Below are positions 1 through 64,000 of a stretch of DNA of 64,000 nt, in pieces. This DNA comes from Burkholderiaceae bacterium. GTDB lineage: Bacteria > Pseudomonadota > Gammaproteobacteria > Burkholderiales > Burkholderiaceae_B. Every line of letters begins with the position of its first letter. Position 1 is the first letter of the stretch. The stretch covers positions 1 through 64,000 of the forward strand of contig JAGOAJ010000013.1 of NCBI GenBank assembly GCA_017983955.1, given 5' to 3'. A program made the translations under genes and the position numbers. The notes beneath the pieces were generated by a model. It saw only the letters and a program-made list of their open reading frames with translations, was not told the DNA's origin and made no database searches.

Positions 1-135
1 TCCGGTCAGGTGTTTGTGTTTTTTGTATTAACGGTGGCTGCCGCCGAAGCAGCTATTGGTCTGGCGATTTTGGTGTTGCTGTTCCGCAACCTGAATACGA
101 TCAACGTCGAAGACCTTGACCAACTCAAGGGTTGA
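1..135 (+). CDS. nuoK: NADH-quinone oxidoreductase subunit K, C-terminal end (partial)
   Basis: The window opens inside this gene. Frame 1 reads 44 residues to a TGA, containing a hydrophobic helix ([20 protein letters not shown]) and a short polar tail ending DLDQLKG. This is the last transmembrane helix of NuoK, including the conserved glutamate of the AAAEAAIG stretch, which in the family lies in the membrane proton path of complex I. nuoL follows after a 16-base gap, as expected in a nuo operon. The start and the first two helices lie outside the window. Confidence 0.9.
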
Positions 136-151
136 TGGGATTGCACACACT

Positions 152-2152
152 ATGAACTCACCAAGTCTTTATCTATTAATTGCCCTTGCGCCCCTGGTTG
201 GGGCTTTGCTGGCTGGCCTGTTTGGAACAGGCTTCCTGGGCCGTTCCATAGGACGGCGCGCTTCCCACCTGATCACTATTACCGGCGTGTTTATTTCCTT
301 CGTCGGTTCTGTGATGGTGTTGTTGCAGGTGCTGGATGGCCAAACGTTTAATGGCTCTGTCTACACCTGGAGCATCATAGGCACGACTAAGCTGGAAATT
401 GGTTTTCTGATCGATTCGCTGTCCGCCTTGATGATGGTGGTGGTTACGTCGGTATCACTGATGGTGCATATCTACACCATAGGTTATATGGCTGATGATC
501 CCGGTTACCAGCGTTTCTTTTCGTATATCTCGCTGTTTACTTTTTCCATGCTGATGCTGGTCATGTCCAACAACATGATGCAGTTGTTCTTTGGGTGGGA
601 AGCTGTAGGTCTGGTGTCCTATCTGCTGATTGGATTCTGGTACACACGTTCGACAGCAGTATTTGCCAACATGAAGGCCTTTTTGGTCAACCGTGTGGGT
701 GACTTTGGTTTTATCTTGGGCATAGCCCTGTTGTTCGCTTACAGCGGCAGCATGAACTACGCTGAAATCTTCCAGCAAACCGACAAGCTTGCCGCTTTGA
801 AACTGCCTGGCACCGACTGGAACATGCTGACGGTAGCGTGTATTGCCCTGTTTATTGGCGCCATGGGTAAATCTGCCCAAGTGCCGTTGCATACCTGGCT
901 GCCAGATTCGATGGAAGGCCCTACGCCAATTTCCGCACTGATACACGCGGCGACTATGGTCACCGCCGGTATTTTCATGGTGGCGCGCTTTTCGCCCGTG
1001 TTTGAACAATCCGACACCGCCTTATCCTTGATGATGATCATAGGGGCAATAGGTGCTTTGTTCCTGGGCATATTGGGCATAGTCCAAAGCGACATCAAAC
1101 GAGTTATTGCTTACTCAACCTTGTCGCAACTGGGCTATATGACGGTAGCGCTGGGTGCATCGGCCTATTCCGCAGCCATTTTCCACCTGATGACGCACGC
1201 TTTCTTCAAGGCGCTATTGTTCTTGGGCGCTGGTTCTGTGATTATTGGCATGCATCACGATCAGGACATCCGCAATATGGGTGGCCTGCGTAAATACATG
1301 CCTATTACCTGGATTACCTTCCTGCTGGCAACACTGGCGTTGGTGGGTACTCCGTTCTTTGCAGGGTTCTACTCCAAGGAACACATCATTGAAGCCGCAG
1401 GTGCTGCCACGGTATGGGGTTCAGGCTTTGCCTATTACGCTACCTTGTCCGGCGTATTTGTGACTTCTCTGTATTCCTTCCGGGTCTATTTCCTGGTGTT
1501 CCATGGACGCGAGCGATTCAGCACGGCAGCCAATGCCGAACATATCAATGATGATCATGGCCATCAAGGCGGCACACCCAAGGAATCCCCATGGGTAGTT
1601 ACCTTGCCCTTGGTTCTGTTGGCGATACCTTCGGTGATCGCTGGTGCCTGGTTCATTGATCCACTGTTGTTCAATGGTTATTTTGATGGTGTTATCGCGG
1701 TAGCGTCTTCCCACCCGGCAATGGCTACTATGGCCAGTCACTGGACCGATTGGGTCGCTTATGCCATACATGGTTTTAGCACCGTGCCGTTCTGGCTGAT
1801 GGTGGCGGGGTTTGTGGTGGCCTGGTATTGCTATGTGGTGAACCCACGTGTCCCGGCGGCTATTCACGCCAGATTCAAGCTGATCAACACCATACTTGAC
1901 AACAAGTACTACGCTGACTGGTTCAACGAACAAGTGCTGGCGCGCGCAGCGCGTGGCCTGGGCCGCGGGCTCTGGAAAGGTGGCGATAGCGGCCTTATCG
2001 ATGGTTTTATGGTTAACGGCAGCGCCCGTGTGATTGGCATGGTGGCGGCGCTTAGCCGACACCTGCAGTCCGGCTATATCTATCACTACGCCTTTGCGAT
2101 GATCATAGGGATCATGGCTTTATTAACCTTTTTTGTGCTGACGGTTCTCTGA
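152..2152 (+). CDS. nuoL: NADH-quinone oxidoreductase subunit L (NuoL)
   Basis: A 666-residue polytopic inner-membrane protein, the distal antiporter-like proton-pumping subunit of complex I. The signature HTWLPDSMEGPTPISALIHA is present with its lysine-rich surroundings (MGKSAQVPLHTW), followed by the conserved SDIKRVIAYSTLSQLGYM segment and a long C-terminal region that in the family forms the lateral helix. An upstream in-frame TTG at 116 would add 12 polar residues and overlap nuoK, so I chose the ATG at 152, which gives the usual MNSPSLYLL start. The stop overlaps the nuoM start (TGATG), indicating coupled translation. Confidence 0.97.
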   Translation: MNSPSLYLLIALAPLVGALLAGLFGTGFLGRSIGRRASHLITITGVFISFVGSVMVLLQVLDGQTFNGSVYTWSIIGTTKLEIGFLIDSLSALMMVVVTSVSLMVHIYTIGYMADDPGYQRFFSYISLFTFSMLMLVMSNNMMQLFFGWEAVGLVSYLLIGFWYTRSTAVFANMKAFLVNRVGDFGFILGIALLFAYSGSMNYAEIFQQTDKLAALKLPGTDWNMLTVACIALFIGAMGKSAQVPLHTWLPDSMEGPTPISALIHAATMVTAGIFMVARFSPVFEQSDTALSLMMIIGAIGALFLGILGIVQSDIKRVIAYSTLSQLGYMTVALGASAYSAAIFHLMTHAFFKALLFLGAGSVIIGMHHDQDIRNMGGLRKYMPITWITFLLATLALVGTPFFAGFYSKEHIIEAAGAATVWGSGFAYYATLSGVFVTSLYSFRVYFLVFHGRERFSTAANAEHINDDHGHQGGTPKESPWVVTLPLVLLAIPSVIAGAWFIDPLLFNGYFDGVIAVASSHPAMATMASHWTDWVAYAIHGFSTVPFWLMVAGFVVAWYCYVVNPRVPAAIHARFKLINTILDNKYYADWFNEQVLARAARGLGRGLWKGGDSGLIDGFMVNGSARVIGMVAALSRHLQSGYIYHYAFAMIIGIMALLTFFVLTVL

Positions 2153-3651
2153 TGGCTAGCGATATGGCGTCTTCTACTTTTCCCTGGTTAACGCTTGCGA
2201 TTTTTGTACCCATAGTCGCAGGGCTGCTGGTGCTGCTGCTGGGTCGCGACGACAGGCCAGGCCTGACCCGCGTACTGTCGCTGGTGGGATCATTGGCTGG
2301 GTTGCTGGTGACCATACCCCTGTATACGGGTTTTAATCACGATACAGCCGATATGCAGTTTGTTGAAAAAACTTCCTGGATAGAGACATTCTCCATCAAT
2401 TACTCCTTGGGTATTGATGGCATATCTCTGTGGTTTATATTACTTACCGCATTTATCACTGTCATTGTGGTCATCGCCGGTTGGGAAATCATCACCAGCC
2501 GCGTGGCCCAATACATGGCCGCCTTCCTGATATTGTCGGGCTTGATGGTAGGGGTGTTTGCTGCGCTGGATGGCATGTTGTTCTATGTCTTCTTCGAAGC
2601 CACGCTAATCCCCATGTACTTGATCATAGGTGTGTGGGGTGGGCCTAATCGGGTATATGCCGCGCTCAAGTTCTTCCTATACACCTTGATGGGTTCTTTG
2701 TTGACCCTGATTGCCTTTATTTACATGTATCACGCGTCGGGCGGTTCTTTCGATATCCTGACCTGGCACCAAATGCCCTTGGCTTACACGCCACAAGTTC
2801 TGTTGTTTATTGCCCTGTTTGCGGCCTTCGCCGTCAAGGTGCCCATGTGGCCAGTACATACTTGGTTGCCGGACGCCCACGTTGAAGCACCTACCGGCGG
2901 TTCGGTGGTGCTGGCAGCCATTATGTTGAAGCTGGGCGCTTATGGTTTCCTGCGTTTCTCGCTGCCCATACTGCCTGACGCATCCCAAGGCCTGGGCGGT
3001 ATCATGGTGGGGCTATCGCTGATTGCTATTATTTATATCGGTCTGGTAGCCATTGTTCAGGAAGATATGAAAAAGCTGGTGGCCTATTCTTCAGTGGCCC
3101 ATATGGGTTATGTCACGCTGGGCTTTTTTATCTTCAATACCGCGGGTATGGAAGGCGCCATCGTACAGATGATTTCCCACGGCTTTGTCTCGGGCGCTAT
3201 GTTTCTGTGCATAGGCGTACTGTACGAACGTTTGCATACCCGCCGTATCGATGATTACGGTGGCGTCATCAACGTGATGCCGCGCTTTGTGACCTTCTTT
3301 GTGTTGTTCTCCATGGCCAATAGCGGCTTGCCCGCCACCAGTGGTTTTGTGGGTGAATTTACCGTCATCATGGGCGCTGTACAGTACAACTTCTGGGTTG
3401 GCCTGGCGGCGGCAACAGCGTTAATTACTGCTGCATCCTATTCACTATGGATGCTCAAGCGTATCGCCTACGGCGAAATCACCAATGACAAGGTCAGAAG
3501 CATGCCCGATCTGTCCGGACGAGAGTTCTTTGTCCTGGGCGTGATGGCCATCATGGTGTTGTTCATGGGTATTTATCCCAAACCGTTTACAGATGTCATG
3601 CACGTGTCAGTTGACGCGTTGTTGCAGCACGTCTCCATCTCGAAACTGTAG
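2152..3651 (+). CDS. nuoM: NADH-quinone oxidoreductase subunit M (NuoM)
   Basis: A 499-residue membrane subunit of complex I and one of its three antiporter-like modules. It carries the family motif HTWLPDAHVEAPTGGSVVLA, the preceding FAVKVPMWPV with the pumping lysine, and VQEDMKKLVAYSSVAHMGYV. A glutamate in YVFFEATLIPMYLIIG matches the conserved acidic residue of the family. The ATG at 2152 overlaps the nuoL stop by one base. A second in-frame ATG four codons later is also possible. nuoN begins 12 bases after its stop. Confidence 0.97.
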   Translation: MASDMASSTFPWLTLAIFVPIVAGLLVLLLGRDDRPGLTRVLSLVGSLAGLLVTIPLYTGFNHDTADMQFVEKTSWIETFSINYSLGIDGISLWFILLTAFITVIVVIAGWEIITSRVAQYMAAFLILSGLMVGVFAALDGMLFYVFFEATLIPMYLIIGVWGGPNRVYAALKFFLYTLMGSLLTLIAFIYMYHASGGSFDILTWHQMPLAYTPQVLLFIALFAAFAVKVPMWPVHTWLPDAHVEAPTGGSVVLAAIMLKLGAYGFLRFSLPILPDASQGLGGIMVGLSLIAIIYIGLVAIVQEDMKKLVAYSSVAHMGYVTLGFFIFNTAGMEGAIVQMISHGFVSGAMFLCIGVLYERLHTRRIDDYGGVINVMPRFVTFFVLFSMANSGLPATSGFVGEFTVIMGAVQYNFWVGLAAATALITAASYSLWMLKRIAYGEITNDKVRSMPDLSGREFFVLGVMAIMVLFMGIYPKPFTDVMHVSVDALLQHVSISKL

Positions 3652-3663
3652 ACCGAAACTATT

Positions 3664-5148
3664 ATGCAAAATCCTTTTCATTTCGCTTTGGCTACGCCCG
3701 AGATTCTGCTGTTGATTCTCGCCTTGGTCGTCGTGCTGGTTGATGCGTTCAGCAAGTCCCAGGGACGTCATCTGACGTTTACGCTTAGCATAGGCAGCTT
3801 ACTGATCTTGACGGCAGTTTCATTGGTGCAATGGAATAACGGCGTGCAGGGCAGCTCGTTTGGCGGCCTGTATGTGGTTGATTCGCTGTCTCACTTCCTG
3901 AAGGTGCTGTCGTATATCGCTGTGGCGGTCACCCTGATTTATGGCCGTGAATACTCTGAACAACGTGACATGATGGCTAATGGCGGGGAAGTCTATTCCC
4001 TGACGCTGCTGGCCTTGCTGGGTCAGCTCATCATGATTTCGGCAGGCAGTATGCTGACGATATATCTGGGCGTGGAGCTGATGTCCTTTGCCTTGTATGC
4101 ACTGGTCGCCTTGCGTCGTGATCACGTCCAGTCTACCGAAGCAGCTATGAAGTATTTTGTGCTGGGCGCTTTGGCATCGGGCGTGCTGTTATACGGACTG
4201 TCCATGATATACGGCGCTACGGGTCAGCTGGAGCTGTCGCAGGTTGCTGCCGTGATCGCCGATGGCAAAGCCGAGCGTCTACCGTTGGTGTTTGGTGGTG
4301 TGTTTATTGTTTCCGGCTTGGCGTTCAAGCTGGCCGCGGCGCCTTTCCATATGTGGACCCCTGACGTCTACCAGGGCGCACCCACATCGGTCACCCTGAT
4401 TTTGGGTGCAGCGCCGAAGTTCGCCGCTTTTGTGATTACCCTGCGTCTACTGATGGAAGGCCTGCACGGCGTGGCCCTGGACTGGCAGCCCATGCTGCTG
4501 GTGCTGGCGGTGTTGTCGCTGGCGATAGGTAATATCGCGGCCATAGCCCAGACTAACTTCAAGCGCATGTTGGCTTACTCCACGATTTCGCACATGGGTT
4601 TCGTCTTTTTGGGTTTGTTGTCCGGCGTGATCGATGGTCAGACCGTAGTCGCGGGGTCGGCCTATGGCTCGGCCTTGTTCTACATGGTCATTTACGTACT
4701 GACCACCCTAAGCACCTTTGGTTTGATCCTGCTGCTTAGTCGGCGTGGCTTTGAGTGCGAAGAAATCTCTGACCTGAAGGGACTGAACCGTCGCAATCCA
4801 ATATTGGCTGGCGTGTTGTTGGTGTCCATGTTCTCGCTGACTGGCATACCGCCTATGGCAGGCTTCTACGCCAAGCTGGCAGTGCTACAGGCCCTAATAG
4901 GTGCAGGTTACCTGTCTATCGCTGTAGTGGCGGTTATGTTCTCGTTGATAGGTGCGTTTTACTACCTACGTGTGGTGAAAATGGCCTACTTCGACGAACC
5001 CGAAGGCGAAACCGCCCCGATTAATAATGGCGTGGTTACCAGTAGCTTGATGTCAGTGAACGGCTTGCTAATCATAGGCCTGGGCATATTGCCTGGTGGC
5101 TTGATGGCTTTGTGTGTCCGCGTCATTGAAACGTCATTGAAATTTTAA
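3664..5148 (+). CDS. nuoN: NADH-quinone oxidoreductase subunit N (NuoN)
   Basis: A 494-residue multi-helix inner-membrane protein, the third antiporter-like subunit of complex I. Recognisable features are [20 protein letters not shown] and [20 protein letters not shown], plus [18 protein letters not shown], which holds the conserved glutamate. Length is normal for the family. It is the last nuo gene of the operon. The ATG at 3664 is the only sensible start, 12 bases after nuoM. A DUF2818 gene begins 4 bases after its stop and is probably co-transcribed. Confidence 0.97.
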
Positions 5149-5152
5149 ACGC

Positions 5153-5701
5153 ATGAATCAAACCTTAGCAGTCTGGGTGGTGGTAGGTCTGGCCCTGATA
5201 ACGTCCAACCTGCCTTTCCTGGTGCAGCGCCCATTCCTGGTGCTGCCTTGGGCGCAACCCGGTGAACCAGCTCGTCCCGCAGTCGCTGAATTCCTGTTGT
5301 CGGTGGTGTTTTTTGCGCTACTGATAACGGTGGGCTATTACGCTTTCATTATCATAGGCCAGGCTTTTTTCGTGCCTTCTGATCCGGCCTCGACAGGCGT
5401 CTTCTTGTTAAAAGTGCTTGCCTCAGGGCTGGTAATAGCCGCACTGCTGGCTTTTGCCGGCTGGCGTAATCGTGGTCATAGCATACAGAAGACGTTTTTT
5501 GTACGTCTGCTAGAACTACTGGTGTTTTTTGGCCTGACTGGCGCCCTGGGCTTTGCCCTGGAATTGAACATGGGAAATATGTTCAGTCAGAAATGGGAGT
5601 TCTACGCCATCAGCCTAAGCCTGTTTGTGGTCTTGGGTTTTCCGGGATTTGTCTATCGCTATCTGATGCGCCATCCCAAACCCCGCAAGGTTAGGGCCTG
5701 A
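5153..5701 (+). CDS. DUF2818 family membrane protein at the end of the nuo operon
   Basis: A 182-residue predicted inner-membrane protein of unknown function with about four hydrophobic segments: the N-terminus, around 45-70, 85-105 and 115-175. It starts MNQTLAVWVVVGLALITSNL and ends in a basic tail, RYLMRHPKPRKVRA. The NLPFL...RPF opening and the WEFYAI...FPGFVYRYL ending match what I recall of the DUF2818 family that sits after nuoN in many betaproteobacteria. The 4-base spacing from nuoN implies co-transcription and perhaps a role linked to complex I, but this is association only. Confidence 0.8.
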   Translation: MNQTLAVWVVVGLALITSNLPFLVQRPFLVLPWAQPGEPARPAVAEFLLSVVFFALLITVGYYAFIIIGQAFFVPSDPASTGVFLLKVLASGLVIAALLAFAGWRNRGHSIQKTFFVRLLELLVFFGLTGALGFALELNMGNMFSQKWEFYAISLSLFVVLGFPGFVYRYLMRHPKPRKVRA

Positions 5702-5705
5702 ACTA

Positions 5706-5749
5706 GCCGCTTGCGGCGTTGCTCGCCCTCGCAAGGCATTGAGCCTTGC
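5706..5749. repeat. Palindrome-rich gap between DUF2818 and serB
   Basis: The space between the two convergent genes holds a short perfect palindrome (gccgc-tt-gcggc, 5706-5717) and a 7-bp perfect stem with a 5-base loop (gcaaggc-attga-gccttgc, 5731-5749). No T-run follows on either strand, so it is not a standard intrinsic terminator. It may still slow transcription or be a degenerate intergenic repeat. Confidence 0.45.
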
Positions 5750-5792
5750 TGCGGCTCGCGCCTTGCATTCAGCCAGTTCAAACCCCAACCCG

Positions 5793-6644
5793 CTAGTGGC
5801 TTAGCCTGAACCAGTTGATGATGGCATCCAATGGGCTGACGTTCAACGCGTAACGGGCCTGTTGCTGCACCACAGGCTTGGCTCGGTAGGCGACCGAATA
5901 ATAAGACAAAGACATCATATCCAGGTCGTTGGCACCGTCACCTACGGTAATAATGTGTTCCGGCTTGGCATCCACCTGTTTGGCTAATGCGTGTAGGTGT
6001 GCCGCCTTGCCCTGGGCATCGACGATGGGATCTATGACTTTGCCTGTCAATAGGCCTTTGTTGACTTCCAAGACGTTGGCGTGACAGGCATCCAGTCCTA
6101 GTCTGGCCTTCATGCGTTCCGTAAAAAACGTAAACCCGCCTGATACCAGCAAGGTTTTTAGTCCATGCTGCTTGGCGGTATTGATTAGGCGCTCGGCCCC
6201 TGGGTTAAGACGCAGGCGCTCGTTGTAGACCTGTTCTAGGGCGCTGGCTGGCACCCCTTCCAGCAAGGCCACACGTCGTGTCAGACTTTCCGCGAAATCT
6301 GTAATTTCGCCACGCATGGCGGCTTCGGTGATGGCCGCTACCTGTGCCTTGCGGCCTGCCATGTCCGCGATCTCGTCTATGCATTCGATATTGATCAGGG
6401 TGGAGTCCATATCCATGGCCAGTATTTTGCAGTCGCGCAACAGGGTAATACGGTCCAGAAAGGCAAAGTCTATGCGATTGCTGGCGCACAGGGTCTGCAC
6501 AGCAGCCGCTTCGTCAGGATCGGCATTCAGTATCCGTACGGCGGTAGGGCCTAGTTCCTGGACACCATCTGCCTGCACGATGGCGGCGATTTTTTCTATG
6601 ATGGCGGGTGCCAGCACGGGTGACTGAAGGATAAGATGAGACAT
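5793..6644 (-). CDS. serB: Phosphoserine phosphatase
   Basis: A 283-residue HAD-superfamily phosphatase that removes phosphate from L-phosphoserine in the last step of serine synthesis. Motif I is DMDSTLI, with nucleophile Asp about residue 78. Motif II is LLVSGGF and motif III/IV is VGDGANDLDMM. An N-terminal region of about 70 residues matches the ACT-like extension of proteobacterial SerB. The ATG at 6644 is the family start. The gene is convergent with the nuo operon and lies downstream of mfd on the same strand, separated by 149 bases that could hold its own promoter. Confidence 0.95.
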   Translation of the reverse strand: MSHLILQSPVLAPAIIEKIAAIVQADGVQELGPTAVRILNADPDEAAAVQTLCASNRIDFAFLDRITLLRDCKILAMDMDSTLINIECIDEIADMAGRKAQVAAITEAAMRGEITDFAESLTRRVALLEGVPASALEQVYNERLRLNPGAERLINTAKQHGLKTLLVSGGFTFFTERMKARLGLDACHANVLEVNKGLLTGKVIDPIVDAQGKAAHLHALAKQVDAKPEHIITVGDGANDLDMMSLSYYSVAYRAKPVVQQQARYALNVSPLDAIINWFRLSH

Positions 6645-6793
6645 AGCGGTGATTCACAACAGTAGAAGGTATAAGGCAGGCAAGACGCCTGTACGCATAA
6701 GCCGTGCAAGGTGCGTCGGACCGTGCCTATTTTAACCGCTCTTGTAACCCGACTCTTGAAAGCCGCGGCAGTAACGACCGCCGCCATGGTTCA

Positions 6794-9700
6794 TCAGGCT
6801 AGTGCCCTTAGCACCTGACGCACGGCATCGACGCGGGCGGTAAGCGCAAGGCCTGCTTTGATCTCCATTTTCAGCTTGTCCTGACCCGCCAATTTCACGC
6901 TACGCTGTTTTTGCACCAGCTCAATAATGCGTAGCGGCTCGACTTTGGGTTGGGCAGAAAACTGCAGCATCGCCTGGGTTTCGCTGGCATCTATCTTGAT
7001 GATACCCAAGGCTTCCGCCTGCAGGCGCAGCTTGTGCGTAGCCATCAAGGTCAAGGCGGCCTCGGGCAGCTTGCCATAACGGTCTATCAGCTCTTCTTGT
7101 ATCCGTATTAAATCATCCTCGTGGGCCGCGTGGGATAGCTTTTTATACATGCCCAGACGGGCATTAACATCGGGACAATAGTCCGATGGCAGCATGGCCG
7201 AAGCATGCAGATTGACCTCGCAAAGGGCAGAGAATGGCGAATCCAGGTTGGGTTCTTCGCCTGACTTCAGGGCACGCACGGCTGTGTTCAGCATCTCGGA
7301 ATACATAGAGAAGCCGATTTCATGGATATTGCCTGATTGTGATTCGCCCAGGACCTCACCCGTCCCCCGAATTTCCAGATCGTGCATGGCCAGGAAAAAA
7401 CCTGAGCCTAGTTCTTCCATGGCTTGAATAGCTTCCAGGCGTTTTTTGGCGTTGCTGGTCATGGCGTCTTCGCCCGGTGTCATCAGATAGGCATAGGCCT
7501 GGTGATGCGAGCGTCCCACACGGCCGCGCAATTGGTGCAGCTGTGCCAGACCCAGGCGGTCGGCACGGTGTATGACGATGGTGTTGGCGGTAGGTACGTC
7601 TATTCCGGTTTCTATGATGGTGGTACACAGCAAGACGTTGTAACGCTGTTGGTAAAAGCCCTTCATGACTTCTTCCAGTTCGCGTTCCGGCATTTGTCCG
7701 TGCGCCACGGCGATACGGGCTTCAGGTACCAGCTCTTCCAGACTGGCGCGGCGATTTTGTATGGTGTCGACTTCGTTGTGCAAGAAATACACCTGGCCGC
7801 CGCGTTTCAGTTCGCGCAGCAAGGCTTCACGTATGGTGCTGCGGTCTTCGCGGCGCACAAAGGTTTTGATTGCCAGGCGCTTTTGTGGGGCGGTTGCAAT
7901 CACGGAGAAGTCCCGTATGCCTTCCAGCGACATGCCCAGAGTGCGGGGTATGGGGGTGGCGGTCAGGGTCAGGATGTCGACCTCGGCGCGCAATGCTTTC
8001 AGGGCTTCCTTTTGGCGTACACCAAAACGGTGCTCCTCGTCGATAATCACCAGGCCAAGGCGCTTGAACTTCACGTTTTTGGACAATAGCTTATGGGTGC
8101 CTATGGCGATGTCCACACGTCCATCGTTCAGGCCCTCAATCGCGGCGTTCACTTCTTTGGCGGTTTGAAAACGTGATAGTTCGGCGATATTGACGGGCCA
8201 ATCGGCAAAGCGGTCGGCAAAGGTCAGGGCATGTTGCTCAGCCAGCAAGGTCGTGGGGCACAATAAGGCTACCTGCTTGCCGTTCATGACGGCCAGGAAG
8301 GCGGCCCGCAGGGCAACTTCGGTTTTGCCAAAGCCGACATCACCACATACCAGGCGGTCCATGGGCTGGCCAGAGGTCATATCGTCCAGGACAGCTTTAA
8401 TCGCATCGGCCTGATCCGGTGTTTCTTCAAAGCCAAAGCCTTCGGCAAAGGCTTGATAATCATTGGGTGGCAGCTTGAAGCGATACCCTTCACGGGCAGC
8501 GCGCTGGGCATACAGGGCCAGCAGTTCAGCGGCGGCATCGCGCACTTGTTTGGCCGCTTTGCGGCGGGCCTTGTCCCATTGGCCCGAACCCAGCTGATGC
8601 AAGGGGGCGTTGTCTGGGTCGGCGCCGCTATAGCGGGCAATAACGTGCAATTGCGCCACCGGTACGTATAGGGTGCTGCCATTGGCGTATTCCAGGTGCA
8701 GCAGTTCCATCTTGCCTTCGCCCAGATCCATCTCGACCAGGCCGCAGTAGCGTCCTATGCCATGCTGGGCGTGTACGACTGGATCATTAAGGCGCAGTTC
8801 CGACAGGTCGCGCACCATGGCTTCGATGTCGCTGCTGCGTTCCTGGGCCCGCTTGCCACGTCGTAGCGTGCGCGTTTGGGTAGGGTAAAGGTCGTTTTCC
8901 GTCAGCAACGTGAAGTTCTGGCCGACCACGCCAAAGCCTGCCGTCACCGGAGCGATGATTAGCGCCAGACGGCTGTCGGAAACCAGAAAGTCTTGCAAGG
9001 TTTCGCTGGGGGATTCTGGTGCAATGCCAAATTCGGCCAACATTTGTAGCAATGTTTCCCGACGGCCGGCAGAATCGGCACACAGGGCGATACGCCCTTG
9101 GTGGCTGGATAACACACTACGCAAGCTGGCTACAGGGTCGTCGGCTCGGCGCGCTACAGCTACAGCTGGCGGTACCGTGAAATCGGGGTGCGCACCTTGA
9201 TCGCTTAGGCTCAGGCGCGCAAAGGATTTTAACTGAGCAAAGATTTCGTCTTCACTTAAAAACAGCAGTGCAGGCGCCAATACGGGGCGTTCGCGATCGC
9301 TTTTCAGGAATTGATAGCGGCTGTGGGTGTCCTGGGCAAAGCGTTGTACTGCCTGATTCATGTCACCCAGGGTGATGGTCAGCGAATCTTCGGGCAAATA
9401 GTCGAACAAGGTCGCCGTGTTTTCAAAAAACAGCGGCAGATAGTATTCAACACCGGCGAATGCAATGCCATTACCCACATCTTTGTAGGGCAGGGCGCGG
9501 GAAGGGTCGCCTTCAAACAGTTCACGAAAGCGTGCCCGGAAAATGTTTCTGGCAGGTTCGTCTAGCGGGAATTCTCGGCCAGGCAATAACTGGACATTGT
9601 TGACGGGATACAGACTGCGCTGGGTATCTATGTCAAAGCTGCGTATGGATTCGATTTCATTGTCGAATAGGTCAATACGATAGGGAAGAGCAGACCCCAT

Positions 9701-10252
9701 GGGGAACAGGTCAATCAAGCCGCCACGTATGCAGAATTCGCCGGGTGCTGTGACTTGGGTGACATGGCTATAGTTAGCCAGTGTTAATTGCCGCCGCAGG
9801 CCTTCTTCGTTCAGGGTGTCGCCCTGACGAAAGGAAAAAGTATAGGCGGCCATGAATTCGGGTGGTGCCAGCCTATATAGCGCTGTGGTCACAGGCACGG
9901 TCAGGATATCGACCTCGCGCTGCATCAGGGCGTGAAGGGTGCGCAGACGTTCTGAAATCAGGTCCTGGTGCGGTGAGAAGCTGTCATAAGGCAGGGTTTC
10001 CCAATCGGGCAATTGGCGCACGCGCAAATCGGGTGAAAATAGCGCGATTTCATCGGTTAGGCGCTGTGCTGTCAATGGGTCGGCACACAAGACCACCAGG
10101 GTCTTTGCAGAGGCACGCGCCAGGTCAGCCAATAGCCAAGCGTCGCCAGATCCTGGCGGCAAGGCAAGCTGATAGCGCTGGCCGACTTTAAGCGCGGCAA
10201 GTGTGCTGGAGGTAGAGGGTAATGCGGGGGGGAGGGGAGTTTCTGTAGCCAT
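6794..10252 (-). CDS. mfd: Transcription-repair coupling factor Mfd
   Basis: A 1152-residue DNA translocase that displaces stalled RNA polymerase and recruits UvrA. Order of domains: an N-terminal UvrB-like module (about 1-340, with SGDAWLLADLARAS in place of a working Walker A), the RNA polymerase interaction region (VVHAQHGIGRY, about 490-560), an SF2 helicase core with Walker A CGDVGFGKTEVALRA and the box LVIIDEEHRFGVRQKE, then the TRCF C-terminal domain. Length is standard. The start at 10252 is an ATG followed by a proline-rich leader. It is divergent from ispD. Confidence 0.97.
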   Translation of the reverse strand: MATETPLPPALPSTSSTLAALKVGQRYQLALPPGSGDAWLLADLARASAKTLVVLCADPLTAQRLTDEIALFSPDLRVRQLPDWETLPYDSFSPHQDLISERLRTLHALMQREVDILTVPVTTALYRLAPPEFMAAYTFSFRQGDTLNEEGLRRQLTLANYSHVTQVTAPGEFCIRGGLIDLFPMGSALPYRIDLFDNEIESIRSFDIDTQRSLYPVNNVQLLPGREFPLDEPARNIFRARFRELFEGDPSRALPYKDVGNGIAFAGVEYYLPLFFENTATLFDYLPEDSLTITLGDMNQAVQRFAQDTHSRYQFLKSDRERPVLAPALLFLSEDEIFAQLKSFARLSLSDQGAHPDFTVPPAVAVARRADDPVASLRSVLSSHQGRIALCADSAGRRETLLQMLAEFGIAPESPSETLQDFLVSDSRLALIIAPVTAGFGVVGQNFTLLTENDLYPTQTRTLRRGKRAQERSSDIEAMVRDLSELRLNDPVVHAQHGIGRYCGLVEMDLGEGKMELLHLEYANGSTLYVPVAQLHVIARYSGADPDNAPLHQLGSGQWDKARRKAAKQVRDAAAELLALYAQRAAREGYRFKLPPNDYQAFAEGFGFEETPDQADAIKAVLDDMTSGQPMDRLVCGDVGFGKTEVALRAAFLAVMNGKQVALLCPTTLLAEQHALTFADRFADWPVNIAELSRFQTAKEVNAAIEGLNDGRVDIAIGTHKLLSKNVKFKRLGLVIIDEEHRFGVRQKEALKALRAEVDILTLTATPIPRTLGMSLEGIRDFSVIATAPQKRLAIKTFVRREDRSTIREALLRELKRGGQVYFLHNEVDTIQNRRASLEELVPEARIAVAHGQMPERELEEVMKGFYQQRYNVLLCTTIIETGIDVPTANTIVIHRADRLGLAQLHQLRGRVGRSHHQAYAYLMTPGEDAMTSNAKKRLEAIQAMEELGSGFFLAMHDLEIRGTGEVLGESQSGNIHEIGFSMYSEMLNTAVRALKSGEEPNLDSPFSALCEVNLHASAMLPSDYCPDVNARLGMYKKLSHAAHEDDLIRIQEELIDRYGKLPEAALTLMATHKLRLQAEALGIIKIDASETQAMLQFSAQPKVEPLRIIELVQKQRSVKLAGQDKLKMEIKAGLALTARVDAVRQVLRALA

Positions 10253-10367
10253 GAATTCTTATTATAAAATGAGTTGGCCCGATTAGGGCCTGTTAACACT
10301 ACTCAAGGGTTTATAGTGACGCACTGCGTTGATTGCGCCACATTCACTAAATTTCCATAAAAAAGAT

Positions 10368-11093
10368 ATGACACTAGTCCGGCCTCGATTAATCGCTATC
10401 GTGCCTGCTGCTGGCACAGGTAGCAGGGCAGGTGGCGGTGATGGCGCCCTACCCAAACAATATCGCTTGCTTAATGGTCAACCCATGCTGCGCTGGTCTG
10501 TGCTGGCGCTGCTGGCTGACCCGCGTATAGACCAGGTCAGGGTGGCTGTAGCGCCAGATGACACCCAGGCCGCCAGCGCCCTGCAGGGCTTGCCGCGGAC
10601 GGTGTGGCGGGCCTGTGGTGGCGACAGTCGCGCGGCCACGGTGTTGGCTGCCCTGCAGGACTGTCGGCTTGATGCCGACGATAGGGTATTGGTGCACGAT
10701 GCGGCCAGGCCAGGCTTACCCGCCGATGCCTTGGCGCGCCTGATCGACTATGGTCTGACCGCACAAGATGGCGCGTTGCTGGCCTTGCCAGTGGCGGATA
10801 CGGTCAAGCAGGCCTATGGTATGTCTAGTGCAACTGCGGCGACTGCACGGGTTCGGGTATCGGTGCCGCGTGATGACTTGTGGTTGGCGCAGACGCCGCA
10901 AATGTTTCCCGCCTTGGGTCTTTTGCAGGCCTTGCAGGCGGCAGGCGGGGACTATACGTCTATTACCGACGAAGCTTCCGCGATGGAGATGGCAGGATGT
11001 CAGCCAGGCCTAGTTTCCGGGTCGGTGCGTAATTTTAAAGTAACCTGGCCCGAGGATTTCGGACTGATGGCTAAGTGGTTGGAGGAAAAATGA
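10368..11093 (+). CDS. ispD: 2-C-methyl-D-erythritol 4-phosphate cytidylyltransferase
   Basis: A 241-residue enzyme of the MEP isoprenoid pathway that joins MEP and CTP to give CDP-ME. The nucleotide-binding start [13 protein letters not shown] and LPKQY are present, followed by VHDAARP and the C-terminal [10 protein letters not shown]. An upstream in-frame TTG at 10329 would add 13 unlikely residues, so I chose the ATG at 10368 ([10 protein letters not shown]). The stop overlaps the ispF start (ATGA), so the two are translationally coupled. Confidence 0.95.
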
Positions 11094-11584
11094 GTTGCCC
11101 CTTTCGTGTAGGACAAGGTTTTGATGTTCACGCCCTGGTAACAGGGCGGCCGCTAATCATAGGCGGCGTTTTGATTCCGCATACCCATGGCTTGCAAGGG
11201 CATTCCGATGCCGACGTGTTGTTGCACGCCGTGACTGATGCCATATTGGGTGCAGCTGGTTTGGGTGATATTGGCCGTCATTTTCCAGATACCGATCCGG
11301 CCTATCAAGGTGCGGACAGTCGCGTGCTGCTTAGAGCCGCTATGCAGCAAGTCCATCAGGCAGGTTGGGTGGTGGTCAATGTGGATGCCACTGTGCATGC
11401 GCAGGCGCCCAAGATAGGCCCGCATGCGTCAGCCATGGTGGCAAATATCGCCGCCGACCTGGCGGTGGACTCCAGTATGGTCAACATCAAAGCGAAGACC
11501 AATGAAGGTCTGGGTCATTTAGGCCGCAAAGAAGGCATAGCGGCGAATGTGGTGGTCCTGTTGACCAATAGCCAAAAGGGGTGA
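11090..11584 (+). CDS. ispF: 2-C-methyl-D-erythritol 2,4-cyclodiphosphate synthase
   Basis: A 164-residue enzyme that cyclises CDP-ME 2-phosphate to MEcPP with loss of CMP. It works as a trimer with a metal site. The metal ligands lie in GFDVHAL and [14 protein letters not shown], followed by [13 protein letters not shown] and [11 protein letters not shown]. The ATG at 11090 is preceded by a clear GGAGG at 11081 inside the end of ispD. An upstream GTG at 11075 would only add five residues and lacks that spacing. ispD-ispF adjacency is common in proteobacteria. Confidence 0.96.
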
Positions 11585-11601
11585 ACGCCATGTAGGCGTT
11601 C
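11583..11601. terminator. Possible stem-loop between ispF and ahpC
   Basis: A perfect 7-bp inverted repeat, gaacgcc-atgta-ggcgttc, starts in the ispF stop codon, 12 bases from the convergent ahpC stop. No T-run follows on the plus strand, so termination would be weak or bidirectional. Confidence 0.4.
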
Positions 11602-11612
11602 AGATGTTGATA

Positions 11613-12161
11613 CTACAGGGTGCTGCCGCCCACGCTGCGATTGCAAGGGCATAGCTGTTCGGTTTGCAGGCCGTCCAATATGCGCAGGATTTCGTCGGGG
11701 TTGCGGCCTACGTTCAGATTATTGACCGAGACGTGCTGTATGACATTGTCAGGGTCAACGATAAAGGTAGCGCGCAAGGCTACACCTTCGCTTTTTTCAC
11801 GTATGCCTAACTGGTCTACCAAAGCGCCCGAGGTGTCGCCAAACTGGTAGTGTCCCAGCTTGTTCAGATCAGGATTTTCGCGGCGCCAGGCCAGTTTGAC
11901 GAACTCGTTGTCTACCGAACCGGCCATTACGATGGTGTCGCGTTCAGCAAAACTTTCAGCCAGCTTGTCGAAACCGACGATTTCCGTAGGACACACAAAG
12001 GTGAAGTCCTTGGGATAAAAATAGATAACCTTCCATTTACCGGGGAAGGAGCTTTCGGTAATGTCTTCGAACGCCGACACGCCATTTTCCTCGGGGTGGT
12101 TAAAGCCTGGCTTGACGCCAACCACTTTGAAGGTTTCCAGTTTATCGCCGACGGTTTTCAT
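11613..12161 (-). CDS. ahpC: 2-Cys peroxiredoxin, alkyl hydroperoxide reductase AhpC type
   Basis: A 182-residue cytoplasmic thiol peroxidase that reduces hydrogen peroxide, organic peroxides and peroxynitrite. The peroxidatic Cys is about residue 57 in FTFVCPTE. The C-terminus has LCPCNR with two cysteines (about 171 and 173), the arrangement of mycobacterial-type AhpC, which is recycled by AhpD. No ahpD or ahpF lies next to it here, so its reductant is unknown. The gap to risS is only 38 bases, so it may be read with risA-risS, although it could have its own promoter. Confidence 0.9.
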   Translation of the reverse strand: MKTVGDKLETFKVVGVKPGFNHPEENGVSAFEDITESSFPGKWKVIYFYPKDFTFVCPTEIVGFDKLAESFAERDTIVMAGSVDNEFVKLAWRRENPDLNKLGHYQFGDTSGALVDQLGIREKSEGVALRATFIVDPDNVIQHVSVNNLNVGRNPDEILRILDGLQTEQLCPCNRSVGGSTL

Positions 12162-12199
12162 AAATGCTCCTGTGAGTTTTTAATAACTCAAATTCTACG

Positions 12200-13627
12200 C
12201 TATTCCGGCGGCCTATCCAGTTGGAAGTTTCTGACGCGCACTTTGGGTATTCCTATACGTGCGATCAGCCCATTGGGCGTGTTGTTCAGCAGGCTTAAAT
12301 GGCCGCCTGCATGACCCAGCAAACGTTCGATAATCGCCAGACCCAAACCAGCGCCCGTGCCGCCCGTACGGGCTGATTCACCTCGCGAGAAAGGGCGAAG
12401 CAGGCGTGGCACATCGGCAGCGTCCACGCCACGTCCCTGGTCTGTGACCTCGATCAACAGCAAATTGCCTTGTTGTGAGGCAGACAGGTGGATGCGAGCG
12501 CGGTCATCTTCTACAGAGCGCCCATAGCGCCTGGCATTTTCTATCAAATTACCTACTATGCGCTTCAAGTCATTGGCGTTGATGCGGGCATACAGATTGG
12601 GTTCGATATCGGCGGTCAGTTCGCCGCCCAGGGTAACGGTGTGCAGACGTTCTCGGTCATAGACGTCGCGTAGTATTGAAGATACGTTTACACCTAGCTT
12701 AGGGGCTATGCCAGCAGGACGCGCATATTCCATAAGCTGGCCTATGCTGTGGTCGATTTGAGCCAGGTCTTCGTCTATGGCCAGGCGAGCGTCTTCGGTC
12801 ATTTCGCTCATTTCGATTTCCAGGCGCATGCGTGCCAGTGGCGTACGTAGGTCGTGCGATATGCCTGCCAGCATGATTTCCCGGTCAGCTTCGGTTTGCC
12901 GGATGTCGCGGGCCATGCGGTTAAACGCGATATTCATATCGCGGATTTCCGCTGGACCTTTTTCAGGCAGCAAGGAAGGGGTTTCCCCTTGGGACATTTG
13001 CCTGGCAACGTTGGCCAGCTGCGCAAGCGGACGGGTAACGAAACGTGCACTGACGGCGGCGCCTATCAGGGCCAGCAGCAGGGCGGTGGCGCCCCAGCCA
13101 AACCATTCGACCCCAGTAGTCAGCCCCAGTTGTTCTCGGTCAAAGACCAACCAGTACTGATCGTTATTAATGTCAAAGCTAACCCATACCCCTGGAACAT
13201 TATTGACCGACCATCTGACGCGTGTGGATGGACCTAGGCGTTTTTTGATTTCTTGGGATACATGCGACCAGTAATTGGAGTTGGGCAGAGGCTCCAGAAC
13301 GTCGGTGATTTCAAAGGGCTGGACCCTAAGGTTTTCAGTGGTGGCCAGATCCAGCAGCAGGGCGGGACGTACGCTGGTGGGCGCGTAGATAAGCGCTGAG
13401 CGTGTAATGCTGACTGCCGTGGTTACCCGCTGCGCCATTTGTATGGCCCTGGGGCCTTCTTCCATGCTGAAGAATACTTGCAGCCAAGCGCCTAGGCTGA
13501 CCAGCATCAGGCCGCCCAACAGTAGAAAGGATCGGCTGAACAGCCCCAGCCCGAACCGGGTCCGGCCACTGGGTGGCCGGGACGCTGTAGAGGGGGGGCT
13601 GACCGAAGTAGGCGTAGAGGAAGACAT
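12200..13627 (-). CDS. risS: Membrane sensor histidine kinase, RisS/EnvZ type
   Basis: A sensor kinase of about 475 residues. It has a cytoplasmic Ser/Pro-rich start, TM1 (FLLLGGLMLVSLGAWLQVFF), a periplasmic domain of about 120 residues, TM2 (WGATALLLALIGAAVSA), a HAMP linker, the HisKA box GISHDLRTPLARMRLE with the phospho-accepting His, and an ATPase domain with NLIENARRYG, DQGRGV and GTGAGLGLAI. Possible starts are TTG 13642, ATG 13636 and ATG 13627. I prefer 13627 because a GGGG lies 9 bases ahead. It lies 33 bases after risA and presumably phosphorylates it. Confidence 0.92.
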   Translation of the reverse strand: MSSSTPTSVSPPSTASRPPSGRTRFGLGLFSRSFLLLGGLMLVSLGAWLQVFFSMEEGPRAIQMAQRVTTAVSITRSALIYAPTSVRPALLLDLATTENLRVQPFEITDVLEPLPNSNYWSHVSQEIKKRLGPSTRVRWSVNNVPGVWVSFDINNDQYWLVFDREQLGLTTGVEWFGWGATALLLALIGAAVSARFVTRPLAQLANVARQMSQGETPSLLPEKGPAEIRDMNIAFNRMARDIRQTEADREIMLAGISHDLRTPLARMRLEIEMSEMTEDARLAIDEDLAQIDHSIGQLMEYARPAGIAPKLGVNVSSILRDVYDRERLHTVTLGGELTADIEPNLYARINANDLKRIVGNLIENARRYGRSVEDDRARIHLSASQQGNLLLIEVTDQGRGVDAADVPRLLRPFSRGESARTGGTGAGLGLAIIERLLGHAGGHLSLLNNTPNGLIARIGIPKVRVRNFQLDRPPE

Positions 13628-13660
13628 TACCGGCATCCCCAACGCCAGTATGTAGCGTGC

Positions 13661-14395
13661 TTATTGGCCACCATCGGGGACAAATACGTAGCCCAGGCCC
13701 CATACGGTTTGAATGAACACCGGCTTGGAAGGGTTGGGTTCTATCAGTTTGCGTAAGCGGGAAATTTGTACATCCAGGCTACGGTCAAAAGCTTCGTATT
13801 CACGGCCGCGTGCCAATTCCATGAGTTTGTCACGGGACAGGGGGATCTTGGGATGGCGGGCAAATACTTTAAGCACCGAGAATTCACCGGTAGTGATAGG
13901 TACAACTTCGTTGCTGCGCGTCAGGGTACGAGTCGACAGATTCAGCACATAAGGGCCAAACTCTATGGATTCATTTTCTTGGCTAGGAGCGCCAGGATGT
14001 TCTTCGGTACCACGACGACGCAGGATGGCGTTGACGCGGGCCAGCAATTCGCGGGGGTTGAATGGTTTGGATAGGTAGTCGTCGGCGCCCATTTCCAGGC
14101 CGACAATGCGGTCAATTTCCTCGGCTTTGGCGGTAAGCATGATAATAGGTGTATTGTCATGTCCACCACGCAGGCGTCGGCAAATAGAAAGACCATCCTC
14201 GCCAGGCAGCATCAGGTCAAGTACAAGCAGATCGAAGTGCTCGCGTTGCCAGAGCTTGCTCATTTCTTTGGCGTCTTCGGCGACATAGACATTAAACCCT
14301 TGTTCGGATAGATATCTACGCAACAAATCACGTAAGCGTGGATCATCGTCAACGACAAGAATTTTGCGAGTTAAGGATTGGTTTTGTGTGTTCAT
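13661..14395 (-). CDS. risA: OmpR-family response regulator, RisA type
   Basis: A 244-residue response regulator with a receiver domain (VVDDDPRLRDLL, phospho-acceptor Asp in LLVLDLMLPGEDG, Lys in LSKPFNPRE) and a winged-helix DNA-binding domain (TTGEFSVLKVFARHP, YEAFDRSLDVQISRLRKLIE, VWGLGYVF). It closely matches what I recall of Bordetella RisA, a regulator of acid- and intracellular-survival and virulence-associated genes. The upstream reading frame is open to 14476, but the ATG at 14395 gives the family start MNTQNQSLTRKIL. The 202-base gap to tsaB is AT-rich and holds several gttaca/tgtaac half-sites. Confidence 0.95.
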   Translation of the reverse strand: MNTQNQSLTRKILVVDDDPRLRDLLRRYLSEQGFNVYVAEDAKEMSKLWQREHFDLLVLDLMLPGEDGLSICRRLRGGHDNTPIIMLTAKAEEIDRIVGLEMGADDYLSKPFNPRELLARVNAILRRRGTEEHPGAPSQENESIEFGPYVLNLSTRTLTRSNEVVPITTGEFSVLKVFARHPKIPLSRDKLMELARGREYEAFDRSLDVQISRLRKLIEPNPSKPVFIQTVWGLGYVFVPDGGQ

Positions 14396-14597
14396 AGGGA
14401 AAATGTAACAGGCTCCTGAATGCCAGTACAGCGTCGGTAGCAAGATATTACACATTAAGCTTTTCGTAGTTATCAATGTTACATAAGTTTGTGGCTTCTA
14501 TTGGGAAAATAGAAAAACTTTGTATCTTATTTATGTTCTTTTTTCGCGATAGGTGGATCAGTTAGCATCTGTTCGCTGCAGTCTTTAAAATACCCTT

Positions 14598-15908
14598 ATG
14601 ACTTTATATATACTTGCCTTGGAAACCTCGTCCAGCCTTTGTGGCGTGGCCTTGCTGACCGTCAACGATAGCGGTACGTGGGTGAACAGCCTGACGCATG
14701 ACGCCACGGCTGAACACGCTGAACGTTTGCTGCCCATGGTTGACCAATTGTTGGCCCAAGAAGGAATCAGCGCCGCCGATTTGGATGCTGTCGCCTTTGG
14801 ACAAGGTCCAGGCGGGTTTACCGGCTTGCGGGTCGCTTGCGGGGTTGCTCAGGGCATAGCTTTTGCACTGGATATTCCTGTCATTCCCATAGTTTCTTTG
14901 CTGGCAGTGGCGGCGCGTGATCAACGCGAGCAAGCCATATCCCTGCCGGGTCAGCCCACAACAAAACTAGTGGACGACCGTGTACGCGTGGTGATACAGG
15001 ACGCCCGTATGGGCGAACTTTATGTGGCGGCCTATGCGCTATTGCCAGGATTGCAGCAGCCATCCTGGCGTCAGATGCAGGCGCCATTGCTGTTGGATGC
15101 CAGTGATCTTGCTGCCTGGTTGCAGGATCAGATGCCCGTTTGGGCTGCCGAGCGTCCTGAAGATACTGACGGCCCGCTGGGTTTGCGGCTGCTGGGGGAT
15201 GGCTTGTTGGCCTATCCTGAGTTGGCCGCGACAGTGCAGGCCGCCTTACCGGCGGTTGACGTAGGTTCGGCCTTGCGCCCGGATGTTGTCAACATAGCCT
15301 GGTTGGGCTGGGAAGCATGGCAGCGCGAAGAAACGATAGCTCCGGATAGTGCTGCGCCTTTGTATGTACGCGACAAAGTCGCTTACACCACGCGGGAACG
15401 TGAGCAGGGTCTGGGCGGTAACCCTAAAGCACCTGGTGTAGCGGCGTCGGTGCATCCCATGACGCAGGCTGATTTGGATGCTGTTGCTGCGATCGAGCAA
15501 TCCGTGCAGTCTTTTCCCTGGACGCGCCGCAACTTTGAAGACGGTCTTAAGGCCGGTTATGGTGCGTGGGTAAGCCGTCAGGCTGGCCAGATCACCGGGT
15601 TTTGTATGGCCATGTTTGCTCCTGATGTCGCCCATGTGCTGGTGTTGGCGGTCAGGCCTGAGCATCAGAAAACCGGCTTGGGTGCTATGTTGTTGCGTGA
15701 GTGCGAACATCTAGCCAATACGCGCGGCTTGCCGGCCCTGATCTTGGAAGTCAGACCGTCCAATGTGAATGCGGTTGCGTTTTATCAGCGCCAGGGCTAT
15801 ACCGTTTTGGCGACACGCAAGGATTATTATCCCAGTGCCCATGGTCAACGTGAAGACGCCCTAGTAATGGAAAAAAAGTTGTTATCCCCCGAGCATGATC
15901 ATGAATAA
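14598..15908 (+). CDS. Fused TsaB (t6A complex subunit) and RimI-type N-acetyltransferase
   Basis: A 436-residue two-domain protein. Residues 1 to about 270 are TsaB, an ASKHA-fold partner of TsaD in threonylcarbamoyl-A37 (t6A) tRNA modification (ILALETSSSLCGVAL, GQGPGGFTGLRVA). Residues about 285-430 are a GNAT acetyltransferase of RimI type (VRPEHQKTGLGAMLL acetyl-CoA loop, EVRPSNVNAVAFYQRQGY), which in the family acetylates the N-terminal Ala of ribosomal protein S18. No stop or frame change lies between the domains. Its end overlaps the next gene by 14 bases. TsaD and TsaE are not in the window. Confidence 0.92.
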   Translation: MTLYILALETSSSLCGVALLTVNDSGTWVNSLTHDATAEHAERLLPMVDQLLAQEGISAADLDAVAFGQGPGGFTGLRVACGVAQGIAFALDIPVIPIVSLLAVAARDQREQAISLPGQPTTKLVDDRVRVVIQDARMGELYVAAYALLPGLQQPSWRQMQAPLLLDASDLAAWLQDQMPVWAAERPEDTDGPLGLRLLGDGLLAYPELAATVQAALPAVDVGSALRPDVVNIAWLGWEAWQREETIAPDSAAPLYVRDKVAYTTREREQGLGGNPKAPGVAASVHPMTQADLDAVAAIEQSVQSFPWTRRNFEDGLKAGYGAWVSRQAGQITGFCMAMFAPDVAHVLVLAVRPEHQKTGLGAMLLRECEHLANTRGLPALILEVRPSNVNAVAFYQRQGYTVLATRKDYYPSAHGQREDALVMEKKLLSPEHDHE

Positions 15909-16821
15909 GGGCGCGCTGCTGTCAGCGCCCAGTTTGGACAGCCTACAAATTGCTTGGCTGCAGGAAATCGGTCTGGACCGTCATATGTTGGCGCGTTGGG
16001 CCGCGCCTCAGCCCATAGTCTTAGCCCCACCACAGGTGGTGCAGGCGAACGACGTGCCAGATTCAGCTGCCGTGGTTGCAGTTCCTCCGGTTGACGCTCC
16101 TGCAGCTCTTCCCAGATTATCTATTGCTCCACCTAAATTGGGTCTGCAGCGGGCCACGCCGGTAATGCCAGGCACTGAACCGCCCGCGCCGCCTGTGCCC
16201 ATGCCTCAGGACTGGGCGGGCCTGCAACTGCATGCGCAAGCCTGCCAAAGCTGCGAACTGCATCTGGGCCGAAGCTCTGTGGTGTTTGGCGCCGGGGTGC
16301 AGGAATCGCCACAGTGGATGATCATAGGCGAAGCGCCTGGTGCTTCGGATGACAGAGGCGGTCTGCCGTTTCAGGGTAAGCCCGGGCAGTTATTGCAGGC
16401 CATGCTGGCCAGCATAGGCCTGGGTCTGCCCGCTGCCTTGCAAAAGGGCAAGGCACTGCAGCCTACAGATGATGCGCAGGCCTCGGTGTATTGCACTAAT
16501 GTGATTAAGTGCCGACCCTTGGGTAACCGTACGCCTACAGCTGAAGAAATAGCTGCTTGCATGCCGTATTTGCAGCGTCAAATTGACGTTTTGCAACCAG
16601 AACGCATACTGGCTTTGGGGCACTTGGCAGCTCAGGCTTTGCTGGGCCTGAATGCGCCCTTGGACGACTTGCGCGGCAAGGTGCACCAGGTACGTAGCGC
16701 TTCCGGACGCATGATACCGTTGGTGGCTACGTGGCATCCGGCGACCCTGTTGCTGCGTCCGCAGCATAAGGCCGATGTCTGGGATGACCTGAATTTGGCG
16801 CTAACGGTAGGTCAGCACTAA
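15895..16821 (+). CDS. Uracil-DNA glycosylase, family 4-like (Fe-S)
   Basis: A 308-residue protein whose C-terminal about 200 residues are a UDG-superfamily domain: the start ACQSCEL with a CxxC pair, GEAPG, LPFQGKPGQLLQAML, VYCTNVIKCRP and the closing TWHPATLL. The cysteine pattern fits the 4Fe-4S family 4 enzymes that remove uracil from DNA. The first about 105 residues are a leader rich in Pro, Ala and Val with no recognised fold. The start can be ATG 15895 or 15901. Either overlaps the tsaB-rimI end, so translation is probably coupled. Confidence 0.88.
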   Translation: MIMNKGALLSAPSLDSLQIAWLQEIGLDRHMLARWAAPQPIVLAPPQVVQANDVPDSAAVVAVPPVDAPAALPRLSIAPPKLGLQRATPVMPGTEPPAPPVPMPQDWAGLQLHAQACQSCELHLGRSSVVFGAGVQESPQWMIIGEAPGASDDRGGLPFQGKPGQLLQAMLASIGLGLPAALQKGKALQPTDDAQASVYCTNVIKCRPLGNRTPTAEEIAACMPYLQRQIDVLQPERILALGHLAAQALLGLNAPLDDLRGKVHQVRSASGRMIPLVATWHPATLLLRPQHKADVWDDLNLALTVGQH

Positions 16822-16836
16822 ATCAATTATGGGTGG

Positions 16837-18144
16837 TCAGGGCCGTAGCGCCTGGCCATGGCCATGCTGGCCTATGGTTCCCAGCAACTTGGGGTCGGCC
16901 TTGATATTCAGCCGACTCCAGCGTATGAAGACCAGCATCAGCAGCGACACAATCAGACCAAAAATAATGATGATGGTATTGATGGCCAGATCTGCCCATA
17001 GCATTAAGCTATACAGGGCCAGCATCAGAAGTATGTTTAATTGTTCGTTGAAGTTTTGCACGGCGATAGAGTGACCGGCGGAAAGCAGGACGTGGCCGCG
17101 ATGCTGTAGCAGCGCATTCATGGGGACCACGAAAAATCCTGACAGCGCACCAATCAATAGCAACACGGAGTACACCGCCCAGGGCTCGCGCACTATGGGC
17201 ATCAGCATGACGGCAAAGCCCATTACTACGCCCACGGGGAGCACTGACAATGCACGCTTCAAAGGTACGCGGCCCGCCAGCATAGAACCAGCGACCGTAC
17301 CCAGGGCAGCCACACCCATCAGTACCGACGCCTGGTCCAGTCGATAGCCCAGGTGTTTGGCGCCCCATTCGATCACGATAAATTGCAGGGTGGCACCCGC
17401 GCCCCAAAATAGTGTCGTCACCGCCAGGGATATTTGCCCCAATTTGTCGGTCCAGAGTATTGCCACATACCCCTTGAAAGTGCGTATCAGTCGTAGGGGA
17501 TTGGTTTGCTGCTTGGGGTAGTGCACGTGGGTGCGTGGTATCAGCAGATTGGTCAGAGCGGCCAGCAAGTAGACCAGACCTATAACAATAATGGCGGCTT
17601 CTGCGCGAGTTTGGGCCAAAGAACTAATCCAGGGGTGGGCCAGCAAGCTTTGCGATACCTTGGGGTTGATCAGTATGCCGCCCACTACGGTGCCCACGAT
17701 GATGGACAGCACAGTCAGGCCTTCTATCCAGCTATTTCCCTTGACCAACTGATTGGGTTCCAGCATCTCGGTGACTATGCCGTATTTAGCGGGCGAATAG
17801 GCGGCGGCCCCTATGCCCACCAGGGTATAGGCGACAAAAACCAGTATTAATTGACCGTGGTGGGCCATGCCAAAGGCTTGGTAGGTAAACATCAGCAGAC
17901 AGCCACTAATCTTGATGGCATTGGTGATGAACATTATCCTGCCCTTGGGGAAGGAGTCTGCAAATGCGCCGACAAACGCGGCCAGGGCTACATAGGCCAA
18001 GGCAAACCACCATTTCATCAAGGGCACCATCCATTCAGGACCTTGCAGATCGGCAATTAGGGCGATCGCAGCAATCAGCAGCGCATTGTCGGCGACCGAC
18101 GATAGCGCCTGCGCGATCATGACCAGGAAAAAGCCTTTTTTCAA
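16837..18144 (-). CDS. lplT: Lysophospholipid transporter LplT (MFS)
   Basis: A 435-residue major facilitator protein of the inner membrane with about 12 hydrophobic segments. In the family it flips lysophospholipids inward for re-acylation. The start MKKGFFLVMIAQALSSVADN and the segments YTLVGIGAAAYSPAKYGI and VLLIGALSGFFVVPMNALLQ are typical of LplT. The start codon is TTG at 18144, since no in-frame ATG gives the family N-terminus. The partner acyltransferase Aas is not adjacent. It is divergent from smc, with 121 bases between the start codons. Confidence 0.9.
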   Translation of the reverse strand: MKKGFFLVMIAQALSSVADNALLIAAIALIADLQGPEWMVPLMKWWFALAYVALAAFVGAFADSFPKGRIMFITNAIKISGCLLMFTYQAFGMAHHGQLILVFVAYTLVGIGAAAYSPAKYGIVTEMLEPNQLVKGNSWIEGLTVLSIIVGTVVGGILINPKVSQSLLAHPWISSLAQTRAEAAIIVIGLVYLLAALTNLLIPRTHVHYPKQQTNPLRLIRTFKGYVAILWTDKLGQISLAVTTLFWGAGATLQFIVIEWGAKHLGYRLDQASVLMGVAALGTVAGSMLAGRVPLKRALSVLPVGVVMGFAVMLMPIVREPWAVYSVLLLIGALSGFFVVPMNALLQHRGHVLLSAGHSIAVQNFNEQLNILLMLALYSLMLWADLAINTIIIIFGLIVSLLMLVFIRWSRLNIKADPKLLGTIGQHGHGQALRP

Positions 18145-18265
18145 TGCAAGTACTCAAATGGGGATAAATGGGGCGAATGGAAAATCATAGCGCAGTTTCA
18201 CGGTCGCTCTGGACAGTCTGTGGGTGCGTTATCATACAAGGTCGATTTGTATTCATCGTGTACTG

Positions 18266-21200
18266 GTGCGGCTGACTCAAATAAAACTTGCGGGTTTCAA
18301 ATCATTTGTCGATCCGACCGTCATACCCACGCCTAGTCAATTGGTGGGTGTGGTCGGACCTAATGGCTGTGGAAAATCCAATATCATCGACGCAGTGCGC
18401 TGGGTCTTGGGTGAAACTCGCGCGTCGGAACTGCGCGGCGAATCGATGCAGGACGTCATATTCAACGGTTCAGGGCAGCGCAAGCCCGCAGGGCGGGCCT
18501 CGGTAGAGCTGGTATTTGATAATTCGGAAGGGCGGGGCGCTGGGCAATGGGCTACCTATACCGATATTTCTGTGCGCCGGGTGTTGACTCGCGATGGCAC
18601 CAGCAGCTATTTCGTCAATAACCAACAAGTGCGTAGACGTGATATCCATGACATTTTCATGGGCACGGGCTTGGGTACACGTGGCTATGCCATTATTGGC
18701 CAGGGCATGATCAATCGCCTGATCGAGGCGCGCCCGGAAGAACTGCGTGTCTACCTTGAAGAAGCCGCTGGCGTGTCGCGCTACAAAGAGCGCCGCCGTG
18801 AAACAGAAAACCGGCTGGCCGATACACGCGAAAATTTAACGCGGCTGGACGGTATCCTGCGTGAACTGGGCAGCCAGCTGGAACGCCTGGAGGCCCAGGC
18901 CGAAGTTGCACAACGTTATCGCAGCCTGCAGACTGATGGCGAACAAAAGCAGCACGCCTTGTGGTTGCTTAAAGAGGTGAACGCCCGTGAAGATCAACAG
19001 GCGCGCTATCTGGCCATAGAGCAGGCCCAAACTGAATTGGAAGCCGCCATGGCGGGCCTGCGCGCCAGCGAAAGCGCGCTGGAAACCCAGCGCCAGGCGC
19101 ATTATGCCGCAGGCGATGCCGTTCACGCAGCGCAGGGCCAGCTCTTCGAGGCGGGCGCCCAGGTCAGTCGCCTGGAGGCTGAAATTCGTCATGTGCTCGA
19201 TACCTCGAATCGTGTGCAGGCGCGTCAGTTGCACTTGCAGCAGCAACGTCAGGAATGGACAGAGCAACAGCGACACTGCACCCAGGAAATTGAAACGGCG
19301 CATGCGGAATCTGAACATGCGGCTATACACACGGAAGAAGCCCGCGCCAGGGTTGACGAGGCTCAAGATCGCTTGCCCGATATTGAGCAGGCGGTGCGCC
19401 AGGACGCTACGGGTCGTGATGAGTTACGGCGCGTGCTGGCCAAGCTGGAACAGGACTTGGCGTTGGTGGCGCAAACCCAGCGCGATGCCGATAGGCAATT
19501 ACAGACTCTTGAGCTACGCAAAGAACGCCTGCATCGCGAACTACGCGATGTACATGCCCCTGACGCGGCGGCTATAGCCAGACTGGCTGGCGATAGCGCC
19601 GCCATGACGACGCAGACCGACGAAGCGCAGGGCCGCCTGGCCGACCTTGAGGCACAGGCGCCACAACTGGACGAGCAGCGTCGCGAGGCACAGGCCGTAG
19701 CGCAGCAAGAGTCTCAGGCGGTAGCTAGATTGGACGCACGGCTGGCGGCCCTGAATAAACTGCAAGCCGATGTGCAAAAACAAGGTGCTTTGCAGCCCTG
19801 GCTGGAAAAGCACGAATTAGCTGGCTTGGGCCGCTTGTGGAAAAATCTGCATATACAGCCCGGCTGGGAAACAGCCCTGGAAGCCGTATTGCGGGAACGC
19901 ATGGCTGGGCTGGAAGTTAGGCAGTTGGATCATGTCCGGGCATTTTCTACCGATGCGCCACCTGCACGTCTAGCGTTTTATCAGTTGCCTGCTCAGCAGC
20001 CAGCGTCGTTAGTCCCATCACCCAGTGGTCTGGAGCCATTGGCTAACCTGCTGAATATTGCTAACCCTGAATTGCGCATCCTGGTGCAGGGTTGGCTGCA
20101 TCAGGTCTACATTTGCCACGATTTGGGCCAGGCGCTGGCCACGCGCGCACAACTGCCTCCGGGTGGCGTGTATGTCTTGAAGGAAGGCCACTTGGCGGAT
20201 AGTCATAGTGTGCGTTTCTATGCACCTGACTCCGAGCAGGCGGGCTTGCTGGCGCGTCAACAGGAAATTGAGCATTTACAGCACGACCTGAAAGCTCATC
20301 AGTTGATCGCGGATCAGGCTGTATCCGATGTGGCCAAGGCTGAAGCCGCGTGGCAACAGGTAACGACAGCCCTAGGCGTAGCTCGTACCCGTGCCGCTGA
20401 ACTGACGCGTCATCTGCACCAAATACAGCTGGAACATTCACGCTTGCAACAACAGGCCCAGCAGTCGCAAGAGCGTTCCACCCGCTTGCAAGAAGACATG
20501 GCCGAAGTGACCCTGCAAATGGAAGAACTCTTGGCCGGTAAAGAAGACGCCGAGGCCCGTTTCGAAACCATAGACATAGAGTTGGGCGAACATCAGGAAC
20601 GCTACGCCCAGGCCGAAATGTCGGGCGAGGCGCTGCACCAACGGGCTGAACAGGTGCGCCAGGAAATCCGCGACTTTGAGCGGGCTGTGCAGGAGTCCGA
20701 ATACGCCGAACGTACATTGCAGACTCGCATTGTCGATTTGCAGCGCAATTTGCAACTGGCACACGATCAGGCCAATAGGGCTCAGACCGAACTTGATGGC
20801 CTGCAGGGTGAACTGTTTGAACTGGACGTGTCTGTGTCGCAGGCTGCGTTGCAAGACGCCCTGGAACTTAGAGCCGAACGCGAAGAGGTGCTGACTCAGG
20901 CGCGTATTACCCTGGATAATCTGGCGGCGGTTTTGCGTGGCGCCGACGACCAAAGACTGGGCATAGAGCATTCCCTGGAGCCCAGGCGCGCGCGCATTAC
21001 AGAATTGCAATTACAGGAACAGGCTGCGCGCCTAGCGGTCGAGCAGTTCGCCCAACAACTGGACACCAAGCAAGTCGATAGACAACACTTGCAGCGCTTG
21101 CTGGACGACAGTCCCGAGGAATGGCGTCGCGCCCCTTGGCTGCAAGCGGAAGTGCAGCGCATTTCTCGTCAGATCGACGCTTTGGGTGCAGTAAACCTGG

Positions 21201-21796
21201 CGGCACTGGACGAACTGGCGACTGCACGCGAACGCAGTGGCTTTCTAAGCGCACAGCATCAGGACTTAAGCACCGCGATAGAAACGCTGGAAGACGCCAT
21301 ACGCAAGATCGATAAAGAAACTCGGGATCTGCTGCAAACTACGTTCGATGCGGTCAATCATCACTTTGGCGAACTCTTTCCTGTCCTTTTTGGTGGCGGA
21401 GAGGCTAAACTTTCGATTACGGGCGACGAGATACTGGATGCTGGGGTGCAGGTGATGGCGCAGCCGCCGGGCAAACGCAACAGCACCATACATTTATTGT
21501 CAGGTGGTGAAAAAGCGCTTACAGCGACGGCACTGGTATTTGCCTTGTTCAAGCTCAATCCAGCTCCGTTCTGTTTGCTGGACGAGGTCGATGCGCCTCT
21601 GGATGACGCAAATACCGAAAGGTATGCCAATCTGGTGCGCACCATGAGCGAACACACACAGTTTTTATTTATTTCTCACAATAAAATTGCAATGCAGATG
21701 GCCAGGCAGTTGGTAGGCGTTACCATGCAGGAACAGGGCGTTTCACGGATAGTGGCCGTCGATATCGACTCTGCCCTGCAATTGGCCGAGGTTTAA
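18266..21796 (+). CDS. smc: Chromosome segregation protein SMC
   Basis: A 1176-residue SMC ATPase that compacts and helps separate the chromosome. The N-terminal head has Walker A GPNGCGKSN and the family opening RLTQIKLAGFKSFVDPT. Two long Gln/Glu/Ala-rich coiled coils flank a hinge around residues 500-640, and the C-terminal head has LSGGEKALTA and LLDEVDAPLDDAN. The open frame extends to 18224, but the GTG at 18266 gives the family start. It heads the group smc-zipA-ligA. The kleisin genes scpA/scpB are not nearby. Confidence 0.96.
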   Translation: MRLTQIKLAGFKSFVDPTVIPTPSQLVGVVGPNGCGKSNIIDAVRWVLGETRASELRGESMQDVIFNGSGQRKPAGRASVELVFDNSEGRGAGQWATYTDISVRRVLTRDGTSSYFVNNQQVRRRDIHDIFMGTGLGTRGYAIIGQGMINRLIEARPEELRVYLEEAAGVSRYKERRRETENRLADTRENLTRLDGILRELGSQLERLEAQAEVAQRYRSLQTDGEQKQHALWLLKEVNAREDQQARYLAIEQAQTELEAAMAGLRASESALETQRQAHYAAGDAVHAAQGQLFEAGAQVSRLEAEIRHVLDTSNRVQARQLHLQQQRQEWTEQQRHCTQEIETAHAESEHAAIHTEEARARVDEAQDRLPDIEQAVRQDATGRDELRRVLAKLEQDLALVAQTQRDADRQLQTLELRKERLHRELRDVHAPDAAAIARLAGDSAAMTTQTDEAQGRLADLEAQAPQLDEQRREAQAVAQQESQAVARLDARLAALNKLQADVQKQGALQPWLEKHELAGLGRLWKNLHIQPGWETALEAVLRERMAGLEVRQLDHVRAFSTDAPPARLAFYQLPAQQPASLVPSPSGLEPLANLLNIANPELRILVQGWLHQVYICHDLGQALATRAQLPPGGVYVLKEGHLADSHSVRFYAPDSEQAGLLARQQEIEHLQHDLKAHQLIADQAVSDVAKAEAAWQQVTTALGVARTRAAELTRHLHQIQLEHSRLQQQAQQSQERSTRLQEDMAEVTLQMEELLAGKEDAEARFETIDIELGEHQERYAQAEMSGEALHQRAEQVRQEIRDFERAVQESEYAERTLQTRIVDLQRNLQLAHDQANRAQTELDGLQGELFELDVSVSQAALQDALELRAEREEVLTQARITLDNLAAVLRGADDQRLGIEHSLEPRRARITELQLQEQAARLAVEQFAQQLDTKQVDRQHLQRLLDDSPEEWRRAPWLQAEVQRISRQIDALGAVNLAALDELATARERSGFLSAQHQDLSTAIETLEDAIRKIDKETRDLLQTTFDAVNHHFGELFPVLFGGGEAKLSITGDEILDAGVQVMAQPPGKRNSTIHLLSGGEKALTATALVFALFKLNPAPFCLLDEVDAPLDDANTERYANLVRTMSEHTQFLFISHNKIAMQMARQLVGVTMQEQGVSRIVAVDIDSALQLAEV

Positions 21797-21834
21797 CAAA
21801 TGTATATACGTGAACGTTTACGACGGAACAGACT

Positions 21835-24896
<3,062 letters not shown>

Positions 24897-24912
24897 TCTA
24901 GGCAAGGAAGGT

Positions 24913-24942
24913 GGTGGATGGCAAACCTTGCTGCCATCCACC
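24913..24942. terminator. Hairpin between ligA and the parvulin gene
   Basis: An 11-bp perfect stem, ggtggatggca / tgccatccacc, with an 8-base loop sits between the convergent ligA and parvulin genes. Flanking T-runs are short, so it is probably a bidirectional terminator of moderate strength. Confidence 0.65.
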
Positions 24943-24952
24943 TAAAACTCAC

Positions 24953-25729
24953 TTATTTAATCGTGGCTGCTTTAATCAGGCCTTCCTGATATTGGGCTAG
25001 CTGCTGCTGACGCAGCATTTCTTCGATTTGTGGTTTCACTTCTTCCAGTGTGGGGAACTGAACTGGGCGCGCATCGTCGACTTGGATAATGTGCCAGCCA
25101 AACTGGGACTGCACAGGCGCTGCGCTAAGCTCGCCTTTTTTCATGTTTTCGACAGCACGGGCGAATTCAGGCACGTAGTTGCTGGTTGGAGCCCAGCCCA
25201 GATCGCCGCCATTTTGGCCACTACCAGGATCGATAGAGTCTTTTTTAGCAGCCGCATCGAAGGTGATTTTTTTGCTTTTTATAGCAGCAATCAGTTCTTC
25301 AGCTTTTTTCTGATCCTTGACCAGTATGTGGCGCAGCTTGTATTCCTGTACGCCAGCCTGGGCCTTTTTGATGGTGTCGTATTCGGCTTGAATCTTGGCG
25401 TCGGTGACTGGGTTCTTTTTCAGGAAGTCGGCCATCAGCGCGCGTACCAATATGCCCTGGCGTGCCAGTTCAACTTCTTGTTTCACGGCGGTCTGTTTGT
25501 CCAGACCTGCTTTTTCTGCAGCTTGCACGGCAACCATGCGGTTAATCATTTCCTGTTTGACCTGAGTACGCAGCTCGGGGGTGTCCTGAGCGCCCTGGCT
25601 GATCAGCAGGCTGACAAACTGGTCAAGGTTTTCTTGGGAAATGGCTTTGCCGTTAACGGTGGCAATGTTTTGCGCGTAAATAGGCAGCGCAATGGTGCAG
25701 GCGGCGGCAAAGACGGCGAGTCGTTTCAT
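24953..25729 (-). CDS. Periplasmic parvulin-type peptidyl-prolyl isomerase (Par27-like)
   Basis: A 258-residue exported protein with a signal peptide (MKRLAVFAAACTIALPIYAQ, AxA-like cleavage before Asn). It has SurA-like helical segments (NLDQFVSLLISQG, about 25-125) and one parvulin domain (LRHILVKDQKKAEEL, GGDLGWAP, FGWHIIQVDD, about 130-230). Length and layout match Bordetella Par27, a periplasmic chaperone and prolyl isomerase for outer-membrane and secreted proteins. It is the last gene of msrB-yciB-bolA-parvulin, and its ATG overlaps the bolA stop. Confidence 0.9.
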   Translation of the reverse strand: MKRLAVFAAACTIALPIYAQNIATVNGKAISQENLDQFVSLLISQGAQDTPELRTQVKQEMINRMVAVQAAEKAGLDKQTAVKQEVELARQGILVRALMADFLKKNPVTDAKIQAEYDTIKKAQAGVQEYKLRHILVKDQKKAEELIAAIKSKKITFDAAAKKDSIDPGSGQNGGDLGWAPTSNYVPEFARAVENMKKGELSAAPVQSQFGWHIIQVDDARPVQFPTLEEVKPQIEEMLRQQQLAQYQEGLIKAATIK

Positions 25730-26004
25730 AGAGTTCCTTCGGAAGTTCCGGCTTGGGCAACAATAGCCAAAGCGTGTATGGGAAAGGGCATTAAATCGTG
25801 TACGTGATCATACACAAGTCTGTGGCGGGCTAACGCCGAAAGTCCGATAAATTGTTGACAAGAAATAATAATACGAAAGTGGCTGGCGCCATCTTTGCTG
25901 CCGGCGTGGCCGACATGCAAGTGCGATTCATTAATGATTTCAAGTTGAGTGGGGTCTAATGCGGACAGCCTGTCGCGCAAAAGTATGGAGCGTTCGTCTG
26001 ACAT
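25726..26004 (-). CDS. bolA: BolA family protein
   Basis: A 92-residue BolA-fold protein. The motifs LEIINESHLHVGHAG and the later LARHRLVYD...PIHALAI are typical. Family members bind monothiol glutaredoxins and Fe-S clusters, and some act as stress-linked regulators of morphology. The conserved His in the SHLHVGH and IHAL segments are candidate cluster ligands. The start at 26004 is 5 bases after the yciB stop, and the end overlaps the parvulin gene by four bases, so this is a tight operon. Confidence 0.92.
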   Translation of the reverse strand: MSDERSILLRDRLSALDPTQLEIINESHLHVGHAGSKDGASHFRIIISCQQFIGLSALARHRLVYDHVHDLMPFPIHALAIVAQAGTSEGTL

Positions 26005-26009
26005 GGTAT

Positions 26010-26609
26010 CTAGTCCCTTGCGTCGTTGTGGGCCGCAGGCGGCGCAGTCAGGGCCGCCGGAACGGCCTCGGTGTCTTCTTTGATGTGTTTGCCCAGCCAG
26101 ATGGATTGCGCAACCACAAACAGCAGCAGCAGTATCATCAGTCCAAAGACCTTGAAGTTAACCCACTGCGATTCGGTGAAGTGACCGGAAAAAGCGACAT
26201 ACAGATTGAGACCACCTGAAATTATAAAAAACAGCGCCCAACTGTAATTAAGGCGAGTCCAGACGGCATCGGCAAGCTGAATTTGACCGCCCATCAGTTT
26301 CTGAATCAGGTTGCGGCCGGTGAACCAGCGTCCGCCCACCAGAATGGCGGCAAACATCCAGTACAGCACGGTGGGCTTCCATTTGATGAAGGCATCGTTC
26401 TGGAAAATCAAGGTCGCACCGCCAAAGACGATGATGACCGTCAGGTTGATCCAGTGCGTGGCCTCTATGGCTTTATTGCGGATTTTTAGCCAGGCGAACT
26501 GCGCCAAGCCAGCCACGATGGCGACAGCCGTCGCGGTAAAAATATCTGAAAATTTGAACGCAATAAAAAACAGTATTAGCGGAAATAGATCGAATAAGAA
26601 TTTTTTCAT
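26010..26609 (-). CDS. yciB: Inner-membrane septation protein A homolog (YciB)
   Basis: A 199-residue inner-membrane protein with five or six hydrophobic helices, starting [20 protein letters not shown], the family signature. Other family segments are [20 protein letters not shown] and [16 protein letters not shown]. YciB/IspA proteins influence cell envelope synthesis and septation, with an unclear mechanism. The C-terminal about 25 residues are a polar Ala-rich tail. The ATG overlaps the msrB stop (ATGA), so translation is coupled. Confidence 0.92.
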
Positions 26610-27001
26610 TCAGCGGGCTCAAACTGTAGGGATACCGAATTGATGCAGTAACGCAGTCCAGTAGGTGGGGGACCATCAGGGAACACATGGCCGAGATGGG
26701 CGTCGCAGACATTACACAGAATTTCAGTGCGTACCATACCGTGAGTGGTGTCGGTTTCCTCGCGTACGTTGGCGGGATCCAGGGCCTGGAAGTAGCTGGG
26801 CCAGCCACAACCCGCATCAAACTTGGTGTCCGAGGCAAACAGCGGGGTCTGACAGCACACGCAACGATAGATGCCGGGGGTGCTGGTGTCCCAATAACGT
26901 CCTGTAAATGGACGCTCAGTGCCTTTTTCCCGTGCTACGGCAAATTCTTCGGGAGTAAGCTGTTCGCGCCACTGTTCCGGCGTCTTGGTCACTTTGTTCA
27001 C
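26606..27001 (-). CDS. msrB: Peptide methionine-(R)-S-oxide reductase
   Basis: A 131-residue enzyme that reduces methionine-R-sulfoxide in proteins. Two zinc-binding CxxC pairs (CVCCQTPLF and [12 protein letters not shown]), CGWPSY, and the catalytic Cys in [11 protein letters not shown] are all present. The start codon is GTG at 27001 ([15 protein letters not shown]). It heads the minus-strand operon with yciB, bolA and the parvulin gene. A perfect 16-bp palindrome lies 20 bases upstream. Confidence 0.95.
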
Positions 27002-27021
27002 ATTAATACCTATTGTGGTGT

Positions 27022-27037
27022 TGACTGATATCAGTCA
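27022..27037. promoter_or_regulatory. 16-bp perfect palindrome upstream of msrB (possible operator)
   Basis: The sequence tgactgatatcagtca is its own reverse complement and sits 20 bases upstream of the msrB start, where a dimeric regulator would overlap the promoter or leader. I do not recognise the motif. The rest of the 315-base divergent gap 27002-27316 is AT-rich and shows possible -35/-10 pairs toward livK (for example TTCATA at 27238 and TATAAC at 27260) and a ggag ribosome site at 27307. Confidence 0.5.
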
Positions 27038-27316
27038 TTATCTTAATCCAGATCACGGCAGCAGCAGTATTCATTCCTGTCATCTTACTTTCTGTGGCTT
27101 GTCTATGCAGGGTATCCCCTAAAAGACTTTGTATCTATTTTTGTCCATAATCGCGCCTGACACGCCAAATTCTTATAACCTTAAACTATTGCTGGAAAAC
27201 ACTAATGTTTTAAGGCGATTTGACGTGATACGATTATTTCATAAGTCCAGTGTATTTTGTATAACGTCACATACCGCTGCTATTCAGCGGACCCTGTATA
27301 TATCCCGGAGACAATA

Positions 27317-28486
27317 ATGCTTACTAAACAGTCAATTCGACTTTCCGTACTGGCAGGGGCTGTGGCCCTGGCCTTGCCCTTGATGGCGTCGGCGCAAATT
27401 AAAATCGGCGTCACAGTTGCTGCTACCGGCCCGGCTGCCTCGCTAGGTATCCCAGAACGCAATACTGTCTCGCTGTTGCCTACGGAAGTAGCTGGCCAGA
27501 AGATTGAATACATCGTGTTGGACGATGGCACCGACACTACGGTAGCCGTCAAGAACATGCGTAAGCTCATCACTGAAGACAAAGTCGATGTGGTGGTAGG
27601 TACTTCGGTGACTCCAGGTTCGCTGGCCATGGTAGACGTAGCTGGCGAAACCAAAACGCCTATGATCAGCGTAGCGGCCAACGCCAAAATTGTTGAGCCA
27701 GTCGAAGGCGCTAGGCAGTGGGTATTCAAAACCCCACAGAACGACCAGTTGATGGCTGGCGCATTGGCTGACGCCATGGCCAAGCAGGGCGTTAAGACCA
27801 TAGGTTTTATTGGCTATAACGACGCCTACGGCGAAGGTTGGCTGCACGTCATGACCGAAGCCGCCAAGGCTAAGGGCATAGAAATGGTGGCTGTTGAACG
27901 CTATGGCCGCACAGATACCAGTGTTACTGGTCAGGTCCTGAAACTGACTGCTGCCAAGCCAGACGGTATTTTGGTGGCTGGTTCCGGCACGCCAGTTGCC
28001 TTGCCGCAAAGCGAACTCAAAGCGCGTGGCTACAAAGGCATCATGTACCAGACCCACGGCGCCGCCAATAACGACGTACTACGTGTTTGCGGCAAAGATT
28101 GCAACGATATGATCTTGCCCGCAGGTCCTTTGTTGGTCGCTGCACAACTGCCTGACAGCAATCCTGTCAAGAAAAGCGCCCTGGAATACAAGGAGAAATA
28201 CGAAGCCAAATATGGCGAAGGCACCATCAATACTTTTGGTGGCCACATGTGGGATGCCGGCCTCTTGATTTCCACAGCCATTCCAGCGGCTTTGAAAACT
28301 GGTGCCAAGCCAGGTACTCCTGAATTCCGTCAGGCGATGCGTGACGCTATCGAGCAAATCAAAGACTTGCCCGCTTCGCAAGGCGTATTCAACATGAGCC
28401 CTACCGATCACGCCGGCTTTGACGAACGTGCGCGCGTCATGGTCAAGGTGGTGGATGGCAAATGGACTTACCAGCCTGATCTGTAA
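27317..28486 (+). CDS. Liv-type ABC transporter substrate-binding protein (system 1)
   Basis: A 389-residue periplasmic binding protein with a signal peptide (MLTKQSIRLSVLAGAVALAL...MASAQ), then the type I binding fold (IKIGVTVAATGPAASLG, VDVVVGTSVTPGSLAM, GFIGYNDAYGEGW, FGGHMWDAGLL). Such proteins bind branched-chain or other amino acids, amides or aromatic acids, and I cannot assign the ligand. The frame is open from 27257, but the ATG at 27317 has a GGAG 7 bases ahead and begins the signal peptide. It is the first gene of a five-function operon: binding protein, LivH, LivM-LivG fusion, LivF. Confidence 0.92.
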   Translation: MLTKQSIRLSVLAGAVALALPLMASAQIKIGVTVAATGPAASLGIPERNTVSLLPTEVAGQKIEYIVLDDGTDTTVAVKNMRKLITEDKVDVVVGTSVTPGSLAMVDVAGETKTPMISVAANAKIVEPVEGARQWVFKTPQNDQLMAGALADAMAKQGVKTIGFIGYNDAYGEGWLHVMTEAAKAKGIEMVAVERYGRTDTSVTGQVLKLTAAKPDGILVAGSGTPVALPQSELKARGYKGIMYQTHGAANNDVLRVCGKDCNDMILPAGPLLVAAQLPDSNPVKKSALEYKEKYEAKYGEGTINTFGGHMWDAGLLISTAIPAALKTGAKPGTPEFRQAMRDAIEQIKDLPASQGVFNMSPTDHAGFDERARVMVKVVDGKWTYQPDL

Positions 28487-28509
28487 ACGGTACGTAGACT
28501 GTGTTGTTC

Positions 28510-28553
28510 TGCCGTTGCTTATTTACCCTCAAGGGGGCAGGTAGGTAACGGCA
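28510..28553 (+). promoter_or_regulatory. Stem-loop between binding protein and permease genes (system 1)
   Basis: A 7-bp outer stem, tgccgtt / aacggca, encloses a second short stem (tacc / ggta). There is no T-run. Such intercistronic hairpins often protect the abundant upstream binding-protein message while lowering expression of the permease genes. A comparable hairpin occurs in system 2 at 34962-34999. Confidence 0.5.
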
Positions 28554-28608
28554 TCGGTATTTTTGCCCCGCCCGCTATCCAGGCCAGGCGTTTTTCAAAC
28601 CTGTTGTT

Positions 28609-29661
28609 ATGGTGTTGTCCGATATGGATTCAACAATAATACTGATCCTGCTGCAAGATGGCGTCATGAATGGCGCCATTTATGCCTTGCTGGGACTTGC
28701 CCTGGTGCTGGTGTTTGTCGTTACCCGCGTCATTTTTATCCCCCAAGGGGAGTTTGTCGCTTTTGGCGCCTTGACCTTGGCTTTTATGGTGAACGGACGC
28801 GTGCCTGGCACAGTCACACTGTTGCTGATTGCTGGCGCATTGGTGTTTACTGTCGAAGTCATTGCCGCTATACGCACTAAAAACTGGACCGGCATAGGTA
28901 AAACTTTTGCCTGGACCGTGATATTGCCCGTGGGCTTGTATCTGTTGGCCCCCTACGTAGTCAGCAACCATACGGCGCTTTGGCTGAACGTGTTGTTTTC
29001 CATGGCCCTGGTGGTACCTTTAGGGCCCATGTTGTATCGCTTGGCTTATCAGCCAGTGGCCGAGGCCAGCGTACTGGTGCTGCTTATCGTCTCGGTCGCG
29101 GTGCACTTTGCCTTGACCGGTCTGGCCCTGGTGTTCTTTGGCGCCGAAGGCTGGCGTACTCCCCCCTTCATGGAAGGCACGGTAGAGATGGGTGCGGTCA
29201 GCTGGTCTGCGCAAACCTTTTTTGTCCTGGGTACCTGCGTGGTTCTGATCCTGGGACTATGGGTGTTTTTCGGTAAAACCCTGTATGGCCGCGCATTGCG
29301 CGCCACAGCGGTGAATCGTCGCGGAGCTCGCCTGGTGGGTATCAGCACCAATATGTCGGGTAGTCTGACCTTTACGTTGGCGGCAGGCATAGGCGCGCTG
29401 TCAGGCATGCTGATTGCGCCAGTGACCACGGTGTATTACGACACTGGCTTCCTGATTGGCCTGAAGGGCTTTGTTGCGGCTATTTTTGGTGGGCTGATCA
29501 GTTATCCAATTGCCGCCGCAGGTGCGCTGTTTGTAGGAATACTAGAGGCATTTTCGTCGTTTTGGGCCAGCGCCTACAAAGAGGTTATTGTGTTTACCTT
29601 GATTATTCCCGTGCTGTTATGGCGTTCCTTTGGCTCGATACATATCGACGACGAGGAGTAA
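28609..29661 (+). CDS. Liv-type ABC transporter permease, LivH-like (system 1)
   Basis: A 350-residue inner-membrane permease with about eight or more hydrophobic helices. Family features are LLQDGVMNGAIYALLGLALVL at the start and FFGKTLYGRALRATAVNRRGARLVGI, the cytoplasmic loop that contacts the ATPases, followed by LAAGIGALSGML. It has an insertion of about 50 residues in the region 75-125 (KNWTGIGKTFAWTVILPVGL) relative to a typical 290-residue LivH. The start may be ATG 28609 or ATG 28624. The next gene starts 7 bases after the stop. Confidence 0.9.
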   Translation: MVLSDMDSTIILILLQDGVMNGAIYALLGLALVLVFVVTRVIFIPQGEFVAFGALTLAFMVNGRVPGTVTLLLIAGALVFTVEVIAAIRTKNWTGIGKTFAWTVILPVGLYLLAPYVVSNHTALWLNVLFSMALVVPLGPMLYRLAYQPVAEASVLVLLIVSVAVHFALTGLALVFFGAEGWRTPPFMEGTVEMGAVSWSAQTFFVLGTCVVLILGLWVFFGKTLYGRALRATAVNRRGARLVGISTNMSGSLTFTLAAGIGALSGMLIAPVTTVYYDTGFLIGLKGFVAAIFGGLISYPIAAAGALFVGILEAFSSFWASAYKEVIVFTLIIPVLLWRSFGSIHIDDEE

Positions 29662-29668
29662 ACCGACC

Positions 29669-31543
29669 ATGAATCGCATATTACTTATTCTTGTTCTGGT
29701 CGTCCTGGCAGCCCTACCCATATTGTCGTCTACGCCAGAGTTCTGGATTACACATCTTAATTACATAGGGTTGGCCAGCATAGTGGTGCTGGGCCTGATA
29801 TTGTTGACCGGCGTTGGCGGCATGACGTCTTTCGGGCAAGCGGCCTTCGTGGGTATAGGTGCTTACACCACGGCTTACCTGACCACGGCCACCGATGTAT
29901 CGCCATGGCTGGCACTGCCTATAGGGCTGCTGATCACGGCGGCGGTAGCCTATATTCTGGGGGCTATTACCTTAAGGCTGTCCGGTCACTATTTACCTTT
30001 GTGCACCCTGGCTTGGGGTCTGGCTCTGTATTATCTGTTTGGTAATCTTAGCTTCCTGGGGCAGTATGACGGCATTTCTAGTATTGATTCCTTGTCCTTT
30101 TTTGGCATATCGCTGTCAGGCGGCCGCGAAATCTATTACTTGATCTGGCTGCTGGTGCTGCTGTCTATGTGGGCCACCCGGAATTTGCTGGATTCTCGTC
30201 CTGGTCGCGCCATACGGGCCCTGAAAAGCGGCGGCGGCATGGCCGAATCTTTCGGCATCAACATGGCCACCTACAAGGTCATTGTGTTTGTTTATGCAGC
30301 CATGCTGGCTTCCATGTCGGGCTGGCTATACGCTCATATGCAGCGGGCAGTCAGTCCCAGCCCATTTGGCTTGAACTATGGTATCGAATATCTGTTCATG
30401 GCTGTGGTCGGCGGGGCGGGCAGTGTGTGGGGCGCGGTCTTGGGATCGGGTCTTATCCTGACCCTTAAGGACCAGTTGCAAAACGTATTGCCTAAAATCT
30501 TGGACACTAATTTCAATTTCGAACTTATCGTGTTCGGTGTCCTGATGGTGCTGGTGTTGCAGTACGCCCGCGATGGCGTCTGGCCCATATTGTCATCGTG
30601 GTGGTCGGTGCTGACCGGCGGCACAGAGCGTCGCCGCCTGGACCCTCCGCCAGAAGCGCCAGCCTTGTCACAGCGCGCCCGTCCTGAAAAAGGCACGGTA
30701 GTGCTCAAGGTGGAAAACATACGTAAGGAATTTGGCGGGCTGGTGGCAGTCAATGACATTAGTTTCTCGGTCAAAGCTGGCGAAATCATGGGCTTGATAG
30801 GGCCCAACGGCGCCGGAAAAAGTACGACCTTCAACCTGATTACCGGTGTCCTACCCGTCACCAGTGGCACAGCCAGTTTTATGGATCAGCGTCTGGATGT
30901 GCTGCCATCTCGCGAAATTGCCAAGCTGGGGGTAGGGCGTACTTTTCAGCATGTGCAGTTGCTACCCACCATGACAGTGCTGGAAAACGTTGCTCTGGGC
31001 GCTCACCTACGCAGTAATGTGGGCGTGTGGTCGGCGGCCCTGCGTGCCGACCGTGGTGCCGAAGCTAGATTGCTACACGAAGCCGCGGTGCAGCTTAAAC
31101 GCGTGGGCTTGGGTGACTACCTGTACGAACAGGCGGGTAACCTGGCATTGGGCCAGCAGCGCATACTGGAAATTGCCAGGGCGCTGGCTGCCGATCCTTT
31201 GCTGTTGTTGCTGGACGAGCCAGCTGCAGGCCTGCGCTACAAAGAAAAGCAAGAACTGGCCCAAATATTGGATCAGCTACGCCAAGAAGGCATGAGCATA
31301 CTGCTGGTCGAGCACGACATGGACTTTGTCATGAGGCTCACAGACCATTTGGTGGTGATGGACTTTGGGACCAAGCTCGCCGAAGGTCTGCCCTCTGAGA
31401 TCCAGGAAAACCCTGCTGTCCTGGAGGCCTATCTGGGCGGTATTGATGACGATTTTGATTTTGACGAAAGCAGCCCCAAAGCACCGTCGGATACGGGCGC
31501 CGCTATTTCACCCACACCCGCTACCGCAGGGGATGCAGCATGA
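29669..31543 (+). CDS. Fused LivM permease and LivG ATPase (system 1)
   Basis: A 624-residue fusion. Residues 1 to about 310 are a LivM-type permease (GVGGMTSFGQAAFVGIGAYT, RAIRALKSGGGMAESFGI). From about 345 an ABC ATPase of LivG type follows: Walker [25 protein letters not shown] in the signature position, and LLLLDEPAAGLR as Walker B. The linker is rich in Arg, Pro and Ala. The signature reads ALGQQ rather than LSGGQ, as is common in LivG. The ATG at 29669 follows a gaggag ribosome site. The stop overlaps livF (ATGA). Confidence 0.93.
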   Translation: MNRILLILVLVVLAALPILSSTPEFWITHLNYIGLASIVVLGLILLTGVGGMTSFGQAAFVGIGAYTTAYLTTATDVSPWLALPIGLLITAAVAYILGAITLRLSGHYLPLCTLAWGLALYYLFGNLSFLGQYDGISSIDSLSFFGISLSGGREIYYLIWLLVLLSMWATRNLLDSRPGRAIRALKSGGGMAESFGINMATYKVIVFVYAAMLASMSGWLYAHMQRAVSPSPFGLNYGIEYLFMAVVGGAGSVWGAVLGSGLILTLKDQLQNVLPKILDTNFNFELIVFGVLMVLVLQYARDGVWPILSSWWSVLTGGTERRRLDPPPEAPALSQRARPEKGTVVLKVENIRKEFGGLVAVNDISFSVKAGEIMGLIGPNGAGKSTTFNLITGVLPVTSGTASFMDQRLDVLPSREIAKLGVGRTFQHVQLLPTMTVLENVALGAHLRSNVGVWSAALRADRGAEARLLHEAAVQLKRVGLGDYLYEQAGNLALGQQRILEIARALAADPLLLLLDEPAAGLRYKEKQELAQILDQLRQEGMSILLVEHDMDFVMRLTDHLVVMDFGTKLAEGLPSEIQENPAVLEAYLGGIDDDFDFDESSPKAPSDTGAAISPTPATAGDAA

Positions 31544-32322
31544 GCACCACTAGTAACACCAACAAGCCTAAGCACCCCGTTCTTAAGGTCACCGACCTGT
31601 CGGCCCGTTATGGCAAGGTTACTGCCGTCTCCAAGGCCAATATCCTGGTGACCCGTGGCAGCATAGTGACTGTGATCGGTGGTAATGGGGCGGGTAAATC
31701 CACCTTGCTTAATTCCATCATGGGTTCCTTGCCCATTACGGGCAGCAGCACCGGTTCTGTACAGTATTTGGGTTCAGAAATAGGTAACTGGCAGGTAGAG
31801 CGTAGGGTATCCGATGGCATTTCACTGGTGCCGGAAAGCCGTGAGCTATTCGGCAGCATGACGGTCGAAGACAACTTGCTGCTAGGTGGTTTTCGTCTGT
31901 ACCGGGCAGGTAAGCACGGTTGGCGGGAAACCATACATGAAGTCTATGACTTGTTTCCACGTCTGAAAGAGCGCAAATGGCAGCAGGCGGGTACGCTGTC
32001 GGGCGGTGAAAGGCAAATGCTGGCGGTAGGCCGTGCCTTGATGGCCCAGCCGGAATTATTGATGCTGGACGAGCCCAGTCTGGGGCTGGCCCCACGCATA
32101 GTGCGGGAGATATTCCAGATTATTTCGCGTTTGCGCAGTACTGGCGTGGCTATTTTGCTGGTCGAGCAAAACGCCCGTGCGGCTTTACAGGTGGCTGATT
32201 ATGGCTATGTGCTGGAAACTGGCGAAGTCGTGCTGGAAGGTAAAGCCAAGGACTTAAGCGGCAACCCCAGGGTGATAGAAAGTTATCTGGGGCTGGGCAA
32301 GAAGGATCCTGCTACGGTTTAA
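31540..32322 (+). CDS. Liv-type ABC transporter ATPase, LivF-like (system 1)
   Basis: A 260-residue ABC ATPase: Walker A GGNGAGKST, signature LSGGERQML, Walker B LLMLDEPSLGLAP, and the late VEQNARAAL switch segment. With the LivG half of the previous protein it forms the ATPase pair of the importer. Its ATG overlaps the upstream stop. A clear terminator follows about 30 bases after the stop, closing the operon. Confidence 0.93.
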   Translation: MSTTSNTNKPKHPVLKVTDLSARYGKVTAVSKANILVTRGSIVTVIGGNGAGKSTLLNSIMGSLPITGSSTGSVQYLGSEIGNWQVERRVSDGISLVPESRELFGSMTVEDNLLLGGFRLYRAGKHGWRETIHEVYDLFPRLKERKWQQAGTLSGGERQMLAVGRALMAQPELLMLDEPSLGLAPRIVREIFQIISRLRSTGVAILLVEQNARAALQVADYGYVLETGEVVLEGKAKDLSGNPRVIESYLGLGKKDPATV

Positions 32323-32353
32323 GTTATTTCTGCACCGTATGGCATGTAAGAAA

Positions 32354-32392
32354 TGGCCTGGCAACGTATTGTTGTCAGGCCAAAGTTTTTTT
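32354..32392 (+). terminator. Intrinsic terminator of Liv operon 1
   Basis: An 11-bp stem, ggcctggcaac / gttgtcaggcc (one G-T pair), with a 5-base loop is followed by seven T at 32386-32392, a classic Rho-independent terminator about 30 bases after the livF stop. Confidence 0.85.
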
Positions 32393-32400
32393 AGGTATGG

Positions 32401-32928
32401 TTGATTTTATAAGTGCGTCCGCTATTACGTGTCGCGCTGTTGGTTTTTTTGGTCTGCCCGTCTGTACACGTACTGCCATTGGTCTTTTAGGTGCGTTCGT
32501 AGTTTCCTCTGTTAGATTGCTGGTCCTGTAGGAACGTCCGCCCTCTCGTGGTGGGCTCCTTACTCTGCGGCCCCGCTGCGCGAAAGCCGCTGCCGTAAGG
32601 ACCCACCACTACGGGCTAGCCACACCTTCAGAGCAGGGCTTGTAGGGGTGATTGTGTGCAAGTTGTGAGTTTTAATCGAGTTGCTAACACCCGTTGAATT
32701 AGCGATGTGGCATCGTCTAGGACGTCTTTCTGCAGCCCACCAGGCAGGCAACCGTTGGGTTCACGGCAGGACCCTTTGCGAAGCGGGGGTCCAGAGTGAA
32801 GCCCGACGGTTGACAGCCGCTGGTACTGAAGAAACTAAACTCTGTGACGGTTGACAGCCGATGGTACGGACGAAACAAACGACGTAGCGATTGATAGCCT
32901 GATGCTACCCAAGAAACGAAACCATAAA
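32401..32928 (+). repeat. Dispersed intergenic element, copy A
   Basis: This copy fills most of the gene-free stretch 32323-33036 between the two convergent Liv operons. It has a 5' arm of about four degenerate ~40-bp units (each around ggtcttgtaggtacgttcg, 32401-32550), hairpin A1 (32548-32609: 8-bp stem gtggtggg/cccaccac, a bulge, then 7-bp tccttac/gtaagga), a spacer, hairpin A2 (32757-32804: gggttcac/gtgaagccc and ggacc/ggtcc), and three head-to-tail 41-bp units (32806-32846, 32847-32887, 32888-32928). It is a diverged relative of copies B and C. It has no plausible coding frame. Confidence 0.85.
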
Positions 32929-32977
32929 AAAACACCCCAAAGGTTGGATTGATGTCCAAACCTTGGGGTGTTTTTGT
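32926..32977 (-). terminator. Intrinsic terminator of Liv operon 2
   Basis: Read on the minus strand, a long stem built on acaccccaa / ttggggtgt with a small bulge and a run of T after it ends transcription coming from livM of system 2. On the plus strand it also has T after the stem, so it can work both ways. Its outer edge overlaps the last 41-bp unit of repeat copy A by three bases. Confidence 0.85.
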
Positions 32978-33036
32978 ATCGTAATACTGCTACAGGTCCA
33001 GCAAGTATTTCTACTGCCAGATCATGCATAACTCCA

Positions 33037-34032
33037 TTACGGCGTTGCTGGAGTATTTGCTTTGGCTTTTGGGCCATTGAAGCGATGGATGATTTCCCCG
33101 ACGATGCCGCGGCGGAAGGCCATAACGCATAGGATGAAGATAGCGCCTATGACGATAGTGACGGACTCGCCCAGAACCTGAAACCAGGACAGGCCGGTTA
33201 GTTCGCTAAGATAGCGGCCAAACTCACCTACTTTGTTTTCCAGCATAACCACGATGAACGCGCCCAGTACGGGGCCTACAAAGGTACCCATGCCGCCGAT
33301 CAAGGTCATCAGGATGACCATGCCAGACATTTGCCAGGTAGCGTCTGATAGCGTGGCTGACACAAACACCAGGGCTTTAGCCGACCCGGCCAGGCCTGCC
33401 AGCGCCGCTGACAACACGAACGCCAGCAATTTGAAGTTGTCCACGTTATAGCCCAGCGAAATAGCGCGTGGCTCATTTTCGCGTATGGCTTTTAGTACCT
33501 GACCAAACGGCGAGTTTATGGTGCGCCAAACAATGGCAAAGCCAACGATGAATAGAAAAAGTATCAAATAATACAGATTCAAGTCGTCGGCCAGGTTAAT
33601 GCCCAGTATGCTGCCTCGGGGTATTCCTTGCAGGCCGTCTTCGCCGCCGGTAAATGGTGCTTGCAGGAAAAAGAAGAAAACCATTTGAGCCATGGCCAAA
33701 GTAATCATGGCAAAGTAAATGCCGCTGCGGCGTATGGCCAGCGCACCCATGACCAGCCCCAGGAGAGCAGCTACAGCGGTGCCAAACAACAGCCCCATGC
33801 TGGTAGACCAGCCCCAGACGGCCAGCGATTGGCCAGTGGCATAGGCTGCACCACCCAGGAAGGCGGCATGACCAAAGGATAGCAGACCGGTATAGCCCAA
33901 CAGCAGGTTGAAGGCGCAGGCGAATAGGGCATAGCACATCACCTTCATGACGAAGATCGGGTAGGCGCCCATCATGGGTAGTAGTGCAATCAGGATAGCG
34001 GCTGCCAAGTAGCCGAGTAACTGTCGATTCAT
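33037..34032 (-). CDS. Liv-type ABC transporter permease, LivM-like (system 2)
   Basis: A 331-residue inner-membrane permease with LLGYTGLLSFGHAAFLGGAA, the LivM signature, and the loop SPFGQVLKAIRENEPRAISLGY, then LSAALAGLAGSAKAL and MVILMTLIGGMGTFVGPVLG. Length is normal. Its ATG at 34032 overlaps the livH stop by four bases. It is the last gene of the operon livG-livF-binding protein-livH-livM, and a terminator lies about 60 bases downstream. Confidence 0.93.
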   Translation of the reverse strand: MNRQLLGYLAAAILIALLPMMGAYPIFVMKVMCYALFACAFNLLLGYTGLLSFGHAAFLGGAAYATGQSLAVWGWSTSMGLLFGTAVAALLGLVMGALAIRRSGIYFAMITLAMAQMVFFFFLQAPFTGGEDGLQGIPRGSILGINLADDLNLYYLILFLFIVGFAIVWRTINSPFGQVLKAIRENEPRAISLGYNVDNFKLLAFVLSAALAGLAGSAKALVFVSATLSDATWQMSGMVILMTLIGGMGTFVGPVLGAFIVVMLENKVGEFGRYLSELTGLSWFQVLGESVTIVIGAIFILCVMAFRRGIVGEIIHRFNGPKAKANTPATP

Positions 34033-34916
34033 GATTCTTTCCCGAAGAGGCCTGCAGGGCGCAGCAATAAAACAATAACCATAATAATAAAGACGACGGT
34101 GTTGGAGGCTTCAGGCCAGAACACTTTGGTCAGCCCTTCGATAATGCCCAGCCCTAGGCCTGTGACGATGGAACCCAGGATGGAACCCATGCCACCGATA
34201 ACCACCACCGCAAAGACGACAATAATCAGGTTAGTGCCCATTAACGGCGACACCTGCAAGATGGGTGCCGCCAGCACCCCAGCAAAGCCCGCCAGGCCCA
34301 CGCCGAAGCCGCAGGTGAGGGTAACCATCAGGGGTACGTTTACCCCAAAGGCTTCGACCAGCTTGGGGTTTTCAGTGGCTGCACGCAACAAGGCGCCCAA
34401 CCGGGTTTTTTCTATCATGAACCAGGTTAAAAAACATACAATCAGCGAAGCTATGACGACCCAGGCACGGTATATGGGCAGGAACATAAAGCCCAAATTG
34501 ACACCGCCCTTCAGCAGTTCGGGGGTCGCATAAGGCTGTCCTGAAACGCCATAAATACTGCGGAACACACCTTCAAGCAGCAGCGTCACACCAAAGGTAA
34601 GCAGCAGTCCATATAAGTGATCCAGCTTGTATAGGTGGCGTAGCAGCAGTCGCTCCATGATGATGCCGACTATGCCGACTATCAGGGGAGCCAGCACCAG
34701 CATGATCCAGTAATTCAGACCCAGGTACTGCAAGCCCATCCAGGCGACAAAAGCCCCCAGCATGTACAAGGCGCCATGAGCGAAGTTAATTACATTAAGC
34801 AAGCCGAAAATGACGGCGAGTCCCAGCGAAAGTACTGCATAAAACGAGCCGTTCACCAGACCTAAGAGCAGTTGTCCCAACAGGGCCTGGATAGGGATAC
34901 CAAATAATTCTGTCAT
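34029..34916 (-). CDS. Liv-type ABC transporter permease, LivH-like (system 2)
   Basis: A 295-residue permease: QLLLGLVNGSFYAVLSLGLA at the start, VINFAHGALYMLGAFVAW, the ATPase-contact loop KTRLGALLRAATENPKLVEA, then GGMGSILGSIVTGLGLG. Length is typical of LivH. The ATG at 34916 lies 97 bases after the binding-protein stop, and a strong hairpin fills part of that gap. The overlap with livM shows coupled translation. Confidence 0.94.
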   Translation of the reverse strand: MTELFGIPIQALLGQLLLGLVNGSFYAVLSLGLAVIFGLLNVINFAHGALYMLGAFVAWMGLQYLGLNYWIMLVLAPLIVGIVGIIMERLLLRHLYKLDHLYGLLLTFGVTLLLEGVFRSIYGVSGQPYATPELLKGGVNLGFMFLPIYRAWVVIASLIVCFLTWFMIEKTRLGALLRAATENPKLVEAFGVNVPLMVTLTCGFGVGLAGFAGVLAAPILQVSPLMGTNLIIVVFAVVVIGGMGSILGSIVTGLGLGIIEGLTKVFWPEASNTVVFIIMVIVLLLRPAGLFGKES

Positions 34917-34961
34917 GTTGTTGTGTCGTCCGTGACGGGGTCGGGCCGGATTACTGGAAAT

Positions 34962-34999
34962 GGCAAGGGCTTGCTGATCGTTCCAGGCAAGCCCTTGTC
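34962..34999 (-). promoter_or_regulatory. Strong stem-loop between binding protein and livH (system 2)
   Basis: A 13-bp stem (ggcaagggcttgc / gcaagcccttgtc, one G-T pair) with a 12-base loop lies between the livK-like stop and the livH start. There is no long T-run in the direction of transcription, so it probably protects the upstream message or partly attenuates. Confidence 0.65.
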
Positions 35000-35013
35000 G
35001 TATAAGGATTTAG

Positions 35014-36225
35014 TTATTTTTTAATGAACTTACATGTGGATTCTGCCAATGAAGCATAAACCTGGTCACCCGGCAATGTAGCAACGGTTTTGTAGTAATC
35101 CCATGGTTTTTTGGATTCAGCGGTCGACTTTACCTGCATTAAATACATGTCGTGGATCATGCGGCCGTCTTCGCGGACATAGCCATTGTTTGTGAACATG
35201 TCATTGATTTTATTGGATTTCATCCATTTCATGACGGTGTCGGTGTCATCTGAGCCGGTTTCTTTGATGGCTTTCAGATAGAAGGCTGCGCTGGAGTAGT
35301 CACCCGCTTGCAGAAACGAAGGCATGCGTTTGTGCGTGTCAAAAAAGCGCTGTGCCCATTTTCTGGACTCGTCGCTTTGATCCCAGTACCAACCTGAAGT
35401 CAGGTACAGCCCGGCGGTGGCGTCCAGACCCAAAGCGTGGATGTCATTAATGAACACCAGCAGACCAGCTAGCTTCATGGTGTCAGTGACACCGAATTCC
35501 TTGGCGGTTTTAACCGAAGTGATAAAGTCGCCGCCTGCGTTGGCCAGCCCCAGGATCTGAGCCTTGGAGGATTGGGCCTGCAGCATAAAGGAGGAGTAGT
35601 CGGTGGTTGCCAGGGGAACCCTGACCTCGCCTAGTACTTGACCGCCTTCTTTTTTGACGACCTCGGCGGTGTCACGTTCCAGCGAGTGGCCGAAGGCGTA
35701 GTCAGCTGTCAGGAAAAACCAGGTTTTTCCGCCGTCCTTGACCACAGCTGAACCCGTGCCCCGCGCCAAAGCGATGGTGTCGTAGGCATAGTGGATGGTG
35801 TAGGGCGTGCACTGGGAGTTGGTCAGGTTGGATGAGCCTGCACCTACGGCAATAAAGGGGCGTTTCTTTTCTTCGGCGACTGCAGCCATGGCCAGCGATG
35901 TCGCTGAGTTGGTACCCCCGATCAGGACGTCCATTTTCTGTTCGTCAAACCATTCGCGTGCACGCGCCGAGGCGATATCGGCTTTGTTCTGGTGATCGGC
36001 GACGAGGAGTTCGATTTTCTTACCGTTGATTTCCCCGCCGGCATCGGCAATGGCCATGCGTATGGCATCGGCGCCAGCGTTACCATCAATGTCTGAGTAA
36101 ACACTGGACATATCGGTGATGAAGCCGATACGTATCACATCGTCAGAAATTCCAGCAGCCTGACCTGAGGTGGCTAGGCCTAGTCCTGCAGTGGCGAGAG
36201 CAATCGAAAGTATGCGTAGTTTCAT
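35014..36225 (-). CDS. Liv-type ABC transporter substrate-binding protein (system 2)
   Basis: A 403-residue periplasmic binding protein with a signal peptide (MKLRILSIALATAGLGLATSGQAA). It has the type I fold segments IRIGFITDMSSVYSDIDG, KMDVLIGGTNSATSLAMA, FFLTADYAFGHSLERD and QAQSSKAQILGLANAGGD. Two cysteines (about residue 138 and near the C-terminus, STCKF) could pair. The ligand cannot be read from the sequence. In Burkholderiales this type is one of many paralogous amino-acid or aromatic-acid binding proteins. It sits third in its operon, after the two ATPase genes. Confidence 0.92.
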   Translation of the reverse strand: MKLRILSIALATAGLGLATSGQAAGISDDVIRIGFITDMSSVYSDIDGNAGADAIRMAIADAGGEINGKKIELLVADHQNKADIASARAREWFDEQKMDVLIGGTNSATSLAMAAVAEEKKRPFIAVGAGSSNLTNSQCTPYTIHYAYDTIALARGTGSAVVKDGGKTWFFLTADYAFGHSLERDTAEVVKKEGGQVLGEVRVPLATTDYSSFMLQAQSSKAQILGLANAGGDFITSVKTAKEFGVTDTMKLAGLLVFINDIHALGLDATAGLYLTSGWYWDQSDESRKWAQRFFDTHKRMPSFLQAGDYSSAAFYLKAIKETGSDDTDTVMKWMKSNKINDMFTNNGYVREDGRMIHDMYLMQVKSTAESKKPWDYYKTVATLPGDQVYASLAESTCKFIKK

Positions 36226-36270
36226 GGGACTATCTCCGGGTGGTGGGGTACATCAATTGGCTGGGATCGT

Positions 36271-36987
36271 TTAAACACCAAGCAATGTAGTTAGCACTTC
36301 TTGTTTTGAGGCGAGTTCGCCAGCGTCAAAAGCTTCGACGATCTGACCATGTTCCATCACGTAGAAGCGGTCTGCCAGTGGTGCGGCGAACCGGAAGTTC
36401 TGTTCAACCATGACGATGGTGTAACCCTTTTGTTTAAGGGCGGTAATCATGCGCGCCAGAGCTTGAACGATGACTGGGGCCAGGCCTTCAGAAATTTCGT
36501 CCAGCAAGAGCAGATTGGCACCGGTACGCAAGATGCGCGCCACGGCCAGCATTTGTTGTTCTCCACCTGACAGCCGGGTGCCAGGTGAGTGGCGGCGTTC
36601 GTGCAAGTTGGGGAACATATCGTAGATTTCAGCCAGTGACATGCCGCCGCCCAGCGTATCGCCTACCGTAGGAGGCAGCAACAGGTTTTCTTCGCAGGAT
36701 AGTCCTGCAAAGATGCCGCGTTCTTCGGGGCAATAACCTATGCCCAGGTGGGCGATCTGGTAGGTAGGGGAGTGTATGGTTTCTGTGCCGCGTATCCGTA
36801 TGGAGCCTTTGCGGCTGCCAGTCAGCCCCAAAATGGCGCGTAAGGTGCTGGTGCGCCCAGCGCCGTTGCGCCCTAGCAGGGTGACGACTTCGCCTTGCAT
36901 GACGCTAAGCGAAACCCCATGTAGAACATGGGATTCGCCGTACCAGGCATGTAGGTCGGTTATTTCAAGAGCAGGTGTCGTGGTCAT
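36271..36987 (-). CDS. Liv-type ABC transporter ATPase, LivF-like (system 2)
   Basis: A 238-residue ABC ATPase. Walker A is GRNGAGRTST, with Arg where most relatives have the Walker lysine (GKST). The signature is LSGGEQQML and Walker B is LLLLDEISEGLAP. The change of Lys to Arg in the P-loop is conservative, but it would normally impair ATP hydrolysis, so it is worth confirming. The ATG at 36987 overlaps the livG stop, and a 45-base gap leads to the binding-protein gene. Confidence 0.92.
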   Translation of the reverse strand: MTTTPALEITDLHAWYGESHVLHGVSLSVMQGEVVTLLGRNGAGRTSTLRAILGLTGSRKGSIRIRGTETIHSPTYQIAHLGIGYCPEERGIFAGLSCEENLLLPPTVGDTLGGGMSLAEIYDMFPNLHERRHSPGTRLSGGEQQMLAVARILRTGANLLLLDEISEGLAPVIVQALARMITALKQKGYTIVMVEQNFRFAAPLADRFYVMEHGQIVEAFDAGELASKQEVLTTLLGV

Positions 36988-37757
36988 GCGTGAGCCCCTT
37001 CGAGTTCGCCGCTAGTGGTTCCCATATAGGCTTCCATGACAGCAGGGTGGCGGGACACGTGATCGTAATCGCCTTCGGCCAGTACAGCGCCGCGCGCCAA
37101 TACCGTGATTTGGTCGGCGATAGACGAGATAACATTCATATTGTGTTCGACCATGAGTATGCTGCGGCCCTGACTGACCTTTTTAATGAGTTGCGTGACG
37201 CGATCGACGTCTTCGTGGCCCATGCCCTGAGTGGGTTCATCCAGCAGCATGAGTTGGGGGTCCATGGCCAGCGTTGTCGCGATTTCCAGGGCGCGCTTGC
37301 GGCCATAGGGAAGGTTGGCCGTGTATTCGTGGGCCAGCGCGGACAGATCGACTTCTTCCAGCAATTCCATAGCCCTGTCGTTAAGACGATCAAGTATGCG
37401 GTTACTGCGCCAGAAATGGAAAGATTCCCCCGTGGCGCGCTGCAAGCCTATGCGTACGTTTTCCAACAGAGTTAGTTGAGGGAAAACAGCGGAAATCTGG
37501 AATGACCGAATGATGCCCCGACGCGCGATTTGCGCGGGCTTTTCCCCGGTGATTTCATGATCGTTAAAATAAATATGCCCTGAAGTCGGGGTAAGGAATT
37601 TGGTCAGCAAATTAAAACAGGTGGTCTTACCAGCCCCATTGGGTCCGATCAGAGCGTGAATGCTGCCTTTTTTTACTTGCAGGTTGACATTGTCTACTGC
37701 GACAAAGCCCCTGAAATCCTTAGTAAGGTTTTTAGTTTGTAGGATGTATTCGCTCAT
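36984..37757 (-). CDS. Liv-type ABC transporter ATPase, LivG-like (system 2)
   Basis: A 257-residue ABC ATPase: Walker A GPNGAGKTT, a signature-like NLPYGRKRALEIATTL, Walker B LMLLDEPTQGM, and VEHNMNVI with the switch His. It is the first gene of the minus-strand operon. The frame extends to a TTG at 37766, but the ATG at 37757 (MSEYILQTKNLTKDF) is the better start. About 130 bases separate it from the nth stop upstream. Confidence 0.93.
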   Translation of the reverse strand: MSEYILQTKNLTKDFRGFVAVDNVNLQVKKGSIHALIGPNGAGKTTCFNLLTKFLTPTSGHIYFNDHEITGEKPAQIARRGIIRSFQISAVFPQLTLLENVRIGLQRATGESFHFWRSNRILDRLNDRAMELLEEVDLSALAHEYTANLPYGRKRALEIATTLAMDPQLMLLDEPTQGMGHEDVDRVTQLIKKVSQGRSILMVEHNMNVISSIADQITVLARGAVLAEGDYDHVSRHPAVMEAYMGTTSGELEGAHA

Positions 37758-37891
37758 GCGTGCCAACAGTGGTATTAAAGTCAGAATAGCTAAAACGTCA
37801 GTATAAGGTGAACGTTGCGGCTGGCACTATCGGGGTTTTCATCGCCCCCGTTGGGTCTTGTGCGACATGGCGTGGAGTGGTAAGGGGACTA

Positions 37892-38530
37892 CTATTTAAG
37901 TTGGGTTTTTTGCTTGTATTCACACAGATCGGCAATGCCGCATTGTGGGCATTTTGGTGTGCGAGCTACGCATACGTAACGGCCATGCAATATCAGCCAA
38001 TGATGAGCATCCTGCAGAAATTGCTTTGGAATCAAGCGCTCTAGCTTGCGTTCAACTTCCACTACGTTTTTTCCTGGTGCCAGGCCAGTACGGTTGGCGA
38101 CGCGGAAAATGTGCGTGTCTACGGCGATAGTAGGGTGGCCAAAGGCGGTGTTAAGGACGACATTGGCTGTTTTGCGTCCGACGCCGGGCAGCGCTTCCAG
38201 TGCGTCCCTGTCGTTAGGTACCTCGCCGTGGTGCTGTGCGATCAGAATTTCACAGGTTCTAATGACATTTTTTGCCTTGGTCCTGTATAAACCTATGGTT
38301 TTTACAGCCTCGGTGACTTGGTCCAGGCCCATATCCAATAAGCCTTGCGGCGTGCCGTGCTCAGGAAAGAAGCGACGTGTGGCCAGATTGACTGCACGGT
38401 CTGTGGCTTGCGCCGACAGAAGCACGGCGATCAACAGCTGAAACGTGCTGTCGTATTCCAGTTCAGTGGTGGGGTGCGGGTTGGCGGCTTGAAAGCGACT
38501 GAAAATCTCTGTGCGTTTTTCTTTGTTCAT
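37892..38530 (-). CDS. nth: Endonuclease III
   Basis: A 212-residue DNA glycosylase/AP lyase that removes oxidised pyrimidines. The helix-hairpin-helix [12 protein letters not shown] carries catalytic Lys120, and VDTHIFR carries Asp138, the same numbering as the E. coli enzyme. The C-terminal 4Fe-4S loop [17 protein letters not shown] is complete. It overlaps the upstream rnfB-like gene by four bases, a pairing also seen in E. coli, where nth follows the rsx genes. Confidence 0.96.
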
Positions 38531-39153
38531 GGTCGTTGTCGTCTGGCCCTGGCGCGCGCTAATGCGTCGGCAATCACTTGTTGCCTGGCGCTGGCGTCGT
38601 CACTGGCGGCGGCTGAAACTGTTGGTTTGTTGGCCAGGTTTCTGGCTACCGCCCCAGTGGGTTCGTTATATTGGGTATGTAGCCGCTGCTGGCGTTGCTG
38701 GTAATGCTGGCGCCCACGGTTAGCATCGTCAGGGGTCCATTCCCGCAGGGCTGGTTCCATGGTGATGCAGTCGGTGGGACAGGGGGCCACGCACAGGTCG
38801 CAACCTGTACACAGCTCGGGGATGACGGTGTGCATCTGCTTGTTGGCGCCCACAATGGCATCGACCGGGCAAGCTTGTATGCACAAGGTGCAGCCTATGC
38901 AGTGTTGTTCGTCAATGACGGCGACGGTCAGGGGCTGCTGCAGGCCGCAACTGGCGTCAGGGGCTAGCGCTGGTCTATTCAATAAAGCGGCCAGCGCCTG
39001 TATCCCAGCTGTGCCTCCGGGGGGGCAGCGGTTAATGGCTTCGGCATCATTTGTAATAGCGACCGCGTATGGGTGGCAGCCGTCGTATCCGCATTTGGTG
39101 CATTGCGTTTGCGGTAGCAAAGCGTCGATACGATCAATAAGGGAAATAGACAT
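38527..39153 (-). CDS. RnfB/RsxB-type ferredoxin-like protein
   Basis: A 208-residue iron-sulfur protein. The N-terminal half has a 4Fe-4S motif ([13 protein letters not shown]...INRCPPGG), then two ferredoxin clusters, [16 protein letters not shown] and [16 protein letters not shown], and a polar C-terminal tail of about 80 residues. It lacks the N-terminal membrane helix of classical RnfB, and no other rnf gene is nearby. The frame is open from 39195, but the ATG at 39153 ([15 protein letters not shown]) fits the family. It is coupled to nth. Its electron partner is unknown. Confidence 0.88.
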
Positions 39154-39204
39154 AAGGCAATCAGAGGCGCGTAGGCCTCTGATGTAGGGTTGCAAGCAAA
39201 GGCT

Positions 39205-40431
39205 TTAGGCTGCTTTGCGAATAAACGCTGCTATTTTAGGGCAGATGATGTTGCGCCAGCGACGGCCAGAAAAAATTCCATAGTGACCACAATCGGCCGC
39301 GGTGAATTGTTCCTTGTGGCTGGCATCTATGCCACTGCACAGGGTTTGTGCAGCATGGGTCTGGCCTTCGCCGGAAATGTCGTCCAGTTCGCCTTCGATG
39401 GTGAACAAGGCAACCGAGGTGATATCGGCGGGTTTGACCAGTTGACCATCGATTTCCCAGGTGCCCATGGGAAGATTTCTTTCCTGAAAGACCGTTTTAA
39501 TGGTGTCCAGATAGAATTCTGCGGGCATGTCCAGGACGGCGTTGTACTCATCGTAAAAACGACGGTGCGCTTCGGCGTCGTCGCCATCGCCTTGCAGCAG
39601 ATGACAGTAGAAGTCGTAGTGCGACTTCATGTGGCGGTCTGGATTCATCGCCATAAAGCCAGCATGCTGCAAGAAGCCAGGATAAACCAAGCGTCCTGCA
39701 CCGCTGAAACGGACAGGCACGCGATGAATCAGGTTGTTTTCAAACCACGAGAAGGGTTTGGTTTCGGCCAGACGATTCACCTGCGTCGGTGATTGCCTGG
39801 TGTCTATGGGGCCGCCCATCATGATCATGCTACGTGGCAGACAGGGGTCTTGAGCGGTGGCCATCAGTGAAATGGCGGCCAGCACCGGAACCGTAGGCTG
39901 GCACACTGAAATGACGTGGACATCAGGACCCAGGTGACGGATAAAGTCCTGCACGTAGCGCACGTAGTCATTCAGGTGAAAAGGCCCTTGGTTGACTGGC
40001 ACCATGCGTGCATCTACCCAGTCTGTGACGTAGACATCGTGCGCCGGCAATAAAGAGCGTACGGTATCGCGTAGCAAGGTGGCGTGGTGGCCAGACAGCG
40101 GCGCTACCAACAGTACACGCGGGTCAGCTGGACGGTCAGCCGGGGTGGCGCGCTCGAAATGCACCAGATTACAGAAAGGCTTGGCCAGTACAGTATGTTC
40201 ACTGACAGCCACGGCTTGATCGTCGATCAGGGTAGTGTCCAGCCCCCAAGCGGGTTTTTCGTAGTCCTTGCCCAGCCTGTGTACCAATTCGTAGGTGGCG
40301 GCAATTTGCCGCGACATAGGGGTGTAAGCAAACGGACTATAGGGATGCGAAAAAAGCTGGGAGCCTTGGTCAGTAAACGTTGCCAGAGGGGTCAGGAAAG
40401 ATCGTTGCAGCTCGTGCAGGTCGTAAAGCAT
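39205..40431 (-). CDS. phaZ: Intracellular polyhydroxyalkanoate depolymerase
   Basis: A 408-residue alpha/beta-hydrolase that degrades stored poly-3-hydroxybutyrate in the cytoplasm. It has the cysteine nucleophile box ISVCQPT (about Cys177) that distinguishes Ralstonia-type intracellular depolymerases from serine enzymes, the start MLYDLHELQRSFLTPL, LDDISGEGQT with the catalytic Asp region, and DCGHYGIFSGRRWRN with the His. Length agrees with the family. No phaC or phasin gene is in the window. The gap to fdxA (187 bases) is AT-rich and probably holds its promoter. Confidence 0.93.
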   Translation of the reverse strand: MLYDLHELQRSFLTPLATFTDQGSQLFSHPYSPFAYTPMSRQIAATYELVHRLGKDYEKPAWGLDTTLIDDQAVAVSEHTVLAKPFCNLVHFERATPADRPADPRVLLVAPLSGHHATLLRDTVRSLLPAHDVYVTDWVDARMVPVNQGPFHLNDYVRYVQDFIRHLGPDVHVISVCQPTVPVLAAISLMATAQDPCLPRSMIMMGGPIDTRQSPTQVNRLAETKPFSWFENNLIHRVPVRFSGAGRLVYPGFLQHAGFMAMNPDRHMKSHYDFYCHLLQGDGDDAEAHRRFYDEYNAVLDMPAEFYLDTIKTVFQERNLPMGTWEIDGQLVKPADITSVALFTIEGELDDISGEGQTHAAQTLCSGIDASHKEQFTAADCGHYGIFSGRRWRNIICPKIAAFIRKAA

Positions 40432-40618
40432 ATAGCTAACTTAAGCCTCTAGGGTGATTGCTTTTATTAATGGGCTGTGTCGCAAAACGTACTGTCAGGC
40501 AGCAAAAAGGGTATATATAACAGCTATAAGCAAATAGCCATCGTACAAATATACCTGAAATTTCTGCTTGCCTGTTGTAGTTAATTTCCCTAAGCGCCCG
40601 TGAGGCTTGCATTTTGTT

Positions 40619-40942
40619 TTATCGTTCCAGGTATTTGAGCTTGTCTTCGACGCCATTCCAATCATCGGCGTCGGGCAAGGGTTTACGCGAGCGATTGATG
40701 GACCCAAATTCCGGGGTCAGCTCTACGTTCAGCTCAATAAACTGGACTTGGTCCTGAGGTACGTCTTCTTCGGCGAATATTGCGTTGGCAGGGCATTCAG
40801 GTACGCAAACGGCACAGTCTATGCATTCCTCGGGGTCTATGACCAGGAAATTGGGACCTTCCCGGAAGCAGTCTACGGGGCATACATCGACGCAGTCGGT
40901 AAATTTACATTTAATACAGTTTTCAGTCACGACGTGTGTCAT
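40619..40942 (-). CDS. fdxA: 7Fe ferredoxin FdxA
   Basis: A 107-residue soluble ferredoxin. Cysteines in [19 protein letters not shown] and [19 protein letters not shown] are arranged for one 3Fe-4S and one 4Fe-4S cluster, and the remaining tail of about 50 residues is the usual family extension. It passes electrons in cytoplasmic redox reactions and its exact partner is not known. It is transcribed away from pncB, with 165 bases between the starts. Confidence 0.95.
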
Positions 40943-41107
40943 GCGGGGACTCCGGAAACAGGGGTTGCAATAAAGGATTTCGCGGCAGTGTCATACTAGC
41001 GTTTATACTGATTTTACCGAATAACCGGGCAGGGCTACTTATTGACCCTGCCAGCGATGTTGGTCCTGAGTATGCTAAGGTAGTTTCAACCCTTATTTCG
41101 TGCTGCA

Positions 41108-42283
41108 ATGATAATCACTTCACTACTAGATACTGACCTCTATAAATTCTCGATGATGCAGGTGGTACTGCACGAATTTCCTGCTGCTCAGGTCGAATAT
41201 CGTTATAAATGCCGCACGCCTAATATCGTGCTCAGCACTTATCTTGATGAAATTCGAGCGGAAATTCATGCGCTGTGCCAGTTGCGCTTTACTGAAGATG
41301 AACTTCAATATTTGCGTAGCCTGCGCTTTATAAAAAGTGACTTTGTCGATTTTCTGGGCCTATTTCATATGCCTGAAAAATGCATCACGGTCAGCGAGGG
41401 GGATTTGCCAGGCGAAATTGCCATCACGGTCAAGGGACCATGGCTGCACACTATTTTATTTGAAATTCCAGTGCTGGCGATAGTCAATGAAGTGTATTTT
41501 CGTAACACCTGTGCTGAACCTGGCTGGGAAGAAGGTCGCAAGCGCTTGCAGTCGAAAATGCGTCTGGTCATTGATGACCCCGCGCTGGATGATTTTCGCG
41601 TGGCTGAATATGGCACCCGCCGCCGCTTTTCCAAGCAATGGCACGAAGAAGTCGTTATAACGATGAAAGCCCAGATGGGCCTGAACTTTGCAGGTACCAG
41701 CAACGTCTGGTTGGCAATGAAGCATCACGTCACGCCGTTGGGCACTATGGGTCATGAATATCTACAGGCCTGTCAGGCTCTGGGGCCGCGTCTGCGCGAC
41801 TCGCAAGTGTTTGCCCTAGAGGTCTGGGCAAAGGAATATCGTGGTGACCTGGGTATCGCCTTGTCCGATGTCTATGGTATGGACGCCTTCCTGCGCGACT
41901 TCGACATGTATTTCTGCAAACTGTTTGACGGTGCTCGCCATGATTCTGGCGACCCCTTCATCTGGGGTGATCGCCTACTGGCACACTACGCTCAAAATCG
42001 CACCGACCCTAGGACCAAGACCTTAGTGTTTTCTGATGGCCTGACCATACCCAAGGCCATAGAATTGGCGCGTCACTTTGCCGGGCGTTGCAAAGTTTCG
42101 TTTGGCATAGGTACCAACCTGACCAACGATTTAGGCCATCAGCCTTTGCAAATCGTTATGAAAATGGTGCGCTGTAATGGCCAGCCTGTAGCCAAGGTGT
42201 CCGATGCCCCAGAGAAAACCATGTGTGATGACCCAGCCTACTTGGCTTATCTGCGCCAAGTCTTTCAGTTGCCACCTGCGTAG
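41108..42283 (+). CDS. pncB: Nicotinate phosphoribosyltransferase
   Basis: A 391-residue enzyme that makes nicotinate mononucleotide from nicotinate and PRPP, using ATP, in NAD salvage. The start [20 protein letters not shown], the loop [16 protein letters not shown] with the His that is phosphorylated in the family, [15 protein letters not shown] and GIGTNLTND are all present. Length is normal. A Nudix-related NAD regulator is encoded about 14 kb away in this window (56484) and could control it, which is inference. Confidence 0.96.
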
Positions 42284-42294
42284 CTAATTCACTA

Positions 42295-42804
42295 CTACAG
42301 CAGCAGTGCTGCCAGCAGGCCGCCGGTTTCGGCGCAGTCTGCCTGGTTTTGTGCCGTCAGTGTTTTGGGTGCAAGTATGGCTGCTGGTGTCTGGGCGTCG
42401 GTATTGACGATAAGTATGGGCGACACGCGTTCCAGACGCCAGCCGGTGCAGATACGCTCAGCTTGGCGAGCGGCGCCACTGCCATCCGAACCAGCACTAA
42501 TCATTAGGGCATAGGGGCGACCGTTTAATTGGTCCAGCACGGGGTAGTAGTTACGGTCAAAAAACTCTTTCATTTGACCGCTTAATGCAGCCAGGTTTTC
42601 TGGTGCGCAAAATACATAGCCATCAGCTTGCAACAGATCGTCTGCCTGAGTGGCCGCGGCGGCTTTCACTATAATTCGCAAATCACCGCTGTTGGTTAAC
42701 TGGCTAGCAACGTCTTGGGCGCCACGGGCGGCAGCTTGTATCATTTGTTGCGCCGCGCCGGTACGTGAATGCCACACCATCAAAAGTGTTTTTATACGGT
42801 TCAT
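42295..42804 (-). CDS. Flavodoxin-like / FMN-reductase family protein
   Basis: A 169-residue protein of the flavodoxin-like fold: the phosphate-binding start MVWHSRTGAAQQMI, the middle segment DGYVFCAPENLAALSGQMKEFFDRNYYPV and a C-terminal Ala/Leu-rich stretch. This layout fits NADPH-dependent FMN reductases or WrbA/flavodoxin-like proteins. The substrate is not apparent. It is convergent with pncB (11-base gap) and divergent from relA. Confidence 0.75.
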   Translation of the reverse strand: MNRIKTLLMVWHSRTGAAQQMIQAAARGAQDVASQLTNSGDLRIIVKAAAATQADDLLQADGYVFCAPENLAALSGQMKEFFDRNYYPVLDQLNGRPYALMISAGSDGSGAARQAERICTGWRLERVSPILIVNTDAQTPAAILAPKTLTAQNQADCAETGGLLAALLL

Positions 42805-42899
42805 AGGCCTGGATCAGAGTCCAATTGTGGAGTGATACACGTTAGTATAGGGCCGTGGTGTGCTATCGCTTGCAGCACCCAATTTTTTGTCAGAATGTT

Positions 42900-45191
42900 A
42901 TGTCAAAAATGACTCAGGATAATCTCCCGCCGCCGTTTGATGATGCATGGTCTCAGCGTGCTTGCGCTGAACTGGATGCTGATGGCCAGCAATTGCTGGC
43001 CAGGGCGGCACAGTGGGCGGCTGGCCCTTTACAGGGGATCAAAGCCAGCACCGGTGAACTACTGGACGAGCACAGTGCGGCAGTGGTGCTGATACTGGCT
43101 GAACTGGGCACTGATGCTGCGACACGGGCCAGCGCGCTATTGACTGTGATGCCGCAGACGCCCGCCCAGGTTGGCGCTGGCAATCCGGCCGATGCTATGC
43201 GCAAGGCCTTCGGCGGCGAAGTCATGTCACTGGTTCAGGGTACTCGCGCATTGTTGCGCTTGGGCCATCTGGCGGGGCAGGCCAACACGCAAGCGTCTTC
43301 GGGCAATGACCAAAAGGAAAAACAGCGCAAAATGTTGCTGGCTATGGCGGCCGATTTGCGTATCGTCCTGATGCGTTTGGCCTCGCGCCTGCAGTCATTG
43401 CGCTGGCATGCCGCGTCTAAAACGCCTTGCTCGGTGGCATTTGCCCAGGAAACAATGACCTTGTATGCACCCCTGGCCAATCGACTGGGGATATGGCAGC
43501 TGAAGTGGGAAATCGAAGACCTGGCTTTCCGTTTTCTAGAGCCTGACACCTATAAAACTATTGCCAAGCAACTGGAAGAAAAACGGGTAGAACGCGAGGC
43601 CTTTATTGTGGAGGCGGTTGATGGCTTGAAACACGCCTTGCTGGACGCCCACATCACGGCTGACATCACCGGACGTCCCAAGCATATTTACAGCATCTGG
43701 AACAAGATGCGTAATAAAAACCTAGAGTTTAATCAGCTGTTTGACTTGCGCGCCTTGCGCGTCATTGTCGCGGATGAACGGGAGTGCTATGCGGCGCTAG
43801 CCTTAGCCCATTCGCTGTGGACGCCGGTATCTGATGAGTTCGACGATTACATATCGCGACCCAAGCCTAACGGTTATCGGTCCTTGCACACCGTAGTCGC
43901 CGATGCCCAGGGGCGATGTTTCGAAATCCAGATCCGCACCCAGGAAATGCACCAGTTTGCCGAGTACGGCATGGCGGCGCATTGGCGCTACAAGGAAGCG
44001 GGTCCTAAAGGTGGTCAGCAGGTGGCGGCCAGTGGCTATGACCAGAAAATCGCCTGGATGCGTCAATTGCTGGCCTGGGACAAGGGTGGCTCGGCTGATG
44101 CGCAGGATGGCGATGGCGGACAGTCCGCCAGTAATGCCACCGACAAGGTCAAATCCGACAAAAGGCGGCGACGCGCTGACGACCAGCACCAGCCATCTGG
44201 TACCGACCGCATCTATGTCATGACGCCACAGGCTCGCGTGATCGAGCTGCCCGCCGGGGCGACACCCGTTGATTTTGCCTATTATTTGCATACCGACCTG
44301 GGCCATCGTTGTCGGGGCGCTCGCGTCGATGGTCAGATGGTGCCCTTGCTGACTCGGTTGAATACCGGGCAGACCGTGGAAATTATTGCAGCCAAGTCTG
44401 GCGGGCCGTCACGTGATTGGTTGAATCCGCAGCTGGGCTTTCTGGCCAGCCCGCGATCACGCGCTAAAGTGCGAGCCTGGTTCAATGCCGTTGAGTTGCA
44501 GCAGCGCATTGCCCAAGGCCAGGTCATGGTTGAAAAGGAATTGCAGCGCCTGGGCAAGACGGCCATCAACCTGGAACACTTGGCTCATCAGCTGGATTTC
44601 GCCTGCGCTGATGACTTGTACGTAGCAGCCGCTAAAGAAGAATTCAGCCTGCGCCATATTGACCATGTGCTCAAGGCGGCTGCACCGCAGACTGAACGCG
44701 AACCCGAGTCGCTGGCATTTGCCAGCCGTGCAGGCAAGGCGGACACTGCGGGTAAAAGTGGCGTCCTGGTGGTGGGCGTGGATTCCTTGATGACCCAGTT
44801 GGCGCGTTGTTGCCGACCTGCGCCTCCCGACGCCATTGCAGGTTTCGTGACGCGTGGGCGTGGGGTGTCCATACATCGTGTCGATTGCCCATCCTATCTG
44901 GCACTAGTCGAGCGTCAACCCGAGCGTTTGATCGAGGTGGACTGGGGCGATACCGGTCAGGCCTTGTATCCAATAGACATCACCATACACGCTCAAGAAC
45001 GACCCAACCTGCTGCGGGACTTATCGGAAGTCTTTGCGCGCTTGCGTTTGAATGTCATCAGCGTCAATACGCATAGCCGACGCGCTTTGACGCATATGGT
45101 GTTTACTATCGAGGTGGTCAATGGCGAACAAATCGCTCGTGCGCTGACTGCGCTAAATGAGCTGACTGGCGTGACCGCAAATCGTCATTGA
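42900..45191 (+). CDS. relA: (p)ppGpp synthetase RelA
   Basis: A protein of about 763 residues that makes (p)ppGpp during amino-acid starvation on the ribosome. The N-terminal HD hydrolase region is degenerate (EHSAAVVLILAELG, with no HD dyad), so hydrolysis is unlikely. The synthetase domain has RPKHIYSIWNKMRNKNLEF and KPNGYRSLHTVV. A TGS domain (YVMTPQARVIELPAGATPVD) and a C-terminal ACT domain follow. The track frame begins at GTG 42855. The ATG at 42900 (MSKMTQDN) is more likely, and 42909 is possible. Confidence 0.93.
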   Translation: MSKMTQDNLPPPFDDAWSQRACAELDADGQQLLARAAQWAAGPLQGIKASTGELLDEHSAAVVLILAELGTDAATRASALLTVMPQTPAQVGAGNPADAMRKAFGGEVMSLVQGTRALLRLGHLAGQANTQASSGNDQKEKQRKMLLAMAADLRIVLMRLASRLQSLRWHAASKTPCSVAFAQETMTLYAPLANRLGIWQLKWEIEDLAFRFLEPDTYKTIAKQLEEKRVEREAFIVEAVDGLKHALLDAHITADITGRPKHIYSIWNKMRNKNLEFNQLFDLRALRVIVADERECYAALALAHSLWTPVSDEFDDYISRPKPNGYRSLHTVVADAQGRCFEIQIRTQEMHQFAEYGMAAHWRYKEAGPKGGQQVAASGYDQKIAWMRQLLAWDKGGSADAQDGDGGQSASNATDKVKSDKRRRRADDQHQPSGTDRIYVMTPQARVIELPAGATPVDFAYYLHTDLGHRCRGARVDGQMVPLLTRLNTGQTVEIIAAKSGGPSRDWLNPQLGFLASPRSRAKVRAWFNAVELQQRIAQGQVMVEKELQRLGKTAINLEHLAHQLDFACADDLYVAAAKEEFSLRHIDHVLKAAAPQTEREPESLAFASRAGKADTAGKSGVLVVGVDSLMTQLARCCRPAPPDAIAGFVTRGRGVSIHRVDCPSYLALVERQPERLIEVDWGDTGQALYPIDITIHAQERPNLLRDLSEVFARLRLNVISVNTHSRRALTHMVFTIEVVNGEQIARALTALNELTGVTANRH

Positions 45192-45236
45192 TGCCTTTCT
45201 GGCTCAGGCTGTTAAAATACTTGTTTACCCGTCATC

Positions 45237-45252
45237 CGGCCCCTGTGGGCCG
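45237..45252 (+). promoter_or_regulatory. GC-rich hairpin in the trpB leader
   Basis: A 6-bp GC-rich stem, cggccc-ctgt-gggccg, then a second small stem (gggtt / aaccc, from 45259) lie in the 95-base gap between relA and trpB. A taaaat hexamer at 45213 is a possible -10. A gagg at 45274 gives the ribosome site for the TTG start. Confidence 0.4.
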
Positions 45253-45286
45253 CAACAAGGGTTTTGCTTAACCCGAGGTTAGCGCG

Positions 45287-46486
<1,200 letters not shown>

Positions 46487-46505
46487 AAACAAGGTATTTC
46501 TACCC

Positions 46506-47348
46506 ATGAAATCTTCCAACGCGCGGCTTGCTGCCGCGTTTGAAAAAACACAGGGTGCTACTGCCCTGATCCCCTATATTGCGGCGGGCGACCCCTCTAT
46601 GGCCGCCACCCCCGCCTTGATGCATGCGCTGGTCAAAGCGGGCGCCGATGTCATCGAACTGGGCGTGCCATTTTCAGACCCTATGGCCGACGGCCCCGTG
46701 ATACAGCGCGCTGCGGAGCGCGCCATCAAGCGTGGCGTGGGGCTGCAGCAAGTATTTGATATGGTTGCGCAGTTTCGCCAGGATGACCAAACTACACCCG
46801 TTGTCTTGATGGGGTATGCCAATCCCATAGAGCGCATGGGCCAGGCAGCGTTCGCAAAGCGTGCCAGCCAGGCAGGCGTAGACGGTTTGCTGGTGGTGGA
46901 TTACCCGCCTGAAGAAATGACCGATTTTGCAGCCATGTTGGACGAGGTGGGTATAGACCCCATTTTCTTGCTGGCGCCCACCTCAACTCCCGAACGCATG
47001 CAAAAGGTCGCCCAGGTGGCCCGTGGTTATGTGTATTATGTGTCCCTTAAAGGCGTCACTGGTTCTGCCGCCATAGATACCGCTGACGTGGCGAAGCGGC
47101 TGGACTTGATTCGGCAGTATGTAACCATACCCGTAGGGGTGGGTTTTGGCATACGGGACGCTGAAAGCGCCAGTCGGCTGGCACAGTGCGCTGACGCTAT
47201 CGTCATCGGCAGCAAGCTGATAGAAACCATGGAAAACGCTGTTGCACTAGCTACACAGGCAGGTGGTGACCAGCAGGCTGCTGATGCTCAGGCCATACAG
47301 GCGGCAGCCGATTGGCTGTCCAGCATACACGCGGCTCTACGCCAATAA
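46506..47348 (+). CDS. trpA: Tryptophan synthase alpha chain
   Basis: A 280-residue TIM-barrel enzyme that splits indole-3-glycerol phosphate and passes indole to TrpB. The catalytic Glu is in [16 protein letters not shown] and the Asp in [11 protein letters not shown]. Later segments are [16 protein letters not shown] and [12 protein letters not shown]. The frame is open from 46434, but the ATG at 46506 ([16 protein letters not shown]) is the family start. It is 50 bases before accD, and the three genes probably form one transcript. Confidence 0.96.
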
Positions 47349-47398
47349 CATAAGAACAACAGGGCTGACCTAGCGTCAGCCCGTCATCAGGAAATATT

Positions 47399-48283
47399 AT
47401 GAGCTGGATCGAAAAAATTCTGCCGCCACGCATTAACCGCAACCAGGATGCAAGCGCGCGTCGTGTTCCAGAAGGAATCTGGGTGAAGTGCCCATCCTGC
47501 GAAACGGTGCTGTACAAAGAAGACCTTAAGGCCACGTTAAACGTGTGCCCGCAGTGTGATCACCATATGCGTATAGGCGCACGTGCGCGTATAGATTCAC
47601 TGCTGGACCGTGAAGGCCGCGTGGAAATTGGCCAGAATATACGACCAGTAGATCCATTGAAGTTTCGCGATAGTCGTAAATACACAGAGCGTGTCTCAGA
47701 AGCTACCAAGCTGACTGGCGAAAGCGAAGCCATGATCACCATGAGCGGCAGCATCTTGTCCATGCCCGTAGTGCTTTCATGCTTCGAGTTCGAGTTCATG
47801 GGTGGCTCTATGGGGTCGGTCGTGGGCGAACGTTTCGCACGCGGTGTACAGGAAGCCATCAAGAACCGCACGCCCTTTATTTGCGTAGCATCTTCTGGCG
47901 GCGCGCGTATGCAGGAAAGCTTATTTTCGCTACTGCAAATGGCCAAAACCAATGCGATGCTTACGCAGTTGTCCGAAGCCGGCCTGCCGTTTATCAGCAT
48001 ACTGACCGATCCCACCATGGGTGGCGTGTCGGCCAGCTTCGCTTTCATGGGTGATGTGGTGATTGCTGAACCTAAGGCGCTGATCGGCTTTGCCGGTCCA
48101 CGGGTGATTGAGCAGACAGTACGCGAAAAACTGCCCGAGGGTTTTCAGCGCTCTGAATTTTTGATGACCAAGGGTGCTATAGACATGGTGATAGATCGTC
48201 GCGCCATGCGCGAGGAACTGGCCCACTTGATGGCCTTGCTGACGCGTCAGCCTGTGGATGTTATTGCCAAGGTGGCTTCGTAG
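47399..48283 (+). CDS. accD: Acetyl-CoA carboxylase carboxyltransferase subunit beta
   Basis: A 294-residue subunit that with AccA transfers carboxyl from biotin to acetyl-CoA, the committed step of fatty-acid synthesis. The N-terminal zinc ribbon is [20 protein letters not shown] followed by PQCDHHM. The crotonase-like core has [34 protein letters not shown] and [15 protein letters not shown]. The usual next gene in this cluster, folC, is missing. Repeat copy B begins within 10 bases of the stop. Confidence 0.96.
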
Positions 48284-48291
48284 GTCTTGGC

Positions 48292-48649
48292 CTTGTAGGT
48301 ACGTTCGCCTTTACATGTGACATCGTCGGTATATTAAGCACCACCGCCCTTACGTACCGAGCTCTTTACTCGGTGGCCCGCTACGCGAAGCCACTCCCGT
48401 AAAGACTCGCTACTCCGGGCTCGTTGCGCGTTCGGAATAACGCTTTTAGGGACTGTTGGATTAGCTTGTGGCGCTTCAGCTGTTATGTCTTTCAGCAGCC
48501 CATAAGGCAGGCAAGCGTTGGACTCACGGGAGAGCCTTACCCTCCGCGGGGGCTCAGAGTGAGTCTGACGGTTGACGGCCGATGCTACTGAAGAAACGAA
48601 ACCACGCAACGGTTGACCACCGATGCTACATAAGAAATATAGTCGGCAC
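48292..48649 (+). repeat. Dispersed intergenic element, copy B
   Basis: The stretch 48284-48690 after accD holds this element and no gene. It has one 5' arm unit (cttgtaggtacgttcg), hairpin B1 (48363-48405: tctttac/gtaaaga, inner gtggc/gccac), a spacer, hairpin B2 (48521-48565: gactcac/gtgagtc, inner gagcc/ggctc), and two 41-bp units (48568-48608, 48609-48649). Bases 48292-48567 align with the reverse complement of 57563-57838 with about 14 mismatches and no gaps. A 110-residue minus-strand reading frame across it has no family features and is not called. Confidence 0.88.
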
Positions 48650-48693
48650 GCAAGAAACCTCACCATCCCTTAACAACTATTCATACCGATTTT

Positions 48694-48722
48694 TTGTAGA
48701 TACCGCCCGCGCGTGTTAGAAT
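48694..48722 (+). promoter_or_regulatory. Sigma-70-type promoter of the small basic ORF
   Basis: TTGTAG at 48694-48699 and TAGAAT at 48717-48722 are separated by 17 bases, an almost ideal -35/-10 pair. A GGAG ribosome site follows at 48751, and an ATG at 48761. Confidence 0.7.
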
Positions 48723-48760
48723 CAGAGGTTAACTGAATACAGAGCCTACCGGAGATCGAC

Positions 48761-48889
48761 ATGGCAGAAATCAAACGCAACCGCCGCAACACCATTGAGC
48801 GTCGTTGCTTGGGCAAAGCGTTCAAGCGTCTTTTCGCTCGTTCGCCCAAAGGCGTTTTCAAGATGCTTGAGAAAGTAAAGCGCGCTTGA
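48761..48889 (+). CDS. Small, strongly basic 42-residue protein of unknown function
   Basis: An ORF of 42 residues beginning MAEIKRNRRNTIERRC and ending MLEKVKRA. It is rich in Lys and Arg (about 17 of 42), has one Cys, no acidic cluster, and could form an amphipathic helix that binds nucleic acid or membrane. A clear promoter (48694), GGAG ribosome site 6 bases before the ATG, and a strong terminator (48966) mark it as a separate transcript. I do not recognise a family. It is not ribosomal protein S21, which is also small and basic but has a different sequence. It lies directly after repeat copy B. Confidence 0.7.
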   Translation: MAEIKRNRRNTIERRCLGKAFKRLFARSPKGVFKMLEKVKRA

Positions 48890-48942
48890 AGCAAAAAAGT
48901 TAGCCGCTACCGCCCATCATGGGCTGGTGCGTCGCTGGCTTA

Positions 48943-48963
48943 AGTCTTGTGTTACACAAGACT
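48943..48963 (+). other. Perfect 9-bp hairpin before the terminator
   Basis: The sequence agtcttgtg-tta-cacaagact forms a 9-bp perfect stem with a 3-base loop, three bases upstream of the terminator. With the 77-base 3' untranslated region it could stabilise the message or belong to a small RNA made from the same transcript. Confidence 0.55.
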
Positions 48964-48965
48964 AC

Positions 48966-49000
48966 AAACCGCAGAATCTATATGATCTGCGGTTTTTTTT
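48966..49000 (+). terminator. Intrinsic terminator after the small basic ORF
   Basis: A 10-bp perfect stem, aaaccgcaga / tctgcggttt, with a 10-base loop is followed by eight T (48993-49000). This is a textbook Rho-independent terminator. Confidence 0.92.
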
Positions 49001-49052
49001 ATCATATTATGGTCACATGCCTTTTAAACACTAAATAAATAGAAGAATCAGC

Positions 49053-49979
49053 ATGGCAACGTGGCCTTATCTCTTTACGGTGTTAACGCCCACCTATAAC
49101 CGCGCTCATACGCTAGAGCGGGCGTATCAGTCTTTACGCGACCAGACATTTCAGGATTTTGAATGGGTGGTGGTGGACGATGGCTCAACTGACAATACGC
49201 GTGAGCTAATTGAGGCGTGGCAACAAGAAGCACGCTTTCCCATACGGTACGTCTGGCAGGAAAATCAGCATAAGAAGACTGCCTTTAATCACGGCGTGCA
49301 ATTGGCCAGGGGCGAGTGGATAGTTGCGCTGGACAGCGATGACAGTCTGGATGTGAATGCCTTGCACAGCATGGCCGCCATTTGGCATGACATCCCGGTG
49401 GATGCGCGCCCCTCTTTTGTCGCCATCACTGGACTGTGCGCCAGACCTGACGGCAAGGTGGTGGGGGATATGTACCCCAAGGATGTGTTCGATTCGAATG
49501 CGCTGGATATCACCTTTCGATACGATATTCGTGGCGAGAAATTTGGCTGTTTGTCTACCGAAATACTGCGTAACTTTCCCTTTCCAGAAGATGTGCCTGG
49601 TTTTGTGCCCGAGAGCTTGGTTTGGCGTGCGATGGCAAGGGCTGGTTATCAGATCCGCTTTGTTAATCAGGTGTTTCGGGTGTATTACGACAGCGCCGAC
49701 TCTTTGTCGCGCCAGGGCAAGGAAAGCCAACAACATGCACTGGGTCTATGGTTGTTGGCGCAGGATATGGTGGTTGAGTGCTTGCCATGGTTCCGCTATC
49801 GGCCGCAGGCCTTTTTAATGGCGGCAGCGCGTTACACCCGGTTTAGCCTGCATTTGCGCCATGCCGGGCAGCCTTATCCCTTGGGGCGTGGCTTGAGAGG
49901 TTGGAAGTCGCGTCTGCTGGTGGCCTTGATGTGGCCTATGGGCGTGTTGCTGTATGTCAGGGACCGTATGCGGGCCTAA
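49053..49979 (+). CDS. Family 2 glycosyltransferase
   Basis: A 308-residue GT-A fold enzyme: the N-terminal FTVLTPTYNRAHTLERAYQS, VVDDGSTDNTRELI for nucleotide binding, and the metal-binding LDSDDSLD. The C-terminal about 80 residues include a basic, partly hydrophobic stretch (LLVALMWPMGVLLYVRDRMR) that may touch the membrane. Family 2 members add sugars to polysaccharides or lipids. The acceptor is unknown, and no other glycan genes are next to it, so it is an isolated transferase. Confidence 0.85.
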   Translation: MATWPYLFTVLTPTYNRAHTLERAYQSLRDQTFQDFEWVVVDDGSTDNTRELIEAWQQEARFPIRYVWQENQHKKTAFNHGVQLARGEWIVALDSDDSLDVNALHSMAAIWHDIPVDARPSFVAITGLCARPDGKVVGDMYPKDVFDSNALDITFRYDIRGEKFGCLSTEILRNFPFPEDVPGFVPESLVWRAMARAGYQIRFVNQVFRVYYDSADSLSRQGKESQQHALGLWLLAQDMVVECLPWFRYRPQAFLMAAARYTRFSLHLRHAGQPYPLGRGLRGWKSRLLVALMWPMGVLLYVRDRMRA

Positions 49980-50051
49980 TACTAGAAACTAGAAGCCCGC
50001 TAGCGTCGTGATAGATGCAGCGGGACTATAAACCCTGGAGTGGGTGGTTTT

Positions 50052-50558
50052 TTAGTGCAGCTGGTCAGATGGCGGCAAGTAGTTGGCGGGCAGGTCTGGA
50101 GCGTCTGCTTGCGGGTCATCCTGGTCGGTGTCGTTGTCATCGTCCAGGTCATCAGAAATAGGTTCGTCGACCATGGCAAACGGCAGCAGGTCTTGTAGGC
50201 TGTCTGTCCAACCCACTTCATCGCCCTCCAGGTCTACTTTGATAAAGCGCGCGCCTTCCAGTTCGGAAAGTTGTATGGCCCACAGGTATTCGCAATCGAA
50301 GACTTCATTCTCGGCCATATCCAGGCCGCCTTTGTTACCCAGCAACCGTGCGCCATTGCCGCCGACTTCTACGGTGATGAAGTCGTCCAGTTTGTCCTGG
50401 GGCTGCAAGGGCACGGCAAAGACTACCCATTCAAAGCCTGTTTCAGTGGCGTCCATGACCTGCGCTAGCACGGGTTTGCCCATGTAGGCGCTTAGGGCAT
50501 CGGCGGTGCGTCCCAGTAAATCGATTTCGTCGGTGGTAAAAACTAAATTGGCTGGCAT
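50052..50558 (-). CDS. Hypothetical protein with acidic C-terminal tail
   Basis: A 168-residue soluble protein that I do not recognise. The first about 120 residues look like one compact domain (FTTDEIDLLGRTADALSAYM, EWVVFAVPLQPQDKLDDFIT, LWAIQLSELEGARFIKVDLE). The last about 45 are an acidic, low-complexity tail (ISDDLDDDNDTDQDD). There is no signal peptide, membrane segment or known motif. It is convergent with the glycosyltransferase and divergent from ettA. Confidence 0.7.
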   Translation of the reverse strand: MPANLVFTTDEIDLLGRTADALSAYMGKPVLAQVMDATETGFEWVVFAVPLQPQDKLDDFITVEVGGNGARLLGNKGGLDMAENEVFDCEYLWAIQLSELEGARFIKVDLEGDEVGWTDSLQDLLPFAMVDEPISDDLDDDNDTDQDDPQADAPDLPANYLPPSDQLH

Positions 50559-50680
50559 GGTATGGGTCCGTAAACAAGCTAATCATTTTAAGCCATATAC
50601 GCGCCTGGTAGTTAGTGGCCCCTTTATCTGGCGGTACAGCCTACAATCGTCATTTTACTTACCTTGCTGACTACGCTTAC

Positions 50681-52354
50681 ATGGCTCAATACGTATATAC
50701 GATGAATCGGGTCGGCAAAATCGTGCCGCCAAAACGGCAGATTTTGCGCGATATTTCCTTGTCTTTCTTTCCGGGCGCAAAAATCGGCGTGCTGGGATTG
50801 AATGGTTCGGGTAAATCAACGCTGCTGAAAATTATGGCAGGTGTTGATAAGGATATCGAGGGTGAAGCGATACCTATGCCAGGGCTGAATATTGGTTATC
50901 TGCCTCAGGAGCCTTTGCTGAATCCCGAGCACACCGTGCGGGAATCTGTCGAAGAAGGTCTGGGTGCTTTATTCAGCGCTCGCAAACGGTTGGATGAGGT
51001 CTATTCAGAATACGCAGAACCGGATGCTGATTTCGACGCTTTAGCGGCGGAGCAGGGCGAACTGGAAGCCATCATTTCTGCTGCGGCATCCAGTGGTTCT
51101 GACGATATCGAGCACCAAATGGAAATCGCTGCCGACGCCTTGCGTTTGGCGCCTTGGGATGCGATTGTTGGCAAGCTGTCTGGTGGCGAAAAACGTCGGA
51201 TAGCTCTGTGCCGTTTGTTGCTGTCCAAGCCCGACATGCTACTGCTGGATGAACCCACTAACCACCTGGATGCAGAAAGCGTCGAATGGCTAGAGCAGTT
51301 TTTACGCCAGTTCCCCGGGACTGTAGTTGGTGTTACCCATGATCGCTACTTCCTGGATAACGCCGCTGACTGGATACTAGAGCTAGACCGTGGCCACGGC
51401 ATACCCTGGAAGGGTAATTACAGTTCCTGGCTAGAGCAAAAAGAAGCTCGCCTGGAGCAGGAAGAATCCACAGAATCGGCGCGTCAGCGCACCATCAAGA
51501 AAGAACTTGAGTGGGTCAGACAGAACCCCAAGGGACGACAGGCCAAAGCTAAAGCCCGTTTGGCGCGCTTCGAGGAACTGTCATCCCACGAATACCAGAA
51601 GCGTAACGAAACCCAGGAAATCTTCATTCCTGTGGCTGAACGCTTGGGTAACGAAGTCATAGAGTTCAACAATGTCAGCAAGTCTTATGGCGAGCGTCTG
51701 CTAATTGATAATTTAAGCTTCAAGGTGCCACCTGGTGCGATTGTTGGCATTATCGGGCCTAACGGGGCGGGTAAATCTACCTTGTTCCGCATGATCGCGG
51801 GTCAGGAACAGGCTGACTCCGGCGAATTGAAAGTAGGGCAGACAGTCAAGTTGGCGTTTGTTGATCAGTCACGTGAGTCTTTACCTGATGGGAAAACTGT
51901 CTTCGAGGCGATTTCTGATGGTGCTGACATACTGACGGTGGGGCGTTTCGAGATGTCGTCCCGAGCCTATCTGGGTCGATTCAATTTCCGTGGCGGCGAT
52001 CAGAATAAGCAGGTCGGGAACTTGTCCGGTGGCGAGCGTGGTCGTCTGCATTTGGCTAAAACCTTGATTGCTGGTGGCAACGTACTGCTGTTGGATGAAC
52101 CATCCAACGACTTGGACGTGGAAACCTTGCGCGCGCTGGAAGACGCCTTATTGGAATTTGCCGGTACGGTGATGGTGATCAGTCATGATCGGTGGTTTTT
52201 GGATCGTATCGCTACGCATATCCTGGCCTTTGAAGGTGATTCTCAAGCCATATTCTTCGATGGTAACTACCAGGAATATGAAGCCGACAAAAAACTGCGT
52301 CTGGGCGAAGAGGGCGCCAAGCCTAAGCGCCTGCGTTATAAATCCCTGAAATAA
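50681..52354 (+). CDS. ettA: Energy-dependent translational throttle protein EttA
   Basis: A 557-residue ABC-F protein that binds the ribosomal E site and gates entry into elongation according to ATP/ADP. It has two ABC domains (GLNGSGKST...LSGGEKRR...[11 protein letters not shown] and GPNGAGKST...LSGGERGR...[11 protein letters not shown]), no membrane part, and a linker with [20 protein letters not shown] that matches EttA. The frame is open from 50615, but the ATG at 50681 ([18 protein letters not shown]) is the family start. The isochorismatase-like gene starts 9 bases after its stop. Confidence 0.96.
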
Positions 52355-52363
52355 AGGAATGTT

Positions 52364-52906
52364 ATGGCCGTGTTAGCCGCTCATCAGTCTGTGTTGTTGG
52401 TTGTGGATATGCAGGTGTCTTTATTGCCTGCCATTCACGATAGCGCGGCCCTGATAGGGCGTGCTACCCGGTTGTCACAGGCCGCGCAGTTGCTAGGCGT
52501 TCCAGTGTTGGCTACCGAGCACTGGGTCGATAAAGTGGGGGCGACTACCCCGGAATTGTTGCCCGCCATAGATACTGTTCTACATAAAACGCATTTTGAC
52601 GCCACACGTGAGTCGGATTTTTTATCGGCGTTGCCAGTGGGTAGAACCAAGGTGTTGTTAATTGGCACCGAGGCCCATGTGTGCGTGTTACAAACCGGTT
52701 TGGGTCTGGCAGCGCAGGGATATGCCCCTGTCTTGGTCACGGATTGCATAGGGTCTCGTCGGCCCTCAGACCACGCAGCAGCGTGCCAGCGCTGGAGCCA
52801 TTACGGTCTAGAGCAGATTACGGCAGAAATGGCGATGTTTGAATGGCTGGAAACACCGGCCCACCCTCAATTTCGTCAGGTATTGCAGTTGATCAAGGCG
52901 GGTTAA
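52364..52906 (+). CDS. Isochorismatase-family hydrolase
   Basis: A 180-residue cysteine hydrolase of the isochorismatase-like fold. Candidate catalytic residues are Asp15 (LLVVDMQ), Lys75 (HKTHFDA) and Cys107 (GTEAHVCVLQT), the usual triad. Members of this size (YcaC-like, nicotinamidase-like) hydrolyse amides or vinyl ethers, and the substrate is unknown. It lies 9 bases after ettA and may share its transcript. Confidence 0.85.
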   Translation: MAVLAAHQSVLLVVDMQVSLLPAIHDSAALIGRATRLSQAAQLLGVPVLATEHWVDKVGATTPELLPAIDTVLHKTHFDATRESDFLSALPVGRTKVLLIGTEAHVCVLQTGLGLAAQGYAPVLVTDCIGSRRPSDHAAACQRWSHYGLEQITAEMAMFEWLETPAHPQFRQVLQLIKAG

Positions 52907-53019
52907 TCTCCGGGCGCCGTGCATGCGTTTCAGCGGGTCTGTTTTTCAGGTGGAACTGTTACAGATGTAGCGTCGCATAACAACTCTTAGTATTTTATGG
53001 GGCTAAAATTTTCTCAATA

Positions 53020-53033
53020 GGCTAACGTTAGCC
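53020..53033. promoter_or_regulatory. 14-bp perfect palindrome upstream of the OsmB-like gene
   Basis: The sequence ggctaacgttagcc is its own reverse complement and ends 43 bases before the lipoprotein start, where an operator would overlap the promoter. The 170-base gap 52907-53076 is otherwise AT-rich with no gene. A GGAG at 53067 is the ribosome site. Confidence 0.5.
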
Positions 53034-53076
53034 ATTGCTTGTGTGATAGCAGTAAATGTGTATTACGGAGATTATT

Positions 53077-53304
53077 ATGAAGTTCACACTATTCGGTAAA
53101 ACGTTGGCAGTTGCGGTCTTGGCTGTAACCATGGTTGGCTGTTCTTCATGGGACAACATGAGCCATCGTCAAAGAAGTACGGTCACCGGCGCAGGCTTGG
53201 GTGGCGTAGCAGGCGCAGTCATTACTGGTGGCGGCGTACTGGGTACTGTGGGTGGTGCTGCCATAGGCGGCGTGATTGGCGATCAAGTCGGCAAAAACCG
53301 CTAA
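53077..53304 (+). CDS. OsmB-like lipoprotein with glycine-zipper segment
   Basis: A 75-residue small lipoprotein. The signal peptide MKFTLFGKTLAVAVLAVTMV ends at a lipobox-like VGC, so lipidation at the Cys is likely. The mature part has a Gly-rich membrane-spanning segment (AGLGGVAGAVITGGGVLG, GGAAIGGVIGDQVG), the glycine-zipper 2TM pattern of OsmB-like envelope proteins linked to osmotic or envelope stress. The ATG at 53077 has GGAG 6 bases ahead. It ends in a shared terminator with the betT-like gene. Confidence 0.85.
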   Translation: MKFTLFGKTLAVAVLAVTMVGCSSWDNMSHRQRSTVTGAGLGGVAGAVITGGGVLGTVGGAAIGGVIGDQVGKNR

Positions 53305-53362
53305 GCGTCAGTTTGCGGCGTGGGCGTAGTGCCCATACGTTGCGAGCCGAGGCCCTACAAAG

Positions 53363-53404
53363 AAGGCCACTGTTTAATGCGCAAGTATTAAACAGTGGCC
53401 TTTT
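53363..53404. terminator. Strong bidirectional intrinsic terminator
   Basis: A 16-bp perfect stem (aaggccactgtttaat / attaaacagtggcctt) with an 8-base loop is followed by TTTT on the plus strand and by T-rich sequence on the minus strand. It separates the convergent OsmB-like and BCCT genes and can stop both. Confidence 0.92.
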
Positions 53405-53419
53405 CCATGGCACGCTTAT

Positions 53420-55399
53420 TTAACGCACCAGATGCAGATAGTGCAAGTGCCTTTCATACTGGTCCAAGATGTCGTTAATGATGTCTTGGCGCGTCCAGCC
53501 CATGACATCGTAGTCTTGGCCACCTTCTTTTAGATAGACTTCGGCACGGAAGTATTTGCGCGCTTCGTTAGGGTTGTCGTTGTCCTCACGGCTGACAAAA
53601 GCGGGTAATAGATGCGGACGGGGCTGTATCTCGTAGAGGAAATCAACTTCGGCATCGTGGCCCACTTCCAGGCGCACATGGGTTTCGTCCGAGGTGACCA
53701 CCGCGTCGTTGCCTTCCTTGCGTAATGCGGCAGCCACCTCTTCAAAGGCAGGCGTTATTGGGTCCTGCATAAATCGGGTGACGTGTGATCGGCGTGGGTA
53801 GCTAAGCAGGTTACGTAGCCGCCAGCGCCAGTCTTCAGCGGCAGCGCCAGAATGGGGCGTCAGGTGCAAATGGGTACGGGTGTCGCGTTTGGTGACGTCT
53901 TCTTGAAGTGCTTTAAGCAGTCCCCAGATCGATAGCATTAGCACGATAGCAAAGGGCAGGGCACTGGCAATGGTAGCTGTTTGCAGGGCTTGTAAGCCGT
54001 CTGCCAATAACAGAACTATGGCCATCACCCCCATGCCTACAGACCAGAACAGGCGCTGCCATGCTGGGGTGTTTTCCTGACCACCAGAGGCCAGCATGTC
54101 CACGACCAGCGCCCCCGAGTCGGCCGAGGTGACGAAAAACACTAACACCATCACTATGGCCAGCACAGATAATACCGATGAGAAGGGAAATTGCTCAAGG
54201 AAGGCAAACAAGGCCAGTGAGCTGTCACGCTGGGTGACATCGGCCAGACTGGTCAGCCCTTTGTTGACGACCATGTCGATGGCGGTTTCACCAAATACCG
54301 TCATCCACAGAAAGGTAAAGCCTGCAGGTACCAGGGTGACGCCTACGATGAACTCCCGTATGCTGCGTCCGCGCGATACCCGGGCGATGAACATGCCGAC
54401 GAAGGGCGACCATGACAGCCACCATCCCCAATAAAACAGTGTCCACCCGCCTAGCCAGTCAGTGGGTCGGTAAGCATAAAGATTAAATGTTTTACTGACA
54501 ATCTCCGACAGATAAGATCCAATGTTTTGCACAAACACCTGGATTAGAAACATGGTGGGGCCCAGCACCAGAACGAAGCCCAGCAGAAATACAGCCAGCA
54601 CCATGTTCAGTTCGGACAGGCGGCGTATGCCTTTGTCCAACCCCACCATGACCGATGTGGTCGCCAGTGCCGTGGCCACTATGATTAATATGATTTGCGA
54701 GGGTATGCCGACAGGAATGCCAAACAGATGGTTAAGGCCGCTGTTAATTTGCAGTACGCCAAAGCCCAGCGATGTTGCCACCCCTAATACCGTACTGACC
54801 ACCGCGAAAGTGTCGACGGCGTGACCTATGGGGCCATAAATGCGGTCGCCTATCAGGGGGTATAAGGCAGATCGCAAGGTCAAAGGTAAACCATGCCGGA
54901 AGGCAAAGTAGGCCAGACTTAACGCCACGATGGCGTAAATGGCCCAGGCGTGCAGACCCCAGTGAAAAAACGTGATCTTGATGGCTTCACGGGCGGCAAA
55001 CACCGAGCCGGGCTCACCGACCGGTGGCGCTATGGTGTGCATCAGGGGTTCGGCTACGCCGAAGAACATCAGTCCTATACCCATGCCTGCGCAAAACAGC
55101 ATAGAGAACCAGGTCGCCCCGCTATAGTCTGGCGTGCTGTGATCTGGCCCAAGCTTGATGTCGCCAAATCGGCTGACCATACAGTACACAACGGTCAGCA
55201 GGATAAGCGCGACCGACAATATGTAGAACCAGCCTGCGTACAGAATGATCCATGCCTGTACTGCAGCAAAAGCGGCTTGCGCCTGATCATGGAAAACGGT
55301 TACCAGTACTGCCAGTAAAAGCAGCAGTCCCGTTGAACTAAAAAACACCGGTGGGTTGATACTGCTGCGTTTAGGTGCGTCAGGTTCTGGTATGGCCAT
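53420..55399 (-). CDS. BCCT-family choline/glycine-betaine-type transporter (BetT-like)
   Basis: A 659-residue inner-membrane symporter of the betaine/choline/carnitine family with about 12 helices. Family segments are WFSMLFCAGMGIGLMFFGVAEP, WTLFYWGWWLSWSPFVGMF and FVTSADSGALVVDMLASGG. The long cytoplasmic C-terminal region (about 500-659) is typical of BetT and may sense osmolarity. It likely imports choline or betaine for osmoprotection, but the betAB genes are not here, so the substrate is not certain. It faces an OsmB-like gene across a shared terminator. Confidence 0.9.
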   Translation of the reverse strand: MAIPEPDAPKRSSINPPVFFSSTGLLLLLAVLVTVFHDQAQAAFAAVQAWIILYAGWFYILSVALILLTVVYCMVSRFGDIKLGPDHSTPDYSGATWFSMLFCAGMGIGLMFFGVAEPLMHTIAPPVGEPGSVFAAREAIKITFFHWGLHAWAIYAIVALSLAYFAFRHGLPLTLRSALYPLIGDRIYGPIGHAVDTFAVVSTVLGVATSLGFGVLQINSGLNHLFGIPVGIPSQIILIIVATALATTSVMVGLDKGIRRLSELNMVLAVFLLGFVLVLGPTMFLIQVFVQNIGSYLSEIVSKTFNLYAYRPTDWLGGWTLFYWGWWLSWSPFVGMFIARVSRGRSIREFIVGVTLVPAGFTFLWMTVFGETAIDMVVNKGLTSLADVTQRDSSLALFAFLEQFPFSSVLSVLAIVMVLVFFVTSADSGALVVDMLASGGQENTPAWQRLFWSVGMGVMAIVLLLADGLQALQTATIASALPFAIVLMLSIWGLLKALQEDVTKRDTRTHLHLTPHSGAAAEDWRWRLRNLLSYPRRSHVTRFMQDPITPAFEEVAAALRKEGNDAVVTSDETHVRLEVGHDAEVDFLYEIQPRPHLLPAFVSREDNDNPNEARKYFRAEVYLKEGGQDYDVMGWTRQDIINDILDQYERHLHYLHLVR

Positions 55400-55498
55400 G
55401 GTGATTTCCTGTCAGGCTGGGATAGGCGATACAAACAGTATAGTGAGCCACGTGCTGGTTGCCGCTATTTTATTGCCAGCTGACATGCATTATTCGCC

Positions 55499-56239
55499 TT
55501 AGAGCAACAATATCGTCCCTTGGACCAGGTAGACAGAACCTACGGTCAGCACCAGCCAGCGCGTCCAGCGCCGGAACTGGTGGTCTGTTAGGCGATCCAG
55601 GGCCAGCTTGCTTAGGCTAGTGCCCAGTATGGCCATAATGACGCCTATGGCCAGGGTAAGGCTATCTATATCGGCTGGGCTGGTGCCCATGATATTCATG
55701 AAGTAAATCAGTTTGGCCAAATGGGATATGGTTTGGCAGGCGGCTTTGGTGGCCACGACCATGCGTCTGTCCATCTGGCTGCGAACAAAGAATACGTCCA
55801 GCATAGGGCCGGATACACCAGCGGTGAACTGTAGGCTGGCATTCAGAAAGCCGCACAGCTGCGCTCCATACGGTGTGTTGGCTTGCGGCACCAAAGAGGC
55901 TGGTATCAATAACACCAGAAAGGGCACAGCGCCCAAGGTAAGAAGTACGGCAGCGCGGTCAGGCACAAAACCAATAAAGACAAATACACAGGCTGACAGT
56001 GCCAGCCCGATAAGATAGCGACCAAATATCCCCAAATCTATATTGCGTCGCCACATCACAGCGCGCCAGCCGTTGGCGGTCATCTGGGTGGCACCGTGCA
56101 ATACCATGGCTGTCGAAACCGGCAGCATGGCTACCAGGACACCCATGAGTATCATGCCGCCCGCCATACCAAAGATACCGGAGATGATGGATGTGGCGAT
56201 TACGACCAGGGCAAACAGTGATAATAAGCCTGCACCCAT
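55499..56239 (-). CDS. TauE/SafE-type membrane permease
   Basis: A 246-residue inner-membrane protein of about eight helices. Typical family segments are ISGIFGMAGGMILMGVL, the Gly-rich start of the transporter half, and TAGVSGPMLDVFFV. Family members are proposed to move sulfite or small organosulfur/organic acids across the inner membrane. There is no substrate evidence here. The start at 56239 is ATG. The 99-base gap to the BCCT gene probably holds the latter's promoter. Confidence 0.8.
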   Translation of the reverse strand: MGAGLLSLFALVVIATSIISGIFGMAGGMILMGVLVAMLPVSTAMVLHGATQMTANGWRAVMWRRNIDLGIFGRYLIGLALSACVFVFIGFVPDRAAVLLTLGAVPFLVLLIPASLVPQANTPYGAQLCGFLNASLQFTAGVSGPMLDVFFVRSQMDRRMVVATKAACQTISHLAKLIYFMNIMGTSPADIDSLTLAIGVIMAILGTSLSKLALDRLTDHQFRRWTRWLVLTVGSVYLVQGTILLL

Positions 56240-56483
56240 TAATATAGGGCCGGGCGGGCGATAAGATGTGGCGTTAGCTTAGGCGCGTTGGTGGTCGTCA
56301 TGGGCGGTGATGGATGTAGGTAATTTATCGGACGCTACGGCCAGTTGATAGGTATCGCGCTTTATCTGAGCCTGCACTGTACACGCCACAGGTAGGCTTG
56401 ACCAGAGCGCCATTATTGCCTTCGCTGCCGTTGTATATCTGTATGGGATTCAGTGTTTGATAATAGATAGGTAAAATCGCTGT

Positions 56484-57437
56484 ATGTCTTTAGCGTTAGA
56501 ACATCCTGTATCGGCCGAATTGGTCGCTGTATTGGCGGCGGTCACCGATGGCGTCCCGCGTGTCTTGACCACGGAGTGCGCCACGGCTTTGCCTGCTGGG
56601 CCGTTTCAGTTATTGCACCGATCTTTGCAAAGCGGCTTGCGTAGCTGGGTAGAGGCGCAAACCCATCACCCCTTGGGATATGTAGAGCAGTTGTATACCT
56701 TTGCGGATCGCGATCGTCGTGATCAGTCCGATGGTGGTCGTAATATTATTTCCGTCAGCTATCTGGGGTTGACCCGGGAAGCGGGGTATACAGGGGTTGA
56801 GCAAGTAGGTTGGCAGGACTGGTACCGCTATTTCCCCTGGGAAGAGCGCCGCGAGGGGCCACCCGCCCTGATCGACGAGCACATAGTGCCAGCCTTAACT
56901 GCCTGGGCCAGCAATGCGGGTGATGATGCGATCTTGGCCAGACAGCGCCGCCAGCGAGTGGCCGTCACCTTCGGGCTGGATGGTCACGAATGGAATGAAG
57001 AACTGGTGCTACAGCGTTATGAACTACTGTTCGAGGCAGGGCTGGTGGCCGAGGCGCATCGCAAGGACGGTGTACATGGCGGTAGTCCTGCACTGTTGAT
57101 ACCGGGCGAGTCTATGCAGTATGACCATCGGCGTATATTAGCCACTGGCATTGCCCGCTTACGGGCCAAAATCAAATACCGTCCCGTGGTGTTCGAGCTG
57201 ATGCCGCCTGAGTTTACGCTGTTGCAACTGCAGCACGCGGTCGAGGCATTGGCTGGGCGGCGCCTACATAAACAGAATTTTCGTCGTCAAATCGAACAGC
57301 AGGCATTGGTGGAGGAAACCGGCGGCGTGATAACCGGTACGCCAGGAAGGCCGGCCAAACTGTTCAGATTCAGGGGCGACGTTTTACTGGAACGTGCAAT
57401 TTCTGGCAGCAAACTGCCTTTGTCTCGAGAGATGTAA
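56484..57437 (+). CDS. Nudix-related transcriptional regulator of NAD metabolism (NadQ/NrtR type)
   Basis: A 317-residue protein with an N-terminal Nudix-like domain (about 20-150; LGLTREAGYTGVEQVGWQDW, no intact Nudix box, so hydrolysis is unlikely) and a C-terminal winged-helix domain (RPVVFELMPPEFTLLQLQHA, LHKQNFRRQIEQQALVEETG, GRPAKLFRF). This architecture fits NrtR or NadQ-type repressors that respond to ADP-ribose or NAD-related ligands. No nadA/B/C gene is beside it, although pncB lies at 41108 in this window. The 244 bases ahead (56240-56483) show no gene. Repeat copy C begins just after its stop. Confidence 0.7.
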   Translation: MSLALEHPVSAELVAVLAAVTDGVPRVLTTECATALPAGPFQLLHRSLQSGLRSWVEAQTHHPLGYVEQLYTFADRDRRDQSDGGRNIISVSYLGLTREAGYTGVEQVGWQDWYRYFPWEERREGPPALIDEHIVPALTAWASNAGDDAILARQRRQRVAVTFGLDGHEWNEELVLQRYELLFEAGLVAEAHRKDGVHGGSPALLIPGESMQYDHRRILATGIARLRAKIKYRPVVFELMPPEFTLLQLQHAVEALAGRRLHKQNFRRQIEQQALVEETGGVITGTPGRPAKLFRFRGDVLLERAISGSKLPLSREM

Positions 57438-57439
57438 GC

Positions 57440-57887
57440 TGCGTGGCTTTGTTTCTTTAGTGGCGTTGGTGGTGAATTGTTGTGTGGTTCGGTTTCTTCT
57501 GTGTCATCGGTAGTTAAGCGTTACATGGCTTCGTTTCTTCCGTATCATCGGCCGTCAACCGTCAGACTCACTCTGAGCCCCCGCTGCGCGAAAGGCTCTG
57601 CCGTGAGTCCAATGTTTGCCTGCCTGATGGACTGCTGAAAGACATAACAGCTGAAGCACCACAAGCTAATCCAACCGTCCCTAAAAGCGCTATTCCGAAC
57701 GCGCAACGAGCCCGGAGTAGCGAGTCTTTACGGGAGTGGCTTCGCGTAGCGGGCCACCGAGTAAAGAGCTCGGTACGTAAGGGCGGTGGTGCTTAATGTA
57801 CCGACGATGTCACACGTAAAGGCGAACGTACCTACAAGACCAACAAGCTAACGACGTAAAGACGAACATACCTAAAAGACCAGCAAC
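57440..57887 (-). repeat. Dispersed intergenic element, copy C (inverted relative to A and B)
   Basis: Read on the minus strand it has the same order as copies A and B. Two ~40-bp 5' arm units (about 57813-57887) are followed by hairpin 1 (57725-57767: tctttac/gtaaaga, inner gtggc/gccac), a spacer, hairpin 2 (57565-57609: gactcac/gtgagtc, inner gagcc/ggctc) and three 41-bp units (57522-57562, 57481-57521, 57440-57480). It fills most of the 628-base gene-free gap 57438-58065. The units become less alike toward the outer end. Bases 57563-57838 match copy B. Confidence 0.9.
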
Positions 57888-57921
57888 CCGACCCCCAAGA
57901 ACAACATCCACAAATTATGCC

Positions 57922-57953
57922 TTGACAACCGTTTATGCTCACCAGTAGCATAA
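57922..57953 (+). promoter_or_regulatory. Promoter with overlapping inverted repeat, ahead of Liv operon 3
   Basis: TTGACA at 57922-57927 and TAGCAT at 57946-57951 are 18 bases apart. The spacer and -10 are covered by an inverted repeat, ttatgct-(7)-agcataa (57933-57953), which would place a repressor dimer on the promoter. The start of the binding-protein gene is 113 bases downstream. Confidence 0.6.
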
Positions 57954-58065
57954 GACTGTCGACAGCAAGTCGCCTTTTTTGTCAGTTTGTAATGCTCAGT
58001 TTGAGTATTAGTAAATAATGCAAGATGATATTTCCGCAAGTCATGCCAACTAAAAGGATCAAGTC

Positions 58066-59274
58066 ATGAACATCAAGCAGGGCCTAGCCACTCTGGGGAC
58101 TATGTTGCTAGCCGCTACTACGATAGCGGCCCACGCGGCTGACACCATTAAAATAGGTGAGGTCAATAGTTATAAAACCCAGCCGGCTTTTCTGGGGCCT
58201 TACAAAAACGGCATGTTGATGGCGGTGGATCAGATCAATGCGGCTGGCGGCGTCAATGGCAAACAGCTGGAATTAATCATACGGGACGATAACTCCAATC
58301 CCGGCGATGCGGTCAGGGCGGCGGAAGAACTGTTGTCGCGCGACAAAGTGGATGTACTCACGGGTACATTTTTATCGCATGTGGGCATGGCCGTCAGCGA
58401 TTTCGCCAAACATAAAAAAGTCTTTTTCCTAGCCAGCGAACCATTGACCGATAAAATCGTCTGGTCCGATGGCAACCGCTACACCTATCGACTGCGCAAC
58501 TCCACCTATATGCAGGTGGCCATGTTGATACCTGCCGCCGTCAAGATGCAGAAGCAGCGCTGGGCGATAGTCTATCCCAACTACGAGTATGGCCAGTCAG
58601 CCGTCGCCACCTTTAAAACCCTGCTGAAGCAGGCGCAGCCCAATGTCGAGTTCGTGGCCGAACAGGCTACTCCGCTGGGCAAAGTGGATGCCGGTAACGT
58701 GGTACAGGCGCTGGCAGATGCCAAGCCCGAGGCCTTGTTTAACGTCCTGTTTGCAGCCGATTTGTCCAAGTTTGTCAGAGCTGGCACACAGCGTAATTTC
58801 TTCAAGGACTTGTCGGTGGTTAGCATGCTAACTGGCGAACCGGAATATCTGGATCCTTTGGGGGCCGAGACCCCGGTGGGCTGGGTAGTGACTGGCTACC
58901 CGTGGTACGCCATAGATACGCCCGAACACCAGGCATTCCTGAAAGCTTATCAAGAACGCTATAACGACCATCCACGCTTGGGTACGGTGGTGGGATATAA
59001 CGCCATATTGTCATTAGCCGCAGGCATGCGCAAGGCTGGCTCTACCGATACCGAAGCCCTGATACAGGCGTTTAAAAACCTGGAGTTGATGACGCCGTTT
59101 GGCCCGATTACCTACCGTGCACAGGATCATCAGTCCACGATGGGCGCTTACGTGGGTAAGCTGGCAATTAAGGACGGCCAGGGCGTAATGGTGGACTTCC
59201 ATTACGCAGATGGCGCAACAGTACAACCCTCCGATGAATTGGTTAAACAATGGCGGCCCGCGTCGGCTGATTAG
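58066..59274 (+). CDS. Liv-type ABC transporter substrate-binding protein (system 3)
   Basis: A 402-residue periplasmic binding protein with a signal peptide (MNIKQGLATLGTMLLAATTI...AHAAD). Fold segments are IKIGEVNSYKTQPAFLGPYK, AVDQINAAGGVNGKQLELII, VDVLTGTFLSHVGMAVSDFA and IVYPNYEYGQSAVATFKTLL. The ligand is unknown. The opening IKIGEVNSYKTQPAF differs from systems 1 and 2, which suggests a different substrate class. It is 11 bases from the permease fusion gene and begins the five-function operon of system 3. Confidence 0.92.
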   Translation: MNIKQGLATLGTMLLAATTIAAHAADTIKIGEVNSYKTQPAFLGPYKNGMLMAVDQINAAGGVNGKQLELIIRDDNSNPGDAVRAAEELLSRDKVDVLTGTFLSHVGMAVSDFAKHKKVFFLASEPLTDKIVWSDGNRYTYRLRNSTYMQVAMLIPAAVKMQKQRWAIVYPNYEYGQSAVATFKTLLKQAQPNVEFVAEQATPLGKVDAGNVVQALADAKPEALFNVLFAADLSKFVRAGTQRNFFKDLSVVSMLTGEPEYLDPLGAETPVGWVVTGYPWYAIDTPEHQAFLKAYQERYNDHPRLGTVVGYNAILSLAAGMRKAGSTDTEALIQAFKNLELMTPFGPITYRAQDHQSTMGAYVGKLAIKDGQGVMVDFHYADGATVQPSDELVKQWRPASAD

Positions 59275-59285
59275 ATAAAGTGGTC

Positions 59286-61175
59286 ATGGACTTCTCGGCT
59301 GTCATGGTCCAGTTCCTTAATGGACTGGCGGAAGCCTCATCGTTGTTTCTGGTGGCAGTTGGTTTATCGCTGATTTTTGGCGTTAGCCGTATAGTCAACT
59401 TCGCCCATGGTTCTCTGTATATGCTAGGTATTTATCTTGGCTATACATTGGTGCAGGCTATGGGCTACACCCCTTGGGGCTACTGGCTGGCGGTGCTGAT
59501 TACCGCCACGCTGGTAGGCCTACTTGGTGGCTTGCTGGAAATGGGTCTGTTGCGCCGTATCTACCCAGCACCTGAGTTATTCCAGCTACTGGCCACCTTT
59601 GCTTTGGTGCTGGTGATCAATGACGCCGTGCTGTGGCTTTGGGGACCCGAGGACCTATTAGGACCGCTGGCGCCAGGCCTGACCGGTGCCATCCAGATAG
59701 CAGGACGCTATTTCCCCGTCTATGACCTGGTGCTGGTCGTACTGGGGCCAGTGGTGCTGGCCTTGCTGTGGCTGTTGTTGACACGCACGCGCTGGGGCAC
59801 GCTGATACGTGCCGCGACCCAGGACAGGCAAATGCTGGGGGCCTTGGGGGTGAATCAGGCATGGTTGTTTACCAGTGTATTTGCGCTGGGGGCTTTTTTA
59901 GCGGGTTTGGGTGGGGCCGTTCAGGTGCCGCGTCAAGCTGCTAACTTGGCGCTGGATCTAAGCGTTATTGGCGACGCTTTTGTGGTGGTCGTAGTGGGTG
60001 GCATGGGTTCCATCCCTGGTGCTTATGTGGCTGCTTTGTTGATCGCACAGATCAAGGCGCTGTGCATTGCGCTGGGTACTGTCACCATTTTCGGCATGGA
60101 TTTTGCCTTCCCTAAACTGACCTTGGTAGTGGAGTTCATTTTCATGGCCGTGGTGCTGGTAGTTAGACCCTGGGGCTTATTTGGCAAATCCCAGGCCGTG
60201 AGCCGTAACTCTGCGCCTATCGAAGCCCCTTTGCGTCCTTCTGCCACGCCTTTGCGGGTGTTGTCTGTCGTCCTGTTTGCGATGTTGCTTGTGCTGCCTT
60301 TGCTATCCCATTGGCTGCCTTATGCGCCCGTGCTGGTGCTGGACATAGCGATTGCCGCTTTGTTTGCGCTAAGCCTGCACTTCATGATGGGGCCTGGGGG
60401 GATGTATTCGTTTGGGCATGCTGCGTATTTTGGTTTGGGCGTGTATGGCGCTGCACTGCTGCTGAAGACGGCGGCCTTGTCCATGGGCTGGTCGATTGCC
60501 CTGGCCCCCTTGATCGCGGGCTTGGGGGCGGTGGTATTTGGTTGGTTTTGCGTCCGGTTGTCGGGCGTGTATCTGGCCATGTTGACCTTGGCATTTGCGC
60601 AAATTGTCTGGTCGGTGGTGTATCAGTGGGACGACTTTACCGGTGGTTCCAACGGCATTATCGGTGTCTGGCCTAGCGACTGGTTGTCAGGCAACAATTA
60701 TTATTATCTGGCGTTGGTTTTGTTGGCTGTGTCAGCCTTGTTGTTGCGACGCATATTGTTTGCGCCTTTTGGCTACGCGATGCGGGCCAGCCGGGATTCA
60801 CCTTTGCGCGCTGAAGCGCTGGGCATACACGTCAAACACGTGCAGTGGCTGGCCTTTGTTTTATCGGGCATGTTTGCTGGCTTGGCAGGCGCTTTGTTTG
60901 TGTTCTCCAAGGGCAGCGCTTCGCCAGAAGTCATGTCCATCAATAAGTCGGTTGATGGCTTGGTGATGGTATTGCTGGGCGGTGTGCAGACGCTGGTGGG
61001 GCCTATTGTGGGCGCGGCATCCTTTCAACTGCTTAACGACTACTTTCGCGGCCTGACCGAATACTGGCATGCCTTGTTGGGTGCGGTAATTCTGTTGCTG
61101 GTGTTGGCGTTTCCACAGGGTATCGCCGGTTACTTTGGGCGTTTTGGCATAGCCGGGCGCAAGGGGCAGCTATGA
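59286..61175 (+). CDS. Fused LivH and LivM permease (system 3)
   Basis: A fusion of about 629 residues. The first half (about 1-300) is LivH-like: GLAEASSLFLVAVGLSLIFG, RIVNFAHGSLYMLGIYLGYT and RTRWGTLIRAATQDRQMLGA. The second half (about 320-625) is LivM-like: LHFMMGPGGMYSFGHAAYFG and RILFAPFGYAMRASRDSPLR. The two halves are joined by a short polar linker (about 305-320). The start may be GTG 59280 or ATG 59286. The stop overlaps livG (ATGA). A single chain therefore replaces the usual permease heterodimer. Confidence 0.93.
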   Translation: MDFSAVMVQFLNGLAEASSLFLVAVGLSLIFGVSRIVNFAHGSLYMLGIYLGYTLVQAMGYTPWGYWLAVLITATLVGLLGGLLEMGLLRRIYPAPELFQLLATFALVLVINDAVLWLWGPEDLLGPLAPGLTGAIQIAGRYFPVYDLVLVVLGPVVLALLWLLLTRTRWGTLIRAATQDRQMLGALGVNQAWLFTSVFALGAFLAGLGGAVQVPRQAANLALDLSVIGDAFVVVVVGGMGSIPGAYVAALLIAQIKALCIALGTVTIFGMDFAFPKLTLVVEFIFMAVVLVVRPWGLFGKSQAVSRNSAPIEAPLRPSATPLRVLSVVLFAMLLVLPLLSHWLPYAPVLVLDIAIAALFALSLHFMMGPGGMYSFGHAAYFGLGVYGAALLLKTAALSMGWSIALAPLIAGLGAVVFGWFCVRLSGVYLAMLTLAFAQIVWSVVYQWDDFTGGSNGIIGVWPSDWLSGNNYYYLALVLLAVSALLLRRILFAPFGYAMRASRDSPLRAEALGIHVKHVQWLAFVLSGMFAGLAGALFVFSKGSASPEVMSINKSVDGLVMVLLGGVQTLVGPIVGAASFQLLNDYFRGLTEYWHALLGAVILLLVLAFPQGIAGYFGRFGIAGRKGQL

Positions 61176-61927
61176 GCCTGCTTTCAGTGAAAAACTTGCG
61201 CAAGTCGTTTGGCGGCAATCTGGCGGTGGATAGGGCCAGTTTTGACGTAAAACCGGGTGAGTTATTGGCCTTGATAGGTCCCAATGGGGCAGGCAAAACC
61301 ACTATCTTTAATATGGTGGGTGGGCAGTTGCCGGCAACGCGCGGCTCGGTCAAATTGGATGGGACCGAGCTGCTGGGCTTGGCGCCGCGACAGATAGCGC
61401 GTCTGGGTGTGGGTCGTACCTTTCAGATCGCTGCAGCGTTTGGTTCGTTGACGGTACTGGAAAACATACAGATGGCCTTTTTGGCCCACCATCGTCGTAT
61501 TTTTTCATTCTGGACTCCGGCTGCCAAGCAATACGCCGAACGCGCGCGGCGTCTGCTGGATCAGGTGGGCATGGCTGACCAGGCGCAGCGTGCCTGCAGC
61601 GAACTGGCTTATGGTGACATTAAACGCATAGAGCTGGCGATGGCGTTGGCCATAGACCCTATGCTGTTGTTGATGGACGAACCCACCGCTGGGATGGCTC
61701 CGGGCGAGCGCCATGAACTGATGGCGTTGACACGGCAACTGGTGCAGGAACGCAATATGGCTGTGTTGTTCACCGAGCACAGTATGGATGTTGTGTTTGC
61801 CTATGCAGACCGTATCATCGTGCTGGCGCGTGGCCAATTGGTGGCTGAAGGCAGCGCCGACTACATACGTCAGCACCCCAAGGTGCAGGAAGTCTATTTT
61901 GGGACAGGGAAGGCATTCGGTGGATAA
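61172..61927 (+). CDS. Liv-type ABC transporter ATPase, LivG-like (system 3)
   Basis: A 251-residue ABC ATPase: Walker A GPNGAGKTT, a signature-like ELAYGDIKRIELAMAL, Walker B LLLMDEPTAGMAP, and TEHSMDVVFAYADR. The signature is AYGDI rather than LSGGQ, as in many LivG proteins. Its start overlaps the stop of the fused permease, and its end overlaps the livF start by 8 bases. Confidence 0.93.
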   Translation: MSLLSVKNLRKSFGGNLAVDRASFDVKPGELLALIGPNGAGKTTIFNMVGGQLPATRGSVKLDGTELLGLAPRQIARLGVGRTFQIAAAFGSLTVLENIQMAFLAHHRRIFSFWTPAAKQYAERARRLLDQVGMADQAQRACSELAYGDIKRIELAMALAIDPMLLLMDEPTAGMAPGERHELMALTRQLVQERNMAVLFTEHSMDVVFAYADRIIVLARGQLVAEGSADYIRQHPKVQEVYFGTGKAFGG

Positions 61928-62654
61928 GACAGCCGCGTTACTTGAAGTGCAGGGACTGGATGCTTGGTATGGCTCGGCCCATATCCTTTTTGACATTGCC
62001 TTGCAGGTGGGGCGTGGTGAGGTGGTGGCCTTGATGGGGCGTAATGGTGCTGGTAAATCAACCACCTTGAAATCCATTATGGGTCTAATGGCCAGTAAAC
62101 GGGGCAAGCTGTCCTTTATGGAGCAGGACATCAGTAGCCATCAACCCTACCAGATTGCACGTTTGGGGCTGGGCTATGTGCCAGAAGACAGACGAGTTTT
62201 TGCTGACTTGACTGTGGCTGAGAATCTGGAAACTGGGCGACAACCCCAACGGTTTTGGCCGGATGGCAGCCCTGTGCCTACCTGGACACCGCAGGCTTTA
62301 TATACCTTGTTTCCTAACCTGGGCGCCATGCAAAACAGGTTAGGTGGGCAAATGAGCGGCGGTGAGCAGCAAATGCTATCCGTAGCCCGTAGCCTGATGG
62401 GTAACCCTAGTCTGGTGTTGCTGGACGAACCCTCTGAAGGGGTGGCGCCTATTATTGTCGAGCAAATGGGGCATATGATCTTGGCCCTTAAAAATCAAGG
62501 CGTCAGTATTTTATTGTCCGAGCAAAATATACACTTTGCCGCTTGGGTCTCCGACCGTGCCTATGTGCTAGAAAAAGGTCAGATTCGGTATAGCGGCAGC
62601 ATGGACGACTTGCTGGCGAATCAGGAAATACGTCGAGATTACCTGGCCTTGTAA
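61920..62654 (+). CDS. Liv-type ABC transporter ATPase, LivF-like (system 3)
   Basis: A 244-residue ABC ATPase: Walker A GRNGAGKST, signature MSGGEQQML, Walker B LVLLDEPSEGVAP and SEQNIHFA. The open frame begins at 61788 inside livG, but the GTG at 61920 gives the family start (DKTAALLEVQGLDAWYGSAH), with a gggaagg stretch ahead of it. It closes the operon. The OsmC-like gene starts 70 bases on. Confidence 0.92.
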   Translation: MDKTAALLEVQGLDAWYGSAHILFDIALQVGRGEVVALMGRNGAGKSTTLKSIMGLMASKRGKLSFMEQDISSHQPYQIARLGLGYVPEDRRVFADLTVAENLETGRQPQRFWPDGSPVPTWTPQALYTLFPNLGAMQNRLGGQMSGGEQQMLSVARSLMGNPSLVLLDEPSEGVAPIIVEQMGHMILALKNQGVSILLSEQNIHFAAWVSDRAYVLEKGQIRYSGSMDDLLANQEIRRDYLAL

Positions 62655-62724
62655 GTTCCTAGGTGGATGGGCATGCAACTTGCTGCAATTCAACTTGTAT
62701 GTCCACACTCACCAAGGAACTGTC

Positions 62725-63150
62725 ATGATTAAAAAAGGATATGCTGTCTGGCAAGGCGGCATCAAGGATGGTGGCGGTACTATCTCTACCGGTACGGGCG
62801 TGTTGAATCAGGCCCCCTATGGCTACAAAGCGCGCTTTGAAGACGGGCCGGGTACGAATCCCGAAGAGTTGATTGCTGCGGCGCATGCTGCCTGCTTTTC
62901 TATGGCCTTGTCCTTGATGCTGGGCGAAGAGGGCTTTACCCCACAGAAAATTGCGACTGAAGCGGCGGTGACGCTGTTAAAAGACGACACGGGCTTTACC
63001 ATCACAGCCAGCCATCTAAGCGTGGTAGCCAACATCGCCGGCCTGGACCAGGCAAAATTTGATGCTATTGCCGGCAAGGCCAAGGAAGGCTGCCCAGTAT
63101 CAAAGCTGCTTAATGCGAAAATCACCATGGATGCTACCTTGCACGCTTAG
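62725..63150 (+). CDS. OsmC-family peroxidase
   Basis: A 141-residue thiol peroxidase of the OsmC/Ohr fold that reduces organic peroxides. The peroxidatic Cys is about residue 57 (AHAACFSMALS) and the resolving Cys about 124 (KEGCPVSKLL). GTNPEELIAAAHAACFSMAL is the family signature. The frame is open from 62680, but the ATG at 62725 (MIKKGYAVWQGGIKDGGG) has aagga ahead and is the usual start. It is followed by a terminator. Confidence 0.92.
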   Translation: MIKKGYAVWQGGIKDGGGTISTGTGVLNQAPYGYKARFEDGPGTNPEELIAAAHAACFSMALSLMLGEEGFTPQKIATEAAVTLLKDDTGFTITASHLSVVANIAGLDQAKFDAIAGKAKEGCPVSKLLNAKITMDATLHA

Positions 63151-63187
63151 CCAAGTCAGCGTTTGGCTGGGATTGCTTGTTGATAAC

Positions 63188-63213
63188 AAACGGGACATTG
63201 TGGTCCCGTTTTT
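63188..63213 (+). terminator. Intrinsic terminator after the OsmC-like gene
   Basis: A 9-bp stem, aaacgggac / gtcccgttt, with a 6-base loop is followed by a short T-run (63209-63213), about 38 bases after the stop. Confidence 0.8.
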
Positions 63214-63272
63214 ACGTAGTAATGCTGACGCGTGTCCGGCATAAGCCAAGTAGTCTGTATGGTCCTGATGCA

Positions 63273-64000
63273 ATGGACACCAGTATGGCTATCCCGAGAC
63301 CGCTACCGAAACAAGAACCAACGACGTGCAGTAAGGAAGACAAGGCTGATCGGATACAGCGTGAAATTACACGTCACCAGCATTACTTTGCCACGGTAGA
63401 AAAATCCCCCCTGACTGCCGAGCAATGCGTGGCCACGGTTGCCATGCCAGACCGTATGTTATTGGTGGCGGCGGCTGGTTCGGGCAAGACGTCGGTGATG
63501 GTCGCGAAAGTAGGGTACGCATTATTGACCAGGCAGCAGCAGGCTGATCACATACTGGTGCTAGCTTTTAATAGCAAGGCCGCCCAGGAATTGCAGGACC
63601 GTATACAGACTCGTTTGCGTCACCTGATCCCAGTCGGGCAGCAGGTTAAAACCAAAACCTTTCATGCCTTGGGGCTGGAAATCATCAGTTCCGTTCAGGG
63701 GGCTAGACCGACTGTGGCTAGCAGCACGGCAATGTCGGCGTTGGCAGAAAAGGTATCGTTAAATGACTTGATCAAGCGTTCCCTGAACCAGGACTCTGTA
63801 TTTGCAGAGCAGTGGCTATTATTTCGCCTTTTTTACTGCCGCGAGTTACGTAACCCAGTCAGTTTCAAGACACGCAGGCAGTGGCTAGCTTTTGTGCGAG
63901 CAAACGGTAGCGGTCAAGGACGTCGCCTGGGTTTCTTGAGCTTGAACGGCGAAATGCTTAAGTCGCAATGCGAATTGGCGGTTGCCAATTGGCTGTATAT
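63273..64000 (+). CDS. UvrD-type DNA helicase, N-terminal part (runs off the window)
   Basis: The frame from ATG 63273 (MDTSMAIPRPLPKQEPTTCS) stays open to the window end, giving about 242 residues. It has the SF1A motifs VAAAGSGKTSVMVAKV (Walker A), ILVLAFNSKAAQEL (motif Ia) and TKTFHALGLEIIS, then an insertion rich in Arg and Leu. This resembles helicase IV (HelD) or other UvrD-like repair helicases. Another in-frame ATG at 63222 or 63285 is possible as the start. The helicase motifs II-VI lie beyond the window, so the subfamily is not fixed. Confidence 0.85.
   Translation, partial: MDTSMAIPRPLPKQEPTTCSKEDKADRIQREITRHQHYFATVEKSPLTAEQCVATVAMPDRMLLVAAAGSGKTSVMVAKVGYALLTRQQQADHILVLAFNSKAAQELQDRIQTRLRHLIPVGQQVKTKTFHALGLEIISSVQGARPTVASSTAMSALAEKVSLNDLIKRSLNQDSVFAEQWLLFRLFYCRELRNPVSFKTRRQWLAFVRANGSGQGRRLGFLSLNGEMLKSQCELAVANWLY

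What the first reader, a model, noticed from the sequence alone, without database searches (positions are those of the whole stretch)
48363..57767. Six hairpins with one conserved loop and changing stems, set as inverted pairs
In each copy hairpin 1 is the reverse orientation of hairpin 2. Read in the same sense, most have GGCA-(5-bp stem)-(cttt)cgcg(c/t)agcggg-(stem)-AGA. The inner stems differ but stay paired: gcggc/gccgc (A1), ggacc/ggtcc (A2), gagcc/ggctc (B2, C2), gtggc/gccac (B1, C1). The outer stems also differ but pair (tctttac/gtaaaga, gactcac/gtgagtc, tccttac/gtaagga). Conserved loop with compensating stem changes implies selection or mobilisation as a folded form. The paired, inverted layout recalls BIMEs mobilised by RAYT (TnpA-REP) proteins, but is larger.
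Basis: partly seen in the sequence, partly recalled or inferred. Interest (0 to 1): 0.85.

Follow-up and report, generated by a model that had tools for sequence, protein, structure and literature searches.

The report
Scattered paired DNA hairpins, covarying stems
A little-known bacterium of the Alcaligenaceae family carries about 35 scattered copies of a paired hairpin element whose loops stay the same while the stems change in step, which suggests that something recognises the folded strand; the enzyme that spreads such repeats in other bacteria was not found here.

Summary
The three window copies (32.5, 48.4, 57.6 kb) belong to a family of at least 69 hairpins at 35 loci outside predicted genes in this 3.3-Mb draft genome. 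A sister species has six; the other 266 family and 398 order genomes scanned gave none, with capped scoring. Hairpins sit as divergent pairs (31 of 34 neighbour pairs). Stems covary: 96.1% of cells pair against 73.8% shuffled and at most 50.5% slid; 15 of 18 pairs have two-sided changes. Kept fixed are an internal loop (71 of 75) and an apical GC-GNA-GC or GC-GNNA-GC (68 of 75), the rule for ultra-stable DNA mini-hairpins. Imperfect stem pairs are mostly G·T, not A·C, in each hairpin's own sense, so the paired hairpins seem constrained on opposite strands. 48 of 69 carry 3' tail units. All three window sites are empty in the sister. No Y1 transposase was found in either genome; GTAG precedes hp1 only. 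Best reading: REPIN/BIME-like, probably ssDNA-recognised repeat with an unidentified mobiliser; a variant of a known kind.

The parts
32478..32538 (-). copy A, tail units of hairpin 1
   Evidence: unit pattern hit 32478-32499; tail printed
32539..32618 (-). copy A, hairpin 1 (inner stem GCGGC/GCCGC; outer TCCTTAC/GTAAGGA)
   Evidence: covariance model R1, 76.9 bits; DNA fold z -5.7
32742..32821 (+). copy A, hairpin 2 (inner GGACC/GGTCC)
   Evidence: R1 86.6 bits; DNA fold z -4.7
32822..32916 (+). copy A, 3' tail units after hairpin 2
   Evidence: BLAST matches 32724-32875 and 32845-32916 to copy B; tail printed
48286..48342 (-). copy B, tail of hairpin 1, starting just after the stop codon of the accD-like gene (48283)
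   Evidence: unit pattern hit 48286-48307; alignment
48343..48422 (-). copy B, hairpin 1 (inner GTGGC/GCCAC; outer TCTTTAC/GTAAAGA)
   Evidence: R1 52.8 bits
48423..48504 (.). copy B, centre between the two hairpins (82 nt)
   Evidence: gap length; 79-83 nt in 21 of 31 divergent pairs
48505..48583 (+). copy B, hairpin 2 (inner GAGCC/GGCTC; variant apical loop)
   Evidence: R1 76.5 bits
48584..48637 (+). copy B, tail units of hairpin 2
   Evidence: direct repeat 48568-48596 / 48609-48637
57493..57546 (-). copy C, tail units of hairpin 2
   Evidence: 351-nt inverted arms 48287-48637 / 57493-57843
57547..57625 (-). copy C, hairpin 2
   Evidence: R1 86.9 bits
57708..57787 (+). copy C, hairpin 1
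   Evidence: R1 52.8 bits
57788..57884 (+). copy C, tail units of hairpin 1
   Evidence: unit pattern hits 57823-57844 and 57863-57884

Best explanation
This is a genus-restricted family of non-coding dispersed repeats built like a large BIME/REPIN. Two hairpins of about 80 nt point away from each other around a centre of usually about 80 nt, and most are followed on the 3' side by one to four tail units spaced mostly 39 nt apart. The working form is most likely each hairpin folded from one DNA strand, for example on the lagging-strand template. A protein would read the internal loop (GNNA opposite A/C-GA) and the apical GC-GNA-GC mini-hairpin, while the stems only need to pair. Copies spread into intergenic sites in the past and exchanged hairpin modules. 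The mobiliser is unidentified: lost, missed in the draft assembly, or of another kind. Shown: covariation, fixed loops, strand asymmetry, dispersal, empty sister sites, no detectable Y1 transposase. Inferred: DNA rather than RNA as the folded form, protein recognition, transposition.
For: At least 69 hairpins in the genome (150 of 959 candidates scored) at 35 loci, none inside a predicted gene (overlap up to 40 nt was allowed). Covariation. Internal-loop motif in 71 of 75. Apical GC-GNA-GC in 57 and GC-GNNA-GC in 11 of 75 (GCAA 8, GATA 2, GGCA 1), which is the GNA/GNNA rule for stable DNA mini-hairpins (PMC4686876, passages). Imperfect pairs in own sense, distinct hairpins only: G·T 22 against A·C 3 (hp1) and 51 against 2 (hp2); hp1 and hp2 lie on opposite strands, so one transcript would carry one of them in the poorer sense. 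All three window sites lack the element in sister genome G128. Five of six G128 copies sit at sites orthologous to copies here. At one of these (L093/L072) outer and inner stem each show a compensated change while the apical loop is identical.
Against: No transposase of the expected kind. No sharp ends or target-site duplication could be set. No recent move was seen: among matches to the copy-B query the best other copy is 93% identical. Counted as distinct position states, the wobble asymmetry shrinks to 15:3 (hp1) and 8:2 (hp2). The same asymmetry would be expected of an RNA hairpin. Copies share whole hairpin modules, so the covarying changes are fewer independent events than cells; at L080/L076 replacement by another copy is as likely as stepwise change. 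At L093/L072 part of the lower stem is broken in G128, and three of six G128 copies are decayed or rearranged.
Confidence: 0.6

Rival explanations
1. A family of structured RNA elements: each hairpin acts in a transcript, for example as an mRNA 3' end protector or small RNA, and is kept for its RNA fold.
For: Covariation and G·T over A·C are equally expected for RNA. RNA folding is strong. 27 of 31 loci with genes called on both sides have at least one gene ending towards the element; 11 are convergent.
Against: The two hairpins seem constrained on opposite strands. Apical loops follow the DNA GNA/GNNA rule, including GATA and GGCA, rather than the RNA GNRA rule (recalled). No Rfam match. No promoter-like or terminator-like site in copy B, which is weak evidence because shuffles give only 0.5 and 0.4. 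4 of 31 loci are divergent.
Confidence: 0.2
2. A classical MITE: a deletion derivative of an insertion sequence with terminal inverted repeats, moved by a DDE transposase.
For: 300-400 bp, intergenic, and the outer tail units of the two sides look like imperfect inverted copies of each other (by eye on the alignment). Sister sites are empty.
Against: Tail number varies from 0 to 4, so no fixed ends were seen. No target duplication was visible at two empty sites. A DDE transposase reads duplex ends and would not need covarying hairpins (general knowledge). Copy B has no blastn match in the plasmid or phage collections. DDE families were not searched in the genome.
Confidence: 0.1
3. Neutral upkeep: perfect stems arise by template switching in quasi-palindromes and by gene conversion between copies, without selection for the fold.
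For: Identical hp2 modules occur in copies with different hp1 (L078 and L080). hp1 and hp2 distances are only weakly correlated (Mantel r 0.237, n 29). One hp1 (L080) has mismatched arms that look like a recombinant.
Against: Template switching would also tend to erase the internal loop, which is kept in 71 of 75, and would not favour G·T over A·C (inference).
Confidence: 0.1

Closest known systems
REPIN / BIME (inverted REP doublets, RAYT-mobilised)
   Same: Intergenic, inverted hairpin doublets, many copies within one genome, compensatory changes, strand-specific features of the folded strand (PMC3116915 and PMC8266576, passages)
   Different: Hairpins are about 80 nt rather than 20-40; each pairs within itself rather than with its partner; GTAG only at hp1; tail units of 39 nt; no RAYT found in either genome
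CGTC-tagged and untagged REP-like palindromes
   Same: Palindromic dispersed families without a dedicated transposase are on record (PMC3733652, abstract and passages)
   Different: No unpaired CGTC tag was recognised by eye (not tested by a script); larger, with an internal loop and tail units
MITEs
   Same: Size, intergenic sites, inverted outer units
   Different: No fixed ends and no target duplication seen; cognate transposase not searched beyond Y1; hairpins covary
IS200/IS605 (IS608) end hairpins
   Same: Idea of a strand-specific hairpin with unpaired bases read by a protein (PMC8266576, passages)
   Different: No Y1 transposase found; hairpins are far longer (recalled)

Membership tests
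REP/REPIN with RAYT | Cognate RAYT (Y1_Tnp, PF01797) in the genome | tested here: not met
   0 matches in G000 and G128 at E up to 1; 10 of 14 control genomes gave matches, 6 over cut-off. The G000 draft is 94% complete, so a missed gene is possible.
REP/REPIN with RAYT | GTAG tag 5' of the palindrome | tested here: not met
   In G000, GTAG within the first 16 nt of 30 of 38 hp1 and 0 of 31 hp2; over all 75, 30 of 40 and 2 of 35. The 30 GTTG/GTCG hits in hp2 all begin at position 13, in the outer stem.
REP/REPIN with RAYT | Inverted doublets in intergenic DNA | tested here: met
   31 of 34 neighbour pairs are '-+'; 35 of 35 loci outside predicted genes. A cruder ORF listing showed one ORF across the copy in L041.
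REP/REPIN with RAYT | Short palindromes of 20-40 bp | tested here: not met
   Model length 80; outer stem up to 14-16 bp plus 5-bp inner stem
REP/REPIN with RAYT | Strand-specific cleavage of the folded strand by the cognate protein | not testable with these tools
   needs biochemistry
MITE | Fixed terminal inverted repeats and target duplication | tested here: inconclusive
   Tail units vary from 0 to 4; two empty sites too diverged to show a duplication
MITE | Cognate transposase | not tested
   only Y1, RVT and integron integrase families were searched
Integron attC | Integron integrase in the genome | tested here: not met
   TIGR02249: 6 matches, none over cut-off; all 14 control genomes ring the same way
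Known RNA family | Rfam 15 match | tested here: not met
   0 in the window at gathering scores; 0 at E up to 5 for 48250-48760

The most novel reading that the evidence does not exclude
A class of dispersed single-strand DNA element unlike GTAG REPs: strand-specific 80-nt hairpins read by an unknown, non-Y1 protein through an internal loop and a DNA GNA mini-hairpin, with stems free to change and an array of 39-nt units as a 3' tail.
Probability: 0.3. Interest if true: 0.65.

Novelty: new variant of a known kind. Interest (0 to 1): 0.5.

Why it matters
It offers a natural set of 75 covarying hairpins in which what a recogniser would need (two loops) and what it would ignore (stem sequence) are already separated. 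It also adds a REP-like family in which no RAYT was found, and so bears on the open question of how such families spread.

Tried and rejected
Integron attC idea: no integron integrase over cut-off. RAYT or IS200 transposase: none. Reverse transcriptase: none in G000; one RVT_1 match near a contig end of G128, no link looked for. Known RNA: no Rfam match. Copy B has no match in plasmids or phages. A strict pattern found nothing in viral contigs and in genome contigs only JACCEO010000008.1; the tool warns that the window's own records may be left out there, and the pattern itself matches only 19 of the 34 copy loci here and 1 of 5 loci of the sister (a near-identical regex). An autonomous copy at two contig ends (L103, L104): the shared 411 nt shows no long open frame and no plasmid match. 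Cross-pairing of hp1 with hp2: identity within an element 0.536 against 0.526 shuffled (19 of 2000 shuffles as high), a real but tiny excess, too small to suggest one joint hairpin. Rows left out: 4 of 75 hairpins without the internal-loop pattern were dropped from the wobble counts; a first script with a narrower pattern used 62 of 75.

Literature: the listings of searches showed no paper on this element; I did not open PMC1590033, PMC2267715 (stem-loop families) or PMC12306157 (RepRanger), and the library lacks most subscription journals.

Full report
Observation. Sequence and folds at the stated places are as described. In GGNA...AGA sense the six hairpins are 32539-32618(-), 32742-32821(+), 48343-48422(-), 48505-48583(+), 57547-57625(-) and 57708-57787(+). 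Copy A lies outside the stated range. Copies B and C are a 351-nt inverted pair, 93% alike.

Extent. A 501-base query from copy B has 40 matches in the genome, itself included. A covariance model from 50 hairpins (A1, R1) finds 69 hairpins in the genome at E up to 0.01, with 150 of 959 candidates scored. These form 35 clusters: 28 divergent pairs, 3 triples and 4 single hairpins. Of 34 neighbouring hairpin pairs 31 are '-+' and 3 '+-'; the gap is 79-83 nt in 21 of the 31, 121-129 nt in 7, and 18, 143 and 173 nt in the other 3.

Distribution. Of 268 genomes of the family (this one included), only this one and one sister species of the same genus match; the sister, G128, has six at E up to 0.05. 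Of 399 genomes drawn from the order (this one included), only this one matches. Both scans used stricter filters and scored only the best 17 or 11 candidates of each genome, so a weak or scarce relative could be missed. G128 contig C46 and the public record JACCEO010000008.1, Alcaligenaceae bacterium CGII-43, have the same length (156386), so I take them as the same genome; this is an inference.

Covariation. On 75 hairpins (71 distinct), 96.1% of cells pair against 73.8% (sd 0.8) when 3' letters are shuffled and 37.1-50.5% with slid partners. There are 311 two-sided cells against 102; 15 of 18 pairs have a change on both sides (mean 12.4 in shuffles, reached by 20 of 500); the covariation score is 0.657 against 0.255. 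The alignment was fitted to the model's structure, which leans towards it; on the independent MAFFT alignment of 50 hairpins, RNAalifold predicts 18 pairs, 14 with a two-sided change. Cells are not independent events, because copies are related and share modules.

What stays fixed. The internal loop is G(G/T/A)NA opposite (A/C)GA in 71 of 75. The apical part is GC-GNA-GC in 57 of 75 with N = C 20, T 20, A 17, and GC-GNNA-GC in 11; 4 carry the variant of copy B2 and 3 are other. Passages of PMC4686876 state that GNA or GNNA loops closed by at least two G-C pairs make extraordinarily stable DNA mini-hairpins. GATA and GGCA are allowed by that rule but are not GNRA loops. This favours DNA as the folded form, without proving it.

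Strand. Reading every hairpin in its own sense, imperfect pairs are G·T far more than A·C: 27:3 (36 labelled hp1) and 61:2 (35 labelled hp2) in all (there the hp1-like L082:3184 and L107:3002 were labelled hp2). With those two relabelled it is 22:3 and 51:2 over distinct hairpins, and 15:3 and 8:2 over distinct position states. The divergent second hairpins L103:2754 and L104:838 are counted as hp1 in both calls, by the labelling rule. A run along one strand would see one hairpin of each pair in the poorer sense. So the unit under constraint seems to be one hairpin on one strand, not a joint transcript or a joint fold; hp1 and hp2 of one element are scarcely more alike than shuffled partners (0.536 against 0.526, 19 of 2000 as high).

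Tails. Of the 69 hairpins here, 48 have one to four units at the threshold used and 21 none; the first unit begins within a 3-nt range of offsets in 48 of 48 (the script looked only within the first 45 nt), and 18 of 31 spacings are 39 nt. Of 28 pattern hits for the unit in the genome, 27 lie by these elements.

Sites and history. At all three window sites G128 lacks the element: the distance between flanking matches is 409 here against 86 there after the accD-like gene, 455 against 52 after the NrtR-like gene, and 614 against 138 at copy A. R1 has no match at E up to 1 in the three G128 stretches, and at copy A only the flanks align apart from two short chance-level matches. Five of six G128 copies stand at sites orthologous to copies here, so the family predates the split; gain here and loss there cannot be told apart. 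At L093/L072 the outer CTTAC/GTAAG became CTTGC/GCAAG and the inner GCGGC/GCCGC became GCCGC/GCGGC (direction not known) with the apical loop unchanged, while part of the lower stem is broken in G128. At L080/L076 all stems differ, but L105 here has nearly the G128 outer stem, so replacement by another copy is as likely as stepwise change. Three G128 copies (L073, L074, L075) look decayed or rearranged (by eye).

Context. Of 31 loci with a gene called on both sides, 11 are convergent, 16 tandem and 4 divergent; all adjacent gene pairs in the same regions were 37 convergent, 121 tandem and 31 divergent of 189 (gene calls by my own simple coding score, not tested for significance). A cruder ORF listing had one ORF across the copy in L041. 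Flanking proteins of the nine regions printed look like ordinary housekeeping proteins (by eye); seven of eight window genes tested have a Pfam family.

Mobiliser. No Y1_Tnp in either genome at E up to 1, no RVT_1 in this genome. DDE transposases were not searched. RAYT loss, or a gap in a draft whose contigs may break at repeats, remain possible.

Comparison. REPINs are inverted doublets with compensatory changes (PMC3116915, passages). TnpA-REP proteins read folded REP strands strand-specifically through GTAG, bulge and loop (PMC8266576, passages). CGTC REPs lack a dedicated transposase, and untagged REP-like families, including one in Bordetellae, are on record (PMC3733652, passages). This family works like these, but fails the tag, size and RAYT tests, so I file it as REP-like, not as a REP.

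Noticed in passing
L103:2754-3084 and L104:616-917 (G000 C28 and C16 contig ends): A divergent subfamily of the element stands beside the same 411-nt stretch (97% alike, no long open frame) at two contig ends; it looks like an rRNA operon leader (my inference, not tested).
   Followed up: partly
G128:C2:1016-1627 (L108): A reverse transcriptase (RVT_1) match near a contig end of the sister genome; none in this genome.
   Followed up: no
G000:C36:76822-76843: A lone tail unit (3 mismatches to the pattern) with no hairpin hit on that contig.
   Followed up: no
L078, L080, L091 and window 48505-48583 (hp2): Four hp2 hairpins share an apical variant (TTACCCTCCGCGG) although two of the four elements (L080, L091) have other hp1 types, suggesting exchange of single hairpin modules between loci.
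   Followed up: partly
L080, L091, L092, L100 and others, between hp1 and hp2: Seven of 31 divergent pairs have a centre of 121-129 nt rather than about 80, as if one extra unit of about 42 nt had been inserted.
   Followed up: no
L073:1557-1602 (G128) against L089: A 46-nt core of a decayed sister copy is 98% identical to the orthologous hairpin while the flanks are 75-77% identical.
   Followed up: no
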